The notes beneath the pieces are model-generated. The model did not search any database and was not told where the DNA came from. It saw nothing but the letters and a program-made list of their open reading frames with translations. Source: Methanocella paludicola SANAE (GTDB lineage: Archaea > Halobacteriota > Methanocellia > Methanocellales > Methanocellaceae). From it: 64,000 bases of DNA. This document shows positions 1-64,000 of this stretch, piece by piece. A program made the translations under genes and the position numbers. How positions within the stretch are numbered: position 1 is the first letter of the stretch; each line of letters opens with the position of its first letter. The DNA lies in contig NC_013665.1 in NCBI RefSeq assembly GCF_000011005.1, forward strand, positions 1-64,000. Direction: 5' to 3'.

Positions 1-261
1 GATCATCGTGGCGTTCATGCAAAATATGCTCGTCTGGCCCTAATTTGATGGGGAAAGGCCGGGTAAAAAATAGCGATAAAAAATGAAAAAATCTAAAAAA
101 TTATGTCAACGATATCCATACAGGTAATTAAACCCACGATATATTACACACTAATGTGCAAATAAGTGAAAGTTAGTTATTTATACTTTTAGCTTTTAAT
201 CTATACAACATTGTATTTTCATCGTATTAGAATACAAATGTCCCATTTGTATTTTCAATGT

Positions 262-281
262 TCCAGTGGAAATGATGGGGT
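262..281 (+). promoter_or_regulatory. Origin recognition box 1 (ORB)
   Basis: The box reads TCCAGTGGAAATGATGGGGT. It matches the archaeal ORB layout: a TCCAGTGGAAA core followed by a G-rich tract that the initiator's ATPase domain contacts. It differs from the box at 451 by one base, and the two point the same way. It is the expected binding site for the Cdc6/Orc1 encoded downstream. Confidence 0.8.
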
Positions 282-302
282 GGGCCTGTCCCTGCATACG
301 TT

Positions 303-317
303 ATTTCCACCGGAAAT
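303..317. promoter_or_regulatory. Palindromic mini-ORB-like site
   Basis: ATTTCCACCGGAAAT is a perfect 6-base inverted repeat around ACC. It resembles the dyad half of an ORB without the G-rich tail. It lies between the two full boxes, as mini-ORBs do in other archaeal origins. Initiator binding is inferred. Confidence 0.5.
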
Positions 318-450
318 CATGGCCTCACGTCGAGGCTATTTTGTTTAAAACAGTTTATTTTTCCAAATGGGCTGGTATTTAGGGCAAAATCAACGTTTAT
401 ATGTTAATATAAACCATTAAATCCAAAAATAGCTTCTATTAAATCCCCGC

Positions 451-470
451 TCCATTGGAAATGATGGGGT
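451..470 (+). promoter_or_regulatory. Origin recognition box 2 (ORB)
   Basis: The box reads TCCATTGGAAATGATGGGGT and is identical to the box at 262 except for one base. The start-to-start spacing is 189 bases. It lies 74 bases before the cdc6 start, so initiator binding here could also repress cdc6 transcription; that regulatory idea is an inference. Confidence 0.78.
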
Positions 471-544
471 TCTCGCTACCACAACTATTAATATACATCG
501 TAACTATCATTTCATTTGGAAACGCTCGGTTTGGGAGGACATAC

Positions 545-1900
545 ATGCTAATCGATAAGACGGTTTCACCGCCGTCTCCACAATCACAGCAACCTACGAT
601 GGACAATAACAGGGGCCTTTTTGATGATCTTGTCAAGGAGAACCCCGAGGAGAGCTCGATCGACAGGCTCTTCGAGAACCTTCTGAGCATGAAGCCCATT
701 TTTTCCAACAGGGAAGTGCTCCGGCCGTCATATACCCCCGACTATCTCCCCCACCGTTTAGACCAGATCAACGCGGTGGCCGAGATATTAGTGGCCGCCC
801 TCCGCGGCGAGTCGCCCTCGAACATCCTCATCTACGGCAAGACGGGCACCGGGAAGACCGCCACGCTGGAGAGCGTGAGCAAGAAGCTCATGGACCTGTC
901 CGACAAGATGCACATCGAGTGCAAGGTACTTTTCATTAACTGCGAGCGCATCGACACCCAGTACAGGATCCTTGCGCACCTCGCCCGGCACTACAACCGG
1001 GACGTGCCCATCACCGGATGGCCCACGGACCAGGTGTTCAACGAGTTCCGGGAGGCGCTGGACAAGAAGGAGCAGATCGCCATCATCATCCTGGACGAGA
1101 TCGATAACCTGGTGAAGAAGAGCGGCGACGACATTTTGTACAACCTGTCGAGGATCAACGCCGACCTTAAAAAGGCGAAGGTCAGCATCATCGGGATATC
1201 CAACGACCTCACGTTCACCGACTATTTAGACCCCAGGGTTAAGTCCTCGCTGGGCGAGGAAGAGATCATATTCCCGCCATACAACGCCGACCAGCTGCGA
1301 GACATTTTGGAGCAGCGGAGCAAGATGGCCTTCAAGGATAACACCCTGGAGCCGGCGGTGATCCCGCTGTGCGCGGCGTTCGCGGCCCAGGAGCACGGCG
1401 ACGCCCGGAAGGCGCTGGACCTGCTCCGAGTTTCTGCCGAGCTGGCGGAGAGGCAGAGGGACACGGTGGTCAGGGAGGAGCACGTCAGGAAGGCCAGGGA
1501 GAAGATCGAGATCGACCGTATAACGGAGGTGGTCCGCACGCTCCCGACCCAGAGCAAGCTGGTGCTCTTCAGCATCGTGCAGCTCGACTCCACGGGCTCC
1601 CACGAGCTGAACACGGGCGACGTGTATAACGTTTACAGGCGTTTGTGCCGGATGATCGACATGGACGTGCTGACCCAGCGCAGGGTGACCGACCTTATCT
1701 CGGAGCTGGACATGCTGGGCATCATCAACGCCATCGTGGTGAGCAAGGGCCGCTACGGCCGCACCAAGGAGATCGCGCTGAGCGTGCCCGCCGAGAGCAC
1801 GCGTAAAGTCCTTCTCGACGACTATCGCCTGAGGACGCTTAAGGACGCCCGCCCCCATTTCGAAACCCAGCAGCGATTTAACGAGAGCCAGCCCGGATAA
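545..1900 (+). CDS. cdc6: Orc1/Cdc6 replication initiator
   Basis: This is the origin-binding AAA+ ATPase that recognises ORB boxes and helps load the MCM helicase. Walker A (GKTGTGKT) is at about residues 97-106, Walker B with LDEID at about 180-187, and a sensor-1 stretch (IGISNDL) follows. The last 110 or so residues form the winged-helix domain that contacts DNA. An open frame runs further upstream to a TTG at 455, but ATG at 545 is preceded by GGGAGG at 533-538 with ideal spacing, and the extra residues would overlap the second ORB. The 451-residue product has a normal length for the family. Neighbouring origin boxes support its role. Confidence 0.95.
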   Translation: MLIDKTVSPPSPQSQQPTMDNNRGLFDDLVKENPEESSIDRLFENLLSMKPIFSNREVLRPSYTPDYLPHRLDQINAVAEILVAALRGESPSNILIYGKTGTGKTATLESVSKKLMDLSDKMHIECKVLFINCERIDTQYRILAHLARHYNRDVPITGWPTDQVFNEFREALDKKEQIAIIILDEIDNLVKKSGDDILYNLSRINADLKKAKVSIIGISNDLTFTDYLDPRVKSSLGEEEIIFPPYNADQLRDILEQRSKMAFKDNTLEPAVIPLCAAFAAQEHGDARKALDLLRVSAELAERQRDTVVREEHVRKAREKIEIDRITEVVRTLPTQSKLVLFSIVQLDSTGSHELNTGDVYNVYRRLCRMIDMDVLTQRRVTDLISELDMLGIINAIVVSKGRYGRTKEIALSVPAESTRKVLLDDYRLRTLKDARPHFETQQRFNESQPG

Positions 1901-1935
1901 AATAAGAGCCCTGCCCCTGGCAGGGCGCATGCCAT

Positions 1936-2277
1936 CTACTTTTTCTCTTCCGCTTCCTTACCCTCTTCTATCAATTCCTTAACGCGCTGGCCGCCCTTCT
2001 TCCCGCCGATCTCGCCCCCTTTGTGGCCTATCTCCTGGTAGAACTCCTTCCCGTGGGTCCTCGCGGTCGCCTCCCCGCCTTTGTGGCCGCCAACTTCCCC
2101 GCCTTTGTGGCCTATCTCCTGGTAGAACTCCTTCCCGTGAGTTTCAGACGTCTTCTCCCCGCCCTTGTGGCCGATCTCCTGGTAGAACTCCTTGCCGTGG
2201 GTCTTCGCGGTCTTCTCCCCGCCCTTACGGCCCGCCTCCTCGACGGTCATATCGCCTTTCTCCTCTTTTTCCGCCAT
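1936..2277 (-). CDS. KGG-repeat stress protein, 113 aa
   Basis: A small, very hydrophilic protein built from repeats of the GHKGGE type separated by THGKEFYQEI spacers. KGG motifs recur about every 20 residues, and charged Lys/Glu segments sit at both ends. It belongs to the GsiB/Con-10-like family of KGG proteins, which in bacteria and fungi are stress or desiccation induced; a molecular function has not been settled. A shorter paralogue with the same opening MTVEEAG and the same spacer is at 27075. The DNA repeats are nearly identical, so the repeat number may change by recombination. It faces cdc6 tail to tail. Confidence 0.85.
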   Translation of the reverse strand: MAEKEEKGDMTVEEAGRKGGEKTAKTHGKEFYQEIGHKGGEKTSETHGKEFYQEIGHKGGEVGGHKGGEATARTHGKEFYQEIGHKGGEIGGKKGGQRVKELIEEGKEAEEKK

Positions 2278-2353
2278 GTCATCACCGTCAAATGCTAATC
2301 CTCCGGAATTATAACCCTGCGGGCAATATAGCGCGACATGAGAGGGCTTACGC

Positions 2354-2851
2354 TCATAAGAAGGACCGGAGCAGGCCGAGGTAGGGTATCCGGAACTGCG
2401 AGACGCCCAGGACCCACTCGGGCCTCACCGGCTGATCCGGGGAGATCGAGGTGCTCTGGTCGTAAAAGAAGTTGTTGTCCCCGAGCGTAAGGAATCCTGA
2501 GTGGGGAGCGCTCGGGCCGCCCGGCCACATGGGCTGGCCCTCGCTCACCCAGCATGCGGCCCGGTGGATCACAGGAGTCCGGTTGCGGTCGCCCATCGGG
2601 ATGTACACGATGACGTCGCCGTAGCCGTTGAAGGCGGAGTAGCTCACGTTCACGGCCTCGCACCCCGGGACCACGCCGACCCGGTCCAGCCCCCGAAGCA
2701 CGATCAGGTCGCCCGGCATGAGGTTAGGGTACATGCTGGTCCCGTCCACGCTCACCAGGGGAGGCCAGACGCCCGCGTATAAATATAACGCTCCAGCCAG
2801 GGCCAGCACCAGGGCCAGCGTGAGTGCCGTATCCCTGAGCAGGCCCTTCAC
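2354..2851 (-). CDS. Archaeal signal peptidase I (S26B type)
   Basis: A membrane-bound serine protease that removes signal peptides from exported proteins. One membrane helix covers residues 7-27. It is followed by the catalytic Ser in GTSMYPN (about residue 39), a VIHR motif with the archaeal catalytic His, and the LGDNN motif with the conserved Asp. The 165-residue length is normal for archaeal enzymes. The start is GTG at 2851. A close paralogue with the same VSVxGxSMYPN block is at 37374, so the organism has at least two. Several genes in this window encode proteins with signal peptides that would be substrates. Confidence 0.88.
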   Translation of the reverse strand: MKGLLRDTALTLALVLALAGALYLYAGVWPPLVSVDGTSMYPNLMPGDLIVLRGLDRVGVVPGCEAVNVSYSAFNGYGDVIVYIPMGDRNRTPVIHRAACWVSEGQPMWPGGPSAPHSGFLTLGDNNFFYDQSTSISPDQPVRPEWVLGVSQFRIPYLGLLRSFL

Positions 2852-2975
2852 AAAGGTATCTATTCCGCCATCCCCCCGTCAATGCTTGAAAATCGACCTA
2901 TAAGAATTTAAAAGCGAGCCATGCTTGTTGATAAATTCGGGAAATATTTTAAGAAGGCCTCGTGAAGTTTTAAAC

Positions 2976-3488
2976 ATGTACAAGCTGGTGCTGCGCCTGG
3001 ACGTGGGGAGCCGGGCCGAGGATTTCACGCTCAAGGACTTTAACGGGAACGCGGTCAGCCTGGGCAGCCTCATCGGCAGGGGCATCGTCTTCCTGACCTT
3101 TTACAGGGGCGGTTTCGACAAAGAGTCGGTCAGGTACCTGAGGGCGCTGGCCGATAATCACGAGAGGCTGAAGGACCTCGGGGTCGAGGTGGTCGCGGTC
3201 ACGCCCGAGCTCCCCGAAAAGGCGAGGGGCACTGCGGAGTCGCTAAGCCTGCCGTTCACGGTGCTGTGCGACCCGGAGCTTACGGCGACGAAGCAGTACG
3301 ACGTCTACGATCCATCGATGGAGTGGTGCTGGCCTGCCGGTTTCGTGATAGGCGAGGACGGGGCCGTCCAGTACGTTTACCGCGGCGTGAGCCCGCCCAA
3401 CACTCCCCCTGTTCCATATTTAATGAAAAAGTTCGAGCAGATGCGCTCGCCGCCCGAAGAGGCCGCCGGCAGGGCCGCGGCCCGCTAG
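2976..3488 (+). CDS. AhpC/TSA peroxiredoxin-like protein lacking the peroxidatic Cys
   Basis: The thioredoxin-like fold of the AhpC/TSA family is clear: DFTLKDFNGNAVSL, then a strand ending FLTFYRGG, and later FVIGEDGAVQYVYRG. In working relatives FYRGG is followed by W-C-P-x-C, with the reactive cysteine. Here it reads FYRGGFDKES, so that cysteine is missing. The remaining cysteines (in LCDPE and EWCWP) are at other places. ATG at 2976 is chosen; the open frame starts upstream at 2925 but has no good ribosome site. Peroxidase activity is doubtful and a binding or regulatory role is possible. Convergent with the cupin gene, whose stop codon begins one base after this one ends. Confidence 0.8.
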   Translation: MYKLVLRLDVGSRAEDFTLKDFNGNAVSLGSLIGRGIVFLTFYRGGFDKESVRYLRALADNHERLKDLGVEVVAVTPELPEKARGTAESLSLPFTVLCDPELTATKQYDVYDPSMEWCWPAGFVIGEDGAVQYVYRGVSPPNTPPVPYLMKKFEQMRSPPEEAAGRAAAR

Positions 3489-3986
3489 TCACGCCCGCGC
3501 GCCCCCGGGAGGCGCGATCTCAAAGGCGTCGAACGCCTCGCCCGCCTCCTTCAGGCGCACGGCCGTCTTGCACCGGGGACAGGTGTTAAGGTCGCCCGTC
3601 CGCGTGCCCTCCAGAAGCGGGGCCTCAAGGCCGCAGGCAGGGCAGAAGTACTTCAGGTTCCCGTAGATGGACGTGACCGGCTGAGGCCCCTGGACCGAGA
3701 CGAGCGTGGCCCCCCTCTCGCACGACAGAATGGCGTGGAGGGCGCCGGACGGCACGTAGACGGCGTTATTCGGCCCCAGGGCCTCCGTGTCCCTGCCCAC
3801 GTAGAACAGGCACCGGCCGTCCACGACGAAGAACACCTCGTCGCTGCCCGGGTGCCGGTGCGCGGACAGCGCCTGCCAGGGCCGGAACGAGTACACGTTG
3901 AAGGCCACCTTATCGGTCTTTATGGGGCAGGCCCTCAGGCTCACCGGCCCGCCGCCCTCCGGTATGTCGATGCGGTATACTTCCAA
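3489..3986 (-). CDS. Cupin-domain protein with C-terminal zinc ribbon
   Basis: A single-domain cupin. The metal-binding motif is visible as HRHPGSDEVFFVVDG (about residues 42-56), with a second half near VPSGALHAI. The C-terminal 50 residues carry CPACG and CPRCK, a four-cysteine zinc ribbon. The start is TTG at 3986, supported by GAGG seven bases upstream in the transcript. Cupins of this type bind a metal and a small carboxylate or sugar ligand; the substrate is not evident from sequence. The cupin plus zinc ribbon layout suggests a protein or nucleic acid partner, but this is inference. Confidence 0.78.
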   Translation of the reverse strand: MEVYRIDIPEGGGPVSLRACPIKTDKVAFNVYSFRPWQALSAHRHPGSDEVFFVVDGRCLFYVGRDTEALGPNNAVYVPSGALHAILSCERGATLVSVQGPQPVTSIYGNLKYFCPACGLEAPLLEGTRTGDLNTCPRCKTAVRLKEAGEAFDAFEIAPPGGARA

Positions 3987-4038
3987 AGTTCATCCTCAAA
4001 AAATAATATAATTTACTCAAATATAAATTATGAGGCGG

Positions 4039-5295
4039 CTATCGCCTGCGATACGTGACGAGGGCGAAGGCGCCTAACATCACTGCCAGCAGGCCGGGGA
4101 GCGGGCACCATGAGGGGTCCGGAGTGGCCGAAGGCACGTACGTGACGACCACCGGCGTCGAGGTGGGGGCCACTGTGGGGGTCGGCGCCACCGTCGGGGC
4201 CGGGGTTGGCGTGATCAGGGTCAGGGTGTCGGGCAGGGTGAGAGCGTACACCGTCCCGCCCGAGGCGCTCGTGCCGTACGAGCTGAAGTACAGCCTGTCG
4301 TTCACGGTGATGGGCGTCGAGGACACGGGCGAGTCGGCCTGGAACTTCCAGTACAGCCCGCCGCTCCTGGCGTCGATGGCGTACAGGTACTCGTCCCCGG
4401 AGCCCACGTATATGATGCCTTTACCCTTGTCGATGAGCGGGGCCGCCTTGATCGGGCCGTACGTGGTATATGTCCAGGCTACCCTGCCATTTGACGCGTT
4501 AAAGCAGTACAGCTTGCCGTCCCACGAGCCGATGTATATGTTTCCACCGTAGTAGACGGGCTTCGAGCTGATGGCCCCTCCTGCCTGGCCCTTCCAGTTG
4601 ATGCTTCCCTGGTACTGGTCTACCGATACCAGGTAGCCGTCGTAGGTGCCCACATATATGGTGCCGTCGTTGGCCAGGGGCGAGTAGGCCCGCTCGCCCA
4701 CCTTCGTGGACCACTTGATCTTGCCGAAGTTAGGCTCGATGGCGACCAGGCTGCCGTCCGAGGTGCCCGCGTACACGATATTATCGTAGTCCTCGAGGGC
4801 CGTGGATATGCCGCTGCCCACGCTCACGTTCCAGATCTCGCTGCCGGTGCCCGGGTCGAGCGCGTATACCCTGTTATCGTCCGAGCCCACGAACACGATG
4901 CCGTTCATCAGCAGCGGCGTGGAGTCGACGTTCGAGAGCGCCCTGAAACGCCACTTCTCCTTGCCATAAAGGGTCTCGATGGCGTAGAAGGTGCCGTTGC
5001 TGGAGCCCACGTAGAGCGTGCTGTCCTTGTACACGGGCGTGGAGTAGACGTTCACGCCCACCCTGAACTTCCAGAGCGGGGCGCCGTTCATCGTCTGCAG
5101 CCCGTACACGGTCCCGTCCCAGGAACACACGTAAAGGATGCCGTTGTTGTATAAGGGCGACGCGGAGATGTACGCTCCGCCCTCCTGCCCGAGCTGTTTC
5201 GACCAGTCGACCGCGGGCTGGTCCGCCGCGAGCGCCGGCGCGGCGAAGAGCGCCACGATGATGGAGACGATAAATAGCCTGGATATGTGTGACAT
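4039..5295 (-). CDS. Secreted PQQ-type beta-propeller protein, membrane-anchored
   Basis: An exported protein of 418 residues. It starts with a signal peptide (hydrophobic residues 7-23, ending ALAADQ). Eight or so blade repeats of about 40 residues follow, of the form GTVYGLQTMNGAPLWKFR and YVGSSNGTFYAIE, typical of PQQ/BamB-like WD propellers. A Pro/Thr-rich stalk (about 360-390) leads to a single C-terminal hydrophobic helix and a YRRR end. That stalk plus helix plus basic tail resembles archaeosortase-type sorting signals, but the motif here is LPG rather than the classical PGF, so a plain anchor is also possible. The role is probably binding at the cell surface. Confidence 0.82.
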   Translation of the reverse strand: MSHISRLFIVSIIVALFAAPALAADQPAVDWSKQLGQEGGAYISASPLYNNGILYVCSWDGTVYGLQTMNGAPLWKFRVGVNVYSTPVYKDSTLYVGSSNGTFYAIETLYGKEKWRFRALSNVDSTPLLMNGIVFVGSDDNRVYALDPGTGSEIWNVSVGSGISTALEDYDNIVYAGTSDGSLVAIEPNFGKIKWSTKVGERAYSPLANDGTIYVGTYDGYLVSVDQYQGSINWKGQAGGAISSKPVYYGGNIYIGSWDGKLYCFNASNGRVAWTYTTYGPIKAAPLIDKGKGIIYVGSGDEYLYAIDARSGGLYWKFQADSPVSSTPITVNDRLYFSSYGTSASGGTVYALTLPDTLTLITPTPAPTVAPTPTVAPTSTPVVVTYVPSATPDPSWCPLPGLLAVMLGAFALVTYRRR

Positions 5296-5408
5296 CGTAT
5301 ACCTCAGATATGGAATGTCTTTTAAGCGATGGGATTTAAGCTTTGTGTTCCCTCCGGGAGGGCCGGGCAGGCCGTTTTCCAGATGAAATAGGGGGGTAGG
5401 GGCGCTTT

Positions 5409-7250
5409 TTATCTTGCGGCGCCGCTAAGCGCTTCCAGGTACTCTATGACGGCCAGCATGAAGGTGGAGTGCGACCAGGCCAGGGGCAGCACGGACACGG
5501 GCTCACCGTTTTTCCCGACCTGCTCGGGCATGAGGCCCGTGGGCGCCGAATTCCTGGCGCACCACTCGATCAGCTCCAGGGCCCGGGGCAGGTTATTTAT
5601 ACGGATGTGCCACTGGGCCAGCCAGAGCGTGCAGAGGGGCCAGGCGTTCATGGGCCCCTGGTAGCCGTCCCCGGCATACCGGGCCACGCCGCCGTTCGGC
5701 CTCGTGAGCTCCCGTTCGATGGCGGCCATGGTGCCCGCCGCCATGGGGCTGTCCGGCCCTACCAGGCCCAGGTACCAGGCGGCGAACGCGGAGGCATCCA
5801 CAGTGTCGTCGAACACCCCCCGCCTGAACCGGCCCAGCGCCGGGTCGTAGAGCCGCTCCAGCGAGGCGCTCTTTAACCCGGCGGCGGCACCGTCCCACGC
5901 CAAGGCGCTGCCCTCGTCCCCGAGGATGCGGCCGATGGCCGCGGCGCTCCTGAGCCCCGAGTACACGGAGGCGCAGGAGTACGTGTAAATGCCCTTCCGC
6001 TCCTCCCAGAGGTCGAAGCTCGCCCGGGGAAGGCCGCCGCTCAAAAAGCTCATGAGCGAGTCGGCGGCGGGCTTCACCAGCGGCTCGTATAGCGAGGAAA
6101 GCTCCTTCACGTCCCGGGTCTCCTGCCAGTGCACATGCACGGCGTACACTGGAGCGGCCGTCTCGTCGATCTGGACCATGGGCAGGGGATGCCAGGTGCT
6201 CCCCAGGTCGCCCGCCGGCGTGTACTTGTGCCTGAAATAGCCCTTCGGGTCGATTATTTTTTTGAAAAAGCGGTACGTGTGCATGCTAAGGTGCCCGTAC
6301 CCCGCCCGGTCGAGCGCCACGGCCGCCCAGGCCGCGTCCCGGGGCCAGCAGTACGTATAATAGTCGGCGCCCTGCTGCTTGATCTGGGAGTCGCACGACG
6401 CGATGATCGAGCCTCCCCTGTCAAGGTGGCAGGCCACGGTCAGCAGGCTCCTGTAGTAGGCTTCCCTGACTGAAGGGGGCAGCCCGTCGAGGCCCCGTGC
6501 CTTTGCCCCGAAGGCGTCCCAGAACTTCCTGCCGGAATGGTAGACCTCCCCGACGTCCCTGGCCCTGATCCAGTCGTGGATGCGCTTTGCCTCCGGGAAG
6601 TTCCGGCCTATGCAGGCCCAGAAGTGCACCGTGGCAGCCTCTCCAGGCCGCAGCTCAGGGAGCGTCCAGCCCAGGGCCGAGTCCGCGGAGCCGTGGGCGA
6701 CGACGTTGCCCGACAGGGCGCCGTCCTCCGCGTCCTTCCAGGTGCCCTCCATGCCCCTCCACTCCGATATGCCCGCCGTGAACTGGTCGAACGCCGGCCT
6801 CGAGCTCTGCAGGATAAAACGGTCCCGCTTGTAGTGGCTCATCATGTCCCCGTCCCGGACGGCCGTGTTGGCGTAGTTGTTCTCCAGGATGTGGTAGTTC
6901 TGGGCCGAGAACAGCCTGAAGTGTTTCGCTACGTTCGAGGCGTTCCTCACCTCGAAGGACCGCAGGAAGAAATTCAGCTCGTGATGGACGGTCTCCTTGA
7001 CGGTGACGGAGGCGCCGAAGCCGGGGCTCTCGTACAGGCTTTCCCCGGTGAGCGAGGAGCCCTCGTACCGCTGTCTCAGGCCCCACGTATCCAGCCAGCC
7101 GAACTTCTTCAGGTCTATATCATAGAGCCCCAGGCGAATGTTGCCCCCGTGGTTCTCCATGCCCGCGTAGGGATAGTAAAAGTCCCGGACCACGCCCCGC
7201 TCGTCGACGCAAACGAGAAGCGTGCCGTTACCATATATGAGCGGCCTCAT
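5409..7250 (-). CDS. Glycoside hydrolase family 15 (glucoamylase-like)
   Basis: A cytoplasmic 613-residue enzyme of the GH15 family that releases glucose from alpha-glucans or related glucosides. The N-terminal beta-sandwich covers roughly residues 1-240. The (alpha/alpha)6 barrel begins after it, with the family signature YCWPRDAAW at about 300-308. Candidate catalytic glutamates lie in WEER (about 415) and in the late PEQ motif (about 570), followed by LAWSHST. There is no signal peptide, so it probably acts on internal glycogen or oligosaccharide. The next gene on the strand is ftsY 48 bases away, with no functional link. Confidence 0.88.
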   Translation of the reverse strand: MRPLIYGNGTLLVCVDERGVVRDFYYPYAGMENHGGNIRLGLYDIDLKKFGWLDTWGLRQRYEGSSLTGESLYESPGFGASVTVKETVHHELNFFLRSFEVRNASNVAKHFRLFSAQNYHILENNYANTAVRDGDMMSHYKRDRFILQSSRPAFDQFTAGISEWRGMEGTWKDAEDGALSGNVVAHGSADSALGWTLPELRPGEAATVHFWACIGRNFPEAKRIHDWIRARDVGEVYHSGRKFWDAFGAKARGLDGLPPSVREAYYRSLLTVACHLDRGGSIIASCDSQIKQQGADYYTYCWPRDAAWAAVALDRAGYGHLSMHTYRFFKKIIDPKGYFRHKYTPAGDLGSTWHPLPMVQIDETAAPVYAVHVHWQETRDVKELSSLYEPLVKPAADSLMSFLSGGLPRASFDLWEERKGIYTYSCASVYSGLRSAAAIGRILGDEGSALAWDGAAAGLKSASLERLYDPALGRFRRGVFDDTVDASAFAAWYLGLVGPDSPMAAGTMAAIERELTRPNGGVARYAGDGYQGPMNAWPLCTLWLAQWHIRINNLPRALELIEWCARNSAPTGLMPEQVGKNGEPVSVLPLAWSHSTFMLAVIEYLEALSGAAR

Positions 7251-7298
7251 TTCATTAGCCTATATCGGCCTCGGCCTGAAATAGCTTCGGTGTAAAAA

Positions 7299-8342
7299 TC
7301 AGCGCTCGAGAAGCCGCTCCACGAACCAGTCGGGGTCGAACTTCCTGAGGTCCTTGTATTCCTGGCCCACGCCCAAAAACAGTATCGGCTTGCCGGTGAT
7401 GTGGGCTATCGAGATGGCCGCGCCGCCCTTGGAGTCGGCGTCCGCCTTCGTGAGTATGGATCCGCTGATGGGCACCGCGTCGTTGAACAGCTTCGCCCTC
7501 TCCACGGCGTCGTTCCCGGCGATGGCCTCGTCCACGAAAATGACCAGGTCCGGCCTGATGATGCGGCTGATCTTTTTCAATTGCTCCATGAGGTTGACGT
7601 TCGTGTGCAGCCGGCCCGCCGTGTCCGCCAGCACCACGTCCTTCTTGTTGCTCTTCGCGTACGCCACCGCGTCGTATATGACCGCCGCCGGGTCCGAGCC
7701 CTGGTCGTGCTTGATCATCTTCACGCCAAGCCGGTCGGCGTGCTTCTGGAGCTGCTCGATGGCGCCGGCCCGGAACGTGTCCCCGGCCGCGATGACCACG
7801 CCCACGTTGCTCTCCTTCAGCCTCTCGGCCAATTTAGCTATCGTGGTGGTCTTGCCGGTGCCGTTGACGCCGGTGAAAACGACGATGACGGGCTTATCGT
7901 GGCCTTTGACGTAGTCGTCGAAGTCGAGCGTGTGCGCGCTCAGGATGGTGAGGATGGCGTCCCGGAGCGCGTCCTCCGCGATGTCCCCGGTCGACCGTAA
8001 AAATTTCTTGTGCTGCCCGCTCAGGTCCTTCCTGATGCGGTCGATGATGGACTCGGCGACGGGCAATGCCACGTCGCTCTCCAGCAGGGCCATTTCCAGC
8101 TCCCAGAGCGGCCCTTCAAGGTCCTTCTCGCTTAATATTACTTCGCCCCTCGTGATCGCTTTGGCCCTGTCAAGGATGCCCGACCTGGGCGCCTCCGCAG
8201 GGGCCTCGGCCTTCGGGGCCTCGATTTTTTCTTCTACCTTAGCCTCGGCTTTCTCTTGTACTGGCTCCTGGGGCGAGGCTTTCAGCTTCTCGTCGATGCT
8301 CTTCCTGAAGTCGCCGAGCTTCTCCCTGAGCCTGTCGAACAT
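7299..8342 (-). CDS. ftsY: Signal recognition particle receptor FtsY
   Basis: The SRP receptor GTPase that docks ribosome-nascent chain complexes at the membrane. A charged, Ala/Glu/Lys-rich A-domain spans residues 1-55. The helical N domain follows, then the GTPase with GVNGTGKTTT at about 158-167, DTAGR near 240, TKADAD near 303 and the closing GVGQEYKDL. It is the last gene of the translation operon that begins at S19e. The start is six bases after the prefoldin alpha stop. This prefoldin-ftsY order is conserved in many euryarchaea. Confidence 0.96.
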   Translation of the reverse strand: MFDRLREKLGDFRKSIDEKLKASPQEPVQEKAEAKVEEKIEAPKAEAPAEAPRSGILDRAKAITRGEVILSEKDLEGPLWELEMALLESDVALPVAESIIDRIRKDLSGQHKKFLRSTGDIAEDALRDAILTILSAHTLDFDDYVKGHDKPVIVVFTGVNGTGKTTTIAKLAERLKESNVGVVIAAGDTFRAGAIEQLQKHADRLGVKMIKHDQGSDPAAVIYDAVAYAKSNKKDVVLADTAGRLHTNVNLMEQLKKISRIIRPDLVIFVDEAIAGNDAVERAKLFNDAVPISGSILTKADADSKGGAAISIAHITGKPILFLGVGQEYKDLRKFDPDWFVERLLER

Positions 8343-8348
8343 TCCCGG

Positions 8349-8771
8349 TCACTGGTACTTCTGGGCTTCCTGCTGTAGCCTGTTGAGCTCCGTGGCCACC
8401 TGGTCCATGGCGCCCGTCGTGTCCAGCAGGGCCTTCTCCAGCTCCGTCCTCCGGGACTGGATGATCCCCTTCGAGTCAGCGAAGCTCTTCTCCACGCTCA
8501 CGCCCGCCCCCAGGCCGATGATGGCCCTGTCGGGGGTGGCCAGCTTCGCGTGAACGTACGACCCGGCGCCGATGGATACGAGCAGCTCCTGGTCCTCGCC
8601 CTTGCCTTCGAGCGTGGCGAGAGCCTTGAGCGCGTTGTCCAGGTCGTTCAGCGACATCTGCACCAGGCTCGCCTGCTGCTGGAGCGCGTCCATGCGCTGC
8701 TGGCTGACCTGGATGCGGGAGATGAGCTCCCTGATCTGTTCCTCGTTGGCCTCCGGGTTCACGTCTGCCAT
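8349..8771 (-). CDS. pfdA: Prefoldin subunit alpha
   Basis: One of the two subunits of the hexameric prefoldin (GimC) chaperone, which hands unfolded proteins to the thermosome. The 140-residue protein has the expected form: a long N-terminal coiled coil ([21 protein letters not shown]), a central beta hairpin region with GSYVHAKL and a GAGVSVEKS turn, and a C-terminal coiled coil rich in Glu, Leu and Gln. It sits between L18Ae and ftsY with gaps of 3 and 6 bases, so it is translated from the same message. Confidence 0.93.
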
Positions 8772-8774
8772 AAC

Positions 8775-8951
8775 TTACGCTTCCTTGACCGATTCGATCT
8801 TTATCTGGTTCCTGTTGATGCCGTGCTTGCTGCCGAACGTGGACAGGACTTTTTCACGGGCGGTGTTCTCGTTGACCGACTCGACTTCCTTGGAGAAGTT
8901 CTCCCACTGGACGCCGGCCTTGAACCTGCCCTCTACGATATAGTTAGCCAT
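8775..8951 (-). CDS. rpl18a: Large ribosomal subunit protein L18Ae (LX), 58 aa
   Basis: A short gene easily missed. It translates as MANYIVEGRFKAGVQWENF followed by a Glu-rich middle and ends IKIESVKEA. This matches the archaeal L18Ae (also called LX or L20A) family in length, opening and position. Its ATG lies six bases after the aIF6 stop, and its stop is three bases before prefoldin alpha. The order L39e-L31e-aIF6-LX-prefoldin alpha-FtsY is a conserved archaeal cluster and supports the call. Confidence 0.92.
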   Translation of the reverse strand: MANYIVEGRFKAGVQWENFSKEVESVNENTAREKVLSTFGSKHGINRNQIKIESVKEA

Positions 8952-8957
8952 ATTGCT

Positions 8958-9620
8958 TCACTCTCCCAGTTGTAACGCGTCCTCGATCCTCCCCACCTCG
9001 GGGCCGGACGTCTTCGTGCCCGTCACCAGGCCCTTCGTGGTGGCCAGGATGGCGGACCCCACTAGCGGCGAGCCGAAGCTCACCGTGCCGATGTCTACCG
9101 GCAGTCTAAAGAGCTCCTCAAGCGCGCTTAACTCTTCCTCCGTGGCCCTAGGGTGTACCAATAATCCCTTATTGGTGGCCACGCCGGCCATGCCGACGGT
9201 CTTCAGGCCGCCGATGGTCCCGCGCCTCACGTCCACCTTGAGCGTGTCCCGGATGACCTCGAGGTGCCGGTCGCTCAGGGCGGGGTGCACGAGCGCCGCC
9301 GTATCGTTCGCCAGGATGATGTTCCCGGCGGCCGTCATCTTCCCCTTGAGGCGGGCCGTGGGCAGGGCCTTCTCGAGCGCGGCGACCTCCCTTTCCAGGG
9401 CCAGGTCGCTCACGATGAAGCCGTTGCTGTTCCCCGTCATCATGGAGCCGATGAGCGTGCTGTCGTTGATGAGCGTACGGATAGCGGCCACTCCCAGCGT
9501 CTCCGCGGCCTCGTCGGCCGTGTGAGCCGGCAGGTCGGGGGGCAGCACCACGTAGTTCTCCGTGTTCGCGCCGTATATCCCGACGTACGGGTAGCCGTAA
9601 AAGTCAAGCTGCCTGATCAA
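8958..9620 (-). CDS. eif6: Translation initiation factor 6 (aIF6)
   Basis: An anti-association factor that binds the large ribosomal subunit through L24e/L14 and blocks premature joining. The 220-residue protein shows the five-fold pseudo-symmetric repeats of the family, with conserved stretches such as GNSNGFIV, TAAGNIILAND and GMAGVATNKG. The first codon is TTG at 9620, since no ATG or GTG fits upstream of the conserved RQLDFYG opening. It is the middle gene of the ribosomal operon, 12 bases after L31e. Confidence 0.95.
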   Translation of the reverse strand: MIRQLDFYGYPYVGIYGANTENYVVLPPDLPAHTADEAAETLGVAAIRTLINDSTLIGSMMTGNSNGFIVSDLALEREVAALEKALPTARLKGKMTAAGNIILANDTAALVHPALSDRHLEVIRDTLKVDVRRGTIGGLKTVGMAGVATNKGLLVHPRATEEELSALEELFRLPVDIGTVSFGSPLVGSAILATTKGLVTGTKTSGPEVGRIEDALQLGE

Positions 9621-9632
9621 GCTATCACGCGC

Positions 9633-9890
9633 TTACTCGCCGACTATGTCGGCTTCTACGCCGCCGTCCTCGACCCGGGTCGCCTTGACCCTGATCTTGC
9701 GGGGCGGCTTCCTGATGCCGTGCTCCCAGATGGTCTCGTTGAGAGGGGCGTTGATCTTGATCTTATCCTCGTCCACCTTCATGTGCCTGGACAGGTACTC
9801 CCTGACTTTCTTTACGGCCAGGTTGCCCTTCTTCCAGTGGGGGTATCCCTCAGTGTCCAGAGGAATGGTGTATATCTGCTCGTCTGCCAT
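9633..9890 (-). CDS. rpl31e: Large ribosomal subunit protein L31e
   Basis: An 85-residue ribosomal protein that lies near the polypeptide exit tunnel. Family hallmarks are YTIPL near the N-terminus, the basic [13 protein letters not shown] helix, and [18 protein letters not shown] in the C-terminal half. The ATG at 9890 follows AGGTGG in the transcript. It is nine bases after the L39e stop, in the usual archaeal order. Confidence 0.96.
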
Positions 9891-9899
9891 GTTTCCACC

Positions 9900-10052
9900 T
9901 TACTCGGGTAGGCTGGTCCTGCGCCAGCTCCTGCGCTTCGGGTGGGTCATGACGGCCCTGTTGGTCTTCATGATGACCCACGCCGGGACTCTTCTGTTCT
10001 GGTTAGCGTACTTGGCTAACCGGATCTTCTTGCCCTTTGACTTCTTCGTCAT
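9900..10052 (-). CDS. rpl39e: Large ribosomal subunit protein L39e, 50 aa
   Basis: A tiny, strongly basic protein that lines the exit tunnel. It reads [18 protein letters not shown], then [12 protein letters not shown] and ends [11 protein letters not shown]. Length and the PAWVI/RRSWRR motifs are diagnostic of L39e. Its ATG overlaps the stop codon of the upstream PP-loop gene by four bases (ATGA), so the two are translationally coupled. Confidence 0.96.
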
Positions 10053-10636
10053 TTTTGTAACCTTCTCATCACCCTCGACTGGGGGTGCTCTTGCGGGAAC
10101 AGCCTGCTTACAGTTTCCTTCCCGTATTTTTCAATGATTGATGATCGTATCTCGGACTCGTAGTCCGACTTTTCGATCGCGGGGCCCTCGACGATTTCGA
10201 AGTGCTGTTTCACGAGGGCGTCGATGGCGTGCCTGCCATAGCCGGCCAGGGGCCGGATGTATTGCACGTCGAGCCGCATCTCGAGGCTCTTTACTTCGGC
10301 CATCGTGAGCGCCGGCGAATGGTCGTCCCGCCTGGTGCCGTCCGCCACGTAGCCGCCGCCCTTCGCCGCGGCCTCAAGCGCCTTCAGGTGCACGTAGTTA
10401 ATGCCGTAGCGCGGGTAGCCGTACTTCAGCATCAGGTCGATACAGCCCTCCATGACCTCCGGGCTTAGTTTTAAAACCCGGAATGGGAAGCCGATGGCCT
10501 CGGCGGCCCGCCCGGCGTGCCTCCACGAGGCGGAGCCGAACGAGCACGTCACGAGCTCCACATCGAAGAAAGGCTCGAGCAGGACCGCGGACAGCGAGCT
10601 GTCCTGGCCGCCGCTGTATAAAACCCGTACCTTCAT
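10049..10636 (-). CDS. PP-loop ATPase-like protein (DUF7411 type)
   Basis: A 195-residue protein with an N-terminal PP-loop, [12 protein letters not shown] (residues 6-17), as in ATP pyrophosphatases that adenylate a substrate (ExsB, asparagine synthase and tRNA thiolases). Further conserved parts are [13 protein letters not shown] (about 99-111) and RPLAGYGR. It lacks an obvious cysteine pair or zinc site. Archaeal relatives are found upstream of L39e, as here, which hints at a role in tRNA or ribosome maturation; the substrate is not known from sequence. Its ATG follows the PDCD5 stop with a one-base gap. Confidence 0.82.
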
Positions 10637-10637
10637 C

Positions 10638-10967
10638 TCAGATGCGTCTGATCTTGATGTCCCGCTTCTTGGGCGTGACCTGCTCCAGTATCTTCACGAG
10701 CTGGGCGTCGTCGATCTGTGACTTGAGCCTGCCCGACTGGGCCAGGGCTATGAGCTGCGCCTCGACGCTGGCCACGAACTCGGGCCGGGTCATGCGTATC
10801 GTGTTCAGGCGCTCGCGTGCTTCCGGAGTGAGTATCTGCCGCATCGCAGACGCCTTCTGCTGCTCGTACTGCTGGCGCTGCTGCTCCTGCGCATAGGCGT
10901 CCGATTGCGCCCTCTGGAGCTCCTCCATCTTGCGCCGCCTTATCTCATCCAGTTCATCGCCGCTCAT
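10638..10967 (-). CDS. PDCD5-family DNA-binding protein
   Basis: A small helical protein of the PDCD5/TFAR19 family found in archaea and eukaryotes. The N-terminal helix is highly charged ([15 protein letters not shown], then a Gln/Glu-rich stretch with [12 protein letters not shown]). The core contains the family pattern [19 protein letters not shown] and the end reads [13 protein letters not shown]. Three starts are possible (GTG 10976, ATG 10973, ATG 10967); the last is chosen because relatives begin MSxxDEL. It lies in the S19e operon, as in other euryarchaea. The archaeal role is not settled, but nucleic acid binding is shown for relatives. Confidence 0.9.
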
Positions 10968-11015
10968 CAGCATCACTTTGCATTTTATGGGTATAAATCT
11001 GCGTAGCGGAAAGCC

Positions 11016-11471
11016 TTACGTCTGTGCTTCCGGGGTGGCCTGCTTCTCGGCGGGCGCCGCTGCGGACATCTCGGTCGCTACCCTGTCCAGGAACGCCATG
11101 CCCTGGGGTGTCACGACCCTGCCGCCCTTGACGGCCTTGACGAACCCTGCCTTCTCGAGCTGCTGCAGCGCGTCCCTGATAATGGAGCCGCTGCCCCTCT
11201 CGTGCCTGTCCGGCTTGACGCCGCGGTTCTTCTTTCCGCCGTAGAGGCTCCTGAGCCTCTGGACGCCGACCGGGCCGTCAATATATATACGCCTTAATAT
11301 GGAGGCGCACCTCGTGTACCACCAGTCCTGCTGGATCGGCGGGTACTGCCTGTGCGTGCCGGTCTTCACGTCTGCGGCCCACTCGGGGGCCTGGACCTTG
11401 CCTGATTCCTTTAGTTTTTGTCCCGCCTTTACGACGAACGCGGTAGCGGGTACATCATAGACTACTGCCAA
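11016..11471 (-). CDS. rps19e: Small ribosomal subunit protein S19e
   Basis: A 151-residue ribosomal protein required for maturation of the small subunit. Conserved stretches include YDVPATAFV, PEWAADVKTG, DWWYTRCASILRRIY and RGVKPDRHERGSG. The open frame extends 22 codons upstream, but those residues do not belong to the family. TTG at 11471 is the better start: GGAGG lies seven bases before it and the protein then begins MAVVYDVPA. It is the first gene of the operon. On the minus strand the region to 11699 holds a TATA-like AAAGTATAAGT near 11590 that could serve as promoter. Confidence 0.95.
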   Translation of the reverse strand: MAVVYDVPATAFVVKAGQKLKESGKVQAPEWAADVKTGTHRQYPPIQQDWWYTRCASILRRIYIDGPVGVQRLRSLYGGKKNRGVKPDRHERGSGSIIRDALQQLEKAGFVKAVKGGRVVTPQGMAFLDRVATEMSAAAPAEKQATPEAQT

Positions 11472-11699
11472 TCTGATTCCTCCGATAAACGGACTCAACG
11501 CCTTATGGAACCAATGATATGTATGGAGCGCACACAAAACGTGCCATAACTCTATCGGTTGCGAAGGGTTTTTACGTACTTATAGTTACTTATACTTTTT
11601 CATGTTTTTGCGCTGCGTAAATTAAGTTGTGTCGCGCGATTTTATTCATACCGGATACTATGGAGAGTATAAATAGATTTGTCCGCTGGCATGGAAAGC

Positions 11700-12611
11700 T
11701 TAGGATTCTTCGTTCAGCCTGTATGTGCCCGGCTTCACGGGCCTGCCCGAGGTAAGCCTGTCGATGATCTTCTCGTACAGGTCGGGGTCCTTGCCGTCCT
11801 CGAGGTCGGCATAGAAGCTCGGGTTATCGTTGATCTCGATGCAGAAGAACCTGCCGTCTATTTCTTTTACGTCAAGCCCGTACAGCCCGTCGCCCACGCA
11901 CTTCGAGACGTTCACGGCCAGCTCCTCCAGCTTCTTCGGGGCGTTCTTCCTTAAAATAGGGACGACGCGGCCCCACTGGTTCTTGCCGTCGACGAGAGAC
12001 CTCACCTTCCACCCGCCCCGGGGCATATAATATTTACACAGGTAAAGGATCTTGTTGTCCAGCATGCCGACCCGCCAGTCGAATCCCGAGGGCATGTACT
12101 CCTGCAATACGATCGGGGTGGCGTTCTTCAGGTATCGGGCCGCGATGAGCCGGAACTCGGCCCCGTCGTGGGCCTTCTCCACGTGCGAGGAGAACTTCGT
12201 ATAGGGTGCCTTGAGGACGAGCGGGAAGCCCAGGTATTCGAAGACGTGCCTCAGGTTCTCCTCGCCGAAGTCGCCCGCGAACAGCAGCGACTTAGGGGAG
12301 GGGATGCCGTTCTGCCTGAACAGGTCGTCTAAAACCACTTTCGAGGAGCACACCCGGATGGAGTGGGGGTCGTCGATGACCACCTTGCCCAGGGCGTCGG
12401 CCATCCTCGACACCACGTACGCCGTGTTCATGGGGTCGGTGGTGGCCCGGATGAAGACCGCGTCGTACTCGGGGATGCGGTCCATGTCCCTCTTAAAAAT
12501 ATACTCGAAGAGGTGGCCCTTAGCCTCCGCCGCCCTTTTAAAGCGGTCGAGGGCCGTGGCTTCCTCTCTGGTGTGGAAACTATACTTTTCCACGAAACAC
12601 CCGATCTTCAT
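11700..12611 (-). CDS. RimK-like ATP-grasp ligase
   Basis: A 303-residue ATP-grasp enzyme that would join a carboxylate to an amine through an acyl phosphate. Visible parts are VIDDPHSIRVCSSKVVLDDL (about 79-98), the lysine region FPLVLKAPYTKFSSHV, the LQEYMPSGFDWRVGM strand, and the metal-binding end DVKEIDGRFFCIEINDNPSF. These match the C-terminal half of bacterial RimK-family proteins that carry an extra RLAN domain. The RLAN part is a separate gene 15 bases upstream (12627), so the pair probably forms one enzyme. The substrate, likely a glutamate or peptide, is unknown. Confidence 0.85.
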   Translation of the reverse strand: MKIGCFVEKYSFHTREEATALDRFKRAAEAKGHLFEYIFKRDMDRIPEYDAVFIRATTDPMNTAYVVSRMADALGKVVIDDPHSIRVCSSKVVLDDLFRQNGIPSPKSLLFAGDFGEENLRHVFEYLGFPLVLKAPYTKFSSHVEKAHDGAEFRLIAARYLKNATPIVLQEYMPSGFDWRVGMLDNKILYLCKYYMPRGGWKVRSLVDGKNQWGRVVPILRKNAPKKLEELAVNVSKCVGDGLYGLDVKEIDGRFFCIEINDNPSFYADLEDGKDPDLYEKIIDRLTSGRPVKPGTYRLNEES

Positions 12612-12626
12612 GATAAACCCGTTTTT

Positions 12627-13274
12627 TTAGTGGCACTTTACGGCGTGCACCTTATCCCTGACCAGGGCCCAGTCCACCTCTTTCTTCGTCGTGGGCTCGA
12701 AGTGGCACAGCTTTGCCTCGCCATCCACCATCTGCACGATCAGCTTGCCGATGGGTATCCTGAAGGTCTCGTAGAACTTCTTCGCGATGGAGCGCGCCTC
12801 GGGCACGTCCGTCTCCCCGAAGACCTGCACGGCCTCCTTTACCTCCCCGACCAGGGGCTGAACCGAGACCGGGTAGCGGTTGTTAACGCTCAGGCTCTTC
12901 AGAGTCCGGTATAATTGGGACTCCGTCTTGACCTGGGTAACCGAGTTGCACGTGTACGGGTTCACCGCGAAGCATAACGCCGGGCAGCCCATGTTGCGCT
13001 CGTCCCCGGCGACCAGCCTGTACGGCAGGCACGGGATGCCCGCCCTGGACGCCCTGATCATCAGCAGAGGATTTCTGTGCGTGTCAAGGATGTCCGAACA
13101 GCGGGGGGTCACGTTGCATCCGCAAAGTTCCGCGTGCATCGATACGTAATACCCCATTTTCTGGTACCGGTAATCGTGCGATACGTTCAAAATATCGTTC
13201 TTGACAGTCGTTTCTAAAAAGGCAAACGGACTATAATCCGCATCTTCGTCGTCTTCACTAACAACAATTGTCAC
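12627..13274 (-). CDS. RLAN (RimK-like ATP-grasp N-terminal) domain protein
   Basis: A 215-residue protein resembling the N-terminal domain of long bacterial RimK-family ligases. The key similarity is YRYQKMGYYVSMHAELCGC (about 36-54), which matches the YQxxGYYVSLLAEArG pattern. It has many cysteines (in CGCNVTPRC, GIPCLPY, GCPALCF) and a C-terminal DGEAKLCHFEPTTKKEVDW. It is the first gene of a two-gene unit with the ATP-grasp gene 11700-12611. It may position substrate for that ligase. The identification rests on pattern similarity and on gene context. Confidence 0.7.
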   Translation of the reverse strand: MTIVVSEDDEDADYSPFAFLETTVKNDILNVSHDYRYQKMGYYVSMHAELCGCNVTPRCSDILDTHRNPLLMIRASRAGIPCLPYRLVAGDERNMGCPALCFAVNPYTCNSVTQVKTESQLYRTLKSLSVNNRYPVSVQPLVGEVKEAVQVFGETDVPEARSIAKKFYETFRIPIGKLIVQMVDGEAKLCHFEPTTKKEVDWALVRDKVHAVKCH

Positions 13275-13385
13275 TAATGGACACTTCCATTATTATTGCG
13301 GTATTGTAGAATCATTATATATGAATTTGATGGTCTGAATCCATGGCGGGGGCGGACGGGATAAAAAAGCGGCTTTTAGCCGGGC

Positions 13386-13652
13386 CTATCCGTCCACGGA
13401 AATGGTCTCGAGCTGGCTCGCGATGTTCCAGATGAGCGTGCGGGTGTGGAGCGGGATGTTCGGGTCGTTCGAGATCTCGTCCAGTATGGATATGCTGCTC
13501 GCGGCCCGCACTGCGGGGCTTTCCTTCGTGTTGAGCAGTATGTTTTTCACGCTATCCGCGCTTCGCCTGATGTTGCGGGGCACCGTGTCGTCGTCCTTTA
13601 TCCTGGACAGCACGTCCACGCATTGCTTGATGACGGCTTCAACGTTTGACAT
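13386..13652 (-). CDS. UPF0147 family protein, 88 aa
   Basis: A small helical archaeal protein of family UPF0147. It is recognised from [20 protein letters not shown], the central [18 protein letters not shown] and [21 protein letters not shown]. No catalytic residues are evident and its job is unknown; it is nearly universal in euryarchaea. A single gene, with the palindromic repeat (13775-13936) upstream of it on this strand. Confidence 0.9.
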
Positions 13653-13774
13653 TTTCTCACCTTTTTAGCCGGTCTTAATTATATTAAAATTAGCACCGTA
13701 TGGGTATCCTATGTACCGGCATCAGAGAAAAGATTTTCGGTTATCTAAAGCACTCAAAGTATAATAAGCAGGCT

Positions 13775-13936
13775 CGAAGACTTTTTCAGCCACGAAGAGA
13801 CTCGAAGAAGGGCGTGAAGCGACACGAAGACGATAAAAATTATTTTATAAAGTCTTTGAGAACTTTGAGCCAGCTTGGTGTCGCTTTGAGGCTGAAACGG
13901 TTTTCGTGCATTCTTATGATGCTTAGAGCTGCTTAG
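13775..13936 (+). repeat. Dispersed palindromic repeat, copy A
   Basis: An imperfect long inverted repeat of about 160 bases. The left arm is CTTTTTCAGCCACGAAGAG and the right arm ends GCTTTGAGGCTGAAACGG. A short AT-rich centre (AAAATTATTTTATAAAG) lies between them. The same unit occurs at 34172-34333 in this orientation and at 54471-54612 inverted, with a fragment at 58408-58482. The right end GCTTAGAGCTGCTTAG supplies the stop codon of the presenilin-like gene. A 78-codon frame across the repeat (13700-13936) is not a gene. Confidence 0.85.
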
Positions 13937-14850
13937 AACGGGTTGATGCCGGCCGCCAGGCACCCGAGCATGAAGCCCACGATGGCCCCGGTGCACAGGA
14001 AAGGCAGCCCCGCCTGCGGCTTTTTAAGCTCCACCACGATGTACATCAGGACGACGTAGCTGGCGAGCGTGCCGAGCATCGTGCCCAGCGCGGGCAGGCT
14101 CACGAACCCCAGGAGCCGGGGGGCGCTCAGGAACGCGTTGGCCGACACGGCGAGGATGGTGGGCATGACCGCGTCCCCCAGCCCCATGAAGTACGCCTCC
14201 TTCTCCCCGCCCTCGCTCGTTATGCCCTTCGCGTGGACGTACGAGTAGCCCCACCTCCGGGGCATGACGAACATGATGGGCATCTTCGTGTCCATGACGC
14301 CCTCGGCGAGCCTGATCATGTGCTTCGTCTTGTATACGGAGATGTAGTCGTATATGGCTAAAAGCACCAGCAGGACGATCGTCGGCAATATGGCCAGGGA
14401 CGCGCCGAACAGTGCGCTCGCGCCCGCCGCCACCATCACGCCTACCGTGTCGATGACATACCACTCCGGGTACAGCACCAGCAGCGCGGTGAGCACGATC
14501 GACAGCACGACTGCCGCCCCCGAGACGATCAGCGGGTCCAGGGAAGGCGCCAGGAGCACGGCCAGGCCGAAGAATACGTAGGTCAGCGTGGACAGGATGG
14601 CGATGCCCATGATGACCTGGATGATCCAGTTCATCTTGAACTTGATGATGAGCAGCAGCGCGCCCGTGAAAAGCAACAGCAGCACGACATAATAGACGGA
14701 GTTCCACACGCTCTCCGGGTTCCCGAAGACGTTGTCCAGCTCGTAGCTCTGCAGCGGCGGCACCAGCAGGAGCGATATCACCTGTACCAGGACGATGAAG
14801 AGCGCGATGCCCCCGATGACTGCCCATTCGCCGGCTTTCAGCTTCTCCAG
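13933..14850 (-). CDS. Presenilin / signal peptide peptidase-like aspartyl protease
   Basis: A polytopic membrane protease of the A22 family, which cuts within membrane helices. About nine hydrophobic segments are visible. The first catalytic Asp is in AIYDYISVYKT (about residue 168 from the chosen start), the second in MGLGDAVMP, and the C-terminal PAL-type motif is QAGLPFL. The usual first codon in this frame would be GTG at 14781, but that removes the first membrane helix. CTG at 14850 follows GGAGG by seven bases, and a TAG closes the frame just upstream, so a CTG start is proposed (305 aa). Last gene of a minus-strand operon from 15588. Confidence 0.85.
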   Translation of the reverse strand: MEKLKAGEWAVIGGIALFIVLVQVISLLLVPPLQSYELDNVFGNPESVWNSVYYVVLLLLFTGALLLIIKFKMNWIIQVIMGIAILSTLTYVFFGLAVLLAPSLDPLIVSGAAVVLSIVLTALLVLYPEWYVIDTVGVMVAAGASALFGASLAILPTIVLLVLLAIYDYISVYKTKHMIRLAEGVMDTKMPIMFVMPRRWGYSYVHAKGITSEGGEKEAYFMGLGDAVMPTILAVSANAFLSAPRLLGFVSLPALGTMLGTLASYVVLMYIVVELKKPQAGLPFLCTGAIVGFMLGCLAAGINPF

Positions 14851-14900
14851 AGTAACTCCTCCCTGCTATTGGCGCGCTGCAGAAATAAAAAGCTATGCCA

Positions 14901-15209
14901 TCAAGACGTATAGCGCTTTACCTGGCCCATGTGCCTGGCCAGCCAGGGAGGCAGCCCCTCCTCAAAGCGAAAGGTGCAGGCGCAGATCTCCGTGTCCTCG
15001 ATGGAGAATCCCCGCCGCTTCACGTATATGCCGTCGTGGTCCCGCCTCAGGGCGCCGACGAAGCCCCTCACCGCCCCCGCCTCTCCCTCGGCGAGCACCC
15101 CGAAGCAGGTCTGCTTCGTCCTCAGCCCCGCGGAGCCCGCGAGGGCGGCCATCCGGCACGCCTGCAGCCCCGTCTCGGGCAAAATAAAGATCATCCAGGT
15201 CTCGTCCAT
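14901..15209 (-). CDS. Hypothetical protein, 102 aa
   Basis: Not recognised. The sequence begins MDETWMIFILPETGLQACRM and looks like a compact alpha/beta domain, with four cysteines that do not form a metal-binding pattern. No signal peptide or membrane helix. It follows the zinc-ribbon gene by a single base and precedes the presenilin-like gene by 50 bases, so all three share a transcript. Codon use matches its neighbours. Confidence 0.7.
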   Translation of the reverse strand: MDETWMIFILPETGLQACRMAALAGSAGLRTKQTCFGVLAEGEAGAVRGFVGALRRDHDGIYVKRRGFSIEDTEICACTFRFEEGLPPWLARHMGQVKRYTS

Positions 15210-15210
15210 G

Positions 15211-15588
15211 CTACCTCCGCCAGCTCTTGTCGAACGCGTCGAACCTGTAGAGCCGCGTGAGCAGGCACTTCTCGCAGGCGATCATGGCCATGACGGTGTC
15301 GATAAGCACTTCGTTCGTCGTCTCCGAGCTGCAGTTCGGGCAGAGCGCCTCGTGGCAGAAGCACCAGGCGCCGAGCGCCTCGCCCACGTCGCTGCCGATC
15401 AGCTCCGGCATCTTCTTCTCCTGGTACGCCCCGTGCAGGGCGTAGTGGGCCTCGGCGCCGCAGTTCGTGCACTGGGTCAGCAGCTCCCGGGATAATACTT
15501 TAATGCGCTGGATGGCCTGTGACCGGCAATTAAAGCAGAGCTCCTCTTTGTCGAACTCCCACCCCATCGTCTGTAGCCTGTTCCCCAT
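15211..15588 (-). CDS. Cysteine-rich zinc-ribbon protein, 125 aa
   Basis: A soluble protein with several CxxC knuckles: CFNC (about 18-21), CTNC (about 40-43), CHEALCPNC (about 78-86) and CEKC near the end. Two zinc ribbons could form. No enzyme motif is seen. An open frame continues 254 codons upstream over the metallophosphoesterase gene on the other strand and is an artefact; ATG at 15588 gives a compact product. It heads the operon with the 102-aa protein and the presenilin-like protease. A role in nucleic acid or protein binding is plausible but unproven. Confidence 0.75.
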   Translation of the reverse strand: MGNRLQTMGWEFDKEELCFNCRSQAIQRIKVLSRELLTQCTNCGAEAHYALHGAYQEKKMPELIGSDVGEALGAWCFCHEALCPNCSSETTNEVLIDTVMAMIACEKCLLTRLYRFDAFDKSWRR

Positions 15589-15684
15589 TTTACACCCGAT
15601 CAAAGATTTGGGCCGCGGGGTTAAAATGGTTGCCTGCGTAAAAAGGGCTACTTGCCAATCTTTATGTGAACAAGAGAGTAAAAT

Positions 15685-16329
15685 ATGCTCATGAAGATCC
15701 TGGCCATCTCGGACATCCACGGCAAGTTTTTCCGGCTTGAAGGCATCATGAGGAAGAGCGACCCGGTCGACCTCGTCGTAGTTGCGGGCGACCTCACCCA
15801 GGGCGGGCCCCCGGAGAACGCGGTGCGCTCGATATCGGAGCTGAAGCACTTTTGTAAGAACGTCCTCTGCGTCGCGGGTAACTGGGACACGCCCGAAGTG
15901 AAGGCGGCCATCGGCCAGTATGCCGTGGACCTGGAGGAGACGCCCCGGATATATAAAAACACCGAGTTCATGGGCCTCGGGGGCTCGAACCCGACAGGGA
16001 ACAACACGCCCAGCGAGTACACGGAGGAGGAGCTCGAGTATAAGCTGGACGTCCTCCTGAGCCACAACCTGCCCCAGCGGACCGTCCTTGTGACGCATAC
16101 GCCGCCCCAGAACACGCTGGACATGACGCCCCACGGCGCCGCTGGCAGCCCCGCCCTCCGCCGCGCGCTCGAGAAGGTGGACGTCGTCATATGCGGCCAC
16201 ATCCACGGCGCAAGAGGAAAGATCAAGGACGGCGCCTGGGTCATCAACCCCGGCTATGCGGCCGAGGGCCAGGCGGCCGTCATCGACCTGGACACGATGG
16301 ACATCATCTGGATCGACTCTGTCGTCTAA
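15685..16329 (+). CDS. Metallophosphoesterase
   Basis: A calcineurin-like phosphoesterase of 214 residues. All metal-binding motifs are present in order: ISDIHGK (about 8-14), VVAGDLTQGG (about 33-42), GNWDTPE (about 65-71), VTHTPPQ (about 137-143) and CGHIHG (about 169-174). Such proteins use two metal ions to cleave phosphomonoesters or diesters such as cyclic nucleotides or nucleic acid ends; the substrate cannot be told. ATG at 15691 is an alternative start. It stands alone and diverges from the zinc-ribbon operon. Confidence 0.9.
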   Translation: MLMKILAISDIHGKFFRLEGIMRKSDPVDLVVVAGDLTQGGPPENAVRSISELKHFCKNVLCVAGNWDTPEVKAAIGQYAVDLEETPRIYKNTEFMGLGGSNPTGNNTPSEYTEEELEYKLDVLLSHNLPQRTVLVTHTPPQNTLDMTPHGAAGSPALRRALEKVDVVICGHIHGARGKIKDGAWVINPGYAAEGQAAVIDLDTMDIIWIDSVV

Positions 16330-16388
16330 TTTTCTATTTTTTGACAACATTATTATATAAACAATTATATATTGTCTGATTGAACCAC

Positions 16389-17102
16389 ATGGCGCAACAC
16401 ATCGATTACGTCAGCACGGGGGTGCCCGGAGCTGACACTATTTTAAACGGCGGCATCTACCCAGGGTCCGCCGTGCTCGTCTCGGGGCCGCCCGGCTCGG
16501 GAAAGTCCATATTCGGCATGCAGTTCGTTTATGCGGGGGCCAGGGACCACGGCGAGGGCGGGCTCATCGTGGCCATCGAGGAGACCGACCGGTCCCTGTC
16601 CGAGTACGCGGGCTCCATAGGGCTGGAGGCCTGGGACAGCCTGGTGGAGAAGGGCGCCATCACCATGATGACGGACGACTACTTCGCGAGGACCGACCTT
16701 CCCGGCTCGCTTGAGGGCATCATGGAGGTGCTGGGCAGGACGGAAGCGAGGCGGATGGTCATCGACCCCATGAACCTCTTCAAGTACTACTTCCCCCAGG
16801 ACGTGGACCGGCGGAGGTATTTATTGAAATTCATCCGGATCCTCAAAAGGCGCGGCATCACCTCCCTGATCATTTCGGAGGCCATGGGGGTGTTCCCCAA
16901 CATGCCCCTGACAGAGGAGATGTACATGACCGACGGGAACATCAGCCTCTTCCTGTCCAGGTCGGGGAACAACGTGGAGCGGTGCTTCTGGGTGACCAAG
17001 ATGAGGCGCCAGGCGTTCAGCATGAAGATCGTGCCCATGGGCATCGGGCGGGGAGGCATCGAGGTGTTCCCCGACGCGGTGCCGTACTCTCTAGGGGAGT
17101 AG
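16389..17102 (+). CDS. KaiC-like RecA-fold ATPase
   Basis: A single-domain KaiC/RadA-type ATPase of 237 residues. It opens with ISTGxPGADTILNGGIYPGS-like sequence; Walker A is SGPPGSGKSIFGMQF (about 32-46), IVAIEETDRSL follows, and Walker B is RMVIDPMNLF (about 123-132). Archaeal single-domain KaiC proteins act in signalling rather than in clocks, often beside kinases or regulators. TTG at 16380 is a possible earlier start. Its stop is two bases before the next gene, and a three-gene operon with a kinase and a phosphatase follows. Confidence 0.87.
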   Translation: MAQHIDYVSTGVPGADTILNGGIYPGSAVLVSGPPGSGKSIFGMQFVYAGARDHGEGGLIVAIEETDRSLSEYAGSIGLEAWDSLVEKGAITMMTDDYFARTDLPGSLEGIMEVLGRTEARRMVIDPMNLFKYYFPQDVDRRRYLLKFIRILKRRGITSLIISEAMGVFPNMPLTEEMYMTDGNISLFLSRSGNNVERCFWVTKMRRQAFSMKIVPMGIGRGGIEVFPDAVPYSLGE

Positions 17103-17104
17103 TG

Positions 17105-18079
17105 ATGCAGGCCACGCTCGACTGGCTGGCCGGCCTGGCCAGGCAGCACCCCGAGGTGTTCGGCGGCCATCCCGGCGAGATGGCCGTGCTGGAGGCCTCC
17201 AGGTCATCGTCCCACGAGTCCCGCGTATACGGGTCGGGCGGCGCCCTGGTCCACGTGAAGTTCTTCCGCCGCACCCTGGGGCGCACCAGCGTCACCTACG
17301 ACCCCTGCCGGGAGATGAAGGCCGAGTACGACACGCTCAGGGAGTTCGAGAAGAACGGGTTCGCATCGGGCCGCCACCGGGTCGTGCGCACGCTCGGCAT
17401 AAATGAAAGCCTGGACTGCGCCCTGGCCACGGCCTATGTGCCCGGGGACACATTGCTTTCGATCATACAGCGGACGCTGAAGGGCGGCGACGACGGCGAG
17501 CTTCTTGAAGCCCTCGGCCTGGCGGCCGGCTTCCTGAGGAAGGTCCACGGCCTGATGCCCCAGAGCCCGAAGGTCGACGCCGCGGAGACGTTCTACTCGT
17601 ACATGAAGCCTTTATTCTATCTGGAGGAGCAGGGCGCGCTGGACGGGTTCCACAGGAGAGTGACGAAGGGGCTGAGCCGCTGGTATGGCCACAGGCCCCT
17701 ATTCGAGCAGAGGGGGGTGACCGTCCACGGCGATGCCAACCCCTCGAACTTCAAAATACACGAGGGGGTCATCTACGGCTTAGACCTGGAGCGCAGCCGC
17801 CCGGGCCGGAGCCCCCTCCTTGACGTGGGCACCATGGTGGCCGAGCTTGAGCACCACTGCGCCTACGTGGCCGGCGACGCGGGCAGGGCGAAGCCTTACG
17901 TCGAGCGCTTTCTGCGGGCATACGCTCCCTCCCCGGCGGACCGGAAAAAGATCGACGAGCTCCTGCCCTTCTACGTGTCCCGGGGCCTGCTCAAGATCGC
18001 CATGCTGGGATACTGGAAGCACGGCTACCGCCGCTCGCTCGTCGAGGCGGGCGCCAGGCGCATCGAGGAGGGGCCATGA
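17105..18079 (+). CDS. Aminoglycoside phosphotransferase (APH)-fold kinase
   Basis: A 324-residue kinase-like protein. The C-lobe shows the APH/choline kinase catalytic motif TVHGDANPSNF (about 206-216) and the metal-binding YGLDLERS (about 225-232), where the second Asp of the family takes part in ATP binding. A REMKAEYDTLREFEKNGF helix precedes the hinge. Such kinases phosphorylate small hydroxylated metabolites. GTG at 17102 is an alternative start. It is coupled to the KaiC gene upstream and overlaps the HAD gene downstream by four bases, so kinase and phosphatase are made together. Confidence 0.82.
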   Translation: MQATLDWLAGLARQHPEVFGGHPGEMAVLEASRSSSHESRVYGSGGALVHVKFFRRTLGRTSVTYDPCREMKAEYDTLREFEKNGFASGRHRVVRTLGINESLDCALATAYVPGDTLLSIIQRTLKGGDDGELLEALGLAAGFLRKVHGLMPQSPKVDAAETFYSYMKPLFYLEEQGALDGFHRRVTKGLSRWYGHRPLFEQRGVTVHGDANPSNFKIHEGVIYGLDLERSRPGRSPLLDVGTMVAELEHHCAYVAGDAGRAKPYVERFLRAYAPSPADRKKIDELLPFYVSRGLLKIAMLGYWKHGYRRSLVEAGARRIEEGP

Positions 18080-18897
18080 TCACGACGATACTCTTCGACA
18101 TCTACGGCACGCTCATCGACATCTCCACGGACGAGTCGGACATGGCGACGTACAACGCCATGTCGAAGTGGCTCGAGTACAAGTACATCTACGTCTCCGG
18201 GGATCAGCTGAAGTGGCTCTACCACGAGGAGTTCGCCCGCCGCCTGGGCTCGGAGGAGGCCCGGAGCCGGGCGGAGGCCGACATCTTCAAGAGCATCATC
18301 GAGGAGTTCGAGGCCCGCATCGGCGAGCACCGGGAGCTCTTCCCGGACGCCGACGTGCGGGACGTGTTCAAGAGCATCGTCACGAAGTTCGCCTCGAGGA
18401 CCCCCGAGGAGCTCGACCACCTGTCCACGGACCTCTCCCACCTTTTCAGGTCCGCCACGCGCAGGAAGATGTTCATCTACCCCACCGTCAAGCCCGCGCT
18501 TGACCAGATGCAGAAGAAGTACCGGCTGGGCATCGTGTCCAACGCGCAGGAGGCGTTCACCATGCCCGAGCTGGGGCTCTACGAGCTGGCCCGCTACTTC
18601 GAGACGATCGTCCTGTCAAGCCAGGCCGGGGTAAAGAAGCCCAACTCCCGGATATTCACCCGTGCCCTGGGGAACCTGGGAGTGAGGCCGTCGGAGGCGG
18701 TCATGGTGGGCAACGACATGATGGCTGACATGATGGGCGCCTCTAAGCTCGGCATGCGGACCATCTTCGTCTCGGACAGGCCTGCCCGGCCCATCAAGGG
18801 GGTAGCGCCCGATGCCGTGGTCCAGGGCATCAACCTGTTCCAGGTGCTGGAGCTCGTGGACGCATGGAACCAAAAACAGGCCCGAGAAAATATATAA
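18076..18897 (+). CDS. HAD-superfamily hydrolase
   Basis: A phosphatase or dehalogenase-type enzyme of 273 residues. Motif I is FDIYGTLID (about 6-14, with the nucleophile Asp; the second position is Tyr as in haloacid dehalogenase relatives), motif II is IVSNAQE, motif III is the Lys in GVKKPNSRIF, and motif IV is MVGNDMMADMMGA. A large helical cap lies between motifs I and II. Its ATG overlaps the kinase stop (ATGA). The proximity to an APH-type kinase suggests the two act on the same metabolite in opposite directions, which is inference. Confidence 0.86.
   Translation: MITTILFDIYGTLIDISTDESDMATYNAMSKWLEYKYIYVSGDQLKWLYHEEFARRLGSEEARSRAEADIFKSIIEEFEARIGEHRELFPDADVRDVFKSIVTKFASRTPEELDHLSTDLSHLFRSATRRKMFIYPTVKPALDQMQKKYRLGIVSNAQEAFTMPELGLYELARYFETIVLSSQAGVKKPNSRIFTRALGNLGVRPSEAVMVGNDMMADMMGASKLGMRTIFVSDRPARPIKGVAPDAVVQGINLFQVLELVDAWNQKQARENI
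18887..18897 (+). promoter_or_regulatory. TATA box of the radical SAM gene
   Basis: AAAATATATAA is centred about 28 bases before the ATG at 18921, the distance expected between a TATA box and an archaeal transcription start. No ribosome binding site is seen before that ATG, so a leaderless transcript is likely. The box lies inside the last codons and stop of the HAD gene. Confidence 0.6.
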
Positions 18898-18920
18898 CGT
18901 GACATATAAAATCATTATTT

Positions 18921-20243
18921 ATGAAGGTCCTCCTGGTCTACACGAACCGGTATCGTCCCATGGCGCCGCCGCCCGTCGGCATCGCCTACCTGGCGGGGCC
19001 GCTGCTCCGTGAGGGCCATGAGGTAAGGGTCCTCGACCTCATGTTCTCGAGCGACCCGGAGGGCGAGCTATGGCGGGCCTTAGACGAGTTCCGGCCTGAC
19101 GTCGCGGGCCTGTCTATCAGGAACGTGGACAACCAGGACATGCGCCACACGCAATATTTTATCGATGATGCAAAGAAGCTGGCCGGCATCGTCCATAAGG
19201 CCGGAGTAAAGACGGTGCTCGGGGGCACGGCGTTCACCACCTTCCCGGCCGAGACCCTCCAGTACCTGGGCGGGGACTACGGCATCGCGGGCCAGGGAGA
19301 GGAAAGCCTGCCCAGGCTCCTGGCGTCGCTGGCATCGGGGAGGCTGGACCGGGGGATACCGGGGCTCGTGTGGAGGGAGGGCGGGCGCATCATGGCGAAC
19401 CCGCCCGACCTTGGAGGATACCGCTCTGCCGCCCGGTGGGACCTGTTGCACCTAAACGGATATACGAAGGGCTTCCTGGCAGGCAGCGCGGTCACCAAGT
19501 CGGGATGCCCCTACCGCTGCGCATACTGCAACGTGACCACGGCGTTCGGCGGGGAGCTCAGGCCCCGGAACGTGGGCGACGTCGTGGAGGAGATCAAGGC
19601 GCTAAAGGCGCAGGGGATCCGCATCGTCACGCTCACGGATGCCTGCTTTAACGTTCCCTCGGGCTACGCTAAAGAAGTATTGAACGCCATCATCGATTCC
19701 GGCGTCAGGGTCTACCTCAACACTACGTTCGTCCCCGTGGCCGGCCACTTCGACGACGAGCTCATGGAGCTTTTCAAGAGGGCCGGGGGCATCTACGCCT
19801 CGCTGGGCGCCGAGACGTTCTCGAGGAAGATGCTCAAGAGCTACCATAAGCCGTTCACGCTGGACGACGTGCTGGCCTGCGCCGGGCTCCTGGGCCGCCA
19901 CCATATTCCTTTCATGGTTCAGGCCCTGTTCGGCGGCCCTGGGGAGGACGCCTCCACCCTCAGGGAGTCCCTCGATATGCTCCGGCACGTCCCCTACGCC
20001 GAGTTCACCTACACCATGGGCATACGTCTGCTGCCCGGCACGCTGCTCTTCGAGACGGCGAAAAAGGAGGGCCTGGCCGGGGACGCTTCCGGGCTGTTCA
20101 GGCCCAGGTTCTACATATCGAAGGACCTCGACGTGCCGTGGGCCGAGCGCCAGATACGGAGGACGATGCTGCGGTACTCGTACAGGGGCCTGAAGATGCT
20201 TCCCGTGGCGGCCCGGTGCGCCCTGGCGGGCGTCAACTGGTAA
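18921..20243 (+). CDS. B12-binding domain radical SAM protein
   Basis: A 440-residue radical SAM enzyme. The N-terminal 150 residues form a cobalamin-binding-like domain (MKVLLVYTNRY opening, then GIAYLAGPLLREGHEV). The iron-sulfur cluster motif CPYRCAYC is at about 195-202, followed by a TIM barrel with TLTDACFNV and SLGAETFSRKML. It belongs with the large group of methyl- or ring-forming enzymes acting on lipids, bacteriochlorophyll or antibiotics; the substrate is not evident. It is probably transcribed alone from the TATA box at 18887. Confidence 0.87.
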   Translation: MKVLLVYTNRYRPMAPPPVGIAYLAGPLLREGHEVRVLDLMFSSDPEGELWRALDEFRPDVAGLSIRNVDNQDMRHTQYFIDDAKKLAGIVHKAGVKTVLGGTAFTTFPAETLQYLGGDYGIAGQGEESLPRLLASLASGRLDRGIPGLVWREGGRIMANPPDLGGYRSAARWDLLHLNGYTKGFLAGSAVTKSGCPYRCAYCNVTTAFGGELRPRNVGDVVEEIKALKAQGIRIVTLTDACFNVPSGYAKEVLNAIIDSGVRVYLNTTFVPVAGHFDDELMELFKRAGGIYASLGAETFSRKMLKSYHKPFTLDDVLACAGLLGRHHIPFMVQALFGGPGEDASTLRESLDMLRHVPYAEFTYTMGIRLLPGTLLFETAKKEGLAGDASGLFRPRFYISKDLDVPWAERQIRRTMLRYSYRGLKMLPVAARCALAGVNW

Positions 20244-20289
20244 GAGATGTTTTATTCTTCCCGGCGCATATTCAATTAGAGTGACTTTT

Positions 20290-20700
20290 ATGATCGAGAG
20301 GCTCACGCACGTGACCGTGCTTGTCAGGGACAGCGACGAGGCGCTGAAGTTCTACACGGAGAAGCTGGGGTTCGAGAAGGTCGAGGACTCAAAGATGCCC
20401 ACGGGGGACCGGTGGCTGACCGTCAGGCCGAAGGGAGGCGACGTGCAGATCGTGCTCCAGCAGCCCGGCGCGGCCACGTTCGGGGAGGAGGGCGCGAAGG
20501 AGATGCTCAGGCGGGTCGGCCAGGGCACCACCTGGGCGTTCAAGGTGGACGACTGCCAGGGGACGTGCGACGAGCTCGTGAAGAAGGGCGTGAAGATACT
20601 CAGCTCCCCTCAGGACTTCGGGTTCGCCGTCGAGGCGATCTTCGCCGACCTCTACGGGAATGCCTACATCCTCATGCAGCCCCCTGCAGGCCCAAAATAG
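20290..20700 (+). CDS. VOC / glyoxalase-fold protein
   Basis: A 136-residue protein of the vicinal oxygen chelate superfamily. It begins MIERLTHVTVLVRDSDEALK, with the first metal-ligand His, and continues FYTEKLGFEKVED. The second half carries GTTWAFKVDDC and ends with FADLYGNAYILMQPP, where a Glu or other ligand would normally lie. Such proteins include glyoxalase I, dioxygenases and binding proteins; the exact reaction is not clear. GTG at 20281 is an alternative start. Confidence 0.83.
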   Translation: MIERLTHVTVLVRDSDEALKFYTEKLGFEKVEDSKMPTGDRWLTVRPKGGDVQIVLQQPGAATFGEEGAKEMLRRVGQGTTWAFKVDDCQGTCDELVKKGVKILSSPQDFGFAVEAIFADLYGNAYILMQPPAGPK

Positions 20701-20751
20701 CCCCATCAGAAAACAACTTATATTATGAAAGGATAGATTGAGCCGGATAAC

Positions 20752-22362
20752 ATGACGTACAGGGTATTCTGGGCCGATTCGATCGCGGACGAGGTCGTCG
20801 AGCGGTACGGCAAGGGCGAGGTCGTGGTCAAGTGCGCCGCGTCCCCGTCGGGCGGCAAGCACATAGGCAACATCAACGACATCCTTCGCGGTTACTTCAT
20901 CAGCGAATCGTTAAAAAGCCTTGGCGTAAAGACGAGGCACGTCCACACGAGCGACGACCGGGACCCGCTGCGGAAGATCCCGGAGCGCATGCCGGACCGG
21001 GAGGGCCGCTGGAAGGTCCTGTCGGAAAAAGAATTAAAAGAGCTGGGCAAGTACGTCGGCATTCCTTACGTTCATGTCCCCGACCCCTTCGGCTGCTGCA
21101 AGTCGTGGGCCGAGCACTTCAACAACGTCTGGCTGGAAGGCGTGGAGGCGCTGGGAGTCCACGTAGAGGACTACAGCAATGACGCCCTTTATGCGGCGGG
21201 CAAGTTCGAGCCGCCGATGCGGACGATCCTTTCGGACATCCCCCTCGCCAGGGAAGTGATCTCGAGGTTCCAGATGAACACCCCGGCCGACTACATTCCA
21301 TTTAACCCCATTTGCGAGAACTGCGGCCGCATCACCGCGAAGGCCACCGGGGTCAACCTGGACGACTGGACCGTGGACTACGTGTGCGAGTCAAAGTCCC
21401 TCGCCGGCGAGTTCGAGGTGCCGGGCTGCGGCCACCAGGGCACGACCTCCCTTAACAACGGCAAACTGCCCTGGCGGTTCGAGTGGCCGTCCCAGTGGCA
21501 GATCTTCGACGTCAAGATGGAGCCCTTCGGGAAGGACCACTACGAGGGCTCATGGCCGTCCGGGCAGGAGATATCGAAAGTGATACTCAAGAGACAGCCG
21601 CCCGTGTATACGGTCTACGAGTTCTTCCTGATCAACGGCGCCAAGATGTCCACCCGGCACGGCAACGTGTTCATCACCCAGGACATGCTGGACATCATGG
21701 AGCCAGAGACGTTCCTGTACTTCTACTCGCTCAATCCCATGAAGCAGAAGAACCTGGACGTCAAGAACATCAACTTCATCGTCGACGCGTTCGACCGGTT
21801 CGAGCGCATCTATTACGACGAGGTGGAGACCCCCGACCCCGAGGAGAAGGAGCTCGCGAAGCGGGTGTACCCCATGCTCCCCATCGACCACCGGAAGGTG
21901 CGCATCCCATACACGTTCGCCGCCATGGTGAGCGTCTCGAAGAACGACGAGCACATCATCCGCACGCTCAAGAAGACGGGCCACCTGCCACAGGACGCCA
22001 CGAAGCAGCAGGAGCAGGACGCCCTGACCAGGGTATACAAGGCCGGCACATGGGCGCGCAGGTACGGCCCCGAGGAGTACAACATCGAGATCAAGGAGAA
22101 GCTCGAGGTGCCCGCCGACATGGACGCCGCCGAGAAGGACGCGCTGTCGGAGCTCGCCTCGTACATCGAGGCGAAGCACACCGAGGAGGAGACGCAGTAC
22201 GAGATCTTCGAGATGGCCAAGCGCCGTGGCGTCAAGCCCGGCAAGCTGTTCAAGACCGCTTACACGCTTCTCCTGGGCAAGCCCCGTGGCCCGAAGCTGG
22301 GGCCGTTTTTACTGGCGCTGGACGCGGACTTCGTGGCAAAGAGGCTTCGCCTGGAGGCATGA
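20752..22362 (+). CDS. lysS: Lysyl-tRNA synthetase, class I
   Basis: This enzyme charges tRNA-Lys with lysine. It is the archaeal class I form, not the class II form of most bacteria and eukaryotes. The HIGH-type motif appears as ASPSGGKHIGN (about 27-37) and the KMSKS motif as GAKMSTRHGN (about 296-305). A zinc knuckle is suggested by CENCGR near 190. The 536-residue length and the alpha-helical cage at the C-terminus are usual. A TATA-like CTTATATTA lies about 30 bases upstream of the ATG. Confidence 0.95.
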   Translation: MTYRVFWADSIADEVVERYGKGEVVVKCAASPSGGKHIGNINDILRGYFISESLKSLGVKTRHVHTSDDRDPLRKIPERMPDREGRWKVLSEKELKELGKYVGIPYVHVPDPFGCCKSWAEHFNNVWLEGVEALGVHVEDYSNDALYAAGKFEPPMRTILSDIPLAREVISRFQMNTPADYIPFNPICENCGRITAKATGVNLDDWTVDYVCESKSLAGEFEVPGCGHQGTTSLNNGKLPWRFEWPSQWQIFDVKMEPFGKDHYEGSWPSGQEISKVILKRQPPVYTVYEFFLINGAKMSTRHGNVFITQDMLDIMEPETFLYFYSLNPMKQKNLDVKNINFIVDAFDRFERIYYDEVETPDPEEKELAKRVYPMLPIDHRKVRIPYTFAAMVSVSKNDEHIIRTLKKTGHLPQDATKQQEQDALTRVYKAGTWARRYGPEEYNIEIKEKLEVPADMDAAEKDALSELASYIEAKHTEEETQYEIFEMAKRRGVKPGKLFKTAYTLLLGKPRGPKLGPFLLALDADFVAKRLRLEA

Positions 22363-22410
22363 GGCTCCTACCATACCTTTTTACCGTCCGGCGTGAAATA
22401 TTCCAGAGAC

Positions 22411-22920
22411 ATGATCATCCAGCATTTCTCAAAGCCTTCCATCGACCCCTCCGCCTTCGTCGCTGAAACGGCGGTCGTCGCGGGCAGCGTGCGCCTGGAG
22501 GAGGAGTCCAGCGTCTGGTACGGCGCCGTCCTCCGGGGAGACGAGGCCACCATCACTGTTTCTAAGAAAGCCAACGTCCAGGACAACGCCGTGGTGCACT
22601 CTGACCGGGGGGAGGACGTCCTCATCGGCGAGGGGGTCACCGTCGGCCACGGGGCCATCATCCACGGCTGCACCGTGGGCAAGTACTCCATGATCGGCAT
22701 GGGCGCCATCATTTTAAGCAAAGCTCAGGTCGGCGAGCGCTGCATCATCGGCGCGGGCGCCGTGGTAAAGGAGAAGGATGTCATACCGGACGGCTCCATG
22801 GTGGTCGGCGTACCCGGCAAAGTGATCAGGCAGCTCACGCCGGAGCAGATGAAGTACCTCGAGGGCAACTGCGAGGAGTACGTGCGGCTGGCCCGTAAAT
22901 ACCGGGAGGCATCGAAGTGA
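22411..22920 (+). CDS. Gamma-class carbonic anhydrase family protein
   Basis: A left-handed beta-helix protein of 169 residues related to Cam/YrdA. Hexapeptide repeats run from VAETAVVAG to PDGSMVVG. Expected zinc ligands are seen as His in VVHSDRG, His in TVGHGAIIHGC and the second His of that block. The acidic loop of the original Cam enzyme is absent, as in the CamH/YrdA group. The physiological role (CO2 hydration or other) is uncertain. First gene of an operon: the next gene starts with a GTG overlapping its stop. Confidence 0.85.
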   Translation: MIIQHFSKPSIDPSAFVAETAVVAGSVRLEEESSVWYGAVLRGDEATITVSKKANVQDNAVVHSDRGEDVLIGEGVTVGHGAIIHGCTVGKYSMIGMGAIILSKAQVGERCIIGAGAVVKEKDVIPDGSMVVGVPGKVIRQLTPEQMKYLEGNCEEYVRLARKYREASK

Positions 22921-23375
22921 AGGTGGCCATCGGCGGGACGTTCCAGCCCCTCCACGACGGTCACAAGGCCCTGCTCCGTAAGGCGTACGAGCTGAGCAAG
23001 AACGTGGACATCGGCGTCACCTCCGACGAGATGGCGCATAAGGGCCGGGTCAGGCCGGTGAGGCCGTACCGGGAGCGTGTCGAAGCCCTGAGGGACTGGA
23101 TAAAGCAGGAGATCGGCGTGGAGGCGCACATTTTCAGAATAGACGACCCTTACGGGCCGACGCTGAACGAGGACTACGATTATATCGTGGTCTCGGCGGA
23201 GACGTACCCCATGGCACTAAAGATTAACGCGAAACGGAAGGAGCTTGGGAAAAAGCCTATCGAGGTCTACCGGGTCGAGTGCATCCTGGCCGAGGACGGC
23301 CGGCCGATCTCCGCCACCAGGGTCGTCATGGGCGAGATCGACGTGCATGGCAACCTGCTGAGGAGGCGGAAATGA
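22917..23375 (+). CDS. coaD: Phosphopantetheine adenylyltransferase (archaeal PPAT)
   Basis: It transfers AMP from ATP to 4'-phosphopantetheine to give dephospho-coenzyme A. The nucleotidyltransferase motif is GGTFQPLHDGHKALL (about 5-19), with the HxGH equivalent HDGH, and the C-terminal motif is ISATRV (about 133-138), equivalent to ISSTxxR. The 152-residue length fits the archaeal type. The start is GTG at 22917, overlapping the TGA of the carbonic-anhydrase-like gene; its own stop overlaps the next ATG. Confidence 0.92.
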   Translation: MKVAIGGTFQPLHDGHKALLRKAYELSKNVDIGVTSDEMAHKGRVRPVRPYRERVEALRDWIKQEIGVEAHIFRIDDPYGPTLNEDYDYIVVSAETYPMALKINAKRKELGKKPIEVYRVECILAEDGRPISATRVVMGEIDVHGNLLRRRK

Positions 23376-23890
23376 AGATCGCGGTGGGCTCCAGGAACCC
23401 GGTGAAGGTGAAGGCCGTGGAGAATATCTTCTCCAGGCTGTACGGCATCGTCGAGGTCGAGGGCGTTGCTGCCCATTCGGGCGTCCCCGCCCAGCCCTTC
23501 GGCGAGGAGACTGTCACGGGCGCCATCAACAGGGCGAAGGGCGCATTCGCCCCTCAGAAGTTCGACTACGGCGTGGGCATCGAGGCGGGGCTGTTCAAGG
23601 TCGGCGACATCATGATCGACATCCAGTACTGCGCCATCTACGACGGCTCGTGGCTGACGCTGGGGTGCGGGAGCGGCTTCGAGTACCCGTCCATCGTCCT
23701 TGACGAGGTGACCTCGGGCAAGGAGGTCGGGGACGTGATGAGCGCCGTGTCGGGCATCGAGAACCTGGGAGAAAAGGAGGGCGCCATCGGGTTCCTGTCC
23801 CGTGGCATGCTGACCCGGATGAGGCTGACGGAGCAGAGCGTGTTCATGGCCCTCATCCCGAGGCTGAACCCTCAGCTGTACGGGCACTAA
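23372..23890 (+). CDS. DUF84 / YjjX-type inosine-xanthosine triphosphatase
   Basis: A 172-residue house-cleaning NTPase family protein that hydrolyses non-canonical purine triphosphates such as ITP and XTP. Evidence is the opening VGSRNPVKVKAVENIF (about 5-20), then PFGEETVTGAINRA and GVGIEAGLF, all typical of the Ham1-like fold of DUF84. Its ATG overlaps the CoaD stop (ATGA), so the three genes from 22411 are coupled. The gene overlaps the 3' end of the DNA glycosylase gene on the other strand by four bases. Confidence 0.88.
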   Translation: MKIAVGSRNPVKVKAVENIFSRLYGIVEVEGVAAHSGVPAQPFGEETVTGAINRAKGAFAPQKFDYGVGIEAGLFKVGDIMIDIQYCAIYDGSWLTLGCGSGFEYPSIVLDEVTSGKEVGDVMSAVSGIENLGEKEGAIGFLSRGMLTRMRLTEQSVFMALIPRLNPQLYGH

Positions 23891-24498
23891 TTTTTATCCG
23901 CCCTGACCGACACGAACGGGCTGCCCTTTATATAGAAACGCCAGGGCTTATCCCTGTATTCGCCGGCATAGTCCACGCCGATGCGCTTACTGCTGACGAC
24001 CTCGAACACGGCGTCCTCGCTATCCTCGACGTAGAGCGGCCCCTTTCTGCATACGTCGGCGCCGTTGAGCGCCCGGTCGATCCCTAGGGCCATGCATAGC
24101 CTCCCGGGCCCGGAGGTCAAGTCGACGGGCTTTTTGGCCTTCCTTCGCAGGGCCCGCATGGCCTCGACGCCCTCCAGCGGCTCCCCGGCACGGACGAGCA
24201 CGGCCGCGGGATAGCCGTCGCGCTCAGTCACAAAGTTAAGGCAGTGGTACATGCCATAAATAAAATACACGTAAGCGTGCCCGGGCTCGCCGAACATCAC
24301 GCCGTTGCGCTCTGTCCGGCCCCTGCTGGCATGGCAGGCCTTATCGCGGGGGCCGCAATAGGCCTCCGTCTCGACGATCCGCACTGAGATGCGGCCTGCG
24401 GGCGTATCCCGGACCAGCACCTTCCCTAAAAGCTTTTTAGCGACATCGATGGTGTCCCGGGCGTAGAAGCTGCGGGGAAGAACGTCAGGCTCTTTCAT
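23887..24498 (-). CDS. DNA-3-methyladenine glycosylase (MPG/AAG family)
   Basis: A base-excision repair enzyme that removes alkylated purines. Family landmarks are LLGKVLVRDT, then IVETEAYCGPRDKACHA with the catalytic Glu (about 43), then VYFIYGMYHCLNFVT with the residues that intercalate DNA, and LTSGPGRLCMALGI. The 203-residue length is typical. It shares 14 bases with the small cysteine protein gene upstream, so these two are co-translated. Confidence 0.92.
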   Translation of the reverse strand: MKEPDVLPRSFYARDTIDVAKKLLGKVLVRDTPAGRISVRIVETEAYCGPRDKACHASRGRTERNGVMFGEPGHAYVYFIYGMYHCLNFVTERDGYPAAVLVRAGEPLEGVEAMRALRRKAKKPVDLTSGPGRLCMALGIDRALNGADVCRKGPLYVEDSEDAVFEVVSSKRIGVDYAGEYRDKPWRFYIKGSPFVSVRADKN

Positions 24499-24634
24499 CG
24501 TAGTTCTCGCAGGTAGTGCCGCTGCCGGTCTCCCTTATCTTACAGCCCGCATAGTTCTTACAGCGCTCGCACGTCCTCGCCTCTTCCGGCTTGCGGCCCC
24601 CGGAGGCGCCCAGTATCCTGTCAAGGAATCCCAT
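24485..24634 (-). CDS. Small four-cysteine protein, 49 aa
   Basis: A short gene that overlaps the start of the DNA glycosylase gene by 14 bases. It translates as MGFLDRILGASGGRKPEEA, then RTCERCKNYAGCKI and ends TTCENYDERA. The four cysteines (CxxC, C, C) could bind zinc or an iron-sulfur cluster, and the spacing is like that of small archaeal zinc proteins. The N-terminus FLDRILG could form an amphipathic helix. Function unknown; co-expression with the glycosylase is likely from the overlap. Confidence 0.7.
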   Translation of the reverse strand: MGFLDRILGASGGRKPEEARTCERCKNYAGCKIRETGSGTTCENYDERA

Positions 24635-24761
24635 CGCGGCCCGACCTCAATTTACGCTATGGTCGAAATCTACCACGCTATCCGATAAATACCTTTAGCG
24701 GAAGGCATCTAAAACCACAACATATATATCGTCCCAGCCATACAAAGGAGTCTCGCAGAAC

Positions 24762-24836
24762 GGGACAATGGGGTAGCCTGGTCCATCCTCGTGCGTTTGG
24801 GACGCATGAACCCCGGTTCAAATCCGGGTTGTCCCA
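24762..24836 (+). tRNA. tRNA-Pro (anticodon TGG)
   Basis: A cloverleaf folds fully: acceptor GGGACAA/TTGTCCC, anticodon stem GTGCG/CGCAT around loop TTTGGGA, T arm CCCGG TTCAAAT CCGGG, discriminator A. The anticodon is TGG, decoding proline. No CCA is encoded. An AT-rich ACATATATATC near 24720 may be the promoter box. A decayed receiver-like remnant and a PAS kinase gene follow its 3' end. Confidence 0.95.
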
Positions 24837-24903
24837 CTTTCTTTTAAGAAGTAAGTGGTATCTCTTATATCCGGACTTTTTCTTGCAAAAACCGCTAATA
24901 ATA

Positions 24904-25020
24904 AACTATGTGCCGACACGTCAAGCCAGTCATGCCCGGCATGCGGCGGCCCATCATGACGACGTCGAGCTTTGCGTTCTTCGCCATGTCGACGGCCCCG
25001 ATGCCGTTCGTAGCCGGCAT
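24904..25020 (-). pseudogene. Receiver-domain-like remnant
   Basis: The minus strand can be read as 39 codons containing GIGAVDMAKNAKLDVVMMG and RRMPGMTGL. This closely follows the middle of a response-regulator receiver domain (AVEMAKxxKPDVVLMDIRMPGMDGL), except that the phosphorylated Asp is Gly. There is no complete frame on either side. It lies between tRNA-Pro and a PAS histidine kinase gene on the opposite strand. A fragment of a universal stress protein (DVVMMG) is the alternative reading. Confidence 0.5.
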
Positions 25021-25081
25021 CGCAGCCCGGACCTGAAAGGATTAATATTAATTCGGGCCATCTAAATATTTACGGGATCTC

Positions 25082-26992
25082 ATGAGCTTTAAACCCGCCC
25101 CCTCCAACCCTCCAGACGCAGGCAGGACGACGGAAGAGCTTCTATCCGAGCTCCAGGCGCTACGGGCCCGGAACGCCGCCCTCGAGGAAAGCGAGCAGCG
25201 ATACCGGGAGGCGGTCGAGAGCGCCAACAGCATCATCATCCGCTGGGACATGGAGGGCAACTTGACTTTCTTTAACGAGTTCGCCGAGAAGCTGTTCGGC
25301 TTTTCGGAGGACGAGGTGCTGGGCAGGAACGTGGTGGGGACGATCGTGCCCCCGTCCGAGTCCACCGGCCGCGACCTGGCCGCCATGATAGACGATGTCC
25401 TGGCGCATCCCGAGCGCTACGAGCTGAACATCAACGAGAACATCTGCAAGAACGGCGAGCGGGTAACGATCGCGTGGACGAACCGGGCTATCCGCGATGA
25501 GCACGGGAACGCCGTGGAGATCCTCTCCGTGGGCAACGATATCACGGAGCGCCGGCGGGCAGAGGAATCCCTTCAGTTCGAGCGGCTGCAGCTGCTGAGC
25601 ATCTTCGACAGCATCGATGAGGTCATCTATATCTCGGACCCGTGCACGTACGAGATCCTGTATGCAAACAAGGCGATGCAGGACAAGTTCGGCAAGAGCC
25701 TCATTGGAGGTATTTGTTATAGGGAGATCCAGGACAGGGACGCCCCTTGCGATTTCTGCACGAACGGCATCATCCTCAATAATAAGGACGAGCCCTGCCG
25801 GTGGGAATTCCATAATCCCACGGTGAACCGGGACTTCGGGATCGTGGACCGGATCATCAAGTGGCCCGACGGCCGGGACGTGAGGTTCGAGATCGCCCTG
25901 GACATCACCGAGCGGAATCAGGCCAGCGAGTCGCTCCGGGAGAGCGAAGAGGACCTGAGGGCGGCCTTCGAGCAGGCGGCCGTAGGCATGACGCACGTGA
26001 GCAGCGACGGCAGATTTTTAAAGGTAAACCAGAAATTCTGCGACATCACAGGGTATACCCGGGAAGAGCTTTTAAAAATGTCCGCCCAGGACATCACGCA
26101 CCCGACCGACATGGACGAGGAAGCCCGGCTCATCGAAAGCTTATTGTCCGGCCGGCTGTCCACATTCTCAAGCGAAAAACGCTATATAAGGAAGGATGGC
26201 GCCGTCGTCTGGGTGAACTTGACCGTCACCCCCATATTCCATAACGGGGCGCTGGCGTACCTGATGGGGATCACCGAGGATATCACCGGCCGGAAGCAGG
26301 CTGAAGCGGCGTTACAGGAAGCGAAAGCCCAGGCCGAGCTTTACGTGGACCTGATGGGCCACGACATCAACAACATCCACCAGGCGGCCCTGGGCTACCT
26401 GGAGCTCGCACGGGATATGCCCGGCGATAGGGAGGAGCACCTGGATATGGCTATAGAGGCCCTGATGAGGAGCACCAGGCTCATCAGCAACGTGCGTAAG
26501 CTTCAGAAGATCCCGAACGCCGGCCATGCCCACGAGGTGGACCTGTGCGAGGTGCTGGGCGAGGTGTACGGCGAGTACGCGAGGTCCCCCGGCAAGACGG
26601 TGATGCTGAGCCTCAACGGCCGCGAGCATTGCCACGTCCTCGCGGACGACCTGCTCCGGGACGTGTTCTCGAACCTCGTGGGCAACGCGGTGAAGCACAC
26701 CGGGAAGCGCGCGAGCGTCCTCATCAGCCTGGACGAGGCACAGGAGGGCGGGAAAGCGCATTACCGGGTCTCGGTGGAGGACGACGGCCCCGGCATCCGG
26801 GACGAGCTCAAGAAGACGCTCTTCAGCCGCTCGCTCAAGGGGTCGCCACGGGCAAAGGGCATGGGCCTGGGGCTGTATATTGTGAAGACGCTCGTCGGGA
26901 ACTATGGCGGCATCATACGTGTCGAGGACCGCGTAAGGGGAGACCATGCGAAGGGCGCCCGGTTCGTGATCTTGCTCCCTATGATAAAATAG
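25082..26992 (+). CDS. PAS-domain histidine kinase, 636 aa
   Basis: A soluble sensor kinase. Three PAS domains follow a short coiled coil: about 40-160, 165-275 and 285-405. The second contains CYREIQDRDAPCDFC, a cysteine-bearing PAS type. The dimerisation region reads AELYVDLMGHDINN with the candidate phospho-His at 427. The ATPase domain is intact: N box FSNLVGNAVKH, G1 VEDDGPGI, G2 AKGMGLGLYIVK. No membrane helix is seen. There is no intact response regulator next to it. It belongs to the same family as the three kinases at 39.7-45.6 kb. Confidence 0.92.
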   Translation: MSFKPAPSNPPDAGRTTEELLSELQALRARNAALEESEQRYREAVESANSIIIRWDMEGNLTFFNEFAEKLFGFSEDEVLGRNVVGTIVPPSESTGRDLAAMIDDVLAHPERYELNINENICKNGERVTIAWTNRAIRDEHGNAVEILSVGNDITERRRAEESLQFERLQLLSIFDSIDEVIYISDPCTYEILYANKAMQDKFGKSLIGGICYREIQDRDAPCDFCTNGIILNNKDEPCRWEFHNPTVNRDFGIVDRIIKWPDGRDVRFEIALDITERNQASESLRESEEDLRAAFEQAAVGMTHVSSDGRFLKVNQKFCDITGYTREELLKMSAQDITHPTDMDEEARLIESLLSGRLSTFSSEKRYIRKDGAVVWVNLTVTPIFHNGALAYLMGITEDITGRKQAEAALQEAKAQAELYVDLMGHDINNIHQAALGYLELARDMPGDREEHLDMAIEALMRSTRLISNVRKLQKIPNAGHAHEVDLCEVLGEVYGEYARSPGKTVMLSLNGREHCHVLADDLLRDVFSNLVGNAVKHTGKRASVLISLDEAQEGGKAHYRVSVEDDGPGIRDELKKTLFSRSLKGSPRAKGMGLGLYIVKTLVGNYGGIIRVEDRVRGDHAKGARFVILLPMIK

Positions 26993-27074
26993 CTTTTTTC
27001 CGATATCGGCCCCGCACATATTGTGACTCACTGTTATCATAACGTGAATAAATAGGGCTACCGGGGTGCGAAAA

Positions 27075-27308
27075 ATGCCCGAGAAGAAGGGGAAGAAAGG
27101 CGAGATGACCGTCGAGGAGGCGGGCCATAAGGGCGGGGAGAAGACCGCGAAGACCCACGGCAGGGAGTTCTACCAGGAGATCGGCCACAAGGGCGGAGAG
27201 GAGGTCAAGGAAGAGAGGGGCCCCGAGTTCTATTCGCAGATAGGGCACAAGGGCGGCCAGAAGGTGAAGGAGCTCGTCAAGAAGGGCGAGGAGAGCGAGA
27301 AGAAATAG
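27075..27308 (+). CDS. KGG-repeat stress protein, 77 aa
   Basis: A shorter paralogue of the protein at 1936-2277. It shares GEMTVEEAGHKGGEKTAKTH and then EFYQEIGHKGGE. Two spacer-KGG units remain, and the last unit has diverged (ERGPEFYSQIGHKGG). Very hydrophilic, lysine and glutamate rich, with no hydrophobic core. The start at ATG 27075 is preferred over GTG 27066. Its family is linked to general stress and desiccation in other organisms. It may be a single-gene unit. Confidence 0.85.
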   Translation: MPEKKGKKGEMTVEEAGHKGGEKTAKTHGREFYQEIGHKGGEEVKEERGPEFYSQIGHKGGQKVKELVKKGEESEKK

Positions 27309-27320
27309 CCCGGTGATGGA

Positions 27321-27503
27321 ATGAGAACGGCTATCCTATTCCTCGTGATCGTGCTGCTGATAGCGGCACCGCTGCCAGCCTGTGAGGCCGCGCCAGGCAA
27401 CATCGTCCACGCGGCGGACGACGGGTACGGGCTGGGCTGCCCCGGGTGCCCGGGATGCCCCGACAATCCGGTCAGGGACCCGAACGCGCCCGCGTGCTTT
27501 TAG
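27321..27503 (+). CDS. Small secreted cysteine/glycine-proline protein, 60 aa
   Basis: A short protein with a clear signal peptide (hydrophobic residues 4-18, then APLPACEAAPG). The mature part carries GLGCPGCPGCPDNPV and a last Cys near the end. The closely spaced cysteines could bind metal or form disulfides. It starts 12 bases after the KGG gene and may be co-transcribed with it. Not recognised as a known family. It faces the next gene tail to tail with a four-base gap. Confidence 0.6.
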   Translation: MRTAILFLVIVLLIAAPLPACEAAPGNIVHAADDGYGLGCPGCPGCPDNPVRDPNAPACF

Positions 27504-27507
27504 CGCT

Positions 27508-28233
27508 TCACTTTTTTCCTAGCCTCTTGAACAGCCTGTTCCTCAGGAACTTGAAATAGACTACTGCCGATGCCGCAGCCAGAACGAGCAGCAGGGCCAC
27601 GACCAGTATGGGGCCGAGGTAGCCCGACAGGCCCCCGGAAGGAGCCGGGGTCACGGTCTCCGGAACGGACGTAGGAACGACGGTCGGCTGTGCCGTGGGC
27701 TCCGGCGTCGAGACGACGATAGTGGGCAGCACCGTGGGCTCGGGAGTGGCCGTGGCCTCGGGGACGCCCGCGTATATGACCACCGTGCCGACCGGGGTGG
27801 TGGTATGGTTCGTGTCGATGCCGAACGTGCTCGAGTACCCCTCGCCGCCGCCGGTCTTGTTCACGTACAGCATGAACATGTTCATCCCCTGAGAGAGGGT
27901 ACCGGCGCTGCCGTCGGGCCCTATCTGCCTCACCGAGCTGTACGTGGCTCCCAGGCCGCCCATGCTGAACTCGCCGTTCGCGCTCGTCGTCGTGTTGGCG
28001 TACTCTTTACCGGGGCTCATGGCGTCCACAAGCGCCACGTATGCCCCCTCTACGCCCAGGGACTGGTCCATGGACGAGACCACCTTTCCGCTGACCGTGC
28101 CCTTGATGTTGCGGTCTGTCCAGACCGTGTGGGGGTAGCTTGCCTTTTCGGATGGCATGAAGGCAAGGGCCCATCCGGATAGCAATAAAGCGCTTATTAA
28201 TAACGACAGGAGAAGTATCGAGGTCTTTTTCAT
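27508..28233 (-). CDS. Secreted membrane-anchored protein with carboxypeptidase-regulatory-like domain
   Basis: An exported protein of 241 residues. A signal peptide covers residues 1-25. Then comes a beta-sandwich region with IKGTVSGKVVSSMDQSLGVE and TTTSANGEFSMGGLGATYSS, the pattern of CarboxypepD_reg-like or carbohydrate-binding domains. A Thr/Pro/Val-rich stalk (about 157-198) is followed by one membrane helix (about 207-228) and a basic tail. It is probably displayed at the cell surface. The ligand is unknown. Its architecture resembles the PQQ-propeller protein at 4039-5295: head, Pro/Thr stalk, C-terminal anchor. Confidence 0.72.
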   Translation of the reverse strand: MKKTSILLLSLLISALLLSGWALAFMPSEKASYPHTVWTDRNIKGTVSGKVVSSMDQSLGVEGAYVALVDAMSPGKEYANTTTSANGEFSMGGLGATYSSVRQIGPDGSAGTLSQGMNMFMLYVNKTGGGEGYSSTFGIDTNHTTTPVGTVVIYAGVPEATATPEPTVLPTIVVSTPEPTAQPTVVPTSVPETVTPAPSGGLSGYLGPILVVALLLVLAAASAVVYFKFLRNRLFKRLGKK

Positions 28234-28330
28234 GGTATCACCCGCAAAGCATGCTTATCAATTCGAAAGGATGGCATATGAAGTTTATGTCATGATCACG
28301 TAACCATTACAAAAAAGGCGTTTTTAAGCC

Positions 28331-28876
28331 TCACACCTGGCTGGCCTTCAGGACCTCGGTGCCCGTCTCGTCCAGGATGACGTCCCAGTATACGCCCGCC
28401 TGGCCCACGCGCACCTTCCATGCGTCCTCGCCGTCATACTGTGTCCCGGCGATCTCGCCGATGTCGGTCTCGTCGAGCCTGTACTGGAGCGGGATGCTCA
28501 TGAAGCCGCCGTTATACGTGAGGTTCGAGCCTACGAGAGTATCCTTGATGGCCTCCTCCGGGGGCGTGCCGTAGTCCTTTTGCCCGAACAGGCTGCCGCT
28601 GAAAGCGTCGCCGAAGCCCGAGAACACGTCGTCGTCGAAGATGGAGTACGACGTCGTCGAGGGCATGCTATAATACGGGTAGTTCCCGAGGCCGTAGCCA
28701 GTGAGCGGGCTGTGTCCGAACAAGCTCCCGAAAGGGCTGCCGAGCGGCGAGCCGAACATGCCGAGCGGGCTCGAGCCGTCCGAGGACGACCAGGAGTACG
28801 ACGTCGACCAGGCGGCCGCGGGGGCGGCGAGCACGGCGAGAGCGATGACTGATACCATGACCTTACCCAATGACAC
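28331..28876 (-). CDS. Secreted protein of unknown function, 181 aa
   Basis: Not recognised. A signal peptide is clear (VMVSVIALAVLAAPAAAWS). The next 70 residues are rich in Gly, Ser, Pro and Phe, with the near-repeats GMFGSPLGSPFGSLFGHSP, and look disordered. The C-terminal 80 residues look folded, ending AWKVRVGQAGVYWDVILDE, reminiscent of small PepSY-like modules. GTG at 28876 is chosen because GAGGTG lies seven bases before it; an earlier GTG at 28891 has no ribosome site. It probably works outside the cell. Confidence 0.65.
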   Translation of the reverse strand: MSLGKVMVSVIALAVLAAPAAAWSTSYSWSSSDGSSPLGMFGSPLGSPFGSLFGHSPLTGYGLGNYPYYSMPSTTSYSIFDDDVFSGFGDAFSGSLFGQKDYGTPPEEAIKDTLVGSNLTYNGGFMSIPLQYRLDETDIGEIAGTQYDGEDAWKVRVGQAGVYWDVILDETGTEVLKASQV

Positions 28877-29044
28877 CTCTAAACACCTCACAGATTATTA
28901 TAAAAAAGTAATGATATATACATTATGCGCTCAAGCCGCAACTTTTAAAGCATTTTTTACGGCGGCGAACAGCATAAAAACCCCCAAATCCTATAAATAT
29001 TAATGCGTAATGTAGTAGTATAGCACATTCAGGAGTTTTTTATC

Positions 29045-29383
29045 ATGGCTGAGACCACACAGTTCGTTAAGGAGGTCAACGACGCCGGGTTCGACGAGGC
29101 GGTCAAGAGCAACCGGGTAGCGCTCGTCGACTGCTGGGCGCCCTGGTGCGGCCCGTGCAGGATCCTGGCGCCCACTATCGAGGCCCTCGCGAAGGACTAC
29201 GGCGACAAAGTAAAATTCTTCAAGCTGAACACGGACGAGAACCCCAGGGTGACCACCCAGTTCCGCATCCGCAGCATCCCCACGCTGTTCATCTTCGTGG
29301 ACGGCAAGCTGGCCGACACCATCATCGGCGCCGTCCCGCGCCAGTACATCGAGGGCAAGCTGAAGGCGCTGCTCCCCCAGTAA
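29045..29383 (+). CDS. trx: Thioredoxin
   Basis: A classical thioredoxin of 112 residues that reduces disulfides in target proteins. The active site WCGPC is at about 35-39 inside VDCWAPWCGPCRI. The cis-proline loop is RSIPTLF (about 78-84), and the Asp/Lys residues around the site are conserved. There is no signal peptide, so it is cytoplasmic. It faces the topoisomerase VI A gene tail to tail with a two-base gap. Confidence 0.94.
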   Translation: MAETTQFVKEVNDAGFDEAVKSNRVALVDCWAPWCGPCRILAPTIEALAKDYGDKVKFFKLNTDENPRVTTQFRIRSIPTLFIFVDGKLADTIIGAVPRQYIEGKLKALLPQ

Positions 29384-29385
29384 AA

Positions 29386-30699
29386 CTATACTTTCACTTT
29401 TAACTTTTCCTTTAGCTTCGCCCTCAGGTACTTCTTATAGAACTCCTTTCTCTTTAGCGGGGAGCCCGCAGCGGTCCCGAGCGCCTCCAGCTCGGTCTTC
29501 TTGCCGGACTTCACGAACCAGGAGTTCTCGCCCTTCCAGTAGTCGTCCTGCATGTAGGGCAGGGACAGGTTGTTCTGGGCCCTGGCCGTGTCGTGTCCGC
29601 TCAGAGGCTCCTGCACGCTCTTCCACACGTCCTTGAGCCAGTCGTCCACGTCGGAGGACTCGATGCCCAGGAATGCCGCCTTCGAGGCGTGGAGGCCGCT
29701 CAGGTGGGCGGCCGCGATGCTTCCGCTGAGCACGGACTTTGCGATCATTCCCGACCACGGCGACAGGTCGGTCAAAACTCCGATCGGTATGCCCTTCTCG
29801 GACAGGAGATTTATTAAAGCCCTGCACCCCCGGGCGGGCTGGCCGCCCAGGTGGATCAGCCCGATGCCGAGCTCGTCGGCCACCTTCAGCTTTTTAAGGT
29901 CCATGAAGACGCCGGTCTTCTCTATCGCTATGACCGCCTTGACGTGGTGCGACTTCACCTCCCACTGCCCGGCCAGGCCCGTGATGCCCTGCTCCCGCTC
30001 ATGGCAGTTGAACTCCTTTCCCTCCTCGTCCACGAGGGTGATGTCGCCATAAATAAGGCCCTTCGGGTCGGCGATGATGTTCAGGTTCTCGCGCTGCATG
30101 CGGATGATGCGCTCCAGCGTGTCGATCAGCCGGTCGCTCTCGCCCTGGCCGCTAAGGTCCATCCACGGGTACTTCTGGAACTGGTTCTTTAGCATGTAGT
30201 AGCAGTCCCTCTTCGTGGACACGGAGTTGGCGGCCACCGTCTCGATGACGTGGTTCACCAGGAACTGGAGCTTGGCGATGGTGGCCGCCTGGTCGATGTT
30301 GGCGGTGCTCATGGCCACGGTGTCCCCCGTGACGTTGTACCCGTCCACGTCGTCGTACTCGACCGAGCTGCGGTCGACCTTCAGGGCCTTGAACGTATAG
30401 GGCAGCGCGTTCTCCACCCGGACCATCGACCCCAGGCAGTAGGCCGACAATATCATGATCGCCTGCTCCTGGTCCCGGGTGAGCCGCCTATCGCGTAGAA
30501 TATCCCGGGCCAGCGCCATGCTGGAATGCCCTTCCTCCTCCAGCCGGTCCAGCATCTTCACGAAGTCCGCCCGCTTCGCGGAGGAGGCGATATCGTAGAG
30601 GCCCTCGAAGTCGTCGGCCATCGCCGCCGCCTCGATCTCGTCGTAGAGGCGCATCCGGGCGGCCGCCTTTCCGCCCACCTTACTCTTTGCCGCTGCCAT
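29386..30699 (-). CDS. top6A: DNA topoisomerase VI subunit A, divergent
   Basis: The DNA-cutting subunit of topoisomerase VI, related to Spo11. The catalytic Tyr is in STKRDCYYML (residues 167 and 168). The TOPRIM fold begins AIEKTGVF with the metal-binding Glu at 260, followed by GGQPARGCRAL. In relatives the next metal motif is TDGDPW. Here it reads VLTDLSPWSGM, so the first Asp (311) is kept and the second is Ser (313). The protein is also longer at the N-terminus (437 residues). It is co-transcribed with subunit B, three bases upstream. Whether it still cuts DNA normally is open. Confidence 0.88.
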   Translation of the reverse strand: MAAAKSKVGGKAAARMRLYDEIEAAAMADDFEGLYDIASSAKRADFVKMLDRLEEEGHSSMALARDILRDRRLTRDQEQAIMILSAYCLGSMVRVENALPYTFKALKVDRSSVEYDDVDGYNVTGDTVAMSTANIDQAATIAKLQFLVNHVIETVAANSVSTKRDCYYMLKNQFQKYPWMDLSGQGESDRLIDTLERIIRMQRENLNIIADPKGLIYGDITLVDEEGKEFNCHEREQGITGLAGQWEVKSHHVKAVIAIEKTGVFMDLKKLKVADELGIGLIHLGGQPARGCRALINLLSEKGIPIGVLTDLSPWSGMIAKSVLSGSIAAAHLSGLHASKAAFLGIESSDVDDWLKDVWKSVQEPLSGHDTARAQNNLSLPYMQDDYWKGENSWFVKSGKKTELEALGTAAGSPLKRKEFYKKYLRAKLKEKLKVKV

Positions 30700-30702
30700 G
30701 GC

Positions 30703-32346
30703 TCAGGCGGCCACTGCCGCGCCCTTCGCCTCCTCTCGCTTCATTTTCCTTGGCGCAGTGCGCCACACGTCCAGGTGGTACTGGCTGACCACCTCCGCTA
30801 GAGAATCGTCGAACCCGAACGACTCCGCGTACGCCAGGTCGGCCAATTTCTTCCCGGCGAAACGGTTCAGCTCCCTGAGCAGTAAGGAATGGATGACCGC
30901 CTTCTTCTTGCCCTTGATGAGGTTCTCCTCCGTCCTCTTGACCTGGCGAATATGCTTGGAGATCTTGCGGCCGCAGTCCTGTACCGCGAGCCTTATTTCC
31001 TCGTAGTACTCGTCCACGGCCTTGACGGCCTCCTTGCTCTCGCTCGTGTACGGGATGTTCACGCCGGCAACGTGGACGAACACGTGGGACCTGGACTCGG
31101 GGACGACCTCGTATCGGCCAAGGCCCGCCTCCCTCACGGCCTTCAGGATGACGTCGCTCGACTCGGAGAAGAGGAGCGGCACCCGGTTGACGAACCGGTG
31201 GACAGACACGCCGGTGATGGGGTCGGGCGAGCCGCCGAAGTCCGCCTCGCAGCCGTAGGCCATGATAATCTCCACTAAGAACGGCTGTCCCCGCATGGCC
31301 GAGGGCTTCCGGGTGACGGCGGCGATGAACTTCGGCCTGAGCCGGTCCACCACGCCCTTGATGAGGATATCCTCGCCTACGGGGGAGAGGCATTCCGGCG
31401 ACGGGGGCAGCGTCTCCACGCCCCGCATGGCTTCCACCAGGCCAGAAAGCTCCTTTCTCGAAAGCTCTGCAGGGGGCCTGTCCACGTCCACCGTGTCCTT
31501 GCAGCTCCTGACGATGTTCCTCACGATGTCCGGGCGCATCCGGTCGAACTCGCCCTTGAGGAAATCGTAGAGGCGCCTGTGCTTCGTGCGGGCGGCCATT
31601 TTACTCAAGAGGTCGTAGTCCGCGCCCAGGGGATGGGGCTTCGTCTCAACGGGCTGTCTCGGTAATACGTCCGTCCTCCTCTCCACGTCCAGCCGGTCCT
31701 TCTCGTCCACGCCGTCGTAGTGCAGCGCCATGTGGGGGTTGATGGCCGCCGTCAGCTCCAGGTACTCCATGATGCGCGACGAGAACATGGCCTCGAGCAC
31801 CACGCTCACCTCCACGCCCCTCCAGCCGTCCGACTTCTCCTTACAGGCATTATGGATCTTCGCCGCGTTCTTGTTCACGTCCACCGTGAGCTCGTAGACG
31901 TGCGTGTTCCTCCCGTCCGTGGACGACCTCACGACGGCGTGCTCGCCTGTCTTGATCTGCGAGATGAGCACGACCGCGGAGACCCCTATTCCCTGCTGCC
32001 CCCTCGACTGCTTCCGGACGCCGAACTTGCTGCCGTAGAGTAGCTTGCCGAACACGGGCGGGATGTTCTTGGGCATGATGCCGGGGCCGTTATCCCGGAC
32101 CGTTAAACGGTACCGCTTCAGCCGGCCTTTCTCGTCAATGCTCTTCAGGTCTATCCAGACCTCGGGGAGTATGCCCGCGGACTCGCAGGCGTCAAGCGAA
32201 TTGGTGAGGATCTCGTGGATGGACATCGGTATCATCTTGAGCGAGCTCTCGAATCCCACCAGGTGAGGGTTAGTGGCGATGAATTCGCTGAAGGATATCT
32301 CCTTCATGTCCTTTGCCAGCTCTCTGGCCGTTTTTCTGTCTGCCAT
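30703..32346 (-). CDS. top6B: DNA topoisomerase VI subunit B
   Basis: The ATP-binding subunit of topoisomerase VI, of the GHKL family. Motifs: HEILTNSLDACE (about 46-57), RDNGPGIMP (about 85-93), SRGQQGIGVSA (about 113-123), and later the transducer lysine in LIKGKKKAV. Unlike subunit A, all expected ATPase residues are present. An open frame starts 28 codons upstream, but ATG at 32346 (MADRKTAREL) is the sensible start. The 547-residue length is ordinary. It starts the B-A operon and diverges from the glycosyltransferase gene. Confidence 0.93.
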   Translation of the reverse strand: MADRKTARELAKDMKEISFSEFIATNPHLVGFESSLKMIPMSIHEILTNSLDACESAGILPEVWIDLKSIDEKGRLKRYRLTVRDNGPGIMPKNIPPVFGKLLYGSKFGVRKQSRGQQGIGVSAVVLISQIKTGEHAVVRSSTDGRNTHVYELTVDVNKNAAKIHNACKEKSDGWRGVEVSVVLEAMFSSRIMEYLELTAAINPHMALHYDGVDEKDRLDVERRTDVLPRQPVETKPHPLGADYDLLSKMAARTKHRRLYDFLKGEFDRMRPDIVRNIVRSCKDTVDVDRPPAELSRKELSGLVEAMRGVETLPPSPECLSPVGEDILIKGVVDRLRPKFIAAVTRKPSAMRGQPFLVEIIMAYGCEADFGGSPDPITGVSVHRFVNRVPLLFSESSDVILKAVREAGLGRYEVVPESRSHVFVHVAGVNIPYTSESKEAVKAVDEYYEEIRLAVQDCGRKISKHIRQVKRTEENLIKGKKKAVIHSLLLRELNRFAGKKLADLAYAESFGFDDSLAEVVSQYHLDVWRTAPRKMKREEAKGAAVAA

Positions 32347-32464
32347 ATTCGTGCCTTTTTTCGCCGATTTAGTATTATTATGCTGCGTTAGTGTATTGTG
32401 AAAGTAATATCTTTTGTGGAAGGCCCGCAATATTAATGGGCAAGACCGCCCCTACGGTGTAAAC

Positions 32465-33619
32465 ATGAAGATCGCCGTGTTCACCGACACCTTCTACCCC
32501 CAGGTCAACGGCGTGGTCAACGCCGTCCGGAACTTCGACCGGATGCTGTCGGGCAGGGGCCACGAGGTGAGGGTTTTCACCGAGGGCAGGAAGCCCGGCG
32601 TGGCGTCGATGGACGGGGCCGAGGTGCACCGCTACCGGGCCTTCACGTTTTTGCCGTACCCGGAGTTCGAGGCATCGGTGGACGTGCTGGGGCCGGTGAG
32701 GGACGCCTCCCGGTTCGGGCCGGAGGTCGTCCACGCCCACACGCCCTTCGTCCTGGGGTACTGCGCCTGGCGGACCGCAAGGCGCCTCAAGGTCCCCCTG
32801 GTGGGCACCTTCCATACGCCCGTGGACGAGTATGTTGTTTATTTATCGAGGCACTTCAAGATGAGCCGGCGCATGCTGAAGGGCATCGCGAGGGCCTACC
32901 AGAACTGGTTCTACGGCCTCTGCGACGTCATCATCGTCCCGGCGAAGTCGGCCGCCCGGTACATCGATGTAAAGGACAGGCGTATCGAGGTCGTGTCCAA
33001 TGGCCTGGACCTGAAGAGGTATGGCCGTGAGGGCCGGGACGCGTTCAGGGAGAAGTTCGGGCTCGGCGAATCGCCCGTTATCCTGCACGGCGGGAGGCTC
33101 AGTTTCGAGAAGCGCATCGACGGCGTAATAAAGGCGATGCCCCTGGTGCTCGAGGCCGTCCCGGACGCGAAGCTGCTCATCGTGGGCAGGGGGCCGGCCA
33201 GGAAATCTCTGGACGCGCTCGTGGAGGAGCTCGGGCTGCAGAAGTCCGTCGTATTCACGGGCTACGTGAGCGACGATGACTTCCCGAAGGCGTTCGCCGC
33301 GGCGGACGTTCTCGCCCTTAACTCGCCCGTGGAGACGCAGTCCCTCATCGTGCTGGAGGCCTTCGCGACGGGGGTGCCCGTGGTGGGCGCCGACGCCGGG
33401 GCCATACCCGACGCCGTCTTGCCGGGCGAGAACGGGTTCTTATTCGATACTGACGACACGAAGGCCATGGCGGGCCGCCTCATACAAATACTGAGCGATA
33501 AAGCGTTACGAGAAAAGCTTGGGCGGGGCGCGCTGAGCACCGCTTCGGAGCACTCGCTCGAAAAAAGCGCCGAAAAGCTCCTGGCCGTTTACAGGAGCGC
33601 CATCGAAAAAAGAACTTAG
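32465..33619 (+). CDS. Glycosyltransferase, GT4 family
   Basis: A GT-B fold sugar transferase of 384 residues. The N-lobe begins MKIAVFTDTFYPQVNGVVN with the glycine-rich acceptor loop, and VVHAHTPFVLGY follows. The C-lobe has ILHGGRLSFEKRIDGVI, LLIVGRGPARKSL and the EX7E-like donor site SPVETQSLIVLEAFATG. Relatives make glycolipids such as mannosyl or glucuronosyl diacylglycerols, or glycans. Donor and acceptor cannot be told from sequence. Stands alone in its strand between topoisomerase VI and a minus-strand cluster. Confidence 0.9.
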   Translation: MKIAVFTDTFYPQVNGVVNAVRNFDRMLSGRGHEVRVFTEGRKPGVASMDGAEVHRYRAFTFLPYPEFEASVDVLGPVRDASRFGPEVVHAHTPFVLGYCAWRTARRLKVPLVGTFHTPVDEYVVYLSRHFKMSRRMLKGIARAYQNWFYGLCDVIIVPAKSAARYIDVKDRRIEVVSNGLDLKRYGREGRDAFREKFGLGESPVILHGGRLSFEKRIDGVIKAMPLVLEAVPDAKLLIVGRGPARKSLDALVEELGLQKSVVFTGYVSDDDFPKAFAAADVLALNSPVETQSLIVLEAFATGVPVVGADAGAIPDAVLPGENGFLFDTDDTKAMAGRLIQILSDKALREKLGRGALSTASEHSLEKSAEKLLAVYRSAIEKRT

Positions 33620-33631
33620 CAGGTTATAAAA

Positions 33632-34081
33632 TTAACGGGATATCCCGTGCAGCTCTTTGAGCACCCGTAGGGACCTCTCCAGGATGTCCAGGTATATCTG
33701 GATCTTGTTCGGGTAGGTCTCGGAGGCGAGCCGCACCGCGATGTCGTTGATCTTGGCGATGACCGCCGCCTCGACGGCCGCGTCGTCCAGCTCCTCGCTG
33801 CCGACCACGACGCTCATGCGCCTCTCGGGGATCTCCATGATGGGCGTGCTCTTCACTGTCTCCATGGCCTGGGGCGATACTGCCGGCCTCGTCTCAACGG
33901 GCACCGCCAGCCTTGCCTGCTCCTGAGTCTGCGCGTGCTCCTCTTTCTTCGCGTCGCAGATCGGGCAGACGACCTTGCCCTGGTACTTGAACAGGGGCGC
34001 CCCGCACTCGCAGTGTTTCGCGAGCATCGTGCCGCCGCGCTCCAGCATCTTCGTCACTTTCTCGAGGTCTTTGTCTTCCAT
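33632..34081 (-). CDS. Sjogren/scleroderma autoantigen 1 (p27) family zinc-ribbon protein
   Basis: A 149-residue protein with a single zinc ribbon near the N-terminus: LAKHCECGAPLFKYQG, then KVVCPICD. The opening KMLERGGTMLAKHC is the family signature. A linker rich in Ala, Glu and Pro leads to a helical C-terminus with SETYPNKIQIYLDILERSL. Function in archaea is unknown. ATG at 34081 is selected because the 36 residues upstream do not belong to the family and lie in the palindromic repeat region. Confidence 0.85.
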   Translation of the reverse strand: MEDKDLEKVTKMLERGGTMLAKHCECGAPLFKYQGKVVCPICDAKKEEHAQTQEQARLAVPVETRPAVSPQAMETVKSTPIMEIPERRMSVVVGSEELDDAAVEAAVIAKINDIAVRLASETYPNKIQIYLDILERSLRVLKELHGISR

Positions 34082-34171
34082 GTGCCCACTTCCAATATGC
34101 ATTGCCTGAGCCGGTCTTATAAGCTTTTCGCGGCTCCCCTCAAGCCGCTCGAAAATGAAATAAGAATGCTT

Positions 34172-34333
34172 GAAGACTTTTTCAGCCACGAAGCGACACG
34201 AAGCGAGCCTGAAGCTACACGAAGATATAATAATATTATTTTAAAAAGTCTTTGAGAGCTTAGAGCCAGCTTCGAGCCGCTTTGAGGCTGAAACAATCTT
34301 CGTGCATTCTTATTATTTTTAGTGTGGCTTAGC
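34172..34333 (+). repeat. Dispersed palindromic repeat, copy B
   Basis: The same element as copy A at 13775. The left arm is ACTTTTTCAGCCACGAAGCG, the centre is AT-rich, and the right arm contains CTTTGAGGCTGAAAC, then TTCGTGCATTCTTAT and a final GGCTTAGC. The last bases form the stop codon of the ferredoxin gene that starts at 35144, as copy A does for its gene. Confidence 0.85.
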
Positions 34334-35144
34334 TAATATCGGCCGACGATGTGACCATGGCGATGGCCTCGGCCATGCGGTCGTCAACGCTTACGACGAT
34401 GGCCTTGCTGGGGCAGACGTCGGCGCAGCGCCCGCAGCCCCGGCAATCGCCGCCTATGGCGGCGCGGCCGTCCACGACCTTAATGGCACTCAGGAAGCAC
34501 GCCCTCTCGCACTTGCCGCAGCCGATGCATGAGTCCCGGACGGACACGCTCACGCCCGGCATCTTCACGAACCTGGAGCCAATGTCCCCGGACAGTACGG
34601 GCAGCATCTTCCACAGGCAGCAGCACGGGCAGCAGCTGCAGATGGTCATGAGCTTATGGCCGGGGCTCACGCCCAGCCAGACGGCGTCCAGCCGGTCCCT
34701 GCCGATCATGTGCACGAGCCCCGCGTCCCGGCACTTTTTCAGGTGCTCGAGCGCCTCCGCCTCGGAAACGGGGCGGCCAAGCCTCGGGTCGATGTGGGCG
34801 GCGGCCTCGCCTAAAAAGAGACAGCCCAGCCCGGCAGGATAATCTTCACAGTGGCTTGCCGAGCGGCAGATGCACTCGTTCATGACCCAGCGCCGGCTCG
34901 CGCTCCTCACGAAGTGCTCCGCCACGGCCGAGGGTAAAAAGGATTGGGAAGGCTCTTCGAGCTTTTTATTGATCTGCACCACGCGGTCCATGGGCAGGTA
35001 TACCATCCGGTCGTCCCTGAAGAATAGATGGTCGACGATGCCCCCGATGACCGGGAGCCCGGTGGTACGGGCCAGCGTGAAACGGCCTGAGAAGGTCTTC
35101 TTGATAAGCGCGACCAGCCAGATGGACCGGGACATCCGCCTCAC
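34329..35144 (-). CDS. Ferredoxin-domain iron-sulfur protein, 271 aa
   Basis: An iron-sulfur protein with several cysteine groups. At about 93-108 it reads CICRSASHCEDYPAGLGC. At about 168-174 is CSCCPCCC. The C-terminal 60 residues hold two 4Fe-4S ferredoxin motifs, CIGCGKCERAC and CRGCGRCADVC. A hydrophobic N-terminus (IWLVALIKKTF) might touch the membrane. The electron partner is not evident. GTG at 35144 overlaps the stop of the GTPase gene (GTGA), so the genes are coupled; ATG at 35135 is possible. Confidence 0.8.
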   Translation of the reverse strand: MRRMSRSIWLVALIKKTFSGRFTLARTTGLPVIGGIVDHLFFRDDRMVYLPMDRVVQINKKLEEPSQSFLPSAVAEHFVRSASRRWVMNECICRSASHCEDYPAGLGCLFLGEAAAHIDPRLGRPVSEAEALEHLKKCRDAGLVHMIGRDRLDAVWLGVSPGHKLMTICSCCPCCCLWKMLPVLSGDIGSRFVKMPGVSVSVRDSCIGCGKCERACFLSAIKVVDGRAAIGGDCRGCGRCADVCPSKAIVVSVDDRMAEAIAMVTSSADIS

Positions 35145-36157
35145 TTCTTCTTCTTGCGGGACGGCGGGAGCTCCACGCCGGGCTCCTCCGGCTTCTCCTC
35201 GGGCTTACGGGCCTCGATCATCTCCACGAGGCGGTCCCGGACCTCGACCACGCCCTCGCCCTTGAGCGTGGACATGCGCATGTCGGCCTCGACTTCCTCG
35301 TCCCCGCCCCGGATATCGACCTTGTTGGCGGCGACCAGGACCGGCATCTGTATGAAGTCCCGGACCTCTTTTAACAGGTTGTACTGCTCCTTGAGCGTGT
35401 ACCCGCAGGTCTCGCTGGGGTCGATGATGAACAGCGTGACGTTGCCCACGTGGCGCAGCGCCGAGATGGCCTGGCGCTCGATGTCGTTCCGCTCTTCGAG
35501 CGGCCTGTCCAGCAGGCCCGGGGTGTCGATGACCTGGTAGCGCTTTCGCTTAAAAGTGAAGTGGCCGATGGTGACGCTCTTCGTAGTAAAAGGATACTGG
35601 GCGATCTCCGGCCTCGCCCCGGTGATGTCCGACACGAAGCTCGACTTGCCGACGTTCGGGTATCCGGCGACGACGATGGTGGGCTCCTCCTTGACGTCCG
35701 GGAGGTCCTTTAATTTATTCCTCGCGTCGTTCAGGAACCGCAGGTCCTTGTCGATGTCGTACACGATGGAGGAGATGCGGCCGTAGGCCTGCTTCCGTAC
35801 GAGCACGGGGTCCTGGCTCTTCCGCATGATGCCCACGTACTTCCTCGAGATCTCCTTGACCTTGGACGCGGCCCAGTCCAGCGAGCCAAGGGACATCTTG
35901 AGCCGGTCAATGCCTACCATGATATCGGTAAGCTCCTTATAAAAGTCGCTCATCCGGCCCAGGCTGGGCCAGTCGCCGGCGATGTTCCTCAGATTATCGG
36001 TGATGATATTGCTCGACGTCAGGAGCATGGACTCCTCCAGCTCCTCCCTGTCGGTGACTTCCTTGATCTTTCCCCGTCCGGCCCTGGCAGCCCTGGAGTA
36101 GGCCTTATCCAGCAGCTCGTCGGCCGTGGGGACCGTGCGTACCTTCTCGAACATCAT
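35141..36157 (-). CDS. NOG1-family GTPase
   Basis: A 338-residue translational GTPase of the Obg/Nog1 group, linked to large ribosomal subunit assembly. The N-terminal helical NOG1 domain spans about 1-155. The G domain follows: G1 AGYPNVGKSSF (about 163-173), G2 around YPFTTKS, G3 DTPGLLDRP (about 213-221) and G4 AANKVDI (about 283-289). A basic tail ends in SRKKKK. It is the first gene of a two-gene unit with the ferredoxin. Confidence 0.92.
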   Translation of the reverse strand: MMFEKVRTVPTADELLDKAYSRAARAGRGKIKEVTDREELEESMLLTSSNIITDNLRNIAGDWPSLGRMSDFYKELTDIMVGIDRLKMSLGSLDWAASKVKEISRKYVGIMRKSQDPVLVRKQAYGRISSIVYDIDKDLRFLNDARNKLKDLPDVKEEPTIVVAGYPNVGKSSFVSDITGARPEIAQYPFTTKSVTIGHFTFKRKRYQVIDTPGLLDRPLEERNDIERQAISALRHVGNVTLFIIDPSETCGYTLKEQYNLLKEVRDFIQMPVLVAANKVDIRGGDEEVEADMRMSTLKGEGVVEVRDRLVEMIEARKPEEKPEEPGVELPPSRKKKK

Positions 36158-36320
36158 GGCTGTTCATATGACAAGCCCGATAGTATATATAATTACCATT
36201 TTTCGAGGAAAATACGCTTATCGTCGGAAACGGTTATATCGACGTGAGGAATCTTAGTAAAGCAGAGGAGGCGTTCCCCTGGTAGAAGATAGGGAAATCA
36301 ACATGGGCGGAGGGTGGAAG

Positions 36321-36509
36321 ATGACCATCCGCATGGACGTGGACAAGTACGGCAAGTCGTTCATCGAGATAGCCAAGGTCAGGAACGACCGCAGGATCGG
36401 CCGGTTCAAGCTGAACCCACGCTACGCTAAGGAACTTGGCGAGCTGCTCATCGACTACTCGAAGGAGATCGAGGCCGAGGGCATTCAAAGCGGAGAGGAA
36501 GAGGAATAG
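36321..36509 (+). CDS. Hypothetical protein, 62 aa
   Basis: A small acidic protein with no recognised family. It reads MTIRMDVDKYGKSFIEIAKV, then RNDRRIGRFKLNPRYAKELG and an acidic Glu-rich end. The frame extends upstream to ATG 36303, but GGAGGG at 36309-36314 is six bases before ATG 36321, so the shorter start is far more likely. The composition suggests a single beta sheet followed by a helix. The gene converges with the AT-hook gene. Confidence 0.65.
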   Translation: MTIRMDVDKYGKSFIEIAKVRNDRRIGRFKLNPRYAKELGELLIDYSKEIEAEGIQSGEEEE

Positions 36510-36514
36510 GCCCT

Positions 36515-37135
36515 TCAGGCCTGGCGCTTCCGGTATACGCCTTTTTTGCCAGCGTGCTCCACTTTCTCGATCATGCCCTTCATGAGCATGCGGTCCCTTA
36601 TAAGCGGGAAGTAGAATAGCTTAAAAGTCGGGTACGGCACGCCCACTTCTTCTACGTTATAGCCGGGCTTGAACGTGCCGACGGTCAGTTCCTCGCCCCT
36701 GTCGAACTCCCGGGCGACGACCCCGAAGGCCCTCTCCATGGTCTCCGGCTTGATCTTCTTGTACTTGTCGCGGGAAATGAACCAGTCGATATCGGCGTGA
36801 ACGTCGTAGCCTTCCGGTCCCGGGGCCTCGGGAACGATCTGCTCCTTCCTGGGCCGGCCCCTTCGGGATATTCGGCCGGACTCGAGGCTCTCCACCCGGT
36901 CCTGGAGGGACATGACCCTCTGCCGCAGAGTTTCCACGGTGCTCTTAAACTGCGATATGGAAGTAATTTCCCGCGGCGTGCCGCTTTCCATCGCGTCCCG
37001 GAGTATATTGTTCAAGTGGGTGGAAAATTTTTCCCCGCCCTTCGTCTTCGACAGCCACTCGGCGACGTCCCTGTCGATGGTGCCGCCAATGTGTACTTTC
37101 CTGTGTGCCCCCATTTTATTTGCCATAAATATCAT
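36515..37135 (-). CDS. AT-hook DNA-binding protein, 206 aa
   Basis: A likely DNA-binding protein. The N-terminal 50 residues (VHIGGTIDRDVAEWLSKT and FSTHLNNIL) look like a ribbon-helix-helix or similar dimer domain. A short coiled coil (VETLRQRVMSLQDRVESLES) is followed by RRGRPRK, an AT-hook that inserts into the minor groove of AT-rich DNA. The C-terminal 100 residues are a winged-helix-like domain. No ribosome site precedes the start. A TATA box centred near 37161 puts transcription start on the ATG, so the message is probably leaderless. Confidence 0.72.
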   Translation of the reverse strand: MIFMANKMGAHRKVHIGGTIDRDVAEWLSKTKGGEKFSTHLNNILRDAMESGTPREITSISQFKSTVETLRQRVMSLQDRVESLESGRISRRGRPRKEQIVPEAPGPEGYDVHADIDWFISRDKYKKIKPETMERAFGVVAREFDRGEELTVGTFKPGYNVEEVGVPYPTFKLFYFPLIRDRMLMKGMIEKVEHAGKKGVYRKRQA

Positions 37136-37154
37136 TATATGTTAATTCTTTTTT

Positions 37155-37168
37155 ATTTATATATATTT
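37155..37168 (-). promoter_or_regulatory. TATA box of the AT-hook gene
   Basis: On the minus strand this reads AAATATATATAAAT. It is centred about 26 bases before the ATG at 37135, the usual TATA-to-start distance in archaea. This points to a leaderless message. Confidence 0.6.
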
Positions 37169-37373
37169 CTTGACCGCCGGCGCTCTTGTATTTTTTTGTA
37201 AAGATTACCGGTGCTCGCCTGTAGCCCTAGAAAGCCGACCGGCGTTCTATGTTTCGATTGATGCTCTTTTAAAATATGCGGCGCTGCAACGGTAAATTTA
37301 CGGGAGGGCAGGCGAAAAAATATTAATAGGATGGGGGCTTTGTCTACAACAATTTGGTTAAGGATGAGTCGCC

Positions 37374-37940
37374 ATGGTGAAGACACCCGAGTTCTTAAAG
37401 GCGTTCGCGGAGAAATATCCGGGAGTTTACGGGCTCTTACAGGACGTGGCCTTCTCCTTGGCAGTAGTGGCCGTCATCGCGGCGGCACTGTATTTATACG
37501 CGGGCATGTGGCCCCCGATGGTCAGCGTGAACGGCATCAGCATGTACCCCAACATGGAGAACGGCGACCTGGTCTTTATCCAGGGGCTGGGCCGGGGCGA
37601 CGTCCAGACATTCGAGAACTCCACGTCGACCGGATACATAATGTACAACAACTATGGGGATGTGATAGTCTACGAGCCTTACGGCGACACGTCGAGGCCA
37701 TACGTGATCCACCGGGCCATGAAGTGGGTGAACAAGGGCGACGTGATGTACACCGACAGCATGGGCGTGGAGCATATCGCCCAGGAGTCCGGGTTCATGA
37801 CCCTCGGCGATAATAACGGAGGCATCTACGACCAGATGGCCCCCACGATATGCTACGACCAGCCTGTGCAGAAGAAGTGGATCCTGGGGATCGCCCGGTT
37901 CAAGCTGCCCTACCTCGGCTACCTGCGCTCGCTCATCTGA
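37374..37940 (+). CDS. Archaeal signal peptidase I, second copy
   Basis: A paralogue of the gene at 2354, of 188 residues. One membrane helix (about 25-43) is followed by the catalytic Ser in GISMYPN (about residue 57), then YVIHRAMKW with the catalytic His, and TLGDNNGG. The C-termini of both copies are alike (PYLGYLRSLI versus PYLGLLRSFL), including their position after the protease core. GGATGAG precedes the ATG. The two may have different substrate sets or expression conditions, which cannot be read from sequence. Confidence 0.88.
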   Translation: MVKTPEFLKAFAEKYPGVYGLLQDVAFSLAVVAVIAAALYLYAGMWPPMVSVNGISMYPNMENGDLVFIQGLGRGDVQTFENSTSTGYIMYNNYGDVIVYEPYGDTSRPYVIHRAMKWVNKGDVMYTDSMGVEHIAQESGFMTLGDNNGGIYDQMAPTICYDQPVQKKWILGIARFKLPYLGYLRSLI

Positions 37941-38600
37941 TCATACCCACCCTTTTTCGCGCCAGTACCTGTAGTCGTGGGCCCACCGTTCCTTATTGGA
38001 GACGATAGTCTCCCCGAACTCCCGCAGAAAGCGCTCTTTCGCCTCCTCGTGTTCCGGGTAGAGGCGCCTTTCGTTTATTGCCAGGGAAAGCTCTTTTCCC
38101 AGCTCCTCTGCCATGGCGAGAGCATCGCCCTTCCCGTCGAACGATGCCGCCAGCCCGCCCGCCACGGCCACGCCACAGCCGTCCAGGAAACGGCCGATGT
38201 GCTCCAGCACATAGCCCTCGTCGCCGTCACGGGATATGGAAATGGCGGCGCCGTACTTGCCCTCGAAGCGCCTGCAGTGGGCAGCGTCGCACATGCGCTC
38301 CATGATCGTCTCCACGGGCGCAGTCACGCCCCCGGCGTACGCCGGACTGCCCATGATAATGCCGTCGGCCGCCTCCAGCCGCTCCGCCAAATAGGAAAAA
38401 TCGTCGTCCTGGGCGCAGCGCCCCGTGGCGAAGCACCGGCCGCAGCCGCGGCACCGCCTTATGTTAAGGTGTGCCGCCTCAATGACCTCTATGTCCGCCC
38501 CCGCGCCAGCCGCCCCCTCGGCCGCAGCCTCGACTAGCCTAAGAGTGGCGCTGTTCCATGCCCTGGGGCTGCCGGCGAGGCCTATAACTCTCATGATCAT
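37941..38600 (-). CDS. Iron-sulfur flavoprotein / NADPH-dependent FMN reductase family
   Basis: A flavodoxin-like protein of 219 residues. The phosphate-binding loop for FMN is GLAGSPRAWNSATLRL (about 7-22). The compact cysteine motif CRGCGRCFATGRC (about 50-62) matches the CX2CX2CX4-7C signature of methanogen iron-sulfur flavoproteins (Isf) and binds a 4Fe-4S cluster. GSPAYAGGVTAPVETIM forms the second flavin contact. Isf proteins move electrons from ferredoxin and may reduce O2 or peroxide. ATG at 38594 is an alternative start. It converges with the signal peptidase gene with no spacer. Confidence 0.88.
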   Translation of the reverse strand: MIMRVIGLAGSPRAWNSATLRLVEAAAEGAAGAGADIEVIEAAHLNIRRCRGCGRCFATGRCAQDDDFSYLAERLEAADGIIMGSPAYAGGVTAPVETIMERMCDAAHCRRFEGKYGAAISISRDGDEGYVLEHIGRFLDGCGVAVAGGLAASFDGKGDALAMAEELGKELSLAINERRLYPEHEEAKERFLREFGETIVSNKERWAHDYRYWREKGWV

Positions 38601-38642
38601 CCAGAACCGGCCGGGATGAGAAAAAACTATTGGTAAAAAGGC

Positions 38643-39038
38643 TCAGGAGGCGTTAAGCCGGGGCATCATCCTCTTGTAGGCGGAAATGCCCTTGGCCAGG
38701 CCGTTCTTCTCTGACAGCAGGTAGACCTCGTCGATCACCTCTTCCTCCGACTTCGCGTTGGTGAAGTGGAGCGTGGTCTCCCCCTCGCTGTGTATGAGCA
38801 CGAACTTACCGTCGAGCACGGTCACCAGGCCGCAGGCCTGCATGGGCGTGGGCGAGACCTCCTCGATCTCGTCGTCCCTGGTGGTACACAGGAAGACCCC
38901 CCTTGTGTTCTGCCTGTCCGGGAAGCTGACGACCTTGATGCGGTCGATGATGCGGCCGTCGTCGCCGAGCTCTTCCCTTATCCGGTCGGGTATGTAGTAC
39001 ATGATAACTTTTTTTGTTTCCTTGGCGAATTCCAACAT
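38643..39038 (-). CDS. Hypothetical protein, 131 aa
   Basis: Not recognised. A soluble alpha/beta protein beginning MLEFAKETKKVIMYYIPDRI, with a central DGKFVLIHSEGETTLHF. No cysteines in a metal pattern, no membrane helix. A ribosome site AGGAG lies seven bases before the ATG. It is alone on its strand. Downstream on the plus strand, to 39275, there is a 240-base AT-rich stretch without a gene. Confidence 0.68.
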   Translation of the reverse strand: MLEFAKETKKVIMYYIPDRIREELGDDGRIIDRIKVVSFPDRQNTRGVFLCTTRDDEIEEVSPTPMQACGLVTVLDGKFVLIHSEGETTLHFTNAKSEEEVIDEVYLLSEKNGLAKGISAYKRMMPRLNAS

Positions 39039-39275
39039 GTGTAAGCTCCTGTTTTCCTTTTTCGGGTGTGTGATAGCTAGGTGCTGGAGGGGATTAACCC
39101 TGCTCTAACATGTCGTGGCAATTTTTTCCCGCGGGCGTTTTTTCGCTGAAAAGGGCGGGCCATTTCCGCGGAATATGATGAAAACACATTTGCGCGTGCC
39201 TATCTTCGCTAAATCGGCAAACAGGCAGGCTTTTTTTAATATATTATTCTTCATATAATAAAGACATTAGAAGGA

Positions 39276-39290
39276 AAAGCGCCCCGACTG
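39276..39290. repeat. Copy of the tRNA-Arg 3' end (att-like direct repeat)
   Basis: AAAGCGCCCCGACTG here is identical over 15 bases and in the same orientation to 45786-45800, which spans the last 11 bases of tRNA-Arg and four bases beyond it. An imperfect copy (GAGCGCCCCGAGTG) is at 42253-42266. The two copies bracket the histidine kinase array. This is the pattern left by insertion at a tRNA 3' end, and the length equals the 14-15 bp target duplications reported for casposons. Confidence 0.55.
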
Positions 39291-39369
39291 AACGCCCTAA
39301 CATGAGGTTAAGCTCTGCATTGGGCAAAAAGCCGTACGACTACCAGTATTTCCTTAGCATAACGTACAA

Positions 39370-39602
39370 ATGCTCGCAAACTACATAGTCGACAAGCACA
39401 AAGAACTACAATTCAACGTGCCTGATGTCACGATAAAGCGGGATGACGATAACAAGACCAGGGAGTATATCCTGAACATGACGCCCGAACATCGGAATGA
39501 ACTGGGCATTAACAAATCTACGCTTTGGTACATCCGGAAGAACCCCGCGAGGGTAAGAAGGTCAAATTATACTATAAGGTTAAGGCTAAAATCTCAAAAT
39601 AA
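39370..39602 (+). pseudogene. cas1-like C-terminal remnant with frameshifts
   Basis: The frame from 39370 gives KHKELQFNVPDVTIK, REYILNMTPEHRNELGINKS and TLWYIRKN, which follow the C-terminus of archaeal Cas1 (REKILxMTPEERKxLGINKSTLWYxKK). After 39541 this frame loses similarity. The frame from 39543 continues with REGKKVKLYYKVKAKISK and stops at 39602, which is the normal Cas1 ending. So one frameshift separates the last part. The catalytic half is not present upstream. This is a dead fragment 80 bases inside the att-like copy at 39276. Confidence 0.62.
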
Positions 39603-39738
39603 TAAGTATGGTAATTGATATATTAGCCTTTATTATATTACAAAATATTTATAATAATTCATGTAAGTTTATCTCCGATATAAATATCAAGCATAGGGAT
39701 TACTATCCAATGGATATATTTTCATTTGGGTCGGTGGT

Positions 39739-42099
39739 ATGGGATTGAAATCCGAGTCCGGGAAGAAATCTGGCAGCACCAGTATTGTAGATTCCGGGGA
39801 CAAGGACAGGATTATCGCCGAGCTAAAAGCCCGAAATAAGGAGCTCGAAGAATATAAGGCTAGAGCGGAGCGGCTGGAAGCCGATTTGCGGAATAACGAG
39901 GATACTACCCGCCAGTTGCTGGAGCAGAAGTTGTATGGGGTGTGGGTTAATGTCGACGGTAAGATCGCCTATATCAACGAGGTCGGGGCCAAAATATTGG
40001 GGGCATCTAGTCCCGGCGAAGTAGCAGGAAAATCGGTATTGGATGAGATCATCCATCCGAACTATCGTGACATCGTGAGGGACCGCATCAAGGCTATGAG
40101 CCATGGCGGCAGTGCCGTGCCCATGATCGAGGAGAAGTACGTCCGGGTCGACGGCCAGGTCGTGGACGTGGACGTCTGGGCGATGAGGTTCGTTTACAAG
40201 GGCGAGCCTGCCATCTTCGTGGCGTTCAAGGACATCACCGAGCGCAAGCGGGCCGAGGAAGCGCTGCGGGAAAGCGAGGAAAAATACCGTTTCCTGGTGG
40301 AGAACTCGAAGGACGTCATCTGGAAGATGGACCTCCAGGGCCGGTTGACGTTCATCAGTAGCAACGTGGAGAGGGTGACCGGATACAGGCCCGGCGAGAT
40401 GGTGGGTAAACCCATATGGGATTTCATAGCGCCGGAGTGCCACGGATCCATCAAAGAAAAATTGCTTAAGCGCATGCGCGGAGAGGATATCCCTCCTTAC
40501 GCAACGTGGATCATCAATAAGGCGGGCGACCTTATTCCCATAGAAGTGGCCACCACGGCCATTACCGACAGGGGCGGGAGGATCGTGGGCGTGCAGGGCA
40601 TATCCCGGGACATTACCGAGCGCAAGCGGGCCGAGGAGGCTCTCCGCGAGAGCGAAAGGAAGTTCCGGGTGCTGACGGAGACTTCCCCGGTCGCTATCTT
40701 CCTCTACCAGGGCGAGAAGTACGTTTACGTGAACCCCATGGCCGAGGTATTGACCGGCTACTCGCGAGACGAACTTTTAACCATGGATGCATGGGATTGG
40801 ATCCACCCTGAGTTTAAGTTCATGGTGAAAGAGCGGTCGAGGAAAAGACAATTGGGCAAAAAGGTGCCTAACCAGTACGAGGTGAAGTACCGTGCCAGGG
40901 ATGGCCGGGAGGGCTGGGTGGATTTCGCCACAGGCCTCATTGAATACGGGGGCAAACCGGCAGGCCTGGCGGCGACCTTCGATGTTACTAAGCGCAAGCT
41001 GGCTGAGGAGGCAGTGAGAACGGCCGATGTCCGGTTCCGGTCGCTGATCCAGAACTCGTCGGATATCATTCGTATCCTGGATAAGGAGGAGCATATCATC
41101 TATGAATCGCCGTCATCGGAAAAGATACTTGGTTATCCGCCCGGCTATACGCTGGGAAAGTCGCCCTTTGAATTCATCCATCCGGATGACCGGGAGCGTG
41201 TGAGGAACGACCTGGGAGAAGTCTATGAAGGTACGAACCCTGGGACGCCCACCGAATTCCGGATCAGGAAAGCAGATGGCTCGTACCTGGAAGTCGAGTC
41301 GATCGGTAATAACATGATCGGCATCCGTGGGGTGGATGGGATAGTGATCACGACGCGGCCTATTACCGAGCGCAAACGAGCCGAGAAGGCACTTAAGGAA
41401 GCAAAAGCCCAGGCCGAGCTGTACGTGGATTTAATGGGCCACGACATCAACAATATGAACCAGGTAAGCCTCGGGTTCCTCGAGCTGGCCCATAACATCA
41501 TAGAGTTGGAGGGCAAACTCGGCGAGGACAACATCGTTCTCCTGGATAAGGCGATGAATTCGCTGAAGGACAGTTCCATGCTTATCGAAAGCGTGCGGAA
41601 GATTCAGCAGGAAAAGATGGGCTTGTACGAGCCCCAGGTGCTCGACGTTGGCACCGTCGTCGGGGACGCCATAAAACATTTCGACAGAATCCCGAAAAGG
41701 GATATTAAGATTAATTACAGCCAGGATGATCATTATTTCATCAAGGCCAACAGCCTGCTGAAGGACGTGTTCATCAACCTCATCGGTAATGCGATAAAAC
41801 ACTCGAAGGGCCCTCTGGTGATTAACATCCGCGCGTGCCAGGTCATCGCTAAAGGTAAAAGGTATTGCCGTGTGGAAGTGGAGGACAATGGCTCCGGCAT
41901 CCCCGATTCACTCAAGGCCACCTTGTTCGACCGTCTGAACCTCGCCGCCACCAGGGCGAAGGGCAAAGGCTTCGGATTGTGCCTGATTAAGATACTCGTG
42001 GATGACTATCATGGTATGTTCTGGGTCGAGGACCGCGTGAAAGGGGACCACGCACAGGGCGCCCGGTTCGTGGTCCTGCTTCCTGCCATTGAGAAATAA
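39739..42099 (+). CDS. PAS-domain histidine kinase, 786 aa
   Basis: A soluble sensor kinase. A coiled coil (about 28-60) is followed by four PAS domains (about 65-170, 175-295, 300-420 and 425-545), each ending in a DITERKRAEEAL-like linker. The kinase region has LYVDLMGHDINNMNQ with the candidate phospho-His at 568. The ATPase domain is complete: FINLIGNAIKH, VEDNGSGI and AKGKGFGLCLIK. No response regulator is adjacent. The last codons and the 70 bases after the stop closely match those of the next kinase gene, showing that the two arose by duplication. Confidence 0.92.
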   Translation: MGLKSESGKKSGSTSIVDSGDKDRIIAELKARNKELEEYKARAERLEADLRNNEDTTRQLLEQKLYGVWVNVDGKIAYINEVGAKILGASSPGEVAGKSVLDEIIHPNYRDIVRDRIKAMSHGGSAVPMIEEKYVRVDGQVVDVDVWAMRFVYKGEPAIFVAFKDITERKRAEEALRESEEKYRFLVENSKDVIWKMDLQGRLTFISSNVERVTGYRPGEMVGKPIWDFIAPECHGSIKEKLLKRMRGEDIPPYATWIINKAGDLIPIEVATTAITDRGGRIVGVQGISRDITERKRAEEALRESERKFRVLTETSPVAIFLYQGEKYVYVNPMAEVLTGYSRDELLTMDAWDWIHPEFKFMVKERSRKRQLGKKVPNQYEVKYRARDGREGWVDFATGLIEYGGKPAGLAATFDVTKRKLAEEAVRTADVRFRSLIQNSSDIIRILDKEEHIIYESPSSEKILGYPPGYTLGKSPFEFIHPDDRERVRNDLGEVYEGTNPGTPTEFRIRKADGSYLEVESIGNNMIGIRGVDGIVITTRPITERKRAEKALKEAKAQAELYVDLMGHDINNMNQVSLGFLELAHNIIELEGKLGEDNIVLLDKAMNSLKDSSMLIESVRKIQQEKMGLYEPQVLDVGTVVGDAIKHFDRIPKRDIKINYSQDDHYFIKANSLLKDVFINLIGNAIKHSKGPLVINIRACQVIAKGKRYCRVEVEDNGSGIPDSLKATLFDRLNLAATRAKGKGFGLCLIKILVDDYHGMFWVEDRVKGDHAQGARFVVLLPAIEK

Positions 42100-42432
42100 T
42101 ATTATCCACAGATTTTTATAAGAAAAAGTCCAGATTTAAAAGATACCTTATGCCCCGAAATAGACGTGGGACGAACTGAATTTGGACCGTCTGTCGAGAG
42201 TTGTTTCGGATAATTCAATTCGATATTATTGGAGATTTAAACCGATATGTATGAGCGCCCCGAGTGAACGCCCCAACACGGCGTTAGGCTCTACATTAGA
42301 CGAAAGTCGTACGACAAACATTACATTTCTGTCAATCAATATACGGCTAAGTTTCATTGTAATGCGACTGCAATATATAATTATACGCATGAAATTCACC
42401 AAGCACTGTGTTCTACCGGGAGGCACATCGTC
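42100..42432. other. Intergenic junction with duplicated sequence blocks
   Basis: No gene. Three blocks are present. 42100-42170 matches the DNA after the next kinase gene (43375-43447). 42154-42191 matches 45678-45715 near tRNA-Arg at 32 of 38 positions. 42253-42315 matches 39277-39340, including the att-like core and AACGCCC...GTTAGGC, which can pair into a small hairpin. An open frame of 84 codons (42182-42436) is not supported. GGGAGG at 42418-42423 is the ribosome site of the next gene. Confidence 0.7.
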
Positions 42433-43374
42433 GTGAAGCGTGTTCCTGATCACCCGGGTACGGGTCTGACAGGGCTGACGGCTGCAAAGATAGTGCTCAT
42501 CTACGTCTTCTTCGGCGTTATCTGGATCCTGACCAGCGACCTGCTCGTCAGCCGCCTGTCCCCGAACAGTACGATCTATACAACGCTGAGCATCGCCAAA
42601 GGCTGGATGTTCATCCTGGCCACTTCAGTGCTCCTCTATTTGCTGATACGACGCTATGCTGCAGAGCGAAACGAGATCGAGGCCAGGTTGCAGGAGGCCA
42701 GGGCAAGGGCCGAGCTATACCTGGACCTGATGGGCCATGACATCACCAACATGAACCAGGCCGGGATCGGTTTCCTAGAACTGGCGCAGGAACAGCTTAA
42801 GCTGAGCGACGAAGATCGACAGCTGATCGCCATCCCGCAGCATTCGCTCCGGAACAGCACCAGGCTCATCGAGTACGTACGGAAGCTGCAGCGTGCCAGC
42901 GCCGGCGGCGCGCTCCGCCCGGTGGACCTCGGGCCGGCATTGGGCTCGCTGGCCACGGAGTACCCTGCCCAGGACGGCCGCGGAATAACGATCAGTTACG
43001 CAGGCGGAAGCTGCCACGTCATGGCGAACGACATGCTGCCCGACCTGTTCACCGGCATCATCGACAGCATCTCCCGGCGCTCCGCCGGGCCAGCAGCCGT
43101 TGATGTCCGGCTTGAACGTACGGAGGCCGGGGGTGTACAATACTGCCGCGTGGTGTTCGAGGGCAGCGGCTGGTCGTGCCCGCCCCAGGCGAAAGAGGCG
43201 CTTGCCTACGACCGGCTCAAAGGGTACGGGAAGACCGTGGACCGGGACATCAGCATGTACCTTGTCCGTGAGCTGGCAGAGAACTACCGGGGCAGCGTGT
43301 ATATGGAGGACCGCGCGGCCGACGGCCAGGACGGTTGCCGATACGTGGTGCTGCTACCGGCCATTGAGAAATAA
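42433..43374 (+). CDS. Membrane histidine kinase with degenerate ATPase domain, 313 aa
   Basis: Two membrane helices (about 18-38 and 55-72) lead straight into the kinase core. The dimerisation His is kept in LYLDLMGHDITNMNQ (102). The ATP-binding half is wrecked: where the related kinase has FINLIGNAIKH this one has FTGIIDSISRR, losing both Asn; where the relative has VEDNGSGI it has VFEGSGWS, losing the Asp. The terminal region (YVVLLPAIEK) is again conserved. So it probably cannot phosphorylate but could be phosphorylated by a partner. GTG start; GGGAGG lies nine bases upstream. The frame is intact. Confidence 0.85.
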   Translation: MKRVPDHPGTGLTGLTAAKIVLIYVFFGVIWILTSDLLVSRLSPNSTIYTTLSIAKGWMFILATSVLLYLLIRRYAAERNEIEARLQEARARAELYLDLMGHDITNMNQAGIGFLELAQEQLKLSDEDRQLIAIPQHSLRNSTRLIEYVRKLQRASAGGALRPVDLGPALGSLATEYPAQDGRGITISYAGGSCHVMANDMLPDLFTGIIDSISRRSAGPAAVDVRLERTEAGGVQYCRVVFEGSGWSCPPQAKEALAYDRLKGYGKTVDRDISMYLVRELAENYRGSVYMEDRAADGQDGCRYVVLLPAIEK

Positions 43375-43525
43375 TATTATTCTATGATTTTTATAGGAAA
43401 AGTGTCCAAAACGCTGAACTGGCTATACACCCCGATATAGACGTGGGGGGATATAGACGGAGCCCATGATTTTGCCTTACTCATAACGAAGCGTTCTTTA
43501 AAAAGCAGATTTGAACCCTTGACTT

Positions 43526-45574
43526 TTATTCTGCTTTTATGGCTGGCAGCATGACCACGAACCGGGCGCCCTTCGTATGATCTCCTTTTACCCGGTCCTC
43601 GACCCACACGCGGCCGCCGTAGCTGTCCACGAGCGATTTTACTATGAACAGTCCGAGGCCACTGCCACGAGTCCTGGCGCCGCTATGGATTCTCCGGGTG
43701 AAGATTCTCGGTTTTAGGTCGTCGGGTATCCCCGGCCCATCATCCTCTACAATGAACTTGTTGTAATTCCTGCCATTAAACACAATGATTTCGAATTTGA
43801 CGTTGATGGTCGGTTCCGGGCCGGCATGCTTGATTGCGTTGCCTACGAGGTTCTCGAATACCTCGTACAATAAATCATTGGCCATGACCGTGCAGCCCGG
43901 TGGTAGCTTATAGTTGAAAGTGGCTTTCACGCCGGGCATGTTCGAGTAGTGGCCGAGCACCCTCATGATGGCCTCACACGCGTCCACCGCATACGGCTTT
44001 AGTTCTCCGGTCTGGGACTTCTGCAGCTTCCTCACGTTATCGATTAGTCGAGTGCTGTTCTCCAATGCACCCATGGACTTCAGCAATAGCTCCTTATCCT
44101 TTTTATCGATGTCCGGCGATTTCAACGCTAGCTCGAGGAACCCAATGCCGACCTGGTTCATGTTGCGGATATCGTGGCTCATCAGGTCCACGTACAGCTC
44201 GGCCTGAGTTTTAGACTCTTTAAGCTCGTTCTCCGCATTTTTAATGCCCGTAATGTCGAACAAAGTCGTAATAATAGTCGGTTTACCCTCAAAGGTGAAT
44301 ACTCCTCCCGTCAGGTTAACCCATTTGGTTTGACCATCCTTTGTTAAAATCCTGGTCTCATAGCTAGTTGACGCCGATTTGCCGGCAAGCCTATCAGAGG
44401 CACGCTTTTTAATAGACTCCCTCTCGTCTTCAGCGAATACTTCCCAGAACTGCATTTTCAAAAGCTCGTCCTTAGAATGCCCCGTAAGCTCTACAGTGGC
44501 GTTGTTAACATATAATAAATTACCACCCCTATGGACGGCTATAGTGACGAAGGACGTGTCAGCTAATGCACGGAACTTCTCCTCGCTCGCCAGCAACTCT
44601 TCCTCTGCCTGCTTGCGCTCGGTAATATCCTGGACGGTCCCGAACATTTTTATTGGTGCTCCTCCCTGACCATAGGTGACTTCACCTTCCGCATGGATAA
44701 TGTGCTCGCTTCCATCGGGCCAGATGACACAATAATCGATGCTATAGGGCTCTCCTTTATACAGGGCCGCTTCGACCGCCCGGTTAACTCGGTCCTTGTC
44801 CCCGGGGTAGAGCGTATCGATGAATTCTGCAAATGTGATGTAGTCCCTGCGGTCCAGGCCGAATACCCTGTAGAACTCGTCGCTACAAAATACCTTATCT
44901 TCCTTCACGTCCCACTCCCAATTGCCCAAATGCGTGATACGTTGAGCTTTTGCTAAGTTGGCCTCGCTCTCTCGCCGCGCCTCCTCGGCTCGCTTGCGCT
45001 CGGTGATATCGATGCCCATTTCGAGCACCAGCGGCGTACCGTCGACGTCTGTGAACGGGTAATCATAAATTTGATATATGTTGCCCATCTTATCCGTCCA
45101 TTCCCATTGCTGTGGCAGAAGAGTGTCGAACACCCTAAACGTCGGGCAATCGGGGCAGGGCGCATCACTGCGTTGAATGAGCTCGTAACACGGACGGTTC
45201 TCGGGCTCACCGAAAATTTTACGGAAGGTCTGGTTGGCAAAGCGTATGGAGTGGTCCCGGGCCTGTAAATATATGAAAGCCGGCAGATTTTCCAGCACGT
45301 CGAAGAGAAGCTTCCGCTCGAATTCGACGGCATCGGCGACCTTGCGGCGGGCCTCGTCCTCCCTCAACTCGTCGTGCTGCGCTTTGATGCGGTCACGTTC
45401 GGCTTCGAGGTCGTACAGGCCACGATATAACTCCTTCTTGCCCGCGACCCGCTCATAACGATCCACTGCGGCCTTAAGCCGGGAATAATGGCCACGGAGG
45501 GCCTTCAACTCTTCGAGTAGCTCTTTCTTGTCCTTATCTTCATCCTTCTTTTGTAAATCCGGCTTGGAGACCAT
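43526..45574 (-). CDS. PAS-domain histidine kinase, 682 aa
   Basis: A soluble sensor kinase in the opposite direction. A coiled coil (about 10-85) precedes three PAS domains (about 90-200, 205-325 and 330-450). The first contains CYELIQRSDAPCPDC, a cysteine-bearing PAS like the second PAS of the kinase at 25082. The phospho-His region is LYVDLMSHDIRNMNQ (467). The ATPase domain is intact: FENLVGNAIKH, VEDDGPGI and RGSGLGLFIVK. Its C-terminus faces the degenerate kinase. No response regulator gene is nearby. Confidence 0.92.
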   Translation of the reverse strand: MVSKPDLQKKDEDKDKKELLEELKALRGHYSRLKAAVDRYERVAGKKELYRGLYDLEAERDRIKAQHDELREDEARRKVADAVEFERKLLFDVLENLPAFIYLQARDHSIRFANQTFRKIFGEPENRPCYELIQRSDAPCPDCPTFRVFDTLLPQQWEWTDKMGNIYQIYDYPFTDVDGTPLVLEMGIDITERKRAEEARRESEANLAKAQRITHLGNWEWDVKEDKVFCSDEFYRVFGLDRRDYITFAEFIDTLYPGDKDRVNRAVEAALYKGEPYSIDYCVIWPDGSEHIIHAEGEVTYGQGGAPIKMFGTVQDITERKQAEEELLASEEKFRALADTSFVTIAVHRGGNLLYVNNATVELTGHSKDELLKMQFWEVFAEDERESIKKRASDRLAGKSASTSYETRILTKDGQTKWVNLTGGVFTFEGKPTIITTLFDITGIKNAENELKESKTQAELYVDLMSHDIRNMNQVGIGFLELALKSPDIDKKDKELLLKSMGALENSTRLIDNVRKLQKSQTGELKPYAVDACEAIMRVLGHYSNMPGVKATFNYKLPPGCTVMANDLLYEVFENLVGNAIKHAGPEPTINVKFEIIVFNGRNYNKFIVEDDGPGIPDDLKPRIFTRRIHSGARTRGSGLGLFIVKSLVDSYGGRVWVEDRVKGDHTKGARFVVMLPAIKAE

Positions 45575-45677
45575 GACGCCCCTTAATTTTTATCATACGC
45601 ATACGCCCCATATAAATTCTTTCAGAACACGGCATTCTCTCTAAACGCTCCCGATATTCATTTGTTGTTGAATCGGG

Positions 45678-45715
45678 CCCGATATAGACGTGGGACGACA
45701 CGAATTTGAGCCGTC
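45678..45715. repeat. Flanking repeat shared by the kinase units
   Basis: CCCGATATAGACGTGGGACG and the following 18 bases recur at 42154-42191 (32 of 38 positions). The first 17 bases recur exactly at 43431-43447. Here the block lies about 75 bases beyond the 3' end of tRNA-Arg, and the copy at 42154 lies at a similar distance from the imperfect core at 42253. It marks the right ends of the duplicated units. Confidence 0.6.
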
Positions 45716-45789
45716 AATTTATAGGTTTTGTTTAAGTAAAGTACTCAGGATATTGATCCTGATCGTGGGATTTATACCAAAGAGTAAAG

Positions 45790-45861
45790 CGCCCCGACTG
45801 GGATTTGAACCCAGGTCTAGAGCTCCGCAGGCTCCAAGGATGTCCACTACCCTATCGGGGC
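45790..45861 (-). tRNA. tRNA-Arg (anticodon GCG)
   Basis: On the minus strand: acceptor GCCCCGA/TCGGGGC, D loop with AG, GG and A at the conserved places, anticodon stem GGAGC/GCTCT around loop CTGCGGA, T arm CTGGG TTCAAAT CCCAG, discriminator G. Anticodon GCG decodes CGC/CGU arginine codons. No CCA is encoded. Its 3' end points toward the kinase array, and its last 11 bases are repeated at 39280-39290. Confidence 0.93.
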
Positions 45862-46027
45862 TTCATGTAAATCGCGGATACGCTGCGCTCTTAGTTGACG
45901 TTACATTACATAAACTTATCGACCAGTTATGAGAAAAAAATGATCAATGGTGCCAGGCCATCGTGGATGTAAAAGCTGCGCTATGGATGCATTACGGTAG
46001 ATCTTCATCGAGCGCAGATATGGCTTT

Positions 46028-46528
46028 TTACTTTTTAGCGGATTTTACCGGCTCATCGTCCCTGGCCGCGATGAACACGCTCTTCTTATGCTGGGGCTCG
46101 TCCCCGCCCTTGGCGTTGCCCATGTACCGCCCGCGGCCGTCCGCGACGATGAAGTGGTCCGCGGGATTATCCTCGACCTCCACTTCCTCGATGACGCCGG
46201 TGGCGGGGTTCTGCTGGAGCTTCTTGATCTTGTGGCCGCCCTGCGGCTTCGCGGGCTCGCGCTTATCGACGGCCGCCCCTACGGGGGCGATGACCGTCTG
46301 GCCGTTGCCGGCATCCATGGCCGACAGCGCGGCATCCAGCATCCTCGCGAGCTCGACCACCTTAAGCTCCAGCCTGGCCAGCTTGCTCTCCATGTCGGCC
46401 GGGTCGCTGCTAAGGCTCGCATCCACCTGCTTCAAGGCCTCGGCGATGTCCGAGTTATCCACATGCACGCCCATAGCGGACAGCTTTTGCTCAATCCGCT
46501 CGAAAACGGTAGGTCCTGCACCATCCAT
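46028..46528 (-). CDS. Hypothetical coiled-coil protein, 166 aa
   Basis: Not recognised. The N-terminal half is helical with a coiled coil (MESKLARLELKVVELARML, about 47-65). The middle is a linker with KREPAKPQGGHKIKK. The C-terminal part is small and polar (DHFIVADGRGRYMGNAK) and rich in charged residues. No membrane helix or metal motif is seen. TAAGGGA precedes the start. It stands alone between tRNA-Arg and the prenyl synthase gene. Confidence 0.68.
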   Translation of the reverse strand: MDGAGPTVFERIEQKLSAMGVHVDNSDIAEALKQVDASLSSDPADMESKLARLELKVVELARMLDAALSAMDAGNGQTVIAPVGAAVDKREPAKPQGGHKIKKLQQNPATGVIEEVEVEDNPADHFIVADGRGRYMGNAKGGDEPQHKKSVFIAARDDEPVKSAKK

Positions 46529-46695
46529 ATAATATCCCTTACCTAACTAAGATTTTAAATGCGAGGCAGTCGCTTAAAGCTTTTGGTACGCCCCAGAAAA
46601 GGCCATTTTCCGTGCCAACGGAAATTATTTTATCCAGTCAGACAATATACAGCACATATTACCCTGACGCAATGGTAATCGAAGGATGTTTAGCG

Positions 46696-47553
46696 ATGCA
46701 GGACTGGAACGAGGTCAAGGCGGTTAACGCCGGCATAGACAGGATCATCAGCGCGGTCGAGCTACCCGAAATAAGGATGAGCATAGCGCACTCGCTCAAG
46801 ACGGCGGGCAAGCGGCTCAGGCCGGTCAGCGTGCTGCTCCTTGCCGAGATGAACGGGGGCCGCGCGGACGACGCAACGGACGCGGCGCTCGCCATGGAGT
46901 GCATACACACGGCGTCCCTCATCCAGGACGACATCGTCGACGAAGGCCTCAAGAGGCGCGGCGAGGACACGTCCCACGAGAAGTTCGGGATGTTCCTGGC
47001 GATGGTGAGTGGCGATTATCTCATCTCCCGGGCCATGATGCTCATGTCGAAGTATGACGAGAAGACCATCCTCGCTTTCAGCAAGGCCGGGCTCTACATG
47101 GCGGAGGGCGAGCTTCTCGACGTGAAGTCCCGGAAGTACAAGCCCACCGAGGCAGACTACGTCGAGTGCGTCAGGAAGAAGACGGCGATCATGTTCGAGT
47201 CCTCGTTCGAGATGGGCGCGCGCATCGCCGGCGCGGACGAAAAACACGCAGAGCTCTGCAGGCTCATGGGCATGGAGTTCGGCATCGCCTACCAGATCGT
47301 GGACGACCTCATCGAGTACACGCAGATCGACGACGAGCACAAGAAGTCAGCCCTGCAGTCATTCATACTCCCCATGGTGTACGCGCAGACCATGTCCGTC
47401 CAGGAGGCCGTCGACCTCTGCATGAGGCAGGTCGAGGAGCGCATCGCGAAAATTGACAGGGTGCTTGCCGGGTACCCGGACTCCGAGGCAAAGCAGAAGC
47501 TTTGCGAGGTCGTGGACCTGCTCAGGAGCTATAACGGCGTAAAGATAAAGTAA
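46696..47553 (+). CDS. Polyprenyl synthetase family protein
   Basis: A trans-prenyltransferase that condenses isopentenyl diphosphate with allylic diphosphates to make lipid chains. The first Asp-rich motif is LIQDDIVDEG (about 76-85), preceded by LKTAGKRLRPVSVLL. The second is YQIVDDLIEY (about 199-208), where the usual last Asp is Glu. The 285-residue length is on the short side. ATG at 46696 is chosen since GAAGGA lies nine bases before it; the longer frame from 46612 has no ribosome site. Likely contributes to archaeal lipid or quinone side-chain formation, product length unknown. Confidence 0.88.
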   Translation: MQDWNEVKAVNAGIDRIISAVELPEIRMSIAHSLKTAGKRLRPVSVLLLAEMNGGRADDATDAALAMECIHTASLIQDDIVDEGLKRRGEDTSHEKFGMFLAMVSGDYLISRAMMLMSKYDEKTILAFSKAGLYMAEGELLDVKSRKYKPTEADYVECVRKKTAIMFESSFEMGARIAGADEKHAELCRLMGMEFGIAYQIVDDLIEYTQIDDEHKKSALQSFILPMVYAQTMSVQEAVDLCMRQVEERIAKIDRVLAGYPDSEAKQKLCEVVDLLRSYNGVKIK

Positions 47554-47686
47554 CGATATCCGCCATCTATTTTTTTATCCGCCCGGCGCAGGCCGCTAAA
47601 TCCACCGATTTCAGCTTTATATTATAACTTAAAATCCTAATTGTAAATATATTCATATTTATATACAGATACTTTGAGGATTATCG

Positions 47687-49969
47687 ATGGCTGTGCAGAA
47701 AGAAGATAAGGCCAGGGTCCGGCTGAAAGTGGCGGAGGCCGATAAGCGGGAGGTCGGAAGGGGGATCGCCCGCATCAACGAGCGCCATATCAAGGAGATA
47801 GGCGTGTCCTACGGCGACATCGTCCAGATCAGCGGCCGAAGGAGCACGGCCGCCATCGTGGGCAGCGCCTTTCCTTCGGACATGCACCTGGACATCGTCC
47901 GCATCGACGGCATCGTGAGGCACAATGCCGGCACGACCCTCGGCGACCACGTCGAGGTGGCGAAGGCTAAGTGGACCGAGGCGAAGAAGGTCGTGCTCAT
48001 GCCCGTCCAGAAGGGCATCCGCATCTACGCGTCGCCCGAAAGCCTGCAGGCGTCATTCCTGAACAGGCCCGTGTGCCAGGGGGACATCGTGTCCACATCA
48101 ACGTATACTCCCCCGTCTCAATCATATAACTCGAACCTGATGTTCGAGGAGTTCTTCAGGGATTTTTTTTCGAGCCCCTCGTTCGGGCTGGGCGAGGTGA
48201 AGCTGGCGATCGCGTCGACCGTGCCGGCCGGCGTGGTCAAGATAACGGAGGTGACGGAAATACAGCTATTGCCTGAGGCGACCGAGGTCGTGAAGGACGA
48301 GGTGCCCGAGGTCACGTACGAGGACCTGGGCGGGATAAGGGATGCCATTGTCAAGATAAGGGAGATGATCGAGCTGCCGTTGAAATACCCGGAGCTGTTC
48401 CAGCGGCTGGGCATCGACCCGCCCAGGGGAGTGCTCATCCTGGGCCCGCCAGGCACGGGCAAGACGCTGCTGGCCAAGGCCGTGGCCAACGAGTCCGACG
48501 CGTACTTCACCTCCATCAACGGCCCGGAGATCATGTCCAAGTACTACGGCGAGTCGGAGCAGCACCTCCGGGACGTGTTCAAGGAGGCGGAGAACAACAC
48601 CCCAGCCATAATCTTCATCGACGAGCTGGACTCTATCGCGACTAAGCGGGCCGAAGTGACGGGCGAGGTGGAGCGCCGGGTCGTGGCCCAGCTGCTGTCG
48701 CTCATGGACGGGCTGAAGACGAGAAAGAACGTTATCGTGATAGGCGCCACCAACCGGCCGGAAGCGATCGACAACGCGCTGAGGAGGCCCGGGCGGTTCG
48801 ACCGGGAGATCGAGCTCCGGGTGCCCGACAAGACGGGCAGGAAGGAGATATTCCAGATCCACACGAGGAGCATGCCGCTCACGCCCGATGTCGACCTGGA
48901 CGAGATGTCGGACCGGACATACGGGTTCGTGGGCGCGGACATCGCGGCCCTCTGCAAGGAGGCGGCCATGAACGTGCTGCGGCGGGTCCTGCCGAACATC
49001 GACATGACGGATAAGGCCCTGCCGAGGGAAATATTCGAGCGGCTCAGGGTCACCAGGCACGACTTCGAGGAGGCATTGAAGATCATTCAGCCTTCGGCGC
49101 TCAGGGAGATCATGATCGAGGTGCCGAACGTGACCTGGGAGGACATAGGGGGGCTCTCCCAGGTCAAGATGCTGTTACGCGAAGCGGTGGAGTGGCCTCT
49201 GCGCTACGCCGACTCGTTCAGGCGAGTGGGCGTGGAGGCGCCGAAGGGCGTGCTGCTCTACGGCCCTCCGGGCACCGGCAAGACGCTCCTGGCCAAGGCC
49301 ATCGCCAACGAGAGCCAGGCGAACTTCATCACGGCCAAGGGCAGCGACCTGTTATCGAAATGGTACGGCGAGTCCGAGAAGCACATCAGCGAGGTATTTA
49401 AAAAGGCCCGCCAGGTGGCGCCCGCCATCGTTTTCCTGGATGAGCTGGACGCGCTCGCCCCCGTGAGGGGCAGCGCCGCGGGCGAGCCGAGAGTGACCGA
49501 GCGTATCGTGAACCAGCTGTTATCCGAGCTGGACGGCCTTGAAGAGCTCAGGGGAGTCATCGTCATAGGCGCCACAAACAGGCCTGATATCATAGACCCG
49601 GCGCTCCTCAGGCCCGGCAGGTTCGACGAGATCATCCTCGTGCCCGTTCCCGACCGGGGGGCGAAGAGGGAGATATTCAAGGTCCACATGAAGCGCATGC
49701 CCGTGGCGGAGGACGTCATCCTCAACGAGCTGGTGGACCGGTCGGACAACTACACGGGCGCGGACATCGCCTCCGTGTGCAAGAAGGCGGGGAGGCTCGC
49801 GCTGAGGGAGGACCTGAACGCCGTTGTCGTCCGTCGGAAGCACTTCATGGAGGCGCTCAAGATGACCGAGCCTTCCGTGACCGAGGAAATGATCCGGTAC
49901 TACCAGAACATCGGGGGCGAGCTGAAGCGCAAGGGCACCCGGGAGATAGAGCGGTCTATGTATATTTGA
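47687..49969 (+). CDS. Cdc48/VAT AAA ATPase
   Basis: A double-ring AAA+ unfoldase of 760 residues that extracts and unfolds proteins for the proteasome. The N domain (about 1-190) has the double-psi barrel beginning RLKVAEADKREVGRGIARI. D1 Walker A is GPPGTGKTLLAKAVA (about 251-265) with Walker B IIFIDELDSI. D2 Walker A is GPPGTGKTLLAKAIA (about 527-541) with IVFLDELDAL. Both arginine-finger regions (RRPGRFDR and LRPGRFDE) are intact. Monocistronic; the next gene begins 15 bases later. Confidence 0.95.
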   Translation: MAVQKEDKARVRLKVAEADKREVGRGIARINERHIKEIGVSYGDIVQISGRRSTAAIVGSAFPSDMHLDIVRIDGIVRHNAGTTLGDHVEVAKAKWTEAKKVVLMPVQKGIRIYASPESLQASFLNRPVCQGDIVSTSTYTPPSQSYNSNLMFEEFFRDFFSSPSFGLGEVKLAIASTVPAGVVKITEVTEIQLLPEATEVVKDEVPEVTYEDLGGIRDAIVKIREMIELPLKYPELFQRLGIDPPRGVLILGPPGTGKTLLAKAVANESDAYFTSINGPEIMSKYYGESEQHLRDVFKEAENNTPAIIFIDELDSIATKRAEVTGEVERRVVAQLLSLMDGLKTRKNVIVIGATNRPEAIDNALRRPGRFDREIELRVPDKTGRKEIFQIHTRSMPLTPDVDLDEMSDRTYGFVGADIAALCKEAAMNVLRRVLPNIDMTDKALPREIFERLRVTRHDFEEALKIIQPSALREIMIEVPNVTWEDIGGLSQVKMLLREAVEWPLRYADSFRRVGVEAPKGVLLYGPPGTGKTLLAKAIANESQANFITAKGSDLLSKWYGESEKHISEVFKKARQVAPAIVFLDELDALAPVRGSAAGEPRVTERIVNQLLSELDGLEELRGVIVIGATNRPDIIDPALLRPGRFDEIILVPVPDRGAKREIFKVHMKRMPVAEDVILNELVDRSDNYTGADIASVCKKAGRLALREDLNAVVVRRKHFMEALKMTEPSVTEEMIRYYQNIGGELKRKGTREIERSMYI

Positions 49970-49984
49970 GGGCGGCCGCCATTT

Positions 49985-51061
49985 ATGAAAGCTGTCGTCT
50001 GCACGCCAGGGCAAAAAGACAGCGTACGGGTCATCGACATGGAGAGGCCCCGCTGCGGCCCGGGCGAGGTGCTGGTCAGGGTGCACAGCATCGGAGTCGA
50101 CGGCACGGACGAGGAGATTAACGAGGGCCTGTACGGGGAAGCCCCGGAGGGCTGCGATTTTTTAGTCATCGGCCACGAGGCCGTGGGCATAGTGGAGGAG
50201 TCGGGAGCGGGCGTTCGGTGCACCCGGCCGGGGGACGTGGTCGTGGCCACGGTGCGCCGTCCCTGCCCCGAGCGATGCCTGAACTGCCGGAACCACCAGC
50301 CCGATTTCTGCCTGACGGGCGATTATCTCGAGAGAGGCATTAAGGGCCTGCACGGGTTCATGGCCGAATATTATACCGAGTCCATGGACTACGTGATCCA
50401 GCTCCCGCGGGAGCTGCTGGATACAGGCTCTCTCCTCGAGCCGCTGAGCGTCGTTGAGAAGGGCATCCGCGAATCCCTCAGGGTCCAGCAGCGCATGCTG
50501 TGGGAGCCCCGGCGGGCCCTGGTGCTGGGCGCGGGGCCGCTGGGCCTGCTGGCGACCTTCATCCTCCGGGACATGGGGCTGGATGTGTACACGCTGGCGA
50601 CACGGGAGCGGACGAGCCCAAAGGCCCGTGTGGCCGAAGTCTCGGGCGCCAGGTACATAGACGTGGGCGAGGAGCCCCTGGACACGTTGCCTGAAAAGCA
50701 CGGGCCGTTCGACATTATCGTCGAGGCCACGGGCTATAGCCCGTACGCCTTCAGGGCCATGGAGCTCGTGAACAGGAATGGCGTCGTGTGCCTGGCAGGG
50801 CTCTCACCAAAAAAGAAGGACCACGCTCTCTGTACCGACTGCATTAACATGAGCATGGTGCTCGATAACAAGGCCGCGCTAGGGACTGTGAGCGCCAGCC
50901 GCCGGGACTTCGAGAAGGGCGTCGACAGGATGTTGTCGATACGCAACAAATGGCCGGGGCTTCTGGAAAGCCTATTCACTAAGAAAGAGAGCCTGGATAG
51001 CGCCCCCCGGGCGTTGCGCCGCACTAAAGAGGATATTAAGGCGGTCGTCGTAGCCACGTGA
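49985..51061 (+). CDS. Glucose 1-dehydrogenase-like medium-chain dehydrogenase
   Basis: A zinc-dependent MDR dehydrogenase of 358 residues. It matches the archaeal glucose dehydrogenase group: [20 protein letters not shown], then [10 protein letters not shown] with catalytic His/Glu, and [19 protein letters not shown] which holds the structural zinc. [13 protein letters not shown] follows. The nucleotide fold has [15 protein letters not shown] (about 180-194). It oxidises aldoses with NAD(P). In archaea this enzyme begins a non-phosphorylative or semi-phosphorylative sugar pathway. Fifteen bases separate it from cdc48; co-expression is possible but function is unrelated. Confidence 0.88.
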
Positions 51062-51095
51062 TCCGGGGGGCGTACCTTGCATACCACTTGATTAT

Positions 51096-51884
51096 TTATT
51101 TATTTTTATTGTTGCCGTTGCCGTTCCCCTTGCCGTTGCCCTTGGTGCTCGACGTGTAGTCGATCTGGTCCCAGGGCCATACTGCACTACCGTTTGTGAT
51201 GGTAGGAGTCGGGGTCTTGTAGCTCTTCTTCGCCAGTCCCGGAGGCACCTTGCTGCCATTGTTGATGGTGTTACCTATGACTCCGGCCTCCAGCTTCTTC
51301 GCCTGGCCTGGCGGGACGAAGTACTGCTCGCCGTTGTAGTAGTAGAACGGCATGCCGTTCTTCATCTTGATGATCTGTTCAGTGAGCTCGACCGTGCGGT
51401 TCTGGACATAGTACGTCAAGTCCAGGAGCTTCGGATTGTCTGTAAGGTCATCAGGGGTCTCATCCGTGATTTGGTCTGCAGTCAGGTAAAAGACTTCCTT
51501 GTGGTGATACAGTAAGGTCACAAGGTTCGAGTAGACTTCCTGATCGACGTCCGGGGCCTCACTCGTCTCGGTCATTGCCGTGAGCGTCGCTGAATATTGG
51601 TCTGCCGCCGCATCCATCGCAGCTATATTTTCCTCCTCCACTGCATCCTGATACTCGGCGACTCTCTCGTCCGCGAGGTCCATCTGCTTCTTAAGCTTCT
51701 CGGTGTTGTTGAACGTCAGGGCCAGGTCGAGGTTCTGGAAGCCGACCTTCAGGCCATACAGGGGCGAGTCGGCGCCGACCAGGCCACTATAATGTTTCTG
51801 GCCGCCCGAGTCCGCGAGGGACACCGGCGCAATGGTCGCCAGTAGCACGAGCGTTACGAACATCACGGTAATCTTCTTGATCAT
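51096..51884 (-). CDS. Secreted DUF5667 domain protein
   Basis: An exported protein of 262 residues. A signal peptide (about 1-24) precedes a helical DUF5667 domain. Evidence is VGADSPLYGLKVGFQNLDLA and KLKKQMDLADERVAEYQDAV (family pattern PDSPLYGLKR...LAEERLAE). The C-terminal third is a Pro/Thr linker and then a low-complexity GNGKGNGNGNN tail. It probably functions outside the membrane, perhaps as a helical bundle in the envelope; its role is unknown. It converges with the glucose dehydrogenase gene. Confidence 0.8.
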   Translation of the reverse strand: MIKKITVMFVTLVLLATIAPVSLADSGGQKHYSGLVGADSPLYGLKVGFQNLDLALTFNNTEKLKKQMDLADERVAEYQDAVEEENIAAMDAAADQYSATLTAMTETSEAPDVDQEVYSNLVTLLYHHKEVFYLTADQITDETPDDLTDNPKLLDLTYYVQNRTVELTEQIIKMKNGMPFYYYNGEQYFVPPGQAKKLEAGVIGNTINNGSKVPPGLAKKSYKTPTPTITNGSAVWPWDQIDYTSSTKGNGKGNGNGNNKNK

Positions 51885-52094
51885 AATCTGCTAACCTCCT
51901 ATCCTGCGAGGCCCTTGGGGGGCATCCGCATAAGTTACAACACTCAATAGGTGCCCTTAGTAAATAAGCATATTTAGCGTTCTATTAGTTAATTAAAGTT
52001 CAATTAAGTTCTGTTTAATGTATAAAGGTTTTATATGCTATATAATTAGTTAATGAACCTTATTGGACGGTTTTAATCACAAAGGGAGATAATT

Positions 52095-52202
52095 ATGATT
52101 TTCAGTTGGGGGCCTGAGATGAGGGAAAAACACGAATGGGGAACCGAAAAAAAGTATATTTGCTTTCAGGACTTATGGTATAAAGAACAGGGCTTATTCT
52201 AA
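52095..52202 (+). CDS. Possible small protein, 35 aa
   Basis: A 36-codon frame with GGGAG six bases before its ATG. The product starts MIFSWGPEMREKHEW and ends LWYKEQGLF; it has three Trp, two Tyr and many charged residues. An AT-rich promoter-like stretch precedes it (TTTTATATGCTATATAA at 52029-52045). It ends 21 bases before AMP phosphorylase, so it may be a leader gene of that operon. There is no family match. The rest of 51885-52223 holds only AT-rich DNA with a repeated ATTAGTTAAT (51984 and 52045). Confidence 0.45.
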   Translation: MIFSWGPEMREKHEWGTEKKYICFQDLWYKEQGLF

Positions 52203-52223
52203 GGATAATAACGAGGTAAGGCA

Positions 52224-53735
52224 ATGAAGCTAAAGGCACAGCCATATGACATCGAGGTAGGGCGATACGAGATCATCGTCAACGCGCTGGACGCGGACGA
52301 GCTGGGAATACACGCCGGGGACCGCGTGCAGGTCAAGAACAGGGACACGATCACCGCCGTCGTGGAGACGACGGACGCCATCGTTCCCCAGGGCAGGCTG
52401 GGAATATACCGGGAGGCATGGGAGGCGCTCAAGGCGGTGCCAGACGAGGTGGTCGACGTGCTGCCCGCGAGCAAGCCAAGCTCGGTCTCGTCCATAAAGA
52501 AAAAAATGGACAGGCAGAAGCTTACTAACGAGGAGCTGCACGACATCATCGCGGACATCGTCGACGGCAACCTCACCGAGGTGGAGCTTACGGCCTTCGT
52601 CACGGCCTCTTACATCTACGGCATGGACGCCGACGAGATCGAGTGGATGACCAGGGCCATGGTCAAGACGGGCGACCAGATCTCGTTCGACACGCACCCG
52701 GTCATGGACCACCACAGCATCGGCGGCGTGCCCGGCAACAAGATCACGCTGTGCGTGGTGCCCATCATCGCGGCCGCGGGCCTGCTAATACCGAAGACGA
52801 GCAGCCGGGCCATCACCGGCGCCGGCGGCAGCGCCGACCTGATGGAGATCCTGGCGCCCGTGAGCTTCAGCGCCGAGGACGTCAAGAAGATGACCACGAA
52901 GGTGGGCGGCTGCATCGTGTGGGGCGGCGCGACGAACATCGCCCCCGCGGACGATAAGATAATAAGCGTCGAGTACCCGCTCTCCATCGACCCGAAATCG
53001 CAGCTCATCGCCTCCGTCATGGCCAAGAAGTACGCCGTGGGCGCGGACACCATGGTGCTGGACATCCCCATGGGCAACGAGTCCAAGATCCCCACCATCC
53101 AGGAGGCCAGGAAGCTGGCCAGGGACTTCATCGATCTGGGGGACAGGCTGAAGATGCGCGTGGAGTGCGCCATCACGTACGGCGGCTCCCCCATCGGCAG
53201 GACCATCGGCGGGGGCCTGGAGGTCAGGGAGGCCATGGCCATGCTCGAGAAGTACGAGGGCCCCACGAGCTTCATGGAGAAGACCATCGCCATCTCGGGC
53301 ATGATGCTGGAGATGGGCGGCGTGTCCGCGAAGGGCGAGGGCCAGAAGATGGCCGCCGAGATCGTGAAGAGCGGCAAAGCGCTTAAAAAGTTCAAGGAGA
53401 TCATCGAGGTCCAGGGCGGCGACCCGAACGTCACGTCCGAGCAGGTCCCGGTGGGCGACAAGGTCGCGACCGTGCTCTCCCCGCAGGACGGCTACGTGCT
53501 CGAGATATACAACAAGCGCCTCGTGGCCGTGTGCCGCATCGCCGGCGCGCCCCACGACAAGGGCGCCGGCATACTCATCCACAAGAAGAAGGGCGAGTAC
53601 GTGAAGAAGGGCGACGGCCTGTTCACCATTTACGCCGATAAGGAATGGAAGCTGGACGCTGCGATCAAAGAGTCGCTGAGGGACCCGATCATGTTCGTCG
53701 AGGGCATGATCCTGGAGAAGGTGCAGGTCGTATAA
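52224..53735 (+). CDS. AMP phosphorylase
   Basis: It cleaves AMP with phosphate to adenine and ribose 1,5-bisphosphate, in the archaeal nucleotide route that feeds type III RuBisCO. The 503-residue protein has an extra N-terminal domain (about 1-85) before the thymidine phosphorylase-like core. Core motifs are KTGDQISFDTHPVMDHHSIG, GVPGNKITLCVVP, TSSRAITGAGGSAD and later KKGEYVKKGDGLFTIYADKE. The longer N-terminal domain distinguishes AMP from thymidine phosphorylase. RuBisCO and ribose-bisphosphate isomerase are not in this window. Confidence 0.93.
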   Translation: MKLKAQPYDIEVGRYEIIVNALDADELGIHAGDRVQVKNRDTITAVVETTDAIVPQGRLGIYREAWEALKAVPDEVVDVLPASKPSSVSSIKKKMDRQKLTNEELHDIIADIVDGNLTEVELTAFVTASYIYGMDADEIEWMTRAMVKTGDQISFDTHPVMDHHSIGGVPGNKITLCVVPIIAAAGLLIPKTSSRAITGAGGSADLMEILAPVSFSAEDVKKMTTKVGGCIVWGGATNIAPADDKIISVEYPLSIDPKSQLIASVMAKKYAVGADTMVLDIPMGNESKIPTIQEARKLARDFIDLGDRLKMRVECAITYGGSPIGRTIGGGLEVREAMAMLEKYEGPTSFMEKTIAISGMMLEMGGVSAKGEGQKMAAEIVKSGKALKKFKEIIEVQGGDPNVTSEQVPVGDKVATVLSPQDGYVLEIYNKRLVAVCRIAGAPHDKGAGILIHKKKGEYVKKGDGLFTIYADKEWKLDAAIKESLRDPIMFVEGMILEKVQVV

Positions 53736-53767
53736 AAATTAGGTGAGGCGACTCCTGGAAGCCGCCA

Positions 53768-54031
53768 TTATCTCTTTGTTCTCTTCCGGGGCTTCTCGCT
53801 CCTGGGGGCGGCCTTCGTAACGGCCTTAACCTCCATGGGCGTCTTGCAGACGTTGCATTCGGCTCCGGCGCACCACCGGTGGTAGACTGCTGAGCACATG
53901 TGGCACTGCAGGGCGTCCTCCTTCTTCACCTTGAGGCCGCACTCGTCGCACCTGCCCGCCTCGTCTCTGCTTATCTCGTCAGTGTCGCCGGCTTCCATGT
54001 CGTCAATGTCGTCATCGTCTACGTATGTCAT
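53768..54031 (-). CDS. Zinc-finger (PHD/RING-like) protein, 87 aa
   Basis: A small acidic protein with a C4HC3-like cysteine pattern: RCDECGLKVKKEDAL, then QCHMCSAVYHRWCAGAEC and NVCKTP. The spacing of CxxC, CxxC, H, WC and CxxC resembles cross-brace PHD or RING modules, which are uncommon in archaea; two simple zinc ribbons are an alternative. The N-terminal 25 residues are Asp/Glu rich and the C-terminus is Lys/Arg rich. ATG at 54031 follows AAGGG. The partner is unknown. Confidence 0.75.
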   Translation of the reverse strand: MTYVDDDDIDDMEAGDTDEISRDEAGRCDECGLKVKKEDALQCHMCSAVYHRWCAGAECNVCKTPMEVKAVTKAAPRSEKPRKRTKR

Positions 54032-54161
54032 ATGAACCCTTGAATCAATGCTATACAATAAGGTATTTAAAATTTTTGGGCCGCACGCCCGTCGACGCGG
54101 CCGTATATCCGCTTTTCGAACGATAACTTTTTATGCTCTCGCGCCATTGCAAACTATTACG

Positions 54162-54428
54162 ATGAGCGAGGAGAAGATCGACATCCAGGCGGAGATCGAC
54201 GCCGCCATGAAGAAAGGCCAGTACTCTGACCGCAAGGACGCCATCGCCGCGCTCCAGAAGCAGCTCGTTGACTACCAGAAGGGGGCCCTGAAGGACGCTT
54301 TAAAGGGCGCGCCCTCCGTCCCCGCGATGGAGGAGGCGGTCTGGAAGGAGTTTCTCGCAAAGGCCGGCGGCGACGAGGATAAGGCCGTTCAGCTGTACCT
54401 GGATGAGCTGAAGAAGCTGAACCTATAA
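54162..54428 (+). CDS. Hypothetical helical protein, 88 aa
   Basis: Not recognised. Helical and charged: MSEEKIDIQAEIDAAMKKGQ, then DRKDAIAALQKQLVDYQKG, ending KAVQLYLDELKKLNL. The open frame runs back to 54048, but ATG at 54162 is favoured. There is no ribosome site before it, and a TATA-like CTTTTTATG lies about 27 bases upstream, so a leaderless message is likely. The palindromic repeat copy C begins 43 bases after the stop. Confidence 0.7.
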   Translation: MSEEKIDIQAEIDAAMKKGQYSDRKDAIAALQKQLVDYQKGALKDALKGAPSVPAMEEAVWKEFLAKAGGDEDKAVQLYLDELKKLNL

Positions 54429-54470
54429 TCTCTTCTATTTTACGCGATTTGTACAAGGCCCTCGGAAAAA

Positions 54471-54612
54471 GGTTAAGCTGCACGAGGACTTTTCCAGCCT
54501 CAAAGCGACACAAAGTTGGCTCAAAGTTCTCTAAGATATTAAAAATGATTTAATTATATCTTCGTGTCGCTTCAGGCACGCTTTGAGTAGCTTAGTGGCT
54601 GAGAAGTCTATT
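54471..54612 (-). repeat. Dispersed palindromic repeat, copy C (inverted)
   Basis: The element is in reverse orientation relative to copies A and B. Read on the minus strand, the left arm is CTTCTCAGCCACTAAGC and the right arm carries TTTGTGTCGCTTTGAGGCTG. The inner part TGAAGCGACACGAAGAT and the AT-rich centre also match. The right end lies on the side of the 88-aa gene's stop codon. Confidence 0.85.
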
Positions 54613-54637
54613 GCATCCATAAATATTTTTGTGAAGC

Positions 54638-55066
54638 TTATAAAAGATCCTCGGGCGTCATGATGCCCACCAGAGCGCGGGCGCTGTTGGTGAAGTCGAT
54701 GTCACGGGTGAGCACGAGCGAGTTATTCCTCTGGGCGAACACCACGTGAAGGGCGCGCATGAAGGGCATCTCGTACTGCCGCATGGTACGCTCGGCCGAG
54801 CGCATGATGTCAGAGTTGGCCACCAGGACGTCGCTGCCGTTCAACAACAGTAAGGGGCGCAGCACCTGGTTGACGTACTCCATCGGCACCCCGAGCCTCA
54901 GCAGCTCGTAGGCAGTGTGCTCGGAAACCAGCACCTGGTACTTGCCGTCGGCCGCCTGGTAGAGGAGCTTCGCAACGTTCTCCCCCTTCCCCGACTCGTT
55001 CGTAAGCAGGCTAAGGATGACGTCAGTATTCAGGTAAAGCCTGAGCCGGCTCTTCACTATCGACAT
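54638..55066 (-). CDS. PIN-domain protein, 142 aa
   Basis: A PIN-fold protein related to VapC-type ribonucleases. The expected opening is YLDTNVxLS; here it reads LYLNTDVILSLL (about 10-21), so Asp and Asn are swapped. Further acidic residues are Glu in EHTAYELLRLG (about 49-59) and Asp in LTRDIDF (about 118-124). Ribonuclease activity would need an acidic cluster that is only partly standard here. No antitoxin gene is adjacent, so it is probably not a toxin pair. The next gene starts 32 bases upstream on the same strand. Confidence 0.75.
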   Translation of the reverse strand: MSIVKSRLRLYLNTDVILSLLTNESGKGENVAKLLYQAADGKYQVLVSEHTAYELLRLGVPMEYVNQVLRPLLLLNGSDVLVANSDIMRSAERTMRQYEMPFMRALHVVFAQRNNSLVLTRDIDFTNSARALVGIMTPEDLL

Positions 55067-55098
55067 GATAAAAGAGTCTTATGGCCTTCCCGGTATTT

Positions 55099-57573
55099 CT
55101 ACTCTGCGTCCTCGATCTGCTGGGCCAGGGCTTTCGCGTCCCGGGCTGCTTCGTGCTTGTTGAGGATCCGGGCGATCTCCCCGATGGCGTCCAGGTTCCG
55201 GGTCAGCCGGTCCAGATAGCCTAAAATGTCCCCGTCGAAGGCGCTCAGGTCGTAGTCGGCCGCAATGGCCCTGGAGATGCCCCGGGGGTCCTTGCCCTGG
55301 AGCCGGTATTCCACGATCTTTTTGCTGAACTTGCGCTCCGGGCACCCGCAGAACGGGGCGTCCTCGCAGACGCAGTCCAGAAACTCACGGGCGAAGTCCG
55401 TGAACTGGGCCTGGAGGCTCCGGTCCATCTTGGCTATTGATTCGCCGGAGAACACGATGTCCAGGCTCGCCGGGCTGAAGGCCCTGGAGGGCACGTTCAC
55501 CCCGAGTATCCTGGACAGCCTCTCGGCGTTCCTGAAGTACGCGGCGTCGAAGGGCTCTAGCTCCACGGCGATGTCAAGGGGCCGGGCCTTCTTGTACACG
55601 CGGTCACGGATTAAAAAGGCGTCCTCCACCTTGAGGAAGTGGGTGGCGATGGCCCTGCCCAGGGGCGTGTTCCGCACACGGCCGTTCTCTCTTATCATCA
55701 GGCCCTTATCCACGCACCTGTCGATGAGGTACTTCGTGTCGCTGGAGATGCCCAGCGTGGCCTCGTTCGTGCGGCGTATGTCGGCCTCCGTGGAGGCGAT
55801 GCAGGCGTTGGCCAGGCACTCCTCCATCTGCTCAGGCTCGTCATAAAGGACGTTCACGTGCTCGGCGCCGCCGCCCAGGATGCGGAAGGCCACCTCCTCC
55901 TCGGTCTCGCCCGAGAGGTCGAACTCCGGGTCCGCAAGGATGACCACCCTGCCAAGGTCGTGGTAGTCCGGCCTGCCGGCACGGCCCTGCATCTGCTGGA
56001 ACTCGCTCACGGACAGCCACTCCCGGCCCATGGTCAGGGACTCGAATATCACCTGGGAGGCGGGGAAATCCACGCCCGCGGCCAGCGCCGCCGTGGTCAC
56101 GACCACCTTCAGCTCGCCCTTACCGAACCTGTCCTCCACGCTCTTCCTCTGTACGTACGTAAGCCCGGCGTGGTACGGGGCGGACTGGATGCGAAGGGAC
56201 TGGCTGATCTGGTGGCACTTTTTTCGTGAGTTCGTGAAGACGATGGTCTGCCCGTGGAAACCCTTCGAAGACGTTTTCGAGTACTCGCGGGTGGCGTACT
56301 CCTCGATGAGCCTGTTCTTCTCGTGGGCCCCCGCGAAGATGAGGTGTCTCTCCAGGGGCACCGGGCGGTGCTCGTACTCCACGAGCCGGGCGTGGAGGTG
56401 TTTAGCGATCTCCTTCGGGTTGCCGATGGTGGCCGACAGGAAGATGAACTGGGCGCCCGGGGCGCAGGCCCGCAGCCTGGCGATCATGCCGTCAAGCCGG
56501 TGGCCCCTCTCCTCGTCCTCCAGCATGTGCACCTCGTCGATGACCACGGTGCCGATATTCTTCAAAGGCTCGACTCCCGGGCCTCGCTCGCCCTTCCTCA
56601 GGACGAAGTCCAGCGCCTCGTACGTGCCCACGATGATGTCCGAGCCCAGGTTCACGTTCATCTTCAGGCTGTTCAGGGCTATCCGTGACGTGCCCACGCG
56701 AATGCTCACTTTCGCCAGCTGGCCGTAGCGTTTCTTGAACTGCTCGTACTTCTGGTTGGCGAGAGCCACAAGGGGCACAAGGAAGAGCATTTTGCCCTTT
56801 CCCCTCAGGAGGTTGTTCACGCCCGCCATCTCGCCGATGAGGGTCTTGCCCGTGGCCGTGGCCGAGACGACGAGCTGGCTCTCGCCCTTCAGCAGCCCCG
56901 CCTGCACCGACTTCGCCTGCACGGGCAGGAGCTCGTCCATGCTGAGGGCCTGCTTGAGCCGGGGTTCCAGGTCGAGGTCGCCGACCCTGACGGCCTTCAC
57001 CCGGTCCGGCGACGCGGGTATGATGTCAAAGCGAGTGAGCTCCGGGGGCAGGTTGGACGGGGTCAGCAGCGCGATGATCCGGCCAAGGTCCTTCGTTTTT
57101 ACCAGCAGCGACTCCAGCCGGTCCAGGCCCGCCTTCGTGATACGGCCCTTATACGAGACCTCCCGTTTCAATTCCTTCTTAGCGCAGTCCATGCAGATCA
57201 GCTCGTCCTTGTAGCGGACCATGTCGGGCCTCTTGAACGTGATCCGGTCCTCCAGGAGGCAGAACCGGCACACGTTCACCTTATTGGAGCCGAGCTGGTA
57301 GGCCTCGAGCATGCTGTCGAGCGCCGCCTCCCGGGCGGGGTCCATGGACGCGGCCATGATGGCCGAAGCCGCCTTGAGCAGGTCCACAAAGGAGGGGACC
57401 GGCAGGTACTCGTCCTCCTTTTCCCGGACGACCCTGATCCTCAGCGGGCGCATGCCCTTGTCGGTCCTTTGAAGCGATAGCACGCCGACGAAGAGGGGGC
57501 TCCCCTCGTCCCGGATGGGGTAGACCTTGAAATCGTCCCTCTTGTACGGCGTGACGACGATGATCAATGACAT
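55099..57573 (-). CDS. Ski2-like DEAD/DEAH helicase (DUF5814 type)
   Basis: An 824-residue superfamily 2 helicase. The N-terminal domain contains a zinc ribbon CRFCLLED...CMDC (about 101-130). The helicase core runs: Q-like LLPVQAKSVQ, motif I SATATGKTLIG (about 238-248), motif II IDEVHML (about 346-352), motif III LSATIGNP, and motif VI QMQGRAGRPDYHDLG. The C-terminal region has CVCEDAPFCGCPERK (about 736-750), which resembles a four-cysteine metal site. DUF5814 archaeal helicases share this layout. The target (DNA or RNA) is unknown. Confidence 0.88.
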   Translation of the reverse strand: MSLIIVVTPYKRDDFKVYPIRDEGSPLFVGVLSLQRTDKGMRPLRIRVVREKEDEYLPVPSFVDLLKAASAIMAASMDPAREAALDSMLEAYQLGSNKVNVCRFCLLEDRITFKRPDMVRYKDELICMDCAKKELKREVSYKGRITKAGLDRLESLLVKTKDLGRIIALLTPSNLPPELTRFDIIPASPDRVKAVRVGDLDLEPRLKQALSMDELLPVQAKSVQAGLLKGESQLVVSATATGKTLIGEMAGVNNLLRGKGKMLFLVPLVALANQKYEQFKKRYGQLAKVSIRVGTSRIALNSLKMNVNLGSDIIVGTYEALDFVLRKGERGPGVEPLKNIGTVVIDEVHMLEDEERGHRLDGMIARLRACAPGAQFIFLSATIGNPKEIAKHLHARLVEYEHRPVPLERHLIFAGAHEKNRLIEEYATREYSKTSSKGFHGQTIVFTNSRKKCHQISQSLRIQSAPYHAGLTYVQRKSVEDRFGKGELKVVVTTAALAAGVDFPASQVIFESLTMGREWLSVSEFQQMQGRAGRPDYHDLGRVVILADPEFDLSGETEEEVAFRILGGGAEHVNVLYDEPEQMEECLANACIASTEADIRRTNEATLGISSDTKYLIDRCVDKGLMIRENGRVRNTPLGRAIATHFLKVEDAFLIRDRVYKKARPLDIAVELEPFDAAYFRNAERLSRILGVNVPSRAFSPASLDIVFSGESIAKMDRSLQAQFTDFAREFLDCVCEDAPFCGCPERKFSKKIVEYRLQGKDPRGISRAIAADYDLSAFDGDILGYLDRLTRNLDAIGEIARILNKHEAARDAKALAQQIEDAE

Positions 57574-57698
57574 TGACGGGACGTGACTTTACACATGCAT
57601 ATATAAATCCTTATTCTTCGCCATGGGCTTGAGGAATAAATATTTAAGAGAGAAGATATTACGATTTTTTTAATCAAGGGCGCCGGAGGTGAAACGCC

Positions 57699-57785
57699 AT
57701 GTGTAAATCCTGTGGATGCTCGACCAAGCCGAAGGCCGGTGCGAAGAAGGCCGCTGCGAAGAAGGCTGCTCCGAAGAAGAAGTAA
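57699..57785 (+). CDS. Tiny Cys- and Lys/Ala-rich protein, 28 aa
   Basis: A very short gene with a strong ribosome site (GGAGGTG, about nine bases before ATG). It reads MCKSCGCSTKPKAGAKK and continues with AAAKKAAPKKK. The N-terminus has the motif CxxCxC, and the rest is a lysine/alanine tail like the end of histone H1 or of bacterial nucleoid proteins. It may bind nucleic acid and a metal ion. Not present as a recognisable family. Its upstream DNA has AT-rich runs. Confidence 0.55.
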   Translation: MCKSCGCSTKPKAGAKKAAAKKAAPKKK

Positions 57786-57846
57786 CTTCCTTTCATTATC
57801 TTTTTTAGCTTATGCTTTAATATCAGTCCATTCTTATGGTATTATC

Positions 57847-58407
57847 ATGCTACGAGCGGTCACGAACCGGGATTTTCCTATGCTCCGGGAGTCTCTTAAG
57901 TCGCTTTTCGGCATGGAGCTCGACGTCGACCCCTCCCTGAAGCCCAAGGGCAAAAACCCCATAAAGCGTTTCTTCTATGGCCAGCTTTCCAGCGACCCCC
58001 GGGGCCGCGTGCGGATCATCTTCGTCGATACGGCCGACGTATCGTACGGCTGGCGAAAGGACGTGGACGTGACCGGCGTTAATATACCGTACAAAAAGCT
58101 GACATTCATCGGCGTCCCCGAGAGCGTCGAGCCCGTAGACGAGGAGTGCTACGGAAAGAGCAGCCTGGACGCCTACCTGCTCGCCGTCACCCTGCACGAG
58201 CTCTACGAGCTTTTCACGGGCGACTTCGGCCACTGCGATAACCCGGGCCGCTGCATCAACTCGGAGTGCGGCGTCTACGTGGTGGGCACCTGCAGCGCCT
58301 GCATGGGCGCCCTGGTCGACGAGAAGTTCCCCGGCCTGAAGCTCGAGGACCTGTACTGCCCCGAGCACCTTCGAAAACTAAAGCTGGCCCTGAAGAAGCT
58401 GGACTAA
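57847..58407 (+). CDS. Putative metallopeptidase-like protein, 186 aa
   Basis: A soluble protein with a potential zinc-binding centre. TLHELYELFTGDFGHC (about 117-132) resembles the archaemetzincin HExxHxxGxxH-C pattern, but the second His is Glu (HELYE). After it come NPGRCINSECGV and GTCSACMG, giving several cysteines as in archaemetzincins, which bind a second zinc. The remainder is alpha/beta. Peptidase activity is uncertain because one metal ligand is changed. The gene's stop is next to a partial palindromic repeat. Confidence 0.62.
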   Translation: MLRAVTNRDFPMLRESLKSLFGMELDVDPSLKPKGKNPIKRFFYGQLSSDPRGRVRIIFVDTADVSYGWRKDVDVTGVNIPYKKLTFIGVPESVEPVDEECYGKSSLDAYLLAVTLHELYELFTGDFGHCDNPGRCINSECGVYVVGTCSACMGALVDEKFPGLKLEDLYCPEHLRKLKLALKKLD

Positions 58408-58482
58408 GCCACACTAAGCTGGATAAGCATGCTCTAAAACGATTTCAGCCACTCGTGCCTTCTTATGGAGCTTAGAGCCCCT
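58408..58482 (+). repeat. Palindromic repeat fragment, copy D
   Basis: A truncated or rearranged copy of the dispersed repeat between two converging genes. It contains CGATTTCAGCCACTCGTGCC and TTCTTATGGAGCTTAGAGC, which match the right end of copy A (TTCGTGCATTCTTATGATGCTTAGAGC). The left arm is shortened, so no long hairpin forms. Confidence 0.55.
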
Positions 58483-59256
58483 TTATCGAAGGCCGGCATC
58501 GGCGACGGTGTACGCGACCCCGGCCGCCTCGAGCTTTTGTATCGCCTGCGGCGCCATGTCTGCCGTAATTACCAGCGTGCCCCTCACGCCCTTCACGGCG
58601 GCCTCCGCGAGAGCCTCGACGGCGGCGAACTGCACGTCAGGCTTCACGCCCGCCTTGTGGAGCGCCGCCAGGGCCTCGATGCCCGCGGCGCCGACCAGGC
58701 CCTCCAGCTCGCGCTTCAGCCGCGGGATATCGCACGACCTCGAGCCGCCGCCCTCGACAGAGGGCACCTTGAGGATGCGGACGCTCTCCCTGTTAAGCGA
58801 GATCAGCCCCTTGAGGTCCTTCACTCCGACGTCCTCGCCCTCCCGGGCATCGCCGACCGCCACACCGACGGCGCCGTCGGCGCCGGTGCCGGCGTACAGG
58901 ACGCCGCCATCCATGAAAAGCCTCACATCGGACCCTTTCTTTAAGTCGGAGGCGGCGATGGCCGGCCACACGCTCACCTGGCCCACGACGTTGCTCAGCA
59001 CGTACTTCGAGTAGTCCTGGAGCTCTTTTGCGCCCGAGATGATGGCCTCCACGCCCAGGGGCGTGACCTTGTAACGGCCCCGGCCGCTCGAAGTAATTAA
59101 GCCGTCCTCGATCAGGCTCTTGATGTACTCGGACACCGCCTGGGGCGTGATGCCCAGCGATGCGGCGATCTCGCTCTGCTTGATCTGGGGCTGGCTGGCC
59201 GCGGTCTCCACTAAGATCTGGAACCTCGTGATCTCGCTCTTCTTCTCCAGCACCAT
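58483..59256 (-). CDS. Winged-helix transcription regulator, 257 aa
   Basis: A DNA-binding regulator. The N-terminal 75 residues form a winged helix: KQSEIAASLGITPQAVSEYI is the helix-turn-helix, followed by GRGRYKVTPLGVEAI as the wing. The C-terminal 180 residues are an unidentified alpha/beta domain with DGGVLYAGTGADGAVGV and LVITADMAP, perhaps a ligand-binding domain. It follows another winged-helix gene with a two-base gap (59259-59774), so both are made together. The target is unknown; self-regulation is plausible. Confidence 0.83.
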   Translation of the reverse strand: MVLEKKSEITRFQILVETAASQPQIKQSEIAASLGITPQAVSEYIKSLIEDGLITSSGRGRYKVTPLGVEAIISGAKELQDYSKYVLSNVVGQVSVWPAIAASDLKKGSDVRLFMDGGVLYAGTGADGAVGVAVGDAREGEDVGVKDLKGLISLNRESVRILKVPSVEGGGSRSCDIPRLKRELEGLVGAAGIEALAALHKAGVKPDVQFAAVEALAEAAVKGVRGTLVITADMAPQAIQKLEAAGVAYTVADAGLR

Positions 59257-59258
59257 AC

Positions 59259-59774
59259 CTATCGTTCCCGGGTGATCTCCAGCCGCTGGCCCTTGACCAC
59301 GATGTTATGGGAACGCTTGGCCACGCCCTTCAAAAAGGTGGGGCTGCGCTCGAAGATCCTGGAAAGGTTCACCAGGGAGGCGTTGCCGCCCTCGATCTCC
59401 TTCTCCATCTTCTCAGCCATCTGGCGTAAGCTCTCGTCCATGGAGAACGCGATCATGATGAGCTCGCTCAGCTCCTTCATCGTGCACTGGAAGTTGGCGC
59501 GGACCTCGTTGTACGACGTCCGGTACTCGAGCACCGGGGACTCGCCGGGCTCGGGCATCCTCCACCGGCTCTCGATGAGGCCGCCCTGCTTCAGCGCGTC
59601 CAGGCTCTTGCTGACGTCCTTGCCGGTGATCTCCTGGAGTTCCTCCTCCGTCTTCCAGCCCGCTGATATCTCGTTGAACACCTGGGAGTGCAGCTTCGAG
59701 TTGAATACCTGCAGCAGCGGCACCAGGTCGGCTGGATCGTTAATGATCTTGGTCCTCTTTACGGTCGGCTCCAT
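59259..59774 (-). CDS. Winged-helix (ArsR-like) regulator, 171 aa
   Basis: A regulator of the archaeal ArsR-like type. It begins MEPTVKRTKIINDPADLVPL. The winged helix is at about 20-80: SQVFNEISAGWKTEEELQE is the entry helix and KDVSKSLDALKQGGLIES the recognition helix. The C-terminal half is helical and may dimerise (ELSELIMIAFSMDESLRQ). No cysteine metal site is seen. First gene of a two-regulator operon with 58483-59256. Divergent from hypF 122 bases away, so it could control hypF; that is inference. Confidence 0.8.
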   Translation of the reverse strand: MEPTVKRTKIINDPADLVPLLQVFNSKLHSQVFNEISAGWKTEEELQEITGKDVSKSLDALKQGGLIESRWRMPEPGESPVLEYRTSYNEVRANFQCTMKELSELIMIAFSMDESLRQMAEKMEKEIEGGNASLVNLSRIFERSPTFLKGVAKRSHNIVVKGQRLEITRER

Positions 59775-59896
59775 CGAAAATTATACTCCCGGCATATACT
59801 CTATTATGATTAGCACCATTAATAGTTAGGCCTCTAAGTAAATAACTTTGATAGAAAAATATATCACAAATCGGCAATAAACTTTTTGAAAGATTT

Positions 59897-62140
59897 ATGA
59901 AAAAAGTGAGAATTTTGGCCCGTGGCATTGTCCAGGGCGTGGGGTTCCGCCCCTTTGTTCACAATCTTGCCGTCGCTCATTCTTTGTCCGGCCATGTCAA
60001 GAACCTGGGCACGAGCGTCGAGGTCGTGGCCGAGGGGAAGGACGCCGATGTGGACGCCTTCGTGGAGGGCATGAGGCGCGGGCCAAAGCTGTCGAGGATC
60101 GACTCGCTTGACGTATCGGAGGAGCCGTATAGCGGAGACTACCGTGACTTTCGCATAGAGAAAAGCTCGGCGTCGGGCTTCGGGGGTTTCATCCCGCCCG
60201 ACACCGGCATCTGTAATAATTGCCTGGAGGACATGCGGGGCGAGTCCCGGTTCAAGGACTACTGGGCGGCCTCGTGCGTGGACTGCGGCCCCCGGTACGC
60301 CATCATGGACACCCTGCCCTACGACAGGGACAACACCACGATGACGGACTTCCCCTTCTGCGAGGACTGCCTCCGGGACTATAAGGATCCGAAGAATAGG
60401 CGCTATCATGCACAGGGATTCTCCTGCCCGAAGTGCGGGCCCCGGCTATACTTATACGGAGAGGACCGCAAGCCCCTGGCGCCGCCGGTCGAGGAGACCA
60501 TCCGGCTCCTGAACGAGGGCAGGATACTTGCCATCAAGGGCGTTGGCGGTTTCCATTTATGCTGCAAGATGGACGTGACCCCTCTGCTGAGGCAGCGCCG
60601 GAACCGGCCCGAGCAGCCCTTCGCCCTCATGGCGCCCCTTCCAGTCATAGAGAAGTACGCTCACGTCAACGAGGGCGAGCGGGGACTGCTGGATTCTATG
60701 CAGCGGCCCATCGTACTATTAAGACGGAAGCACGGCGTGCCCGAGTCGGTCGCCCCGGGCCTGCACACGGTGGGCTTCATGACCCCGTACACGGGCTTCC
60801 ACCACTTACTCTTCAAGGATATCGGCGAGCCTCTGATCATGACTAGCGCCAACCTCCCGTCCGAGCCCATGGTCAAGGACAACGAGGAGGCCTTCCGGCG
60901 CCTCAAAGGTATCGCCGACTATTACCTGTTGCACGACCGCCGTATCCTGAACAGGTGCGACGACTCTGTGCTCCGCTATAACGACGGCATGTTCTTCACG
61001 CGCATGGCCCGGGGCTATGCACCCGCCATGTTCCCCATGAAAAAGAGCTCGCCGAAGGCGATCCTGGCCATGGGCCCCGAGCTGAACTCCTCCGTATCCA
61101 TATACAAGGATAATCTCTGTTACACGTCCCACCACCTGGGCCACATCAATAACCCTCTGGCCCTGGACTTTTTACGCGAAACGGTGGACAGGCTGCTCAA
61201 GATGACCAAGGTGACCCCCGAGATCGTGGTCACCGACATGCACCCGTCCTTCCTCTCGTCCCGGCTGGGCAGGGAGCTGGCGCAGCAGTTCAAGGCCGAC
61301 GTCGTCACGGTCCAGCATCACCGGGCCCACATCGGCTCCCTGGTCGTGGAGGGCGTGGAGCTCGAGGACGTCGTGGGCGTGGCCATGGACGGCGTGGGAT
61401 ACGGCGAGGACGGCACCGTGTGGGGCGGGGAGATATTCCACGGCGGAGCGCACCCCGCGGGATTATTGCCAGTGCCCATGCCCGGCGGGGACCTGGCCAC
61501 GAAGTTCCCGATGCGCATGGTTGCGGGGATCCTATACGGCAGCGTCGACGAAGGCCGGCTTCTCAGGATCATGGAGGCGAACATGGGGCCGACCGAGGCG
61601 CAGGTCATCCTGAAGCAGGTCGAGCGCAAGGTCAACGTGGCCTACTCGTCCAGCGCGGGCCGGGTCCTGGACTCTGTGGCCGCCCTGCTGGGCGTGTGCT
61701 ACAGGCGCACCTACGAGGGAGAGCCGGCCATGAAACTCGAAAGCTTCGCCTTCCCCGGTGATGCTAACAAGGTCGATCTGCCCTGCGACATCATAAGGAT
61801 GGACGGCAGGAACGTGGTGGACTCCCGGAGCCTGCTGAGGGCCGTCGTGGACGCCATGGACGAGGGGAAGAACAGGCACGATATCGCGGCCTCGGCCCAG
61901 GTCTCGCTTGCCAGGGCCTTCGCCGAGCAGGCCTGCCGGGCGGCTAAAAAGAGCGGCGCCCCCGTCGTGGGGCTCAGCGGCGGAGTGGCGGTCAACGCGG
62001 CCATCGGCCGGACTATCGAAGATTACGTAAAAAGCGAGGGCCTAAAATTCGTCACGAACCATAAGTTGCCGTGCGGCGATGGCGGCGTGTCGTTCGGGCA
62101 GGCCGTGCTCGCCCGGGATATGATCTCGCCGACTATTTGA
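59897..62140 (+). CDS. hypF: Carbamoyltransferase HypF
   Basis: It makes the carbamoyl donor for the cyanide ligands of the [NiFe] hydrogenase centre. The full 747-residue architecture is visible: acylphosphatase domain RGIVQGVGFRPFVHNLA (about 9-25), two zinc fingers (CNNCLEDM...CVDCGPRYA and CEDCLRDY...CPKCGPRL, about 110-190), a YrdC-like domain and a Kae1-like domain with VQHHRAHIGS (about 472-481). All motifs are intact. No other hyp genes are adjacent, so maturation genes are dispersed. The last eight bases overlap the gene at 62133 on the opposite strand. Confidence 0.95.
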   Translation: MKKVRILARGIVQGVGFRPFVHNLAVAHSLSGHVKNLGTSVEVVAEGKDADVDAFVEGMRRGPKLSRIDSLDVSEEPYSGDYRDFRIEKSSASGFGGFIPPDTGICNNCLEDMRGESRFKDYWAASCVDCGPRYAIMDTLPYDRDNTTMTDFPFCEDCLRDYKDPKNRRYHAQGFSCPKCGPRLYLYGEDRKPLAPPVEETIRLLNEGRILAIKGVGGFHLCCKMDVTPLLRQRRNRPEQPFALMAPLPVIEKYAHVNEGERGLLDSMQRPIVLLRRKHGVPESVAPGLHTVGFMTPYTGFHHLLFKDIGEPLIMTSANLPSEPMVKDNEEAFRRLKGIADYYLLHDRRILNRCDDSVLRYNDGMFFTRMARGYAPAMFPMKKSSPKAILAMGPELNSSVSIYKDNLCYTSHHLGHINNPLALDFLRETVDRLLKMTKVTPEIVVTDMHPSFLSSRLGRELAQQFKADVVTVQHHRAHIGSLVVEGVELEDVVGVAMDGVGYGEDGTVWGGEIFHGGAHPAGLLPVPMPGGDLATKFPMRMVAGILYGSVDEGRLLRIMEANMGPTEAQVILKQVERKVNVAYSSSAGRVLDSVAALLGVCYRRTYEGEPAMKLESFAFPGDANKVDLPCDIIRMDGRNVVDSRSLLRAVVDAMDEGKNRHDIAASAQVSLARAFAEQACRAAKKSGAPVVGLSGGVAVNAAIGRTIEDYVKSEGLKFVTNHKLPCGDGGVSFGQAVLARDMISPTI

Positions 62141-62786
62141 AAAGCCCGAAAAAGCCCTTCTTCTTCGGCTTTTCCTCTTCGGGAGCCTTTTTCTTTCCCT
62201 TCTTCTGCGCCTGAGTCTGCTTTCCCTTTGCCGCCGGCTTAACCTTATCAGCGGCCTTCTCCGGCTCTGCCTTCCCGGGCGACTTCGGAGGCTGGACCAC
62301 GTGCCCCTTCCCGGGCTCTGCCTTTTTTATCGCCTCGGCGCCCATCTTCTTCAGCTCGGGGTAGTCCATGTCGTCATTCACGACCATCTTGCCCTGGATG
62401 TGCTTCGAGGGGGGCCTGCCCTGGATCTCGATGAGGCCGCCGACGTCGAGGGAGCCGAACCTCACGCCCGGGCGGACGAACGCGCCGCCCTGGACCGCCA
62501 CGTGGCCGATAACGCTGGCGTTGTCCAGCGCCTTGAGGTCCCCGTATGCGGTGACATCCCCATAGACCACGGAGCCCGGCCCCAGGATGACGTTCCTCGC
62601 CCTCACGCTGCCCGTCACCTGGGCGTTCTTTCCAAGCTCCAGGTCGCCGTCGATGGCCACCTGCTCCATGCACCGGGCGTTCATGCCCAGGATGAGGTTT
62701 ATGCGGTGGGTGATAGGCCTGGCGTAGCTTGAATTCTTCATGATGATGAGCGTGTTCGAATCCTTGTGGGCACGAATCGAAGCCAT
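62133..62786 (-). CDS. Bactofilin-like polymer-forming protein, 217 aa
   Basis: A beta-helix protein of the bactofilin family. The core (about 40-125) is a run of short repeats with alternating hydrophobics: EQVAIDGDLELGKNAQVTGS, ARNVILGPGSVVYGDVTA and VIGHVAVQGGAFVRPG. The C-terminal 80 residues are Lys/Ala/Pro rich and disordered, ending KKKGFFGLFK, a likely amphipathic membrane-binding end. Bactofilins form filaments in bacteria; archaeal ones are barely characterised. Overlaps the hypF stop on the other strand by eight bases. Confidence 0.78.
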   Translation of the reverse strand: MASIRAHKDSNTLIIMKNSSYARPITHRINLILGMNARCMEQVAIDGDLELGKNAQVTGSVRARNVILGPGSVVYGDVTAYGDLKALDNASVIGHVAVQGGAFVRPGVRFGSLDVGGLIEIQGRPPSKHIQGKMVVNDDMDYPELKKMGAEAIKKAEPGKGHVVQPPKSPGKAEPEKAADKVKPAAKGKQTQAQKKGKKKAPEEEKPKKKGFFGLFK

Positions 62787-63231
62787 TTTAAGCAGATCCC
62801 TTAAGCTATTAGTTCTCCCATCGGATATAAAAATTTTTCAGCCCGGCCTGGGGCTTATCTACCTGTCGCTGGCTTAACGAAAAACTGTTTCGGCCGCGTC
62901 GGTAATAATTCGTTTTTATTTGTCGCCGTCCCCTGCCAAATTCAACGTATCGTGCTACGTCAGGCCGGTATTATATGGAAGCGCTTACTCGGCGGTTATC
63001 TTCTCTCGAGAAATATTATGCTCATTTGGATAAAAAACCAGTAAACTAGTGGCTGCACTACATGGTAAATGCCTTATGGCCCGCAGGACGGGCGCATGTA
63101 AAAATGAGTCCGAAGCTCTGCCTTTTACATGGGACGGGCAGGGCCAGGCAGGCCAGTATTCCGCTTAAAACATGACGGGGCCGACAAAATATCAAAATAA
63201 TAATATATATTTATCGGTGGCAGAGTCCATT
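62787..63231. other. 445-base intergenic region with candidate structured RNA
   Basis: No coding frame was found. Hairpins are present: GCCCG-CAGGA-CGGGC at 63079-63093, and CATGTAAAA at 63095-63103 paired with TTTTACATG at 63123-63131 around a 19-base loop holding GAGTCCGAAGCTC. The promoter of the peroxiredoxin gene is at the end: AATAATATATATTTATC (63196-63212) about 27 bases before its ATG, which suggests a leaderless transcript. The rest shows no feature. Confidence 0.5.
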
Positions 63232-63795
63232 ATGCTCAGGATCAACGAGAAAGCCCCCGACTTCGAGGCCGAGGCATACCAGAACGACCGCATAAAAAAG
63301 ATCAAGTTCTCCGATTACCACGGGAAGTGGATGGTCCTGGTGTTCTACCCCGGGGATTTCACCTTCGTATGCCCTACGGAGCTGCAGGAGCTGGGGGAGC
63401 TATACGACGACTTCAAAAAAGAGGGCGCCCAGGTGCTAAGCGTGAGCAAGGACACGGTGTTCGTGCACAAGGCCTGGCACGATAACTCGCCGGCCATCAG
63501 CAAGATACAGTACCCGATGGTGGCCGACCCGTCAGGAAAGATATGCCGCGAGTTCGGCACGCTCATCGAGGACGAGGGGCTCTCGCTCAGGGGCAGCTTC
63601 GTCATCGACCCGGACGGCTTCCTGAAGTGCATGGAGATCCAGGATAACAACATCGGCCGGAGCATGCGGGAGCTCCTGCGTAAGCTGCAGGCGGCCAAAT
63701 TCGTCAGGGAACACAAGGGACGGGCCTGCCCGGCGAGCTGGGAGCCCGGGGAGGAGACCCTGAAGCCGGGGCTGGACCTGGTCGGCAAGATCTAA
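63232..63795 (+). CDS. 2-Cys peroxiredoxin (AhpC type)
   Basis: A functional peroxiredoxin of 187 residues that reduces hydrogen peroxide and organic peroxides. The peroxidatic Cys is in the classic block FTFVCPTELQELG (about 45-57). The resolving Cys is in GRACPASWEPGEE (about 163-175). A 20-residue upstream extension of the frame (from 63172) is rejected: the TATA box lies inside it and ATG 63232 gives the normal MLRINEKAPDF opening. Contrast with the cysteine-less relative at 2976. Confidence 0.94.
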   Translation: MLRINEKAPDFEAEAYQNDRIKKIKFSDYHGKWMVLVFYPGDFTFVCPTELQELGELYDDFKKEGAQVLSVSKDTVFVHKAWHDNSPAISKIQYPMVADPSGKICREFGTLIEDEGLSLRGSFVIDPDGFLKCMEIQDNNIGRSMRELLRKLQAAKFVREHKGRACPASWEPGEETLKPGLDLVGKI

Positions 63796-63879
63796 TTTTT
63801 GCAGGGGGCGCAGGAAAGACGCACGTGTAACCGAAATGTTAATATGATAAGTGTTACATCTGTGTGTTGTCTTTTACAC

Positions 63880-63955
63880 GCCTCGGTGGCTTAGCCGGCA
63901 TAGCGCGTCCTTGGTAAGGACGAGGTCGCGAGTTCAAATCTCGCCCGAGGCTCCA
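63880..63955 (+). tRNA. tRNA-Thr (anticodon GGT)
   Basis: Acceptor GCCTCGG/CCGAGGC, anticodon stem CGTCC/GGACG around loop TTGGTAA, T arm with TTCAAAT. Anticodon GGT decodes ACC/ACT threonine. Discriminator T, followed by CCA that is encoded in the DNA, unlike the other two tRNAs in this window. AT-rich TTAATATGATAAG at 63839 may be the promoter box. Confidence 0.94.
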
Positions 63956-64000
63956 GATTTTCTCAGGTTCTTTTCGCGGGCTCATCCGCCCTAACGATAA

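Follow-up and report, generated by a model that had tools for sequence, protein, structure and literature searches.

The histidine kinase array at 39276-45861 of Methanocella paludicola SANAE very probably consists of decayed, clustered casposons together with shortened, non-autonomous derivatives of them, with PAS-domain histidine kinases as cargo. Casposons are jumping elements moved by a Cas1 enzyme. Judged from sequence, this reading rests on Cas1 relics, inverted repeats (TIRs), target duplications (TSDs), a leader motif and gene order (Table 1), on the recurrence of these features across the genome and, in the sister genome G002, on an intact casposon built to the same plan. An earlier note had proposed a decayed element carrying sensor kinases; its decayed, casposon-type character and its tie to a tRNA 3' end are borne out, but the real TSDs at 42157, 43434 and 45681 are tRNA-Pro-like and not tRNA-Arg-like.

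In the mechanism that we propose, a casposase (Cas1 transposase) would have cut at the 3' end of tRNA-Pro or of a look-alike, where the leader motif TCAAATY is followed by 8 bp and then by CCC, and would have joined elements with GGGG/CCCC-ended inverted repeats there, duplicating 14 bp. Each element would then read casposase, kinase, TIR, TSD and tRNA-like leader, and repeated hits on the same leader would have produced a tandem stack, its elements parted only by the 14-bp duplication, as at 43434 and among five TSDs at 1868623-1882117. Later loss of the casposase and the polymerase would have left the kinase genes, TIRs, TSDs and Cas1 3' tails.

Table 1. Features of the kinase array and of the tRNA-Pro site, in coordinates of the window (the whole 64,000-nucleotide stretch analysed)
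Feature	Position	Strand	Remarks
tRNA-Pro(TGG), intact casposase-type target	24762..24837	+	TCAAATC-N8-CCC; leader sequence TCAAATCCGGGTTGTCCCAC
Casposon TIR relic joined to tRNA-Pro 3' end	24850..24901	-	
Further kinase of the same family	25082..26992	+	245 bp from tRNA-Pro
15-mer copy, left edge of casposase relic	39276..39290	+	probably not a target duplication
Casposase (Cas1) C-terminal relic	39291..39602	+	frameshifted; ends ...GKKVKLYYKVKAKISK*
HK1, PAS-sensor histidine kinase, 786 aa	39739..42099	+	Pfam PAS x4, HATPase_c; H, N and G boxes present
Casposon TIR (inner to outer)	42100..42156	+	starts at HK1 stop codon, ends GCCCC; nhmmer E 7e-12
14-bp TSD	42157..42170	+	GAAATAGACGTGGG
Leader, degenerate tRNA-Pro 3' half	42171..42192	+	CCAAATT (reverse strand) 8 bp from TSD
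Second, shorter casposase relic, upstream of HK2	42254..42317	+	81% to 39278-39329; left end is the 'imperfect core copy'
HK2, degenerate kinase, 313 aa	42433..43374	+	N box and first G box lost
Casposon TIR	43375..43433	+	starts at HK2 stop codon, ends ACCCC; nhmmer E 1e-12
14-bp TSD at TIR-TSD-TIR (tandem) junction	43434..43447	+	GATATAGACGTGGG
Eroded inverted TIR arm of next element	43448..43500	+	GGGATATAGACGG...; inverted symmetry in 3/500 shuffles
HK3, PAS-sensor histidine kinase, 682 aa	43526..45574	-	cargo of leader-proximal element
14-bp TSD	45681..45694	+	GATATAGACGTGGG, identical to 43434-43447
Leader, degenerate tRNA-Pro 3' half	45695..45715	+	TCAAATT (reverse strand) 8 bp from TSD
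15-mer copy, tRNA side	45786..45800	+	same tRNA carries the 15-mer in genomes G001 and G002
tRNA-Arg(GCG), intact	45789..45861	-	3' end 45789/45790

Casposase relics and element boundaries in the array

The 'cas1-like remnant' of the earlier note proved real: the best PDB match of the 39291-39602 relic was chain 6opm_A, 'CRISPR-associated endonuclease Cas1' (E 7e-7), and the relic shares 41% identity over its length with the intact Cas1 of G002, whereas Pfam and NCBIfam did not detect it. Further degenerate copies occur elsewhere in the genome, most of them just upstream, on the same strand, of a kinase of the array's family, and a Cas1 C-terminal relic directly precedes seven or eight kinase genes. 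The Cas1 relics of the genome are C-terminal pieces only, frameshifted and up to ~100 codons long. Two negative results count against the casposon reading: a genome-wide PF01867 search at E 0.001 gave no Cas1 match, and the PolB of the sister casposon as query found neither a PolB match nor a PolB relic in the genome. Because no family B DNA polymerase is left, the elements are relics and non-autonomous derivatives rather than complete casposons.

TIRs were searched with an nhmmer model built from 12 arms. The spans that hold TIR and TSD sequences in the array, 42100-42192, 43375-43466 and 45678-45715, had been overlooked in the earlier note. A tRNA-Pro-like leader with TCAAATY-N8-CCC follows two of the three window TSDs, and each window element retains one good TIR arm. 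Against the casposon reading, the HK1 element showed no left TIR or TSD, the HK2 element lacks a clear left boundary, and HK3 is in inverted orientation, the right TIR (45665-45680) being eroded.

Recurrence at tRNA-Pro and across the genome

The region 24814-24904, at the true tRNA-Pro 3' end, matched the TIR, TSD and leader consensus from the kinase loci with E 5e-16, and the TIR flank is missing from the same tRNA-Pro in three relatives. The TIR arms are 57-60 bp long and end in CCCC/GGGG, both arms being present at 1874298-1874431 and 1876611-1876738, and the TIR starts at, or within ~15 nt of, the kinase stop codon at seven kinase loci and at one kinase 3' remnant. The inverted symmetry of TIR-TSD-TIR was equalled in 0 of 500 shuffles at 1874358 and 1876671 and in 3 of 500 at 43434 and 1879142. 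A TCAAATC-like motif (at least 5/7) stands exactly 8 bp from the TSD at seven of the nine leader-bearing sites, and an eighth site has a perfect motif at 9 bp; shuffles never exceeded 3/9 in 20,000, and internal junctions have no leader motif, as expected. It may be, however, that duplication of a single tRNA-Pro site produced all nine leader sites, rather than a separate insertion at each; the motif statistics would then be weaker.

Beyond the stretches examined, the census of TIRs and TSDs consisted of two DNA searches and one pattern scan. GATATAGACGTGGG-type 14-mers were found at further genome sites, and at 1868623-1882117 five TSDs in the same orientation part four cassettes without casposase; such cassettes measure 1.3-5.7 kb. 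The host genes between 14-bp repeats encode kinases, TBP, a PadR regulator, ABC transporters and a TIR-domain protein. About ten TIR copies have no adjoining kinase, which counts against the casposon reading. We tentatively suggest, while holding it to be somewhat short of an even chance, that a casposase built these gene-cassette arrays, with mini-casposons added successively at a tRNA-derived leader, the newest next to the leader, so that the 14-bp repeats resemble those of a CRISPR array, and that this was a route by which the large sensor-kinase repertoire of this archaeon spread.

Alternative explanations

Ordinary tandem duplication of kinases, with flanks spread by gene conversion among paralogues and the Cas1 tail as a chance passenger beside a promoter, is improbable. 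It would suit a genome with 52 kinases of the array's family, in which the DNA upstream of unrelated kinases is 75-87% alike, and tandem duplication is common for archaeal kinases (PMC5847659). However, HK1 and HK2 are 38% identical and lie in separate parts of the kinase tree, yet their flanks are ~81-84% alike, and TSDs, leader motifs and kinase-free cassettes are left unexplained. Simple tandem duplication of one unit was ruled out by the kinase tree. It also counts against the casposon reading that the kinases preceded by Cas1 tails do not form a single clade and that most of their catalytic cores share ~45-50% identity, which means that the array did not arise by mere multiplication of one casposon with one kinase. 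Gene conversion or duplication among paralogues may still describe the exchange of cargo. In the casposon reading that we prefer, the insertions would have been made by a casposase, and the kinases would have moved as cargo and been exchanged between shared element arms through recombination.

We likewise give little credence to the view that TIR-14 bp-TIR is a small palindromic family behind kinases, MITE/REP-like or a terminator hairpin, to which the Cas1 tails are unrelated. Several copies are indeed palindromic, have 14-bp centres that resemble one another and stand apart from kinases. Nevertheless, at nine sites flanking DNA and not a second arm follows the centre, eight of the nine with the leader motif at 8-9 bp; a genuine tRNA-Pro 3' end has the arm attached to it; several of these kinases have a Cas1 relic on their other side; and the intact casposon of G002 also has a palindromic TIR (GGGGATAATGATATCCCC).

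Insertion of an element at tRNA-Arg(GCG), with AAAGCGCCCCGACTG as the attachment or target duplication bracketing the three kinases, is very unlikely. The earlier note was correct that the 15-mer occurs exactly, on the same strand, on either side of three kinases of one family, and that the 45786 copy overlaps the tRNA 3' end (by 11 nt). The 39278/42254 repeat begins at the core, the sequence left of it being unlike, and the 15-mer is rare (two exact copies genome-wide), although rarity alone makes no scar. The tRNA-Arg(GCG) was found in all three related genomes, with the 15-mer in two, and neither the array kinases nor a second core copy was present, the latter being specific to M. paludicola, but a clean empty site was not seen. 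In the three relatives the tRNA and the same left neighbours are 1.5-3.4 kb apart, with other genes between, and the interval is therefore variable.

Several observations oppose this insertion. The bracket has no inverted repeat at its inner ends (479 of 500 shuffles were as good), the 11-nt overlap compares with 4-7 nt for casposon duplications (PMC4046053), the TSD predicted at tRNA-Arg(GCG), GGCGCTTTACTCTT, is not repeated at 39276, and the supposed element has true TSDs and TIRs in its interior. Lacking an adjoining inverted repeat at 39276 and out of register for a casposon at tRNA-Arg, the 15-mer could not be upheld as an insertion scar. Repeats of similar length (15-17-mers) are many: ~40 blocks of exact direct repeats of at least 15 nt occur in the window, roughly 25 of them judged to join unrelated genes, and because such repeats are abundant the pair is hardly beyond chance. 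An exact copy within 10 kb exists for 150 of 63,986 window positions, and the chance of such a match for the window's three tRNA 3' ends was estimated at 2-10%. The match to tRNA-Arg is probably a coincidence, incidental to the array.

The imperfect core copy placed at 42253 by the earlier note is present, at 42252-42266 with three mismatches, but does not represent a copy of the tRNA. It is part of a longer repeat (39278-39329 and 42254-42305, 81%) common only with the 39276 copy, and the portion right of the 15-mer is casposase-derived. The match to casposases is suggestive to the right of the 15-mer (8-37 of 1,000 shuffles) and not to its left, and the 15-mer itself may or may not be Cas1 coding sequence. 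In an Rfam search, nothing but tRNA reached the gathering score. A hybrid junction, in which 42154-42266 would copy the 3' flank of tRNA-Arg, was rejected: the intervening 60-70 bp are unlike, and 108-249 of 1,000 shuffles were equally good.

Significance and comparison with known systems

The CRISPR adaptation machinery is proposed to descend from casposons, and the passage from a single transposon to a leader-plus-repeat array is, to our knowledge, the least documented part of that descent. A genome in which casposon-type cassettes form direct-repeat arrays at tRNA-like leaders could offer a natural intermediate for study. The origin of archaeal sensor kinases is usually ascribed to duplication or transfer, without a mechanism; the array suggests a mobile-element route for their lineage-specific growth. 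Our literature search found no report of M. paludicola casposons, of kinase cargo or of such cassette arrays. Relative to known casposons, the kinase cargo and the tandem mini-casposon arrays would be new.

The intact casposon of G002, our positive control, has a 14-bp TSD (CCCGCTGGCTTTTA) at tRNA-Arg(CCT) and a perfect 39-bp TIR starting with GGGG. It shares with the array the order Cas1, cargo, TIR, TSD and tRNA and the 14-bp length of the TSD, but differs in its target tRNA, in its Sir2-like and other cargo, in possessing PolB and HNH, and in a Cas1 tail only 49% identical to the M. paludicola relics. The family 2 casposons (AciBoo-C1, NitNCS1-C1 and those of Methanosarcina) resemble the M. 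paludicola elements in their Cas1 transposase (a relic here), in palindromic TIRs ending in GGGG/CCCC, in a 14-bp TSD starting with CC, in a tRNA 3'-end target with a TCAAATC leader motif, which is tRNA-Pro for AciBoo-C1 and NitNCS1-C1, and in known tandem insertion. For the Aciduliprofundum boonei casposase, the TCAAATC leader motif and its spacing, CC at the TSD start, a 14-15 bp TSD and TCCCC ends have been measured (PMC6614799). Unlike family 2 casposons, the M. paludicola elements have no Cas1 ORF or PolB, carry histidine kinases directly inside the TIR, include casposase-free cassettes and are present many times within a single genome.

Tn7-type or integron-like tandem islands likewise arise by repeated insertion at one safe site, giving gene islands, but employ another recombinase, and no integrase gene was seen. 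With CRISPR arrays, the array shares a leader, a regularly repeated short target duplication and, as proposed, insertion beside the leader by a Cas1 enzyme, whereas its units are kilobase-sized, gene-bearing elements with TIRs instead of spacers, and there is apparently no Cas2; the comparison is one of layout only, in that the array works like a CRISPR array and is no member of that class.

The kinase array beside tRNA-Arg(GCG)

The earlier note had observed that three histidine kinases of one family (HK1, HK2 and HK3) are bracketed by the 15-mer AAAGCGCCCCGACTG, which matches the 3' end of tRNA-Arg(GCG), and had suggested either a decayed integrative element, perhaps of the casposon kind, or a tRNA-anchored duplication hot spot. 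In the host genome (one contig of 2,957,635 bp, of which the window is bases 1-64000), both copies lie where they had been placed, the second overlapping the tRNA (45789-45861, minus strand) by 11 bases. The window is rich in exact direct repeats of 15-17 bases (about 40 blocks, roughly 25 of which we judge to connect unrelated genes); an exact copy occurs within 10 kb at 150 of 63,986 window positions, and we estimate the chance of such a repeat at one of three tRNA ends to be 2-10%. For this tRNA, the casposase rule predicts the duplication GGCGCTTTACTCTT, not the 15-mer; known casposons overlap 4-7 tRNA bases (PMC4046053); and a search inside the bracket found no inverted repeat. The 15-mer was therefore rejected as a casposon duplication and the bracket as an element boundary, but the casposon reading was retained: the locus is probably a cluster of decayed casposons that carried kinases, arranged in tandem non-autonomous units. 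The note's observation is thereby confirmed in part, and its interpretation is supported in part.

Three related genomes retain the array's left neighbours at a distance of 1.5-3.4 kb from tRNA-Arg(GCG); other genes occupy the interval, and none of the three has a clean empty site at this locus. In M. paludicola, a rearrangement has joined the right flank (GGPP synthase, CDC48) to the tRNA; the breakpoint falls within 45861-46612, and in the relatives other genes follow tRNA-Arg(GCG), with GGPP synthase and CDC48 located elsewhere.

Element ends and target sites

A 57-59-bp repeat, the terminal inverted repeat (TIR), directly follows the stop codon in both HK1 and HK2 and occurs at about 18 genomic places, 7 behind a kinase and 1 behind a kinase 3' remnant. 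It terminates in CCCC. Next to it lies the target site duplication (TSD), 14 bp of the GAAATAGAAGTGGG type, and beyond the TSD either a second inverted arm or a degenerate tRNA-Pro 3' half, the leader (see table). The kinase-locus consensus matches the true tRNA-Pro(TGG) of the window (E 5e-16), and in three relatives similarity ends at, or a few bases from, the end of this tRNA, so that an element end is attached to tRNA-Pro(TGG) in M. paludicola. In the window, the TSDs of units 2 and 3 are identical, and the unit 3 leader lies 75 bp from tRNA-Arg. HK2 (42433-43374), without the N box and first G box, is a probable pseudokinase; its N-terminal segments are hydrophobic and membrane-like.

Features of the kinase locus and related sites in the M. 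paludicola genome
Feature	Positions	Content
15-mer copies	39276-39290; 45786-45800	
Unit 1	TIR 42100-42156; TSD 42157-42170	Cas1 relic, HK1, TIR, TSD, leader
Unit 2	Cas1 relic 42254-42317 (shorter); TIR 43375-43433; TSD 43434-43447	Cas1 relic, HK2, TIR, TSD
Unit 3, leader-proximal	TIR from 43448; TSD 45681-45694; leader 45695-45715	Eroded TIR, inverted HK3, TSD, leader
14-bp sequence, then inverted second arm	43434, 730773, 1868623, 1874358, 1876671, 1879142	
14-bp sequence, then degenerate tRNA-Pro 3' half	42157, 45681, 362329, 723710, 730878, 1345259, 1882104	
Similar site	929651	Leader motif like that of the degenerate tRNA-Pro sites
TSD	429252	Without leader motif
tRNA-Pro(TGG) region	24762-26992	Casposon TIR relic at tRNA 3' end, universal-stress-protein-like fragment, further family kinase
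TIR-TSD-leader (L176)	723502-723783	About 110 bp from tRNA-Glu(CTC) 3' end; resembles the window's tRNA-Arg arrangement
Cas1 relic (L009)	1273.0 kb	Adjoined by TBP-like fragment
Direct repeats, 17-38 bases	2018-2230	Spaced 24-144 bases; may encode a short repeat protein

In A. boonei, the casposase integrates adjacent to the organism's own tRNA-Pro. It requires that TCAAATC end 8 bp ahead of the TSD and that the TSD begin with CC; the duplications it generates are 14-15 bp long, and the element end is recognised by its TCCCC (PMC6614799). At least five of the seven motif bases were present at exactly 8 bp in 7 of the 9 leader-bearing sites, which may descend from one tRNA-Pro, so that this is not a count of independent events; one more site is perfect at 9 bp. 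Shuffling (20,000 rounds) gave the motif in at most three of nine, and the six internal junctions lack it, as expected. Whether independent or of one descent, the leader sites resemble the targets of a casposase.

Among the arrays seen in this genome, the best spans 1868623-1882117 (L168, L197), where five 14-bp TSDs in a single orientation separate four casposon-type cassettes (5.7, 2.3, 2.5 and 2.9 kb), with a leader after the last TSD. The cargo comprises ABC transporter genes with a kinase 3' remnant, an intact TBP paralogue (L168 14698-15270), a PadR regulator and a TIR-domain protein (a protein domain, not the repeat). None of the four cassettes contains a casposase; this layout would be expected if a casposase acting in trans repeatedly inserted short elements beside one leader.

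Cas1 relics and probable kinase cargo

Translated across its frameshifts, the stretch 39291-39602 gives the C-terminal end of a Cas1 protein. Its top PDB match is 6opm_A, named Cas1, which is the M. mazei casposase; nearly the full relic aligned with the intact 409-aa Cas1 of G002, a sister genome (E 2e-29, two-sequence comparison). When 85,000 species genomes were scanned, the nearest relatives to emerge were Cas1 proteins on Nitrosopumilus contigs (58% identity). The M. paludicola genome holds at least six additional degenerate Cas1 copies, and no Cas1 match in it reached E 0.001. All copies except one lie directly upstream, on the same strand, of a kinase from the window's family, which has 52 members in this genome. 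Kinases with Cas1 tails are scattered across the catalytic-core tree, yet the tails upstream of them agree in 75-87% of their DNA sequence, even where the sensor parts are unrelated. These flanks postdate the kinases that they border; hence the elements shared their arms but differed in cargo, and we infer that arm-arm or kinase-kinase recombination exchanged the cargo.

Comparison with an intact casposon

G002 (3,179,916 bp) carries an intact casposon at G002:C1:2695204-2709774 (L038 and L177), of which we found no earlier report in the literature searched. It has a perfect 39-bp TIR starting GGGGATAATGATATCCCC and a 14-bp TSD, CCCGCTGGCTTTTA, starting within the final five bases of tRNA-Arg(CCT), and it contains Cas1, Sir2-like cargo, one internal IS and ORFs that, by our reading of their sequences, would be HNH and PolB. 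Read from Cas1 towards the tRNA, its order is Cas1, cargo genes, TIR, TSD and tRNA; in M. paludicola, the order is Cas1 relic, kinase, TIR, TSD and tRNA-like leader.
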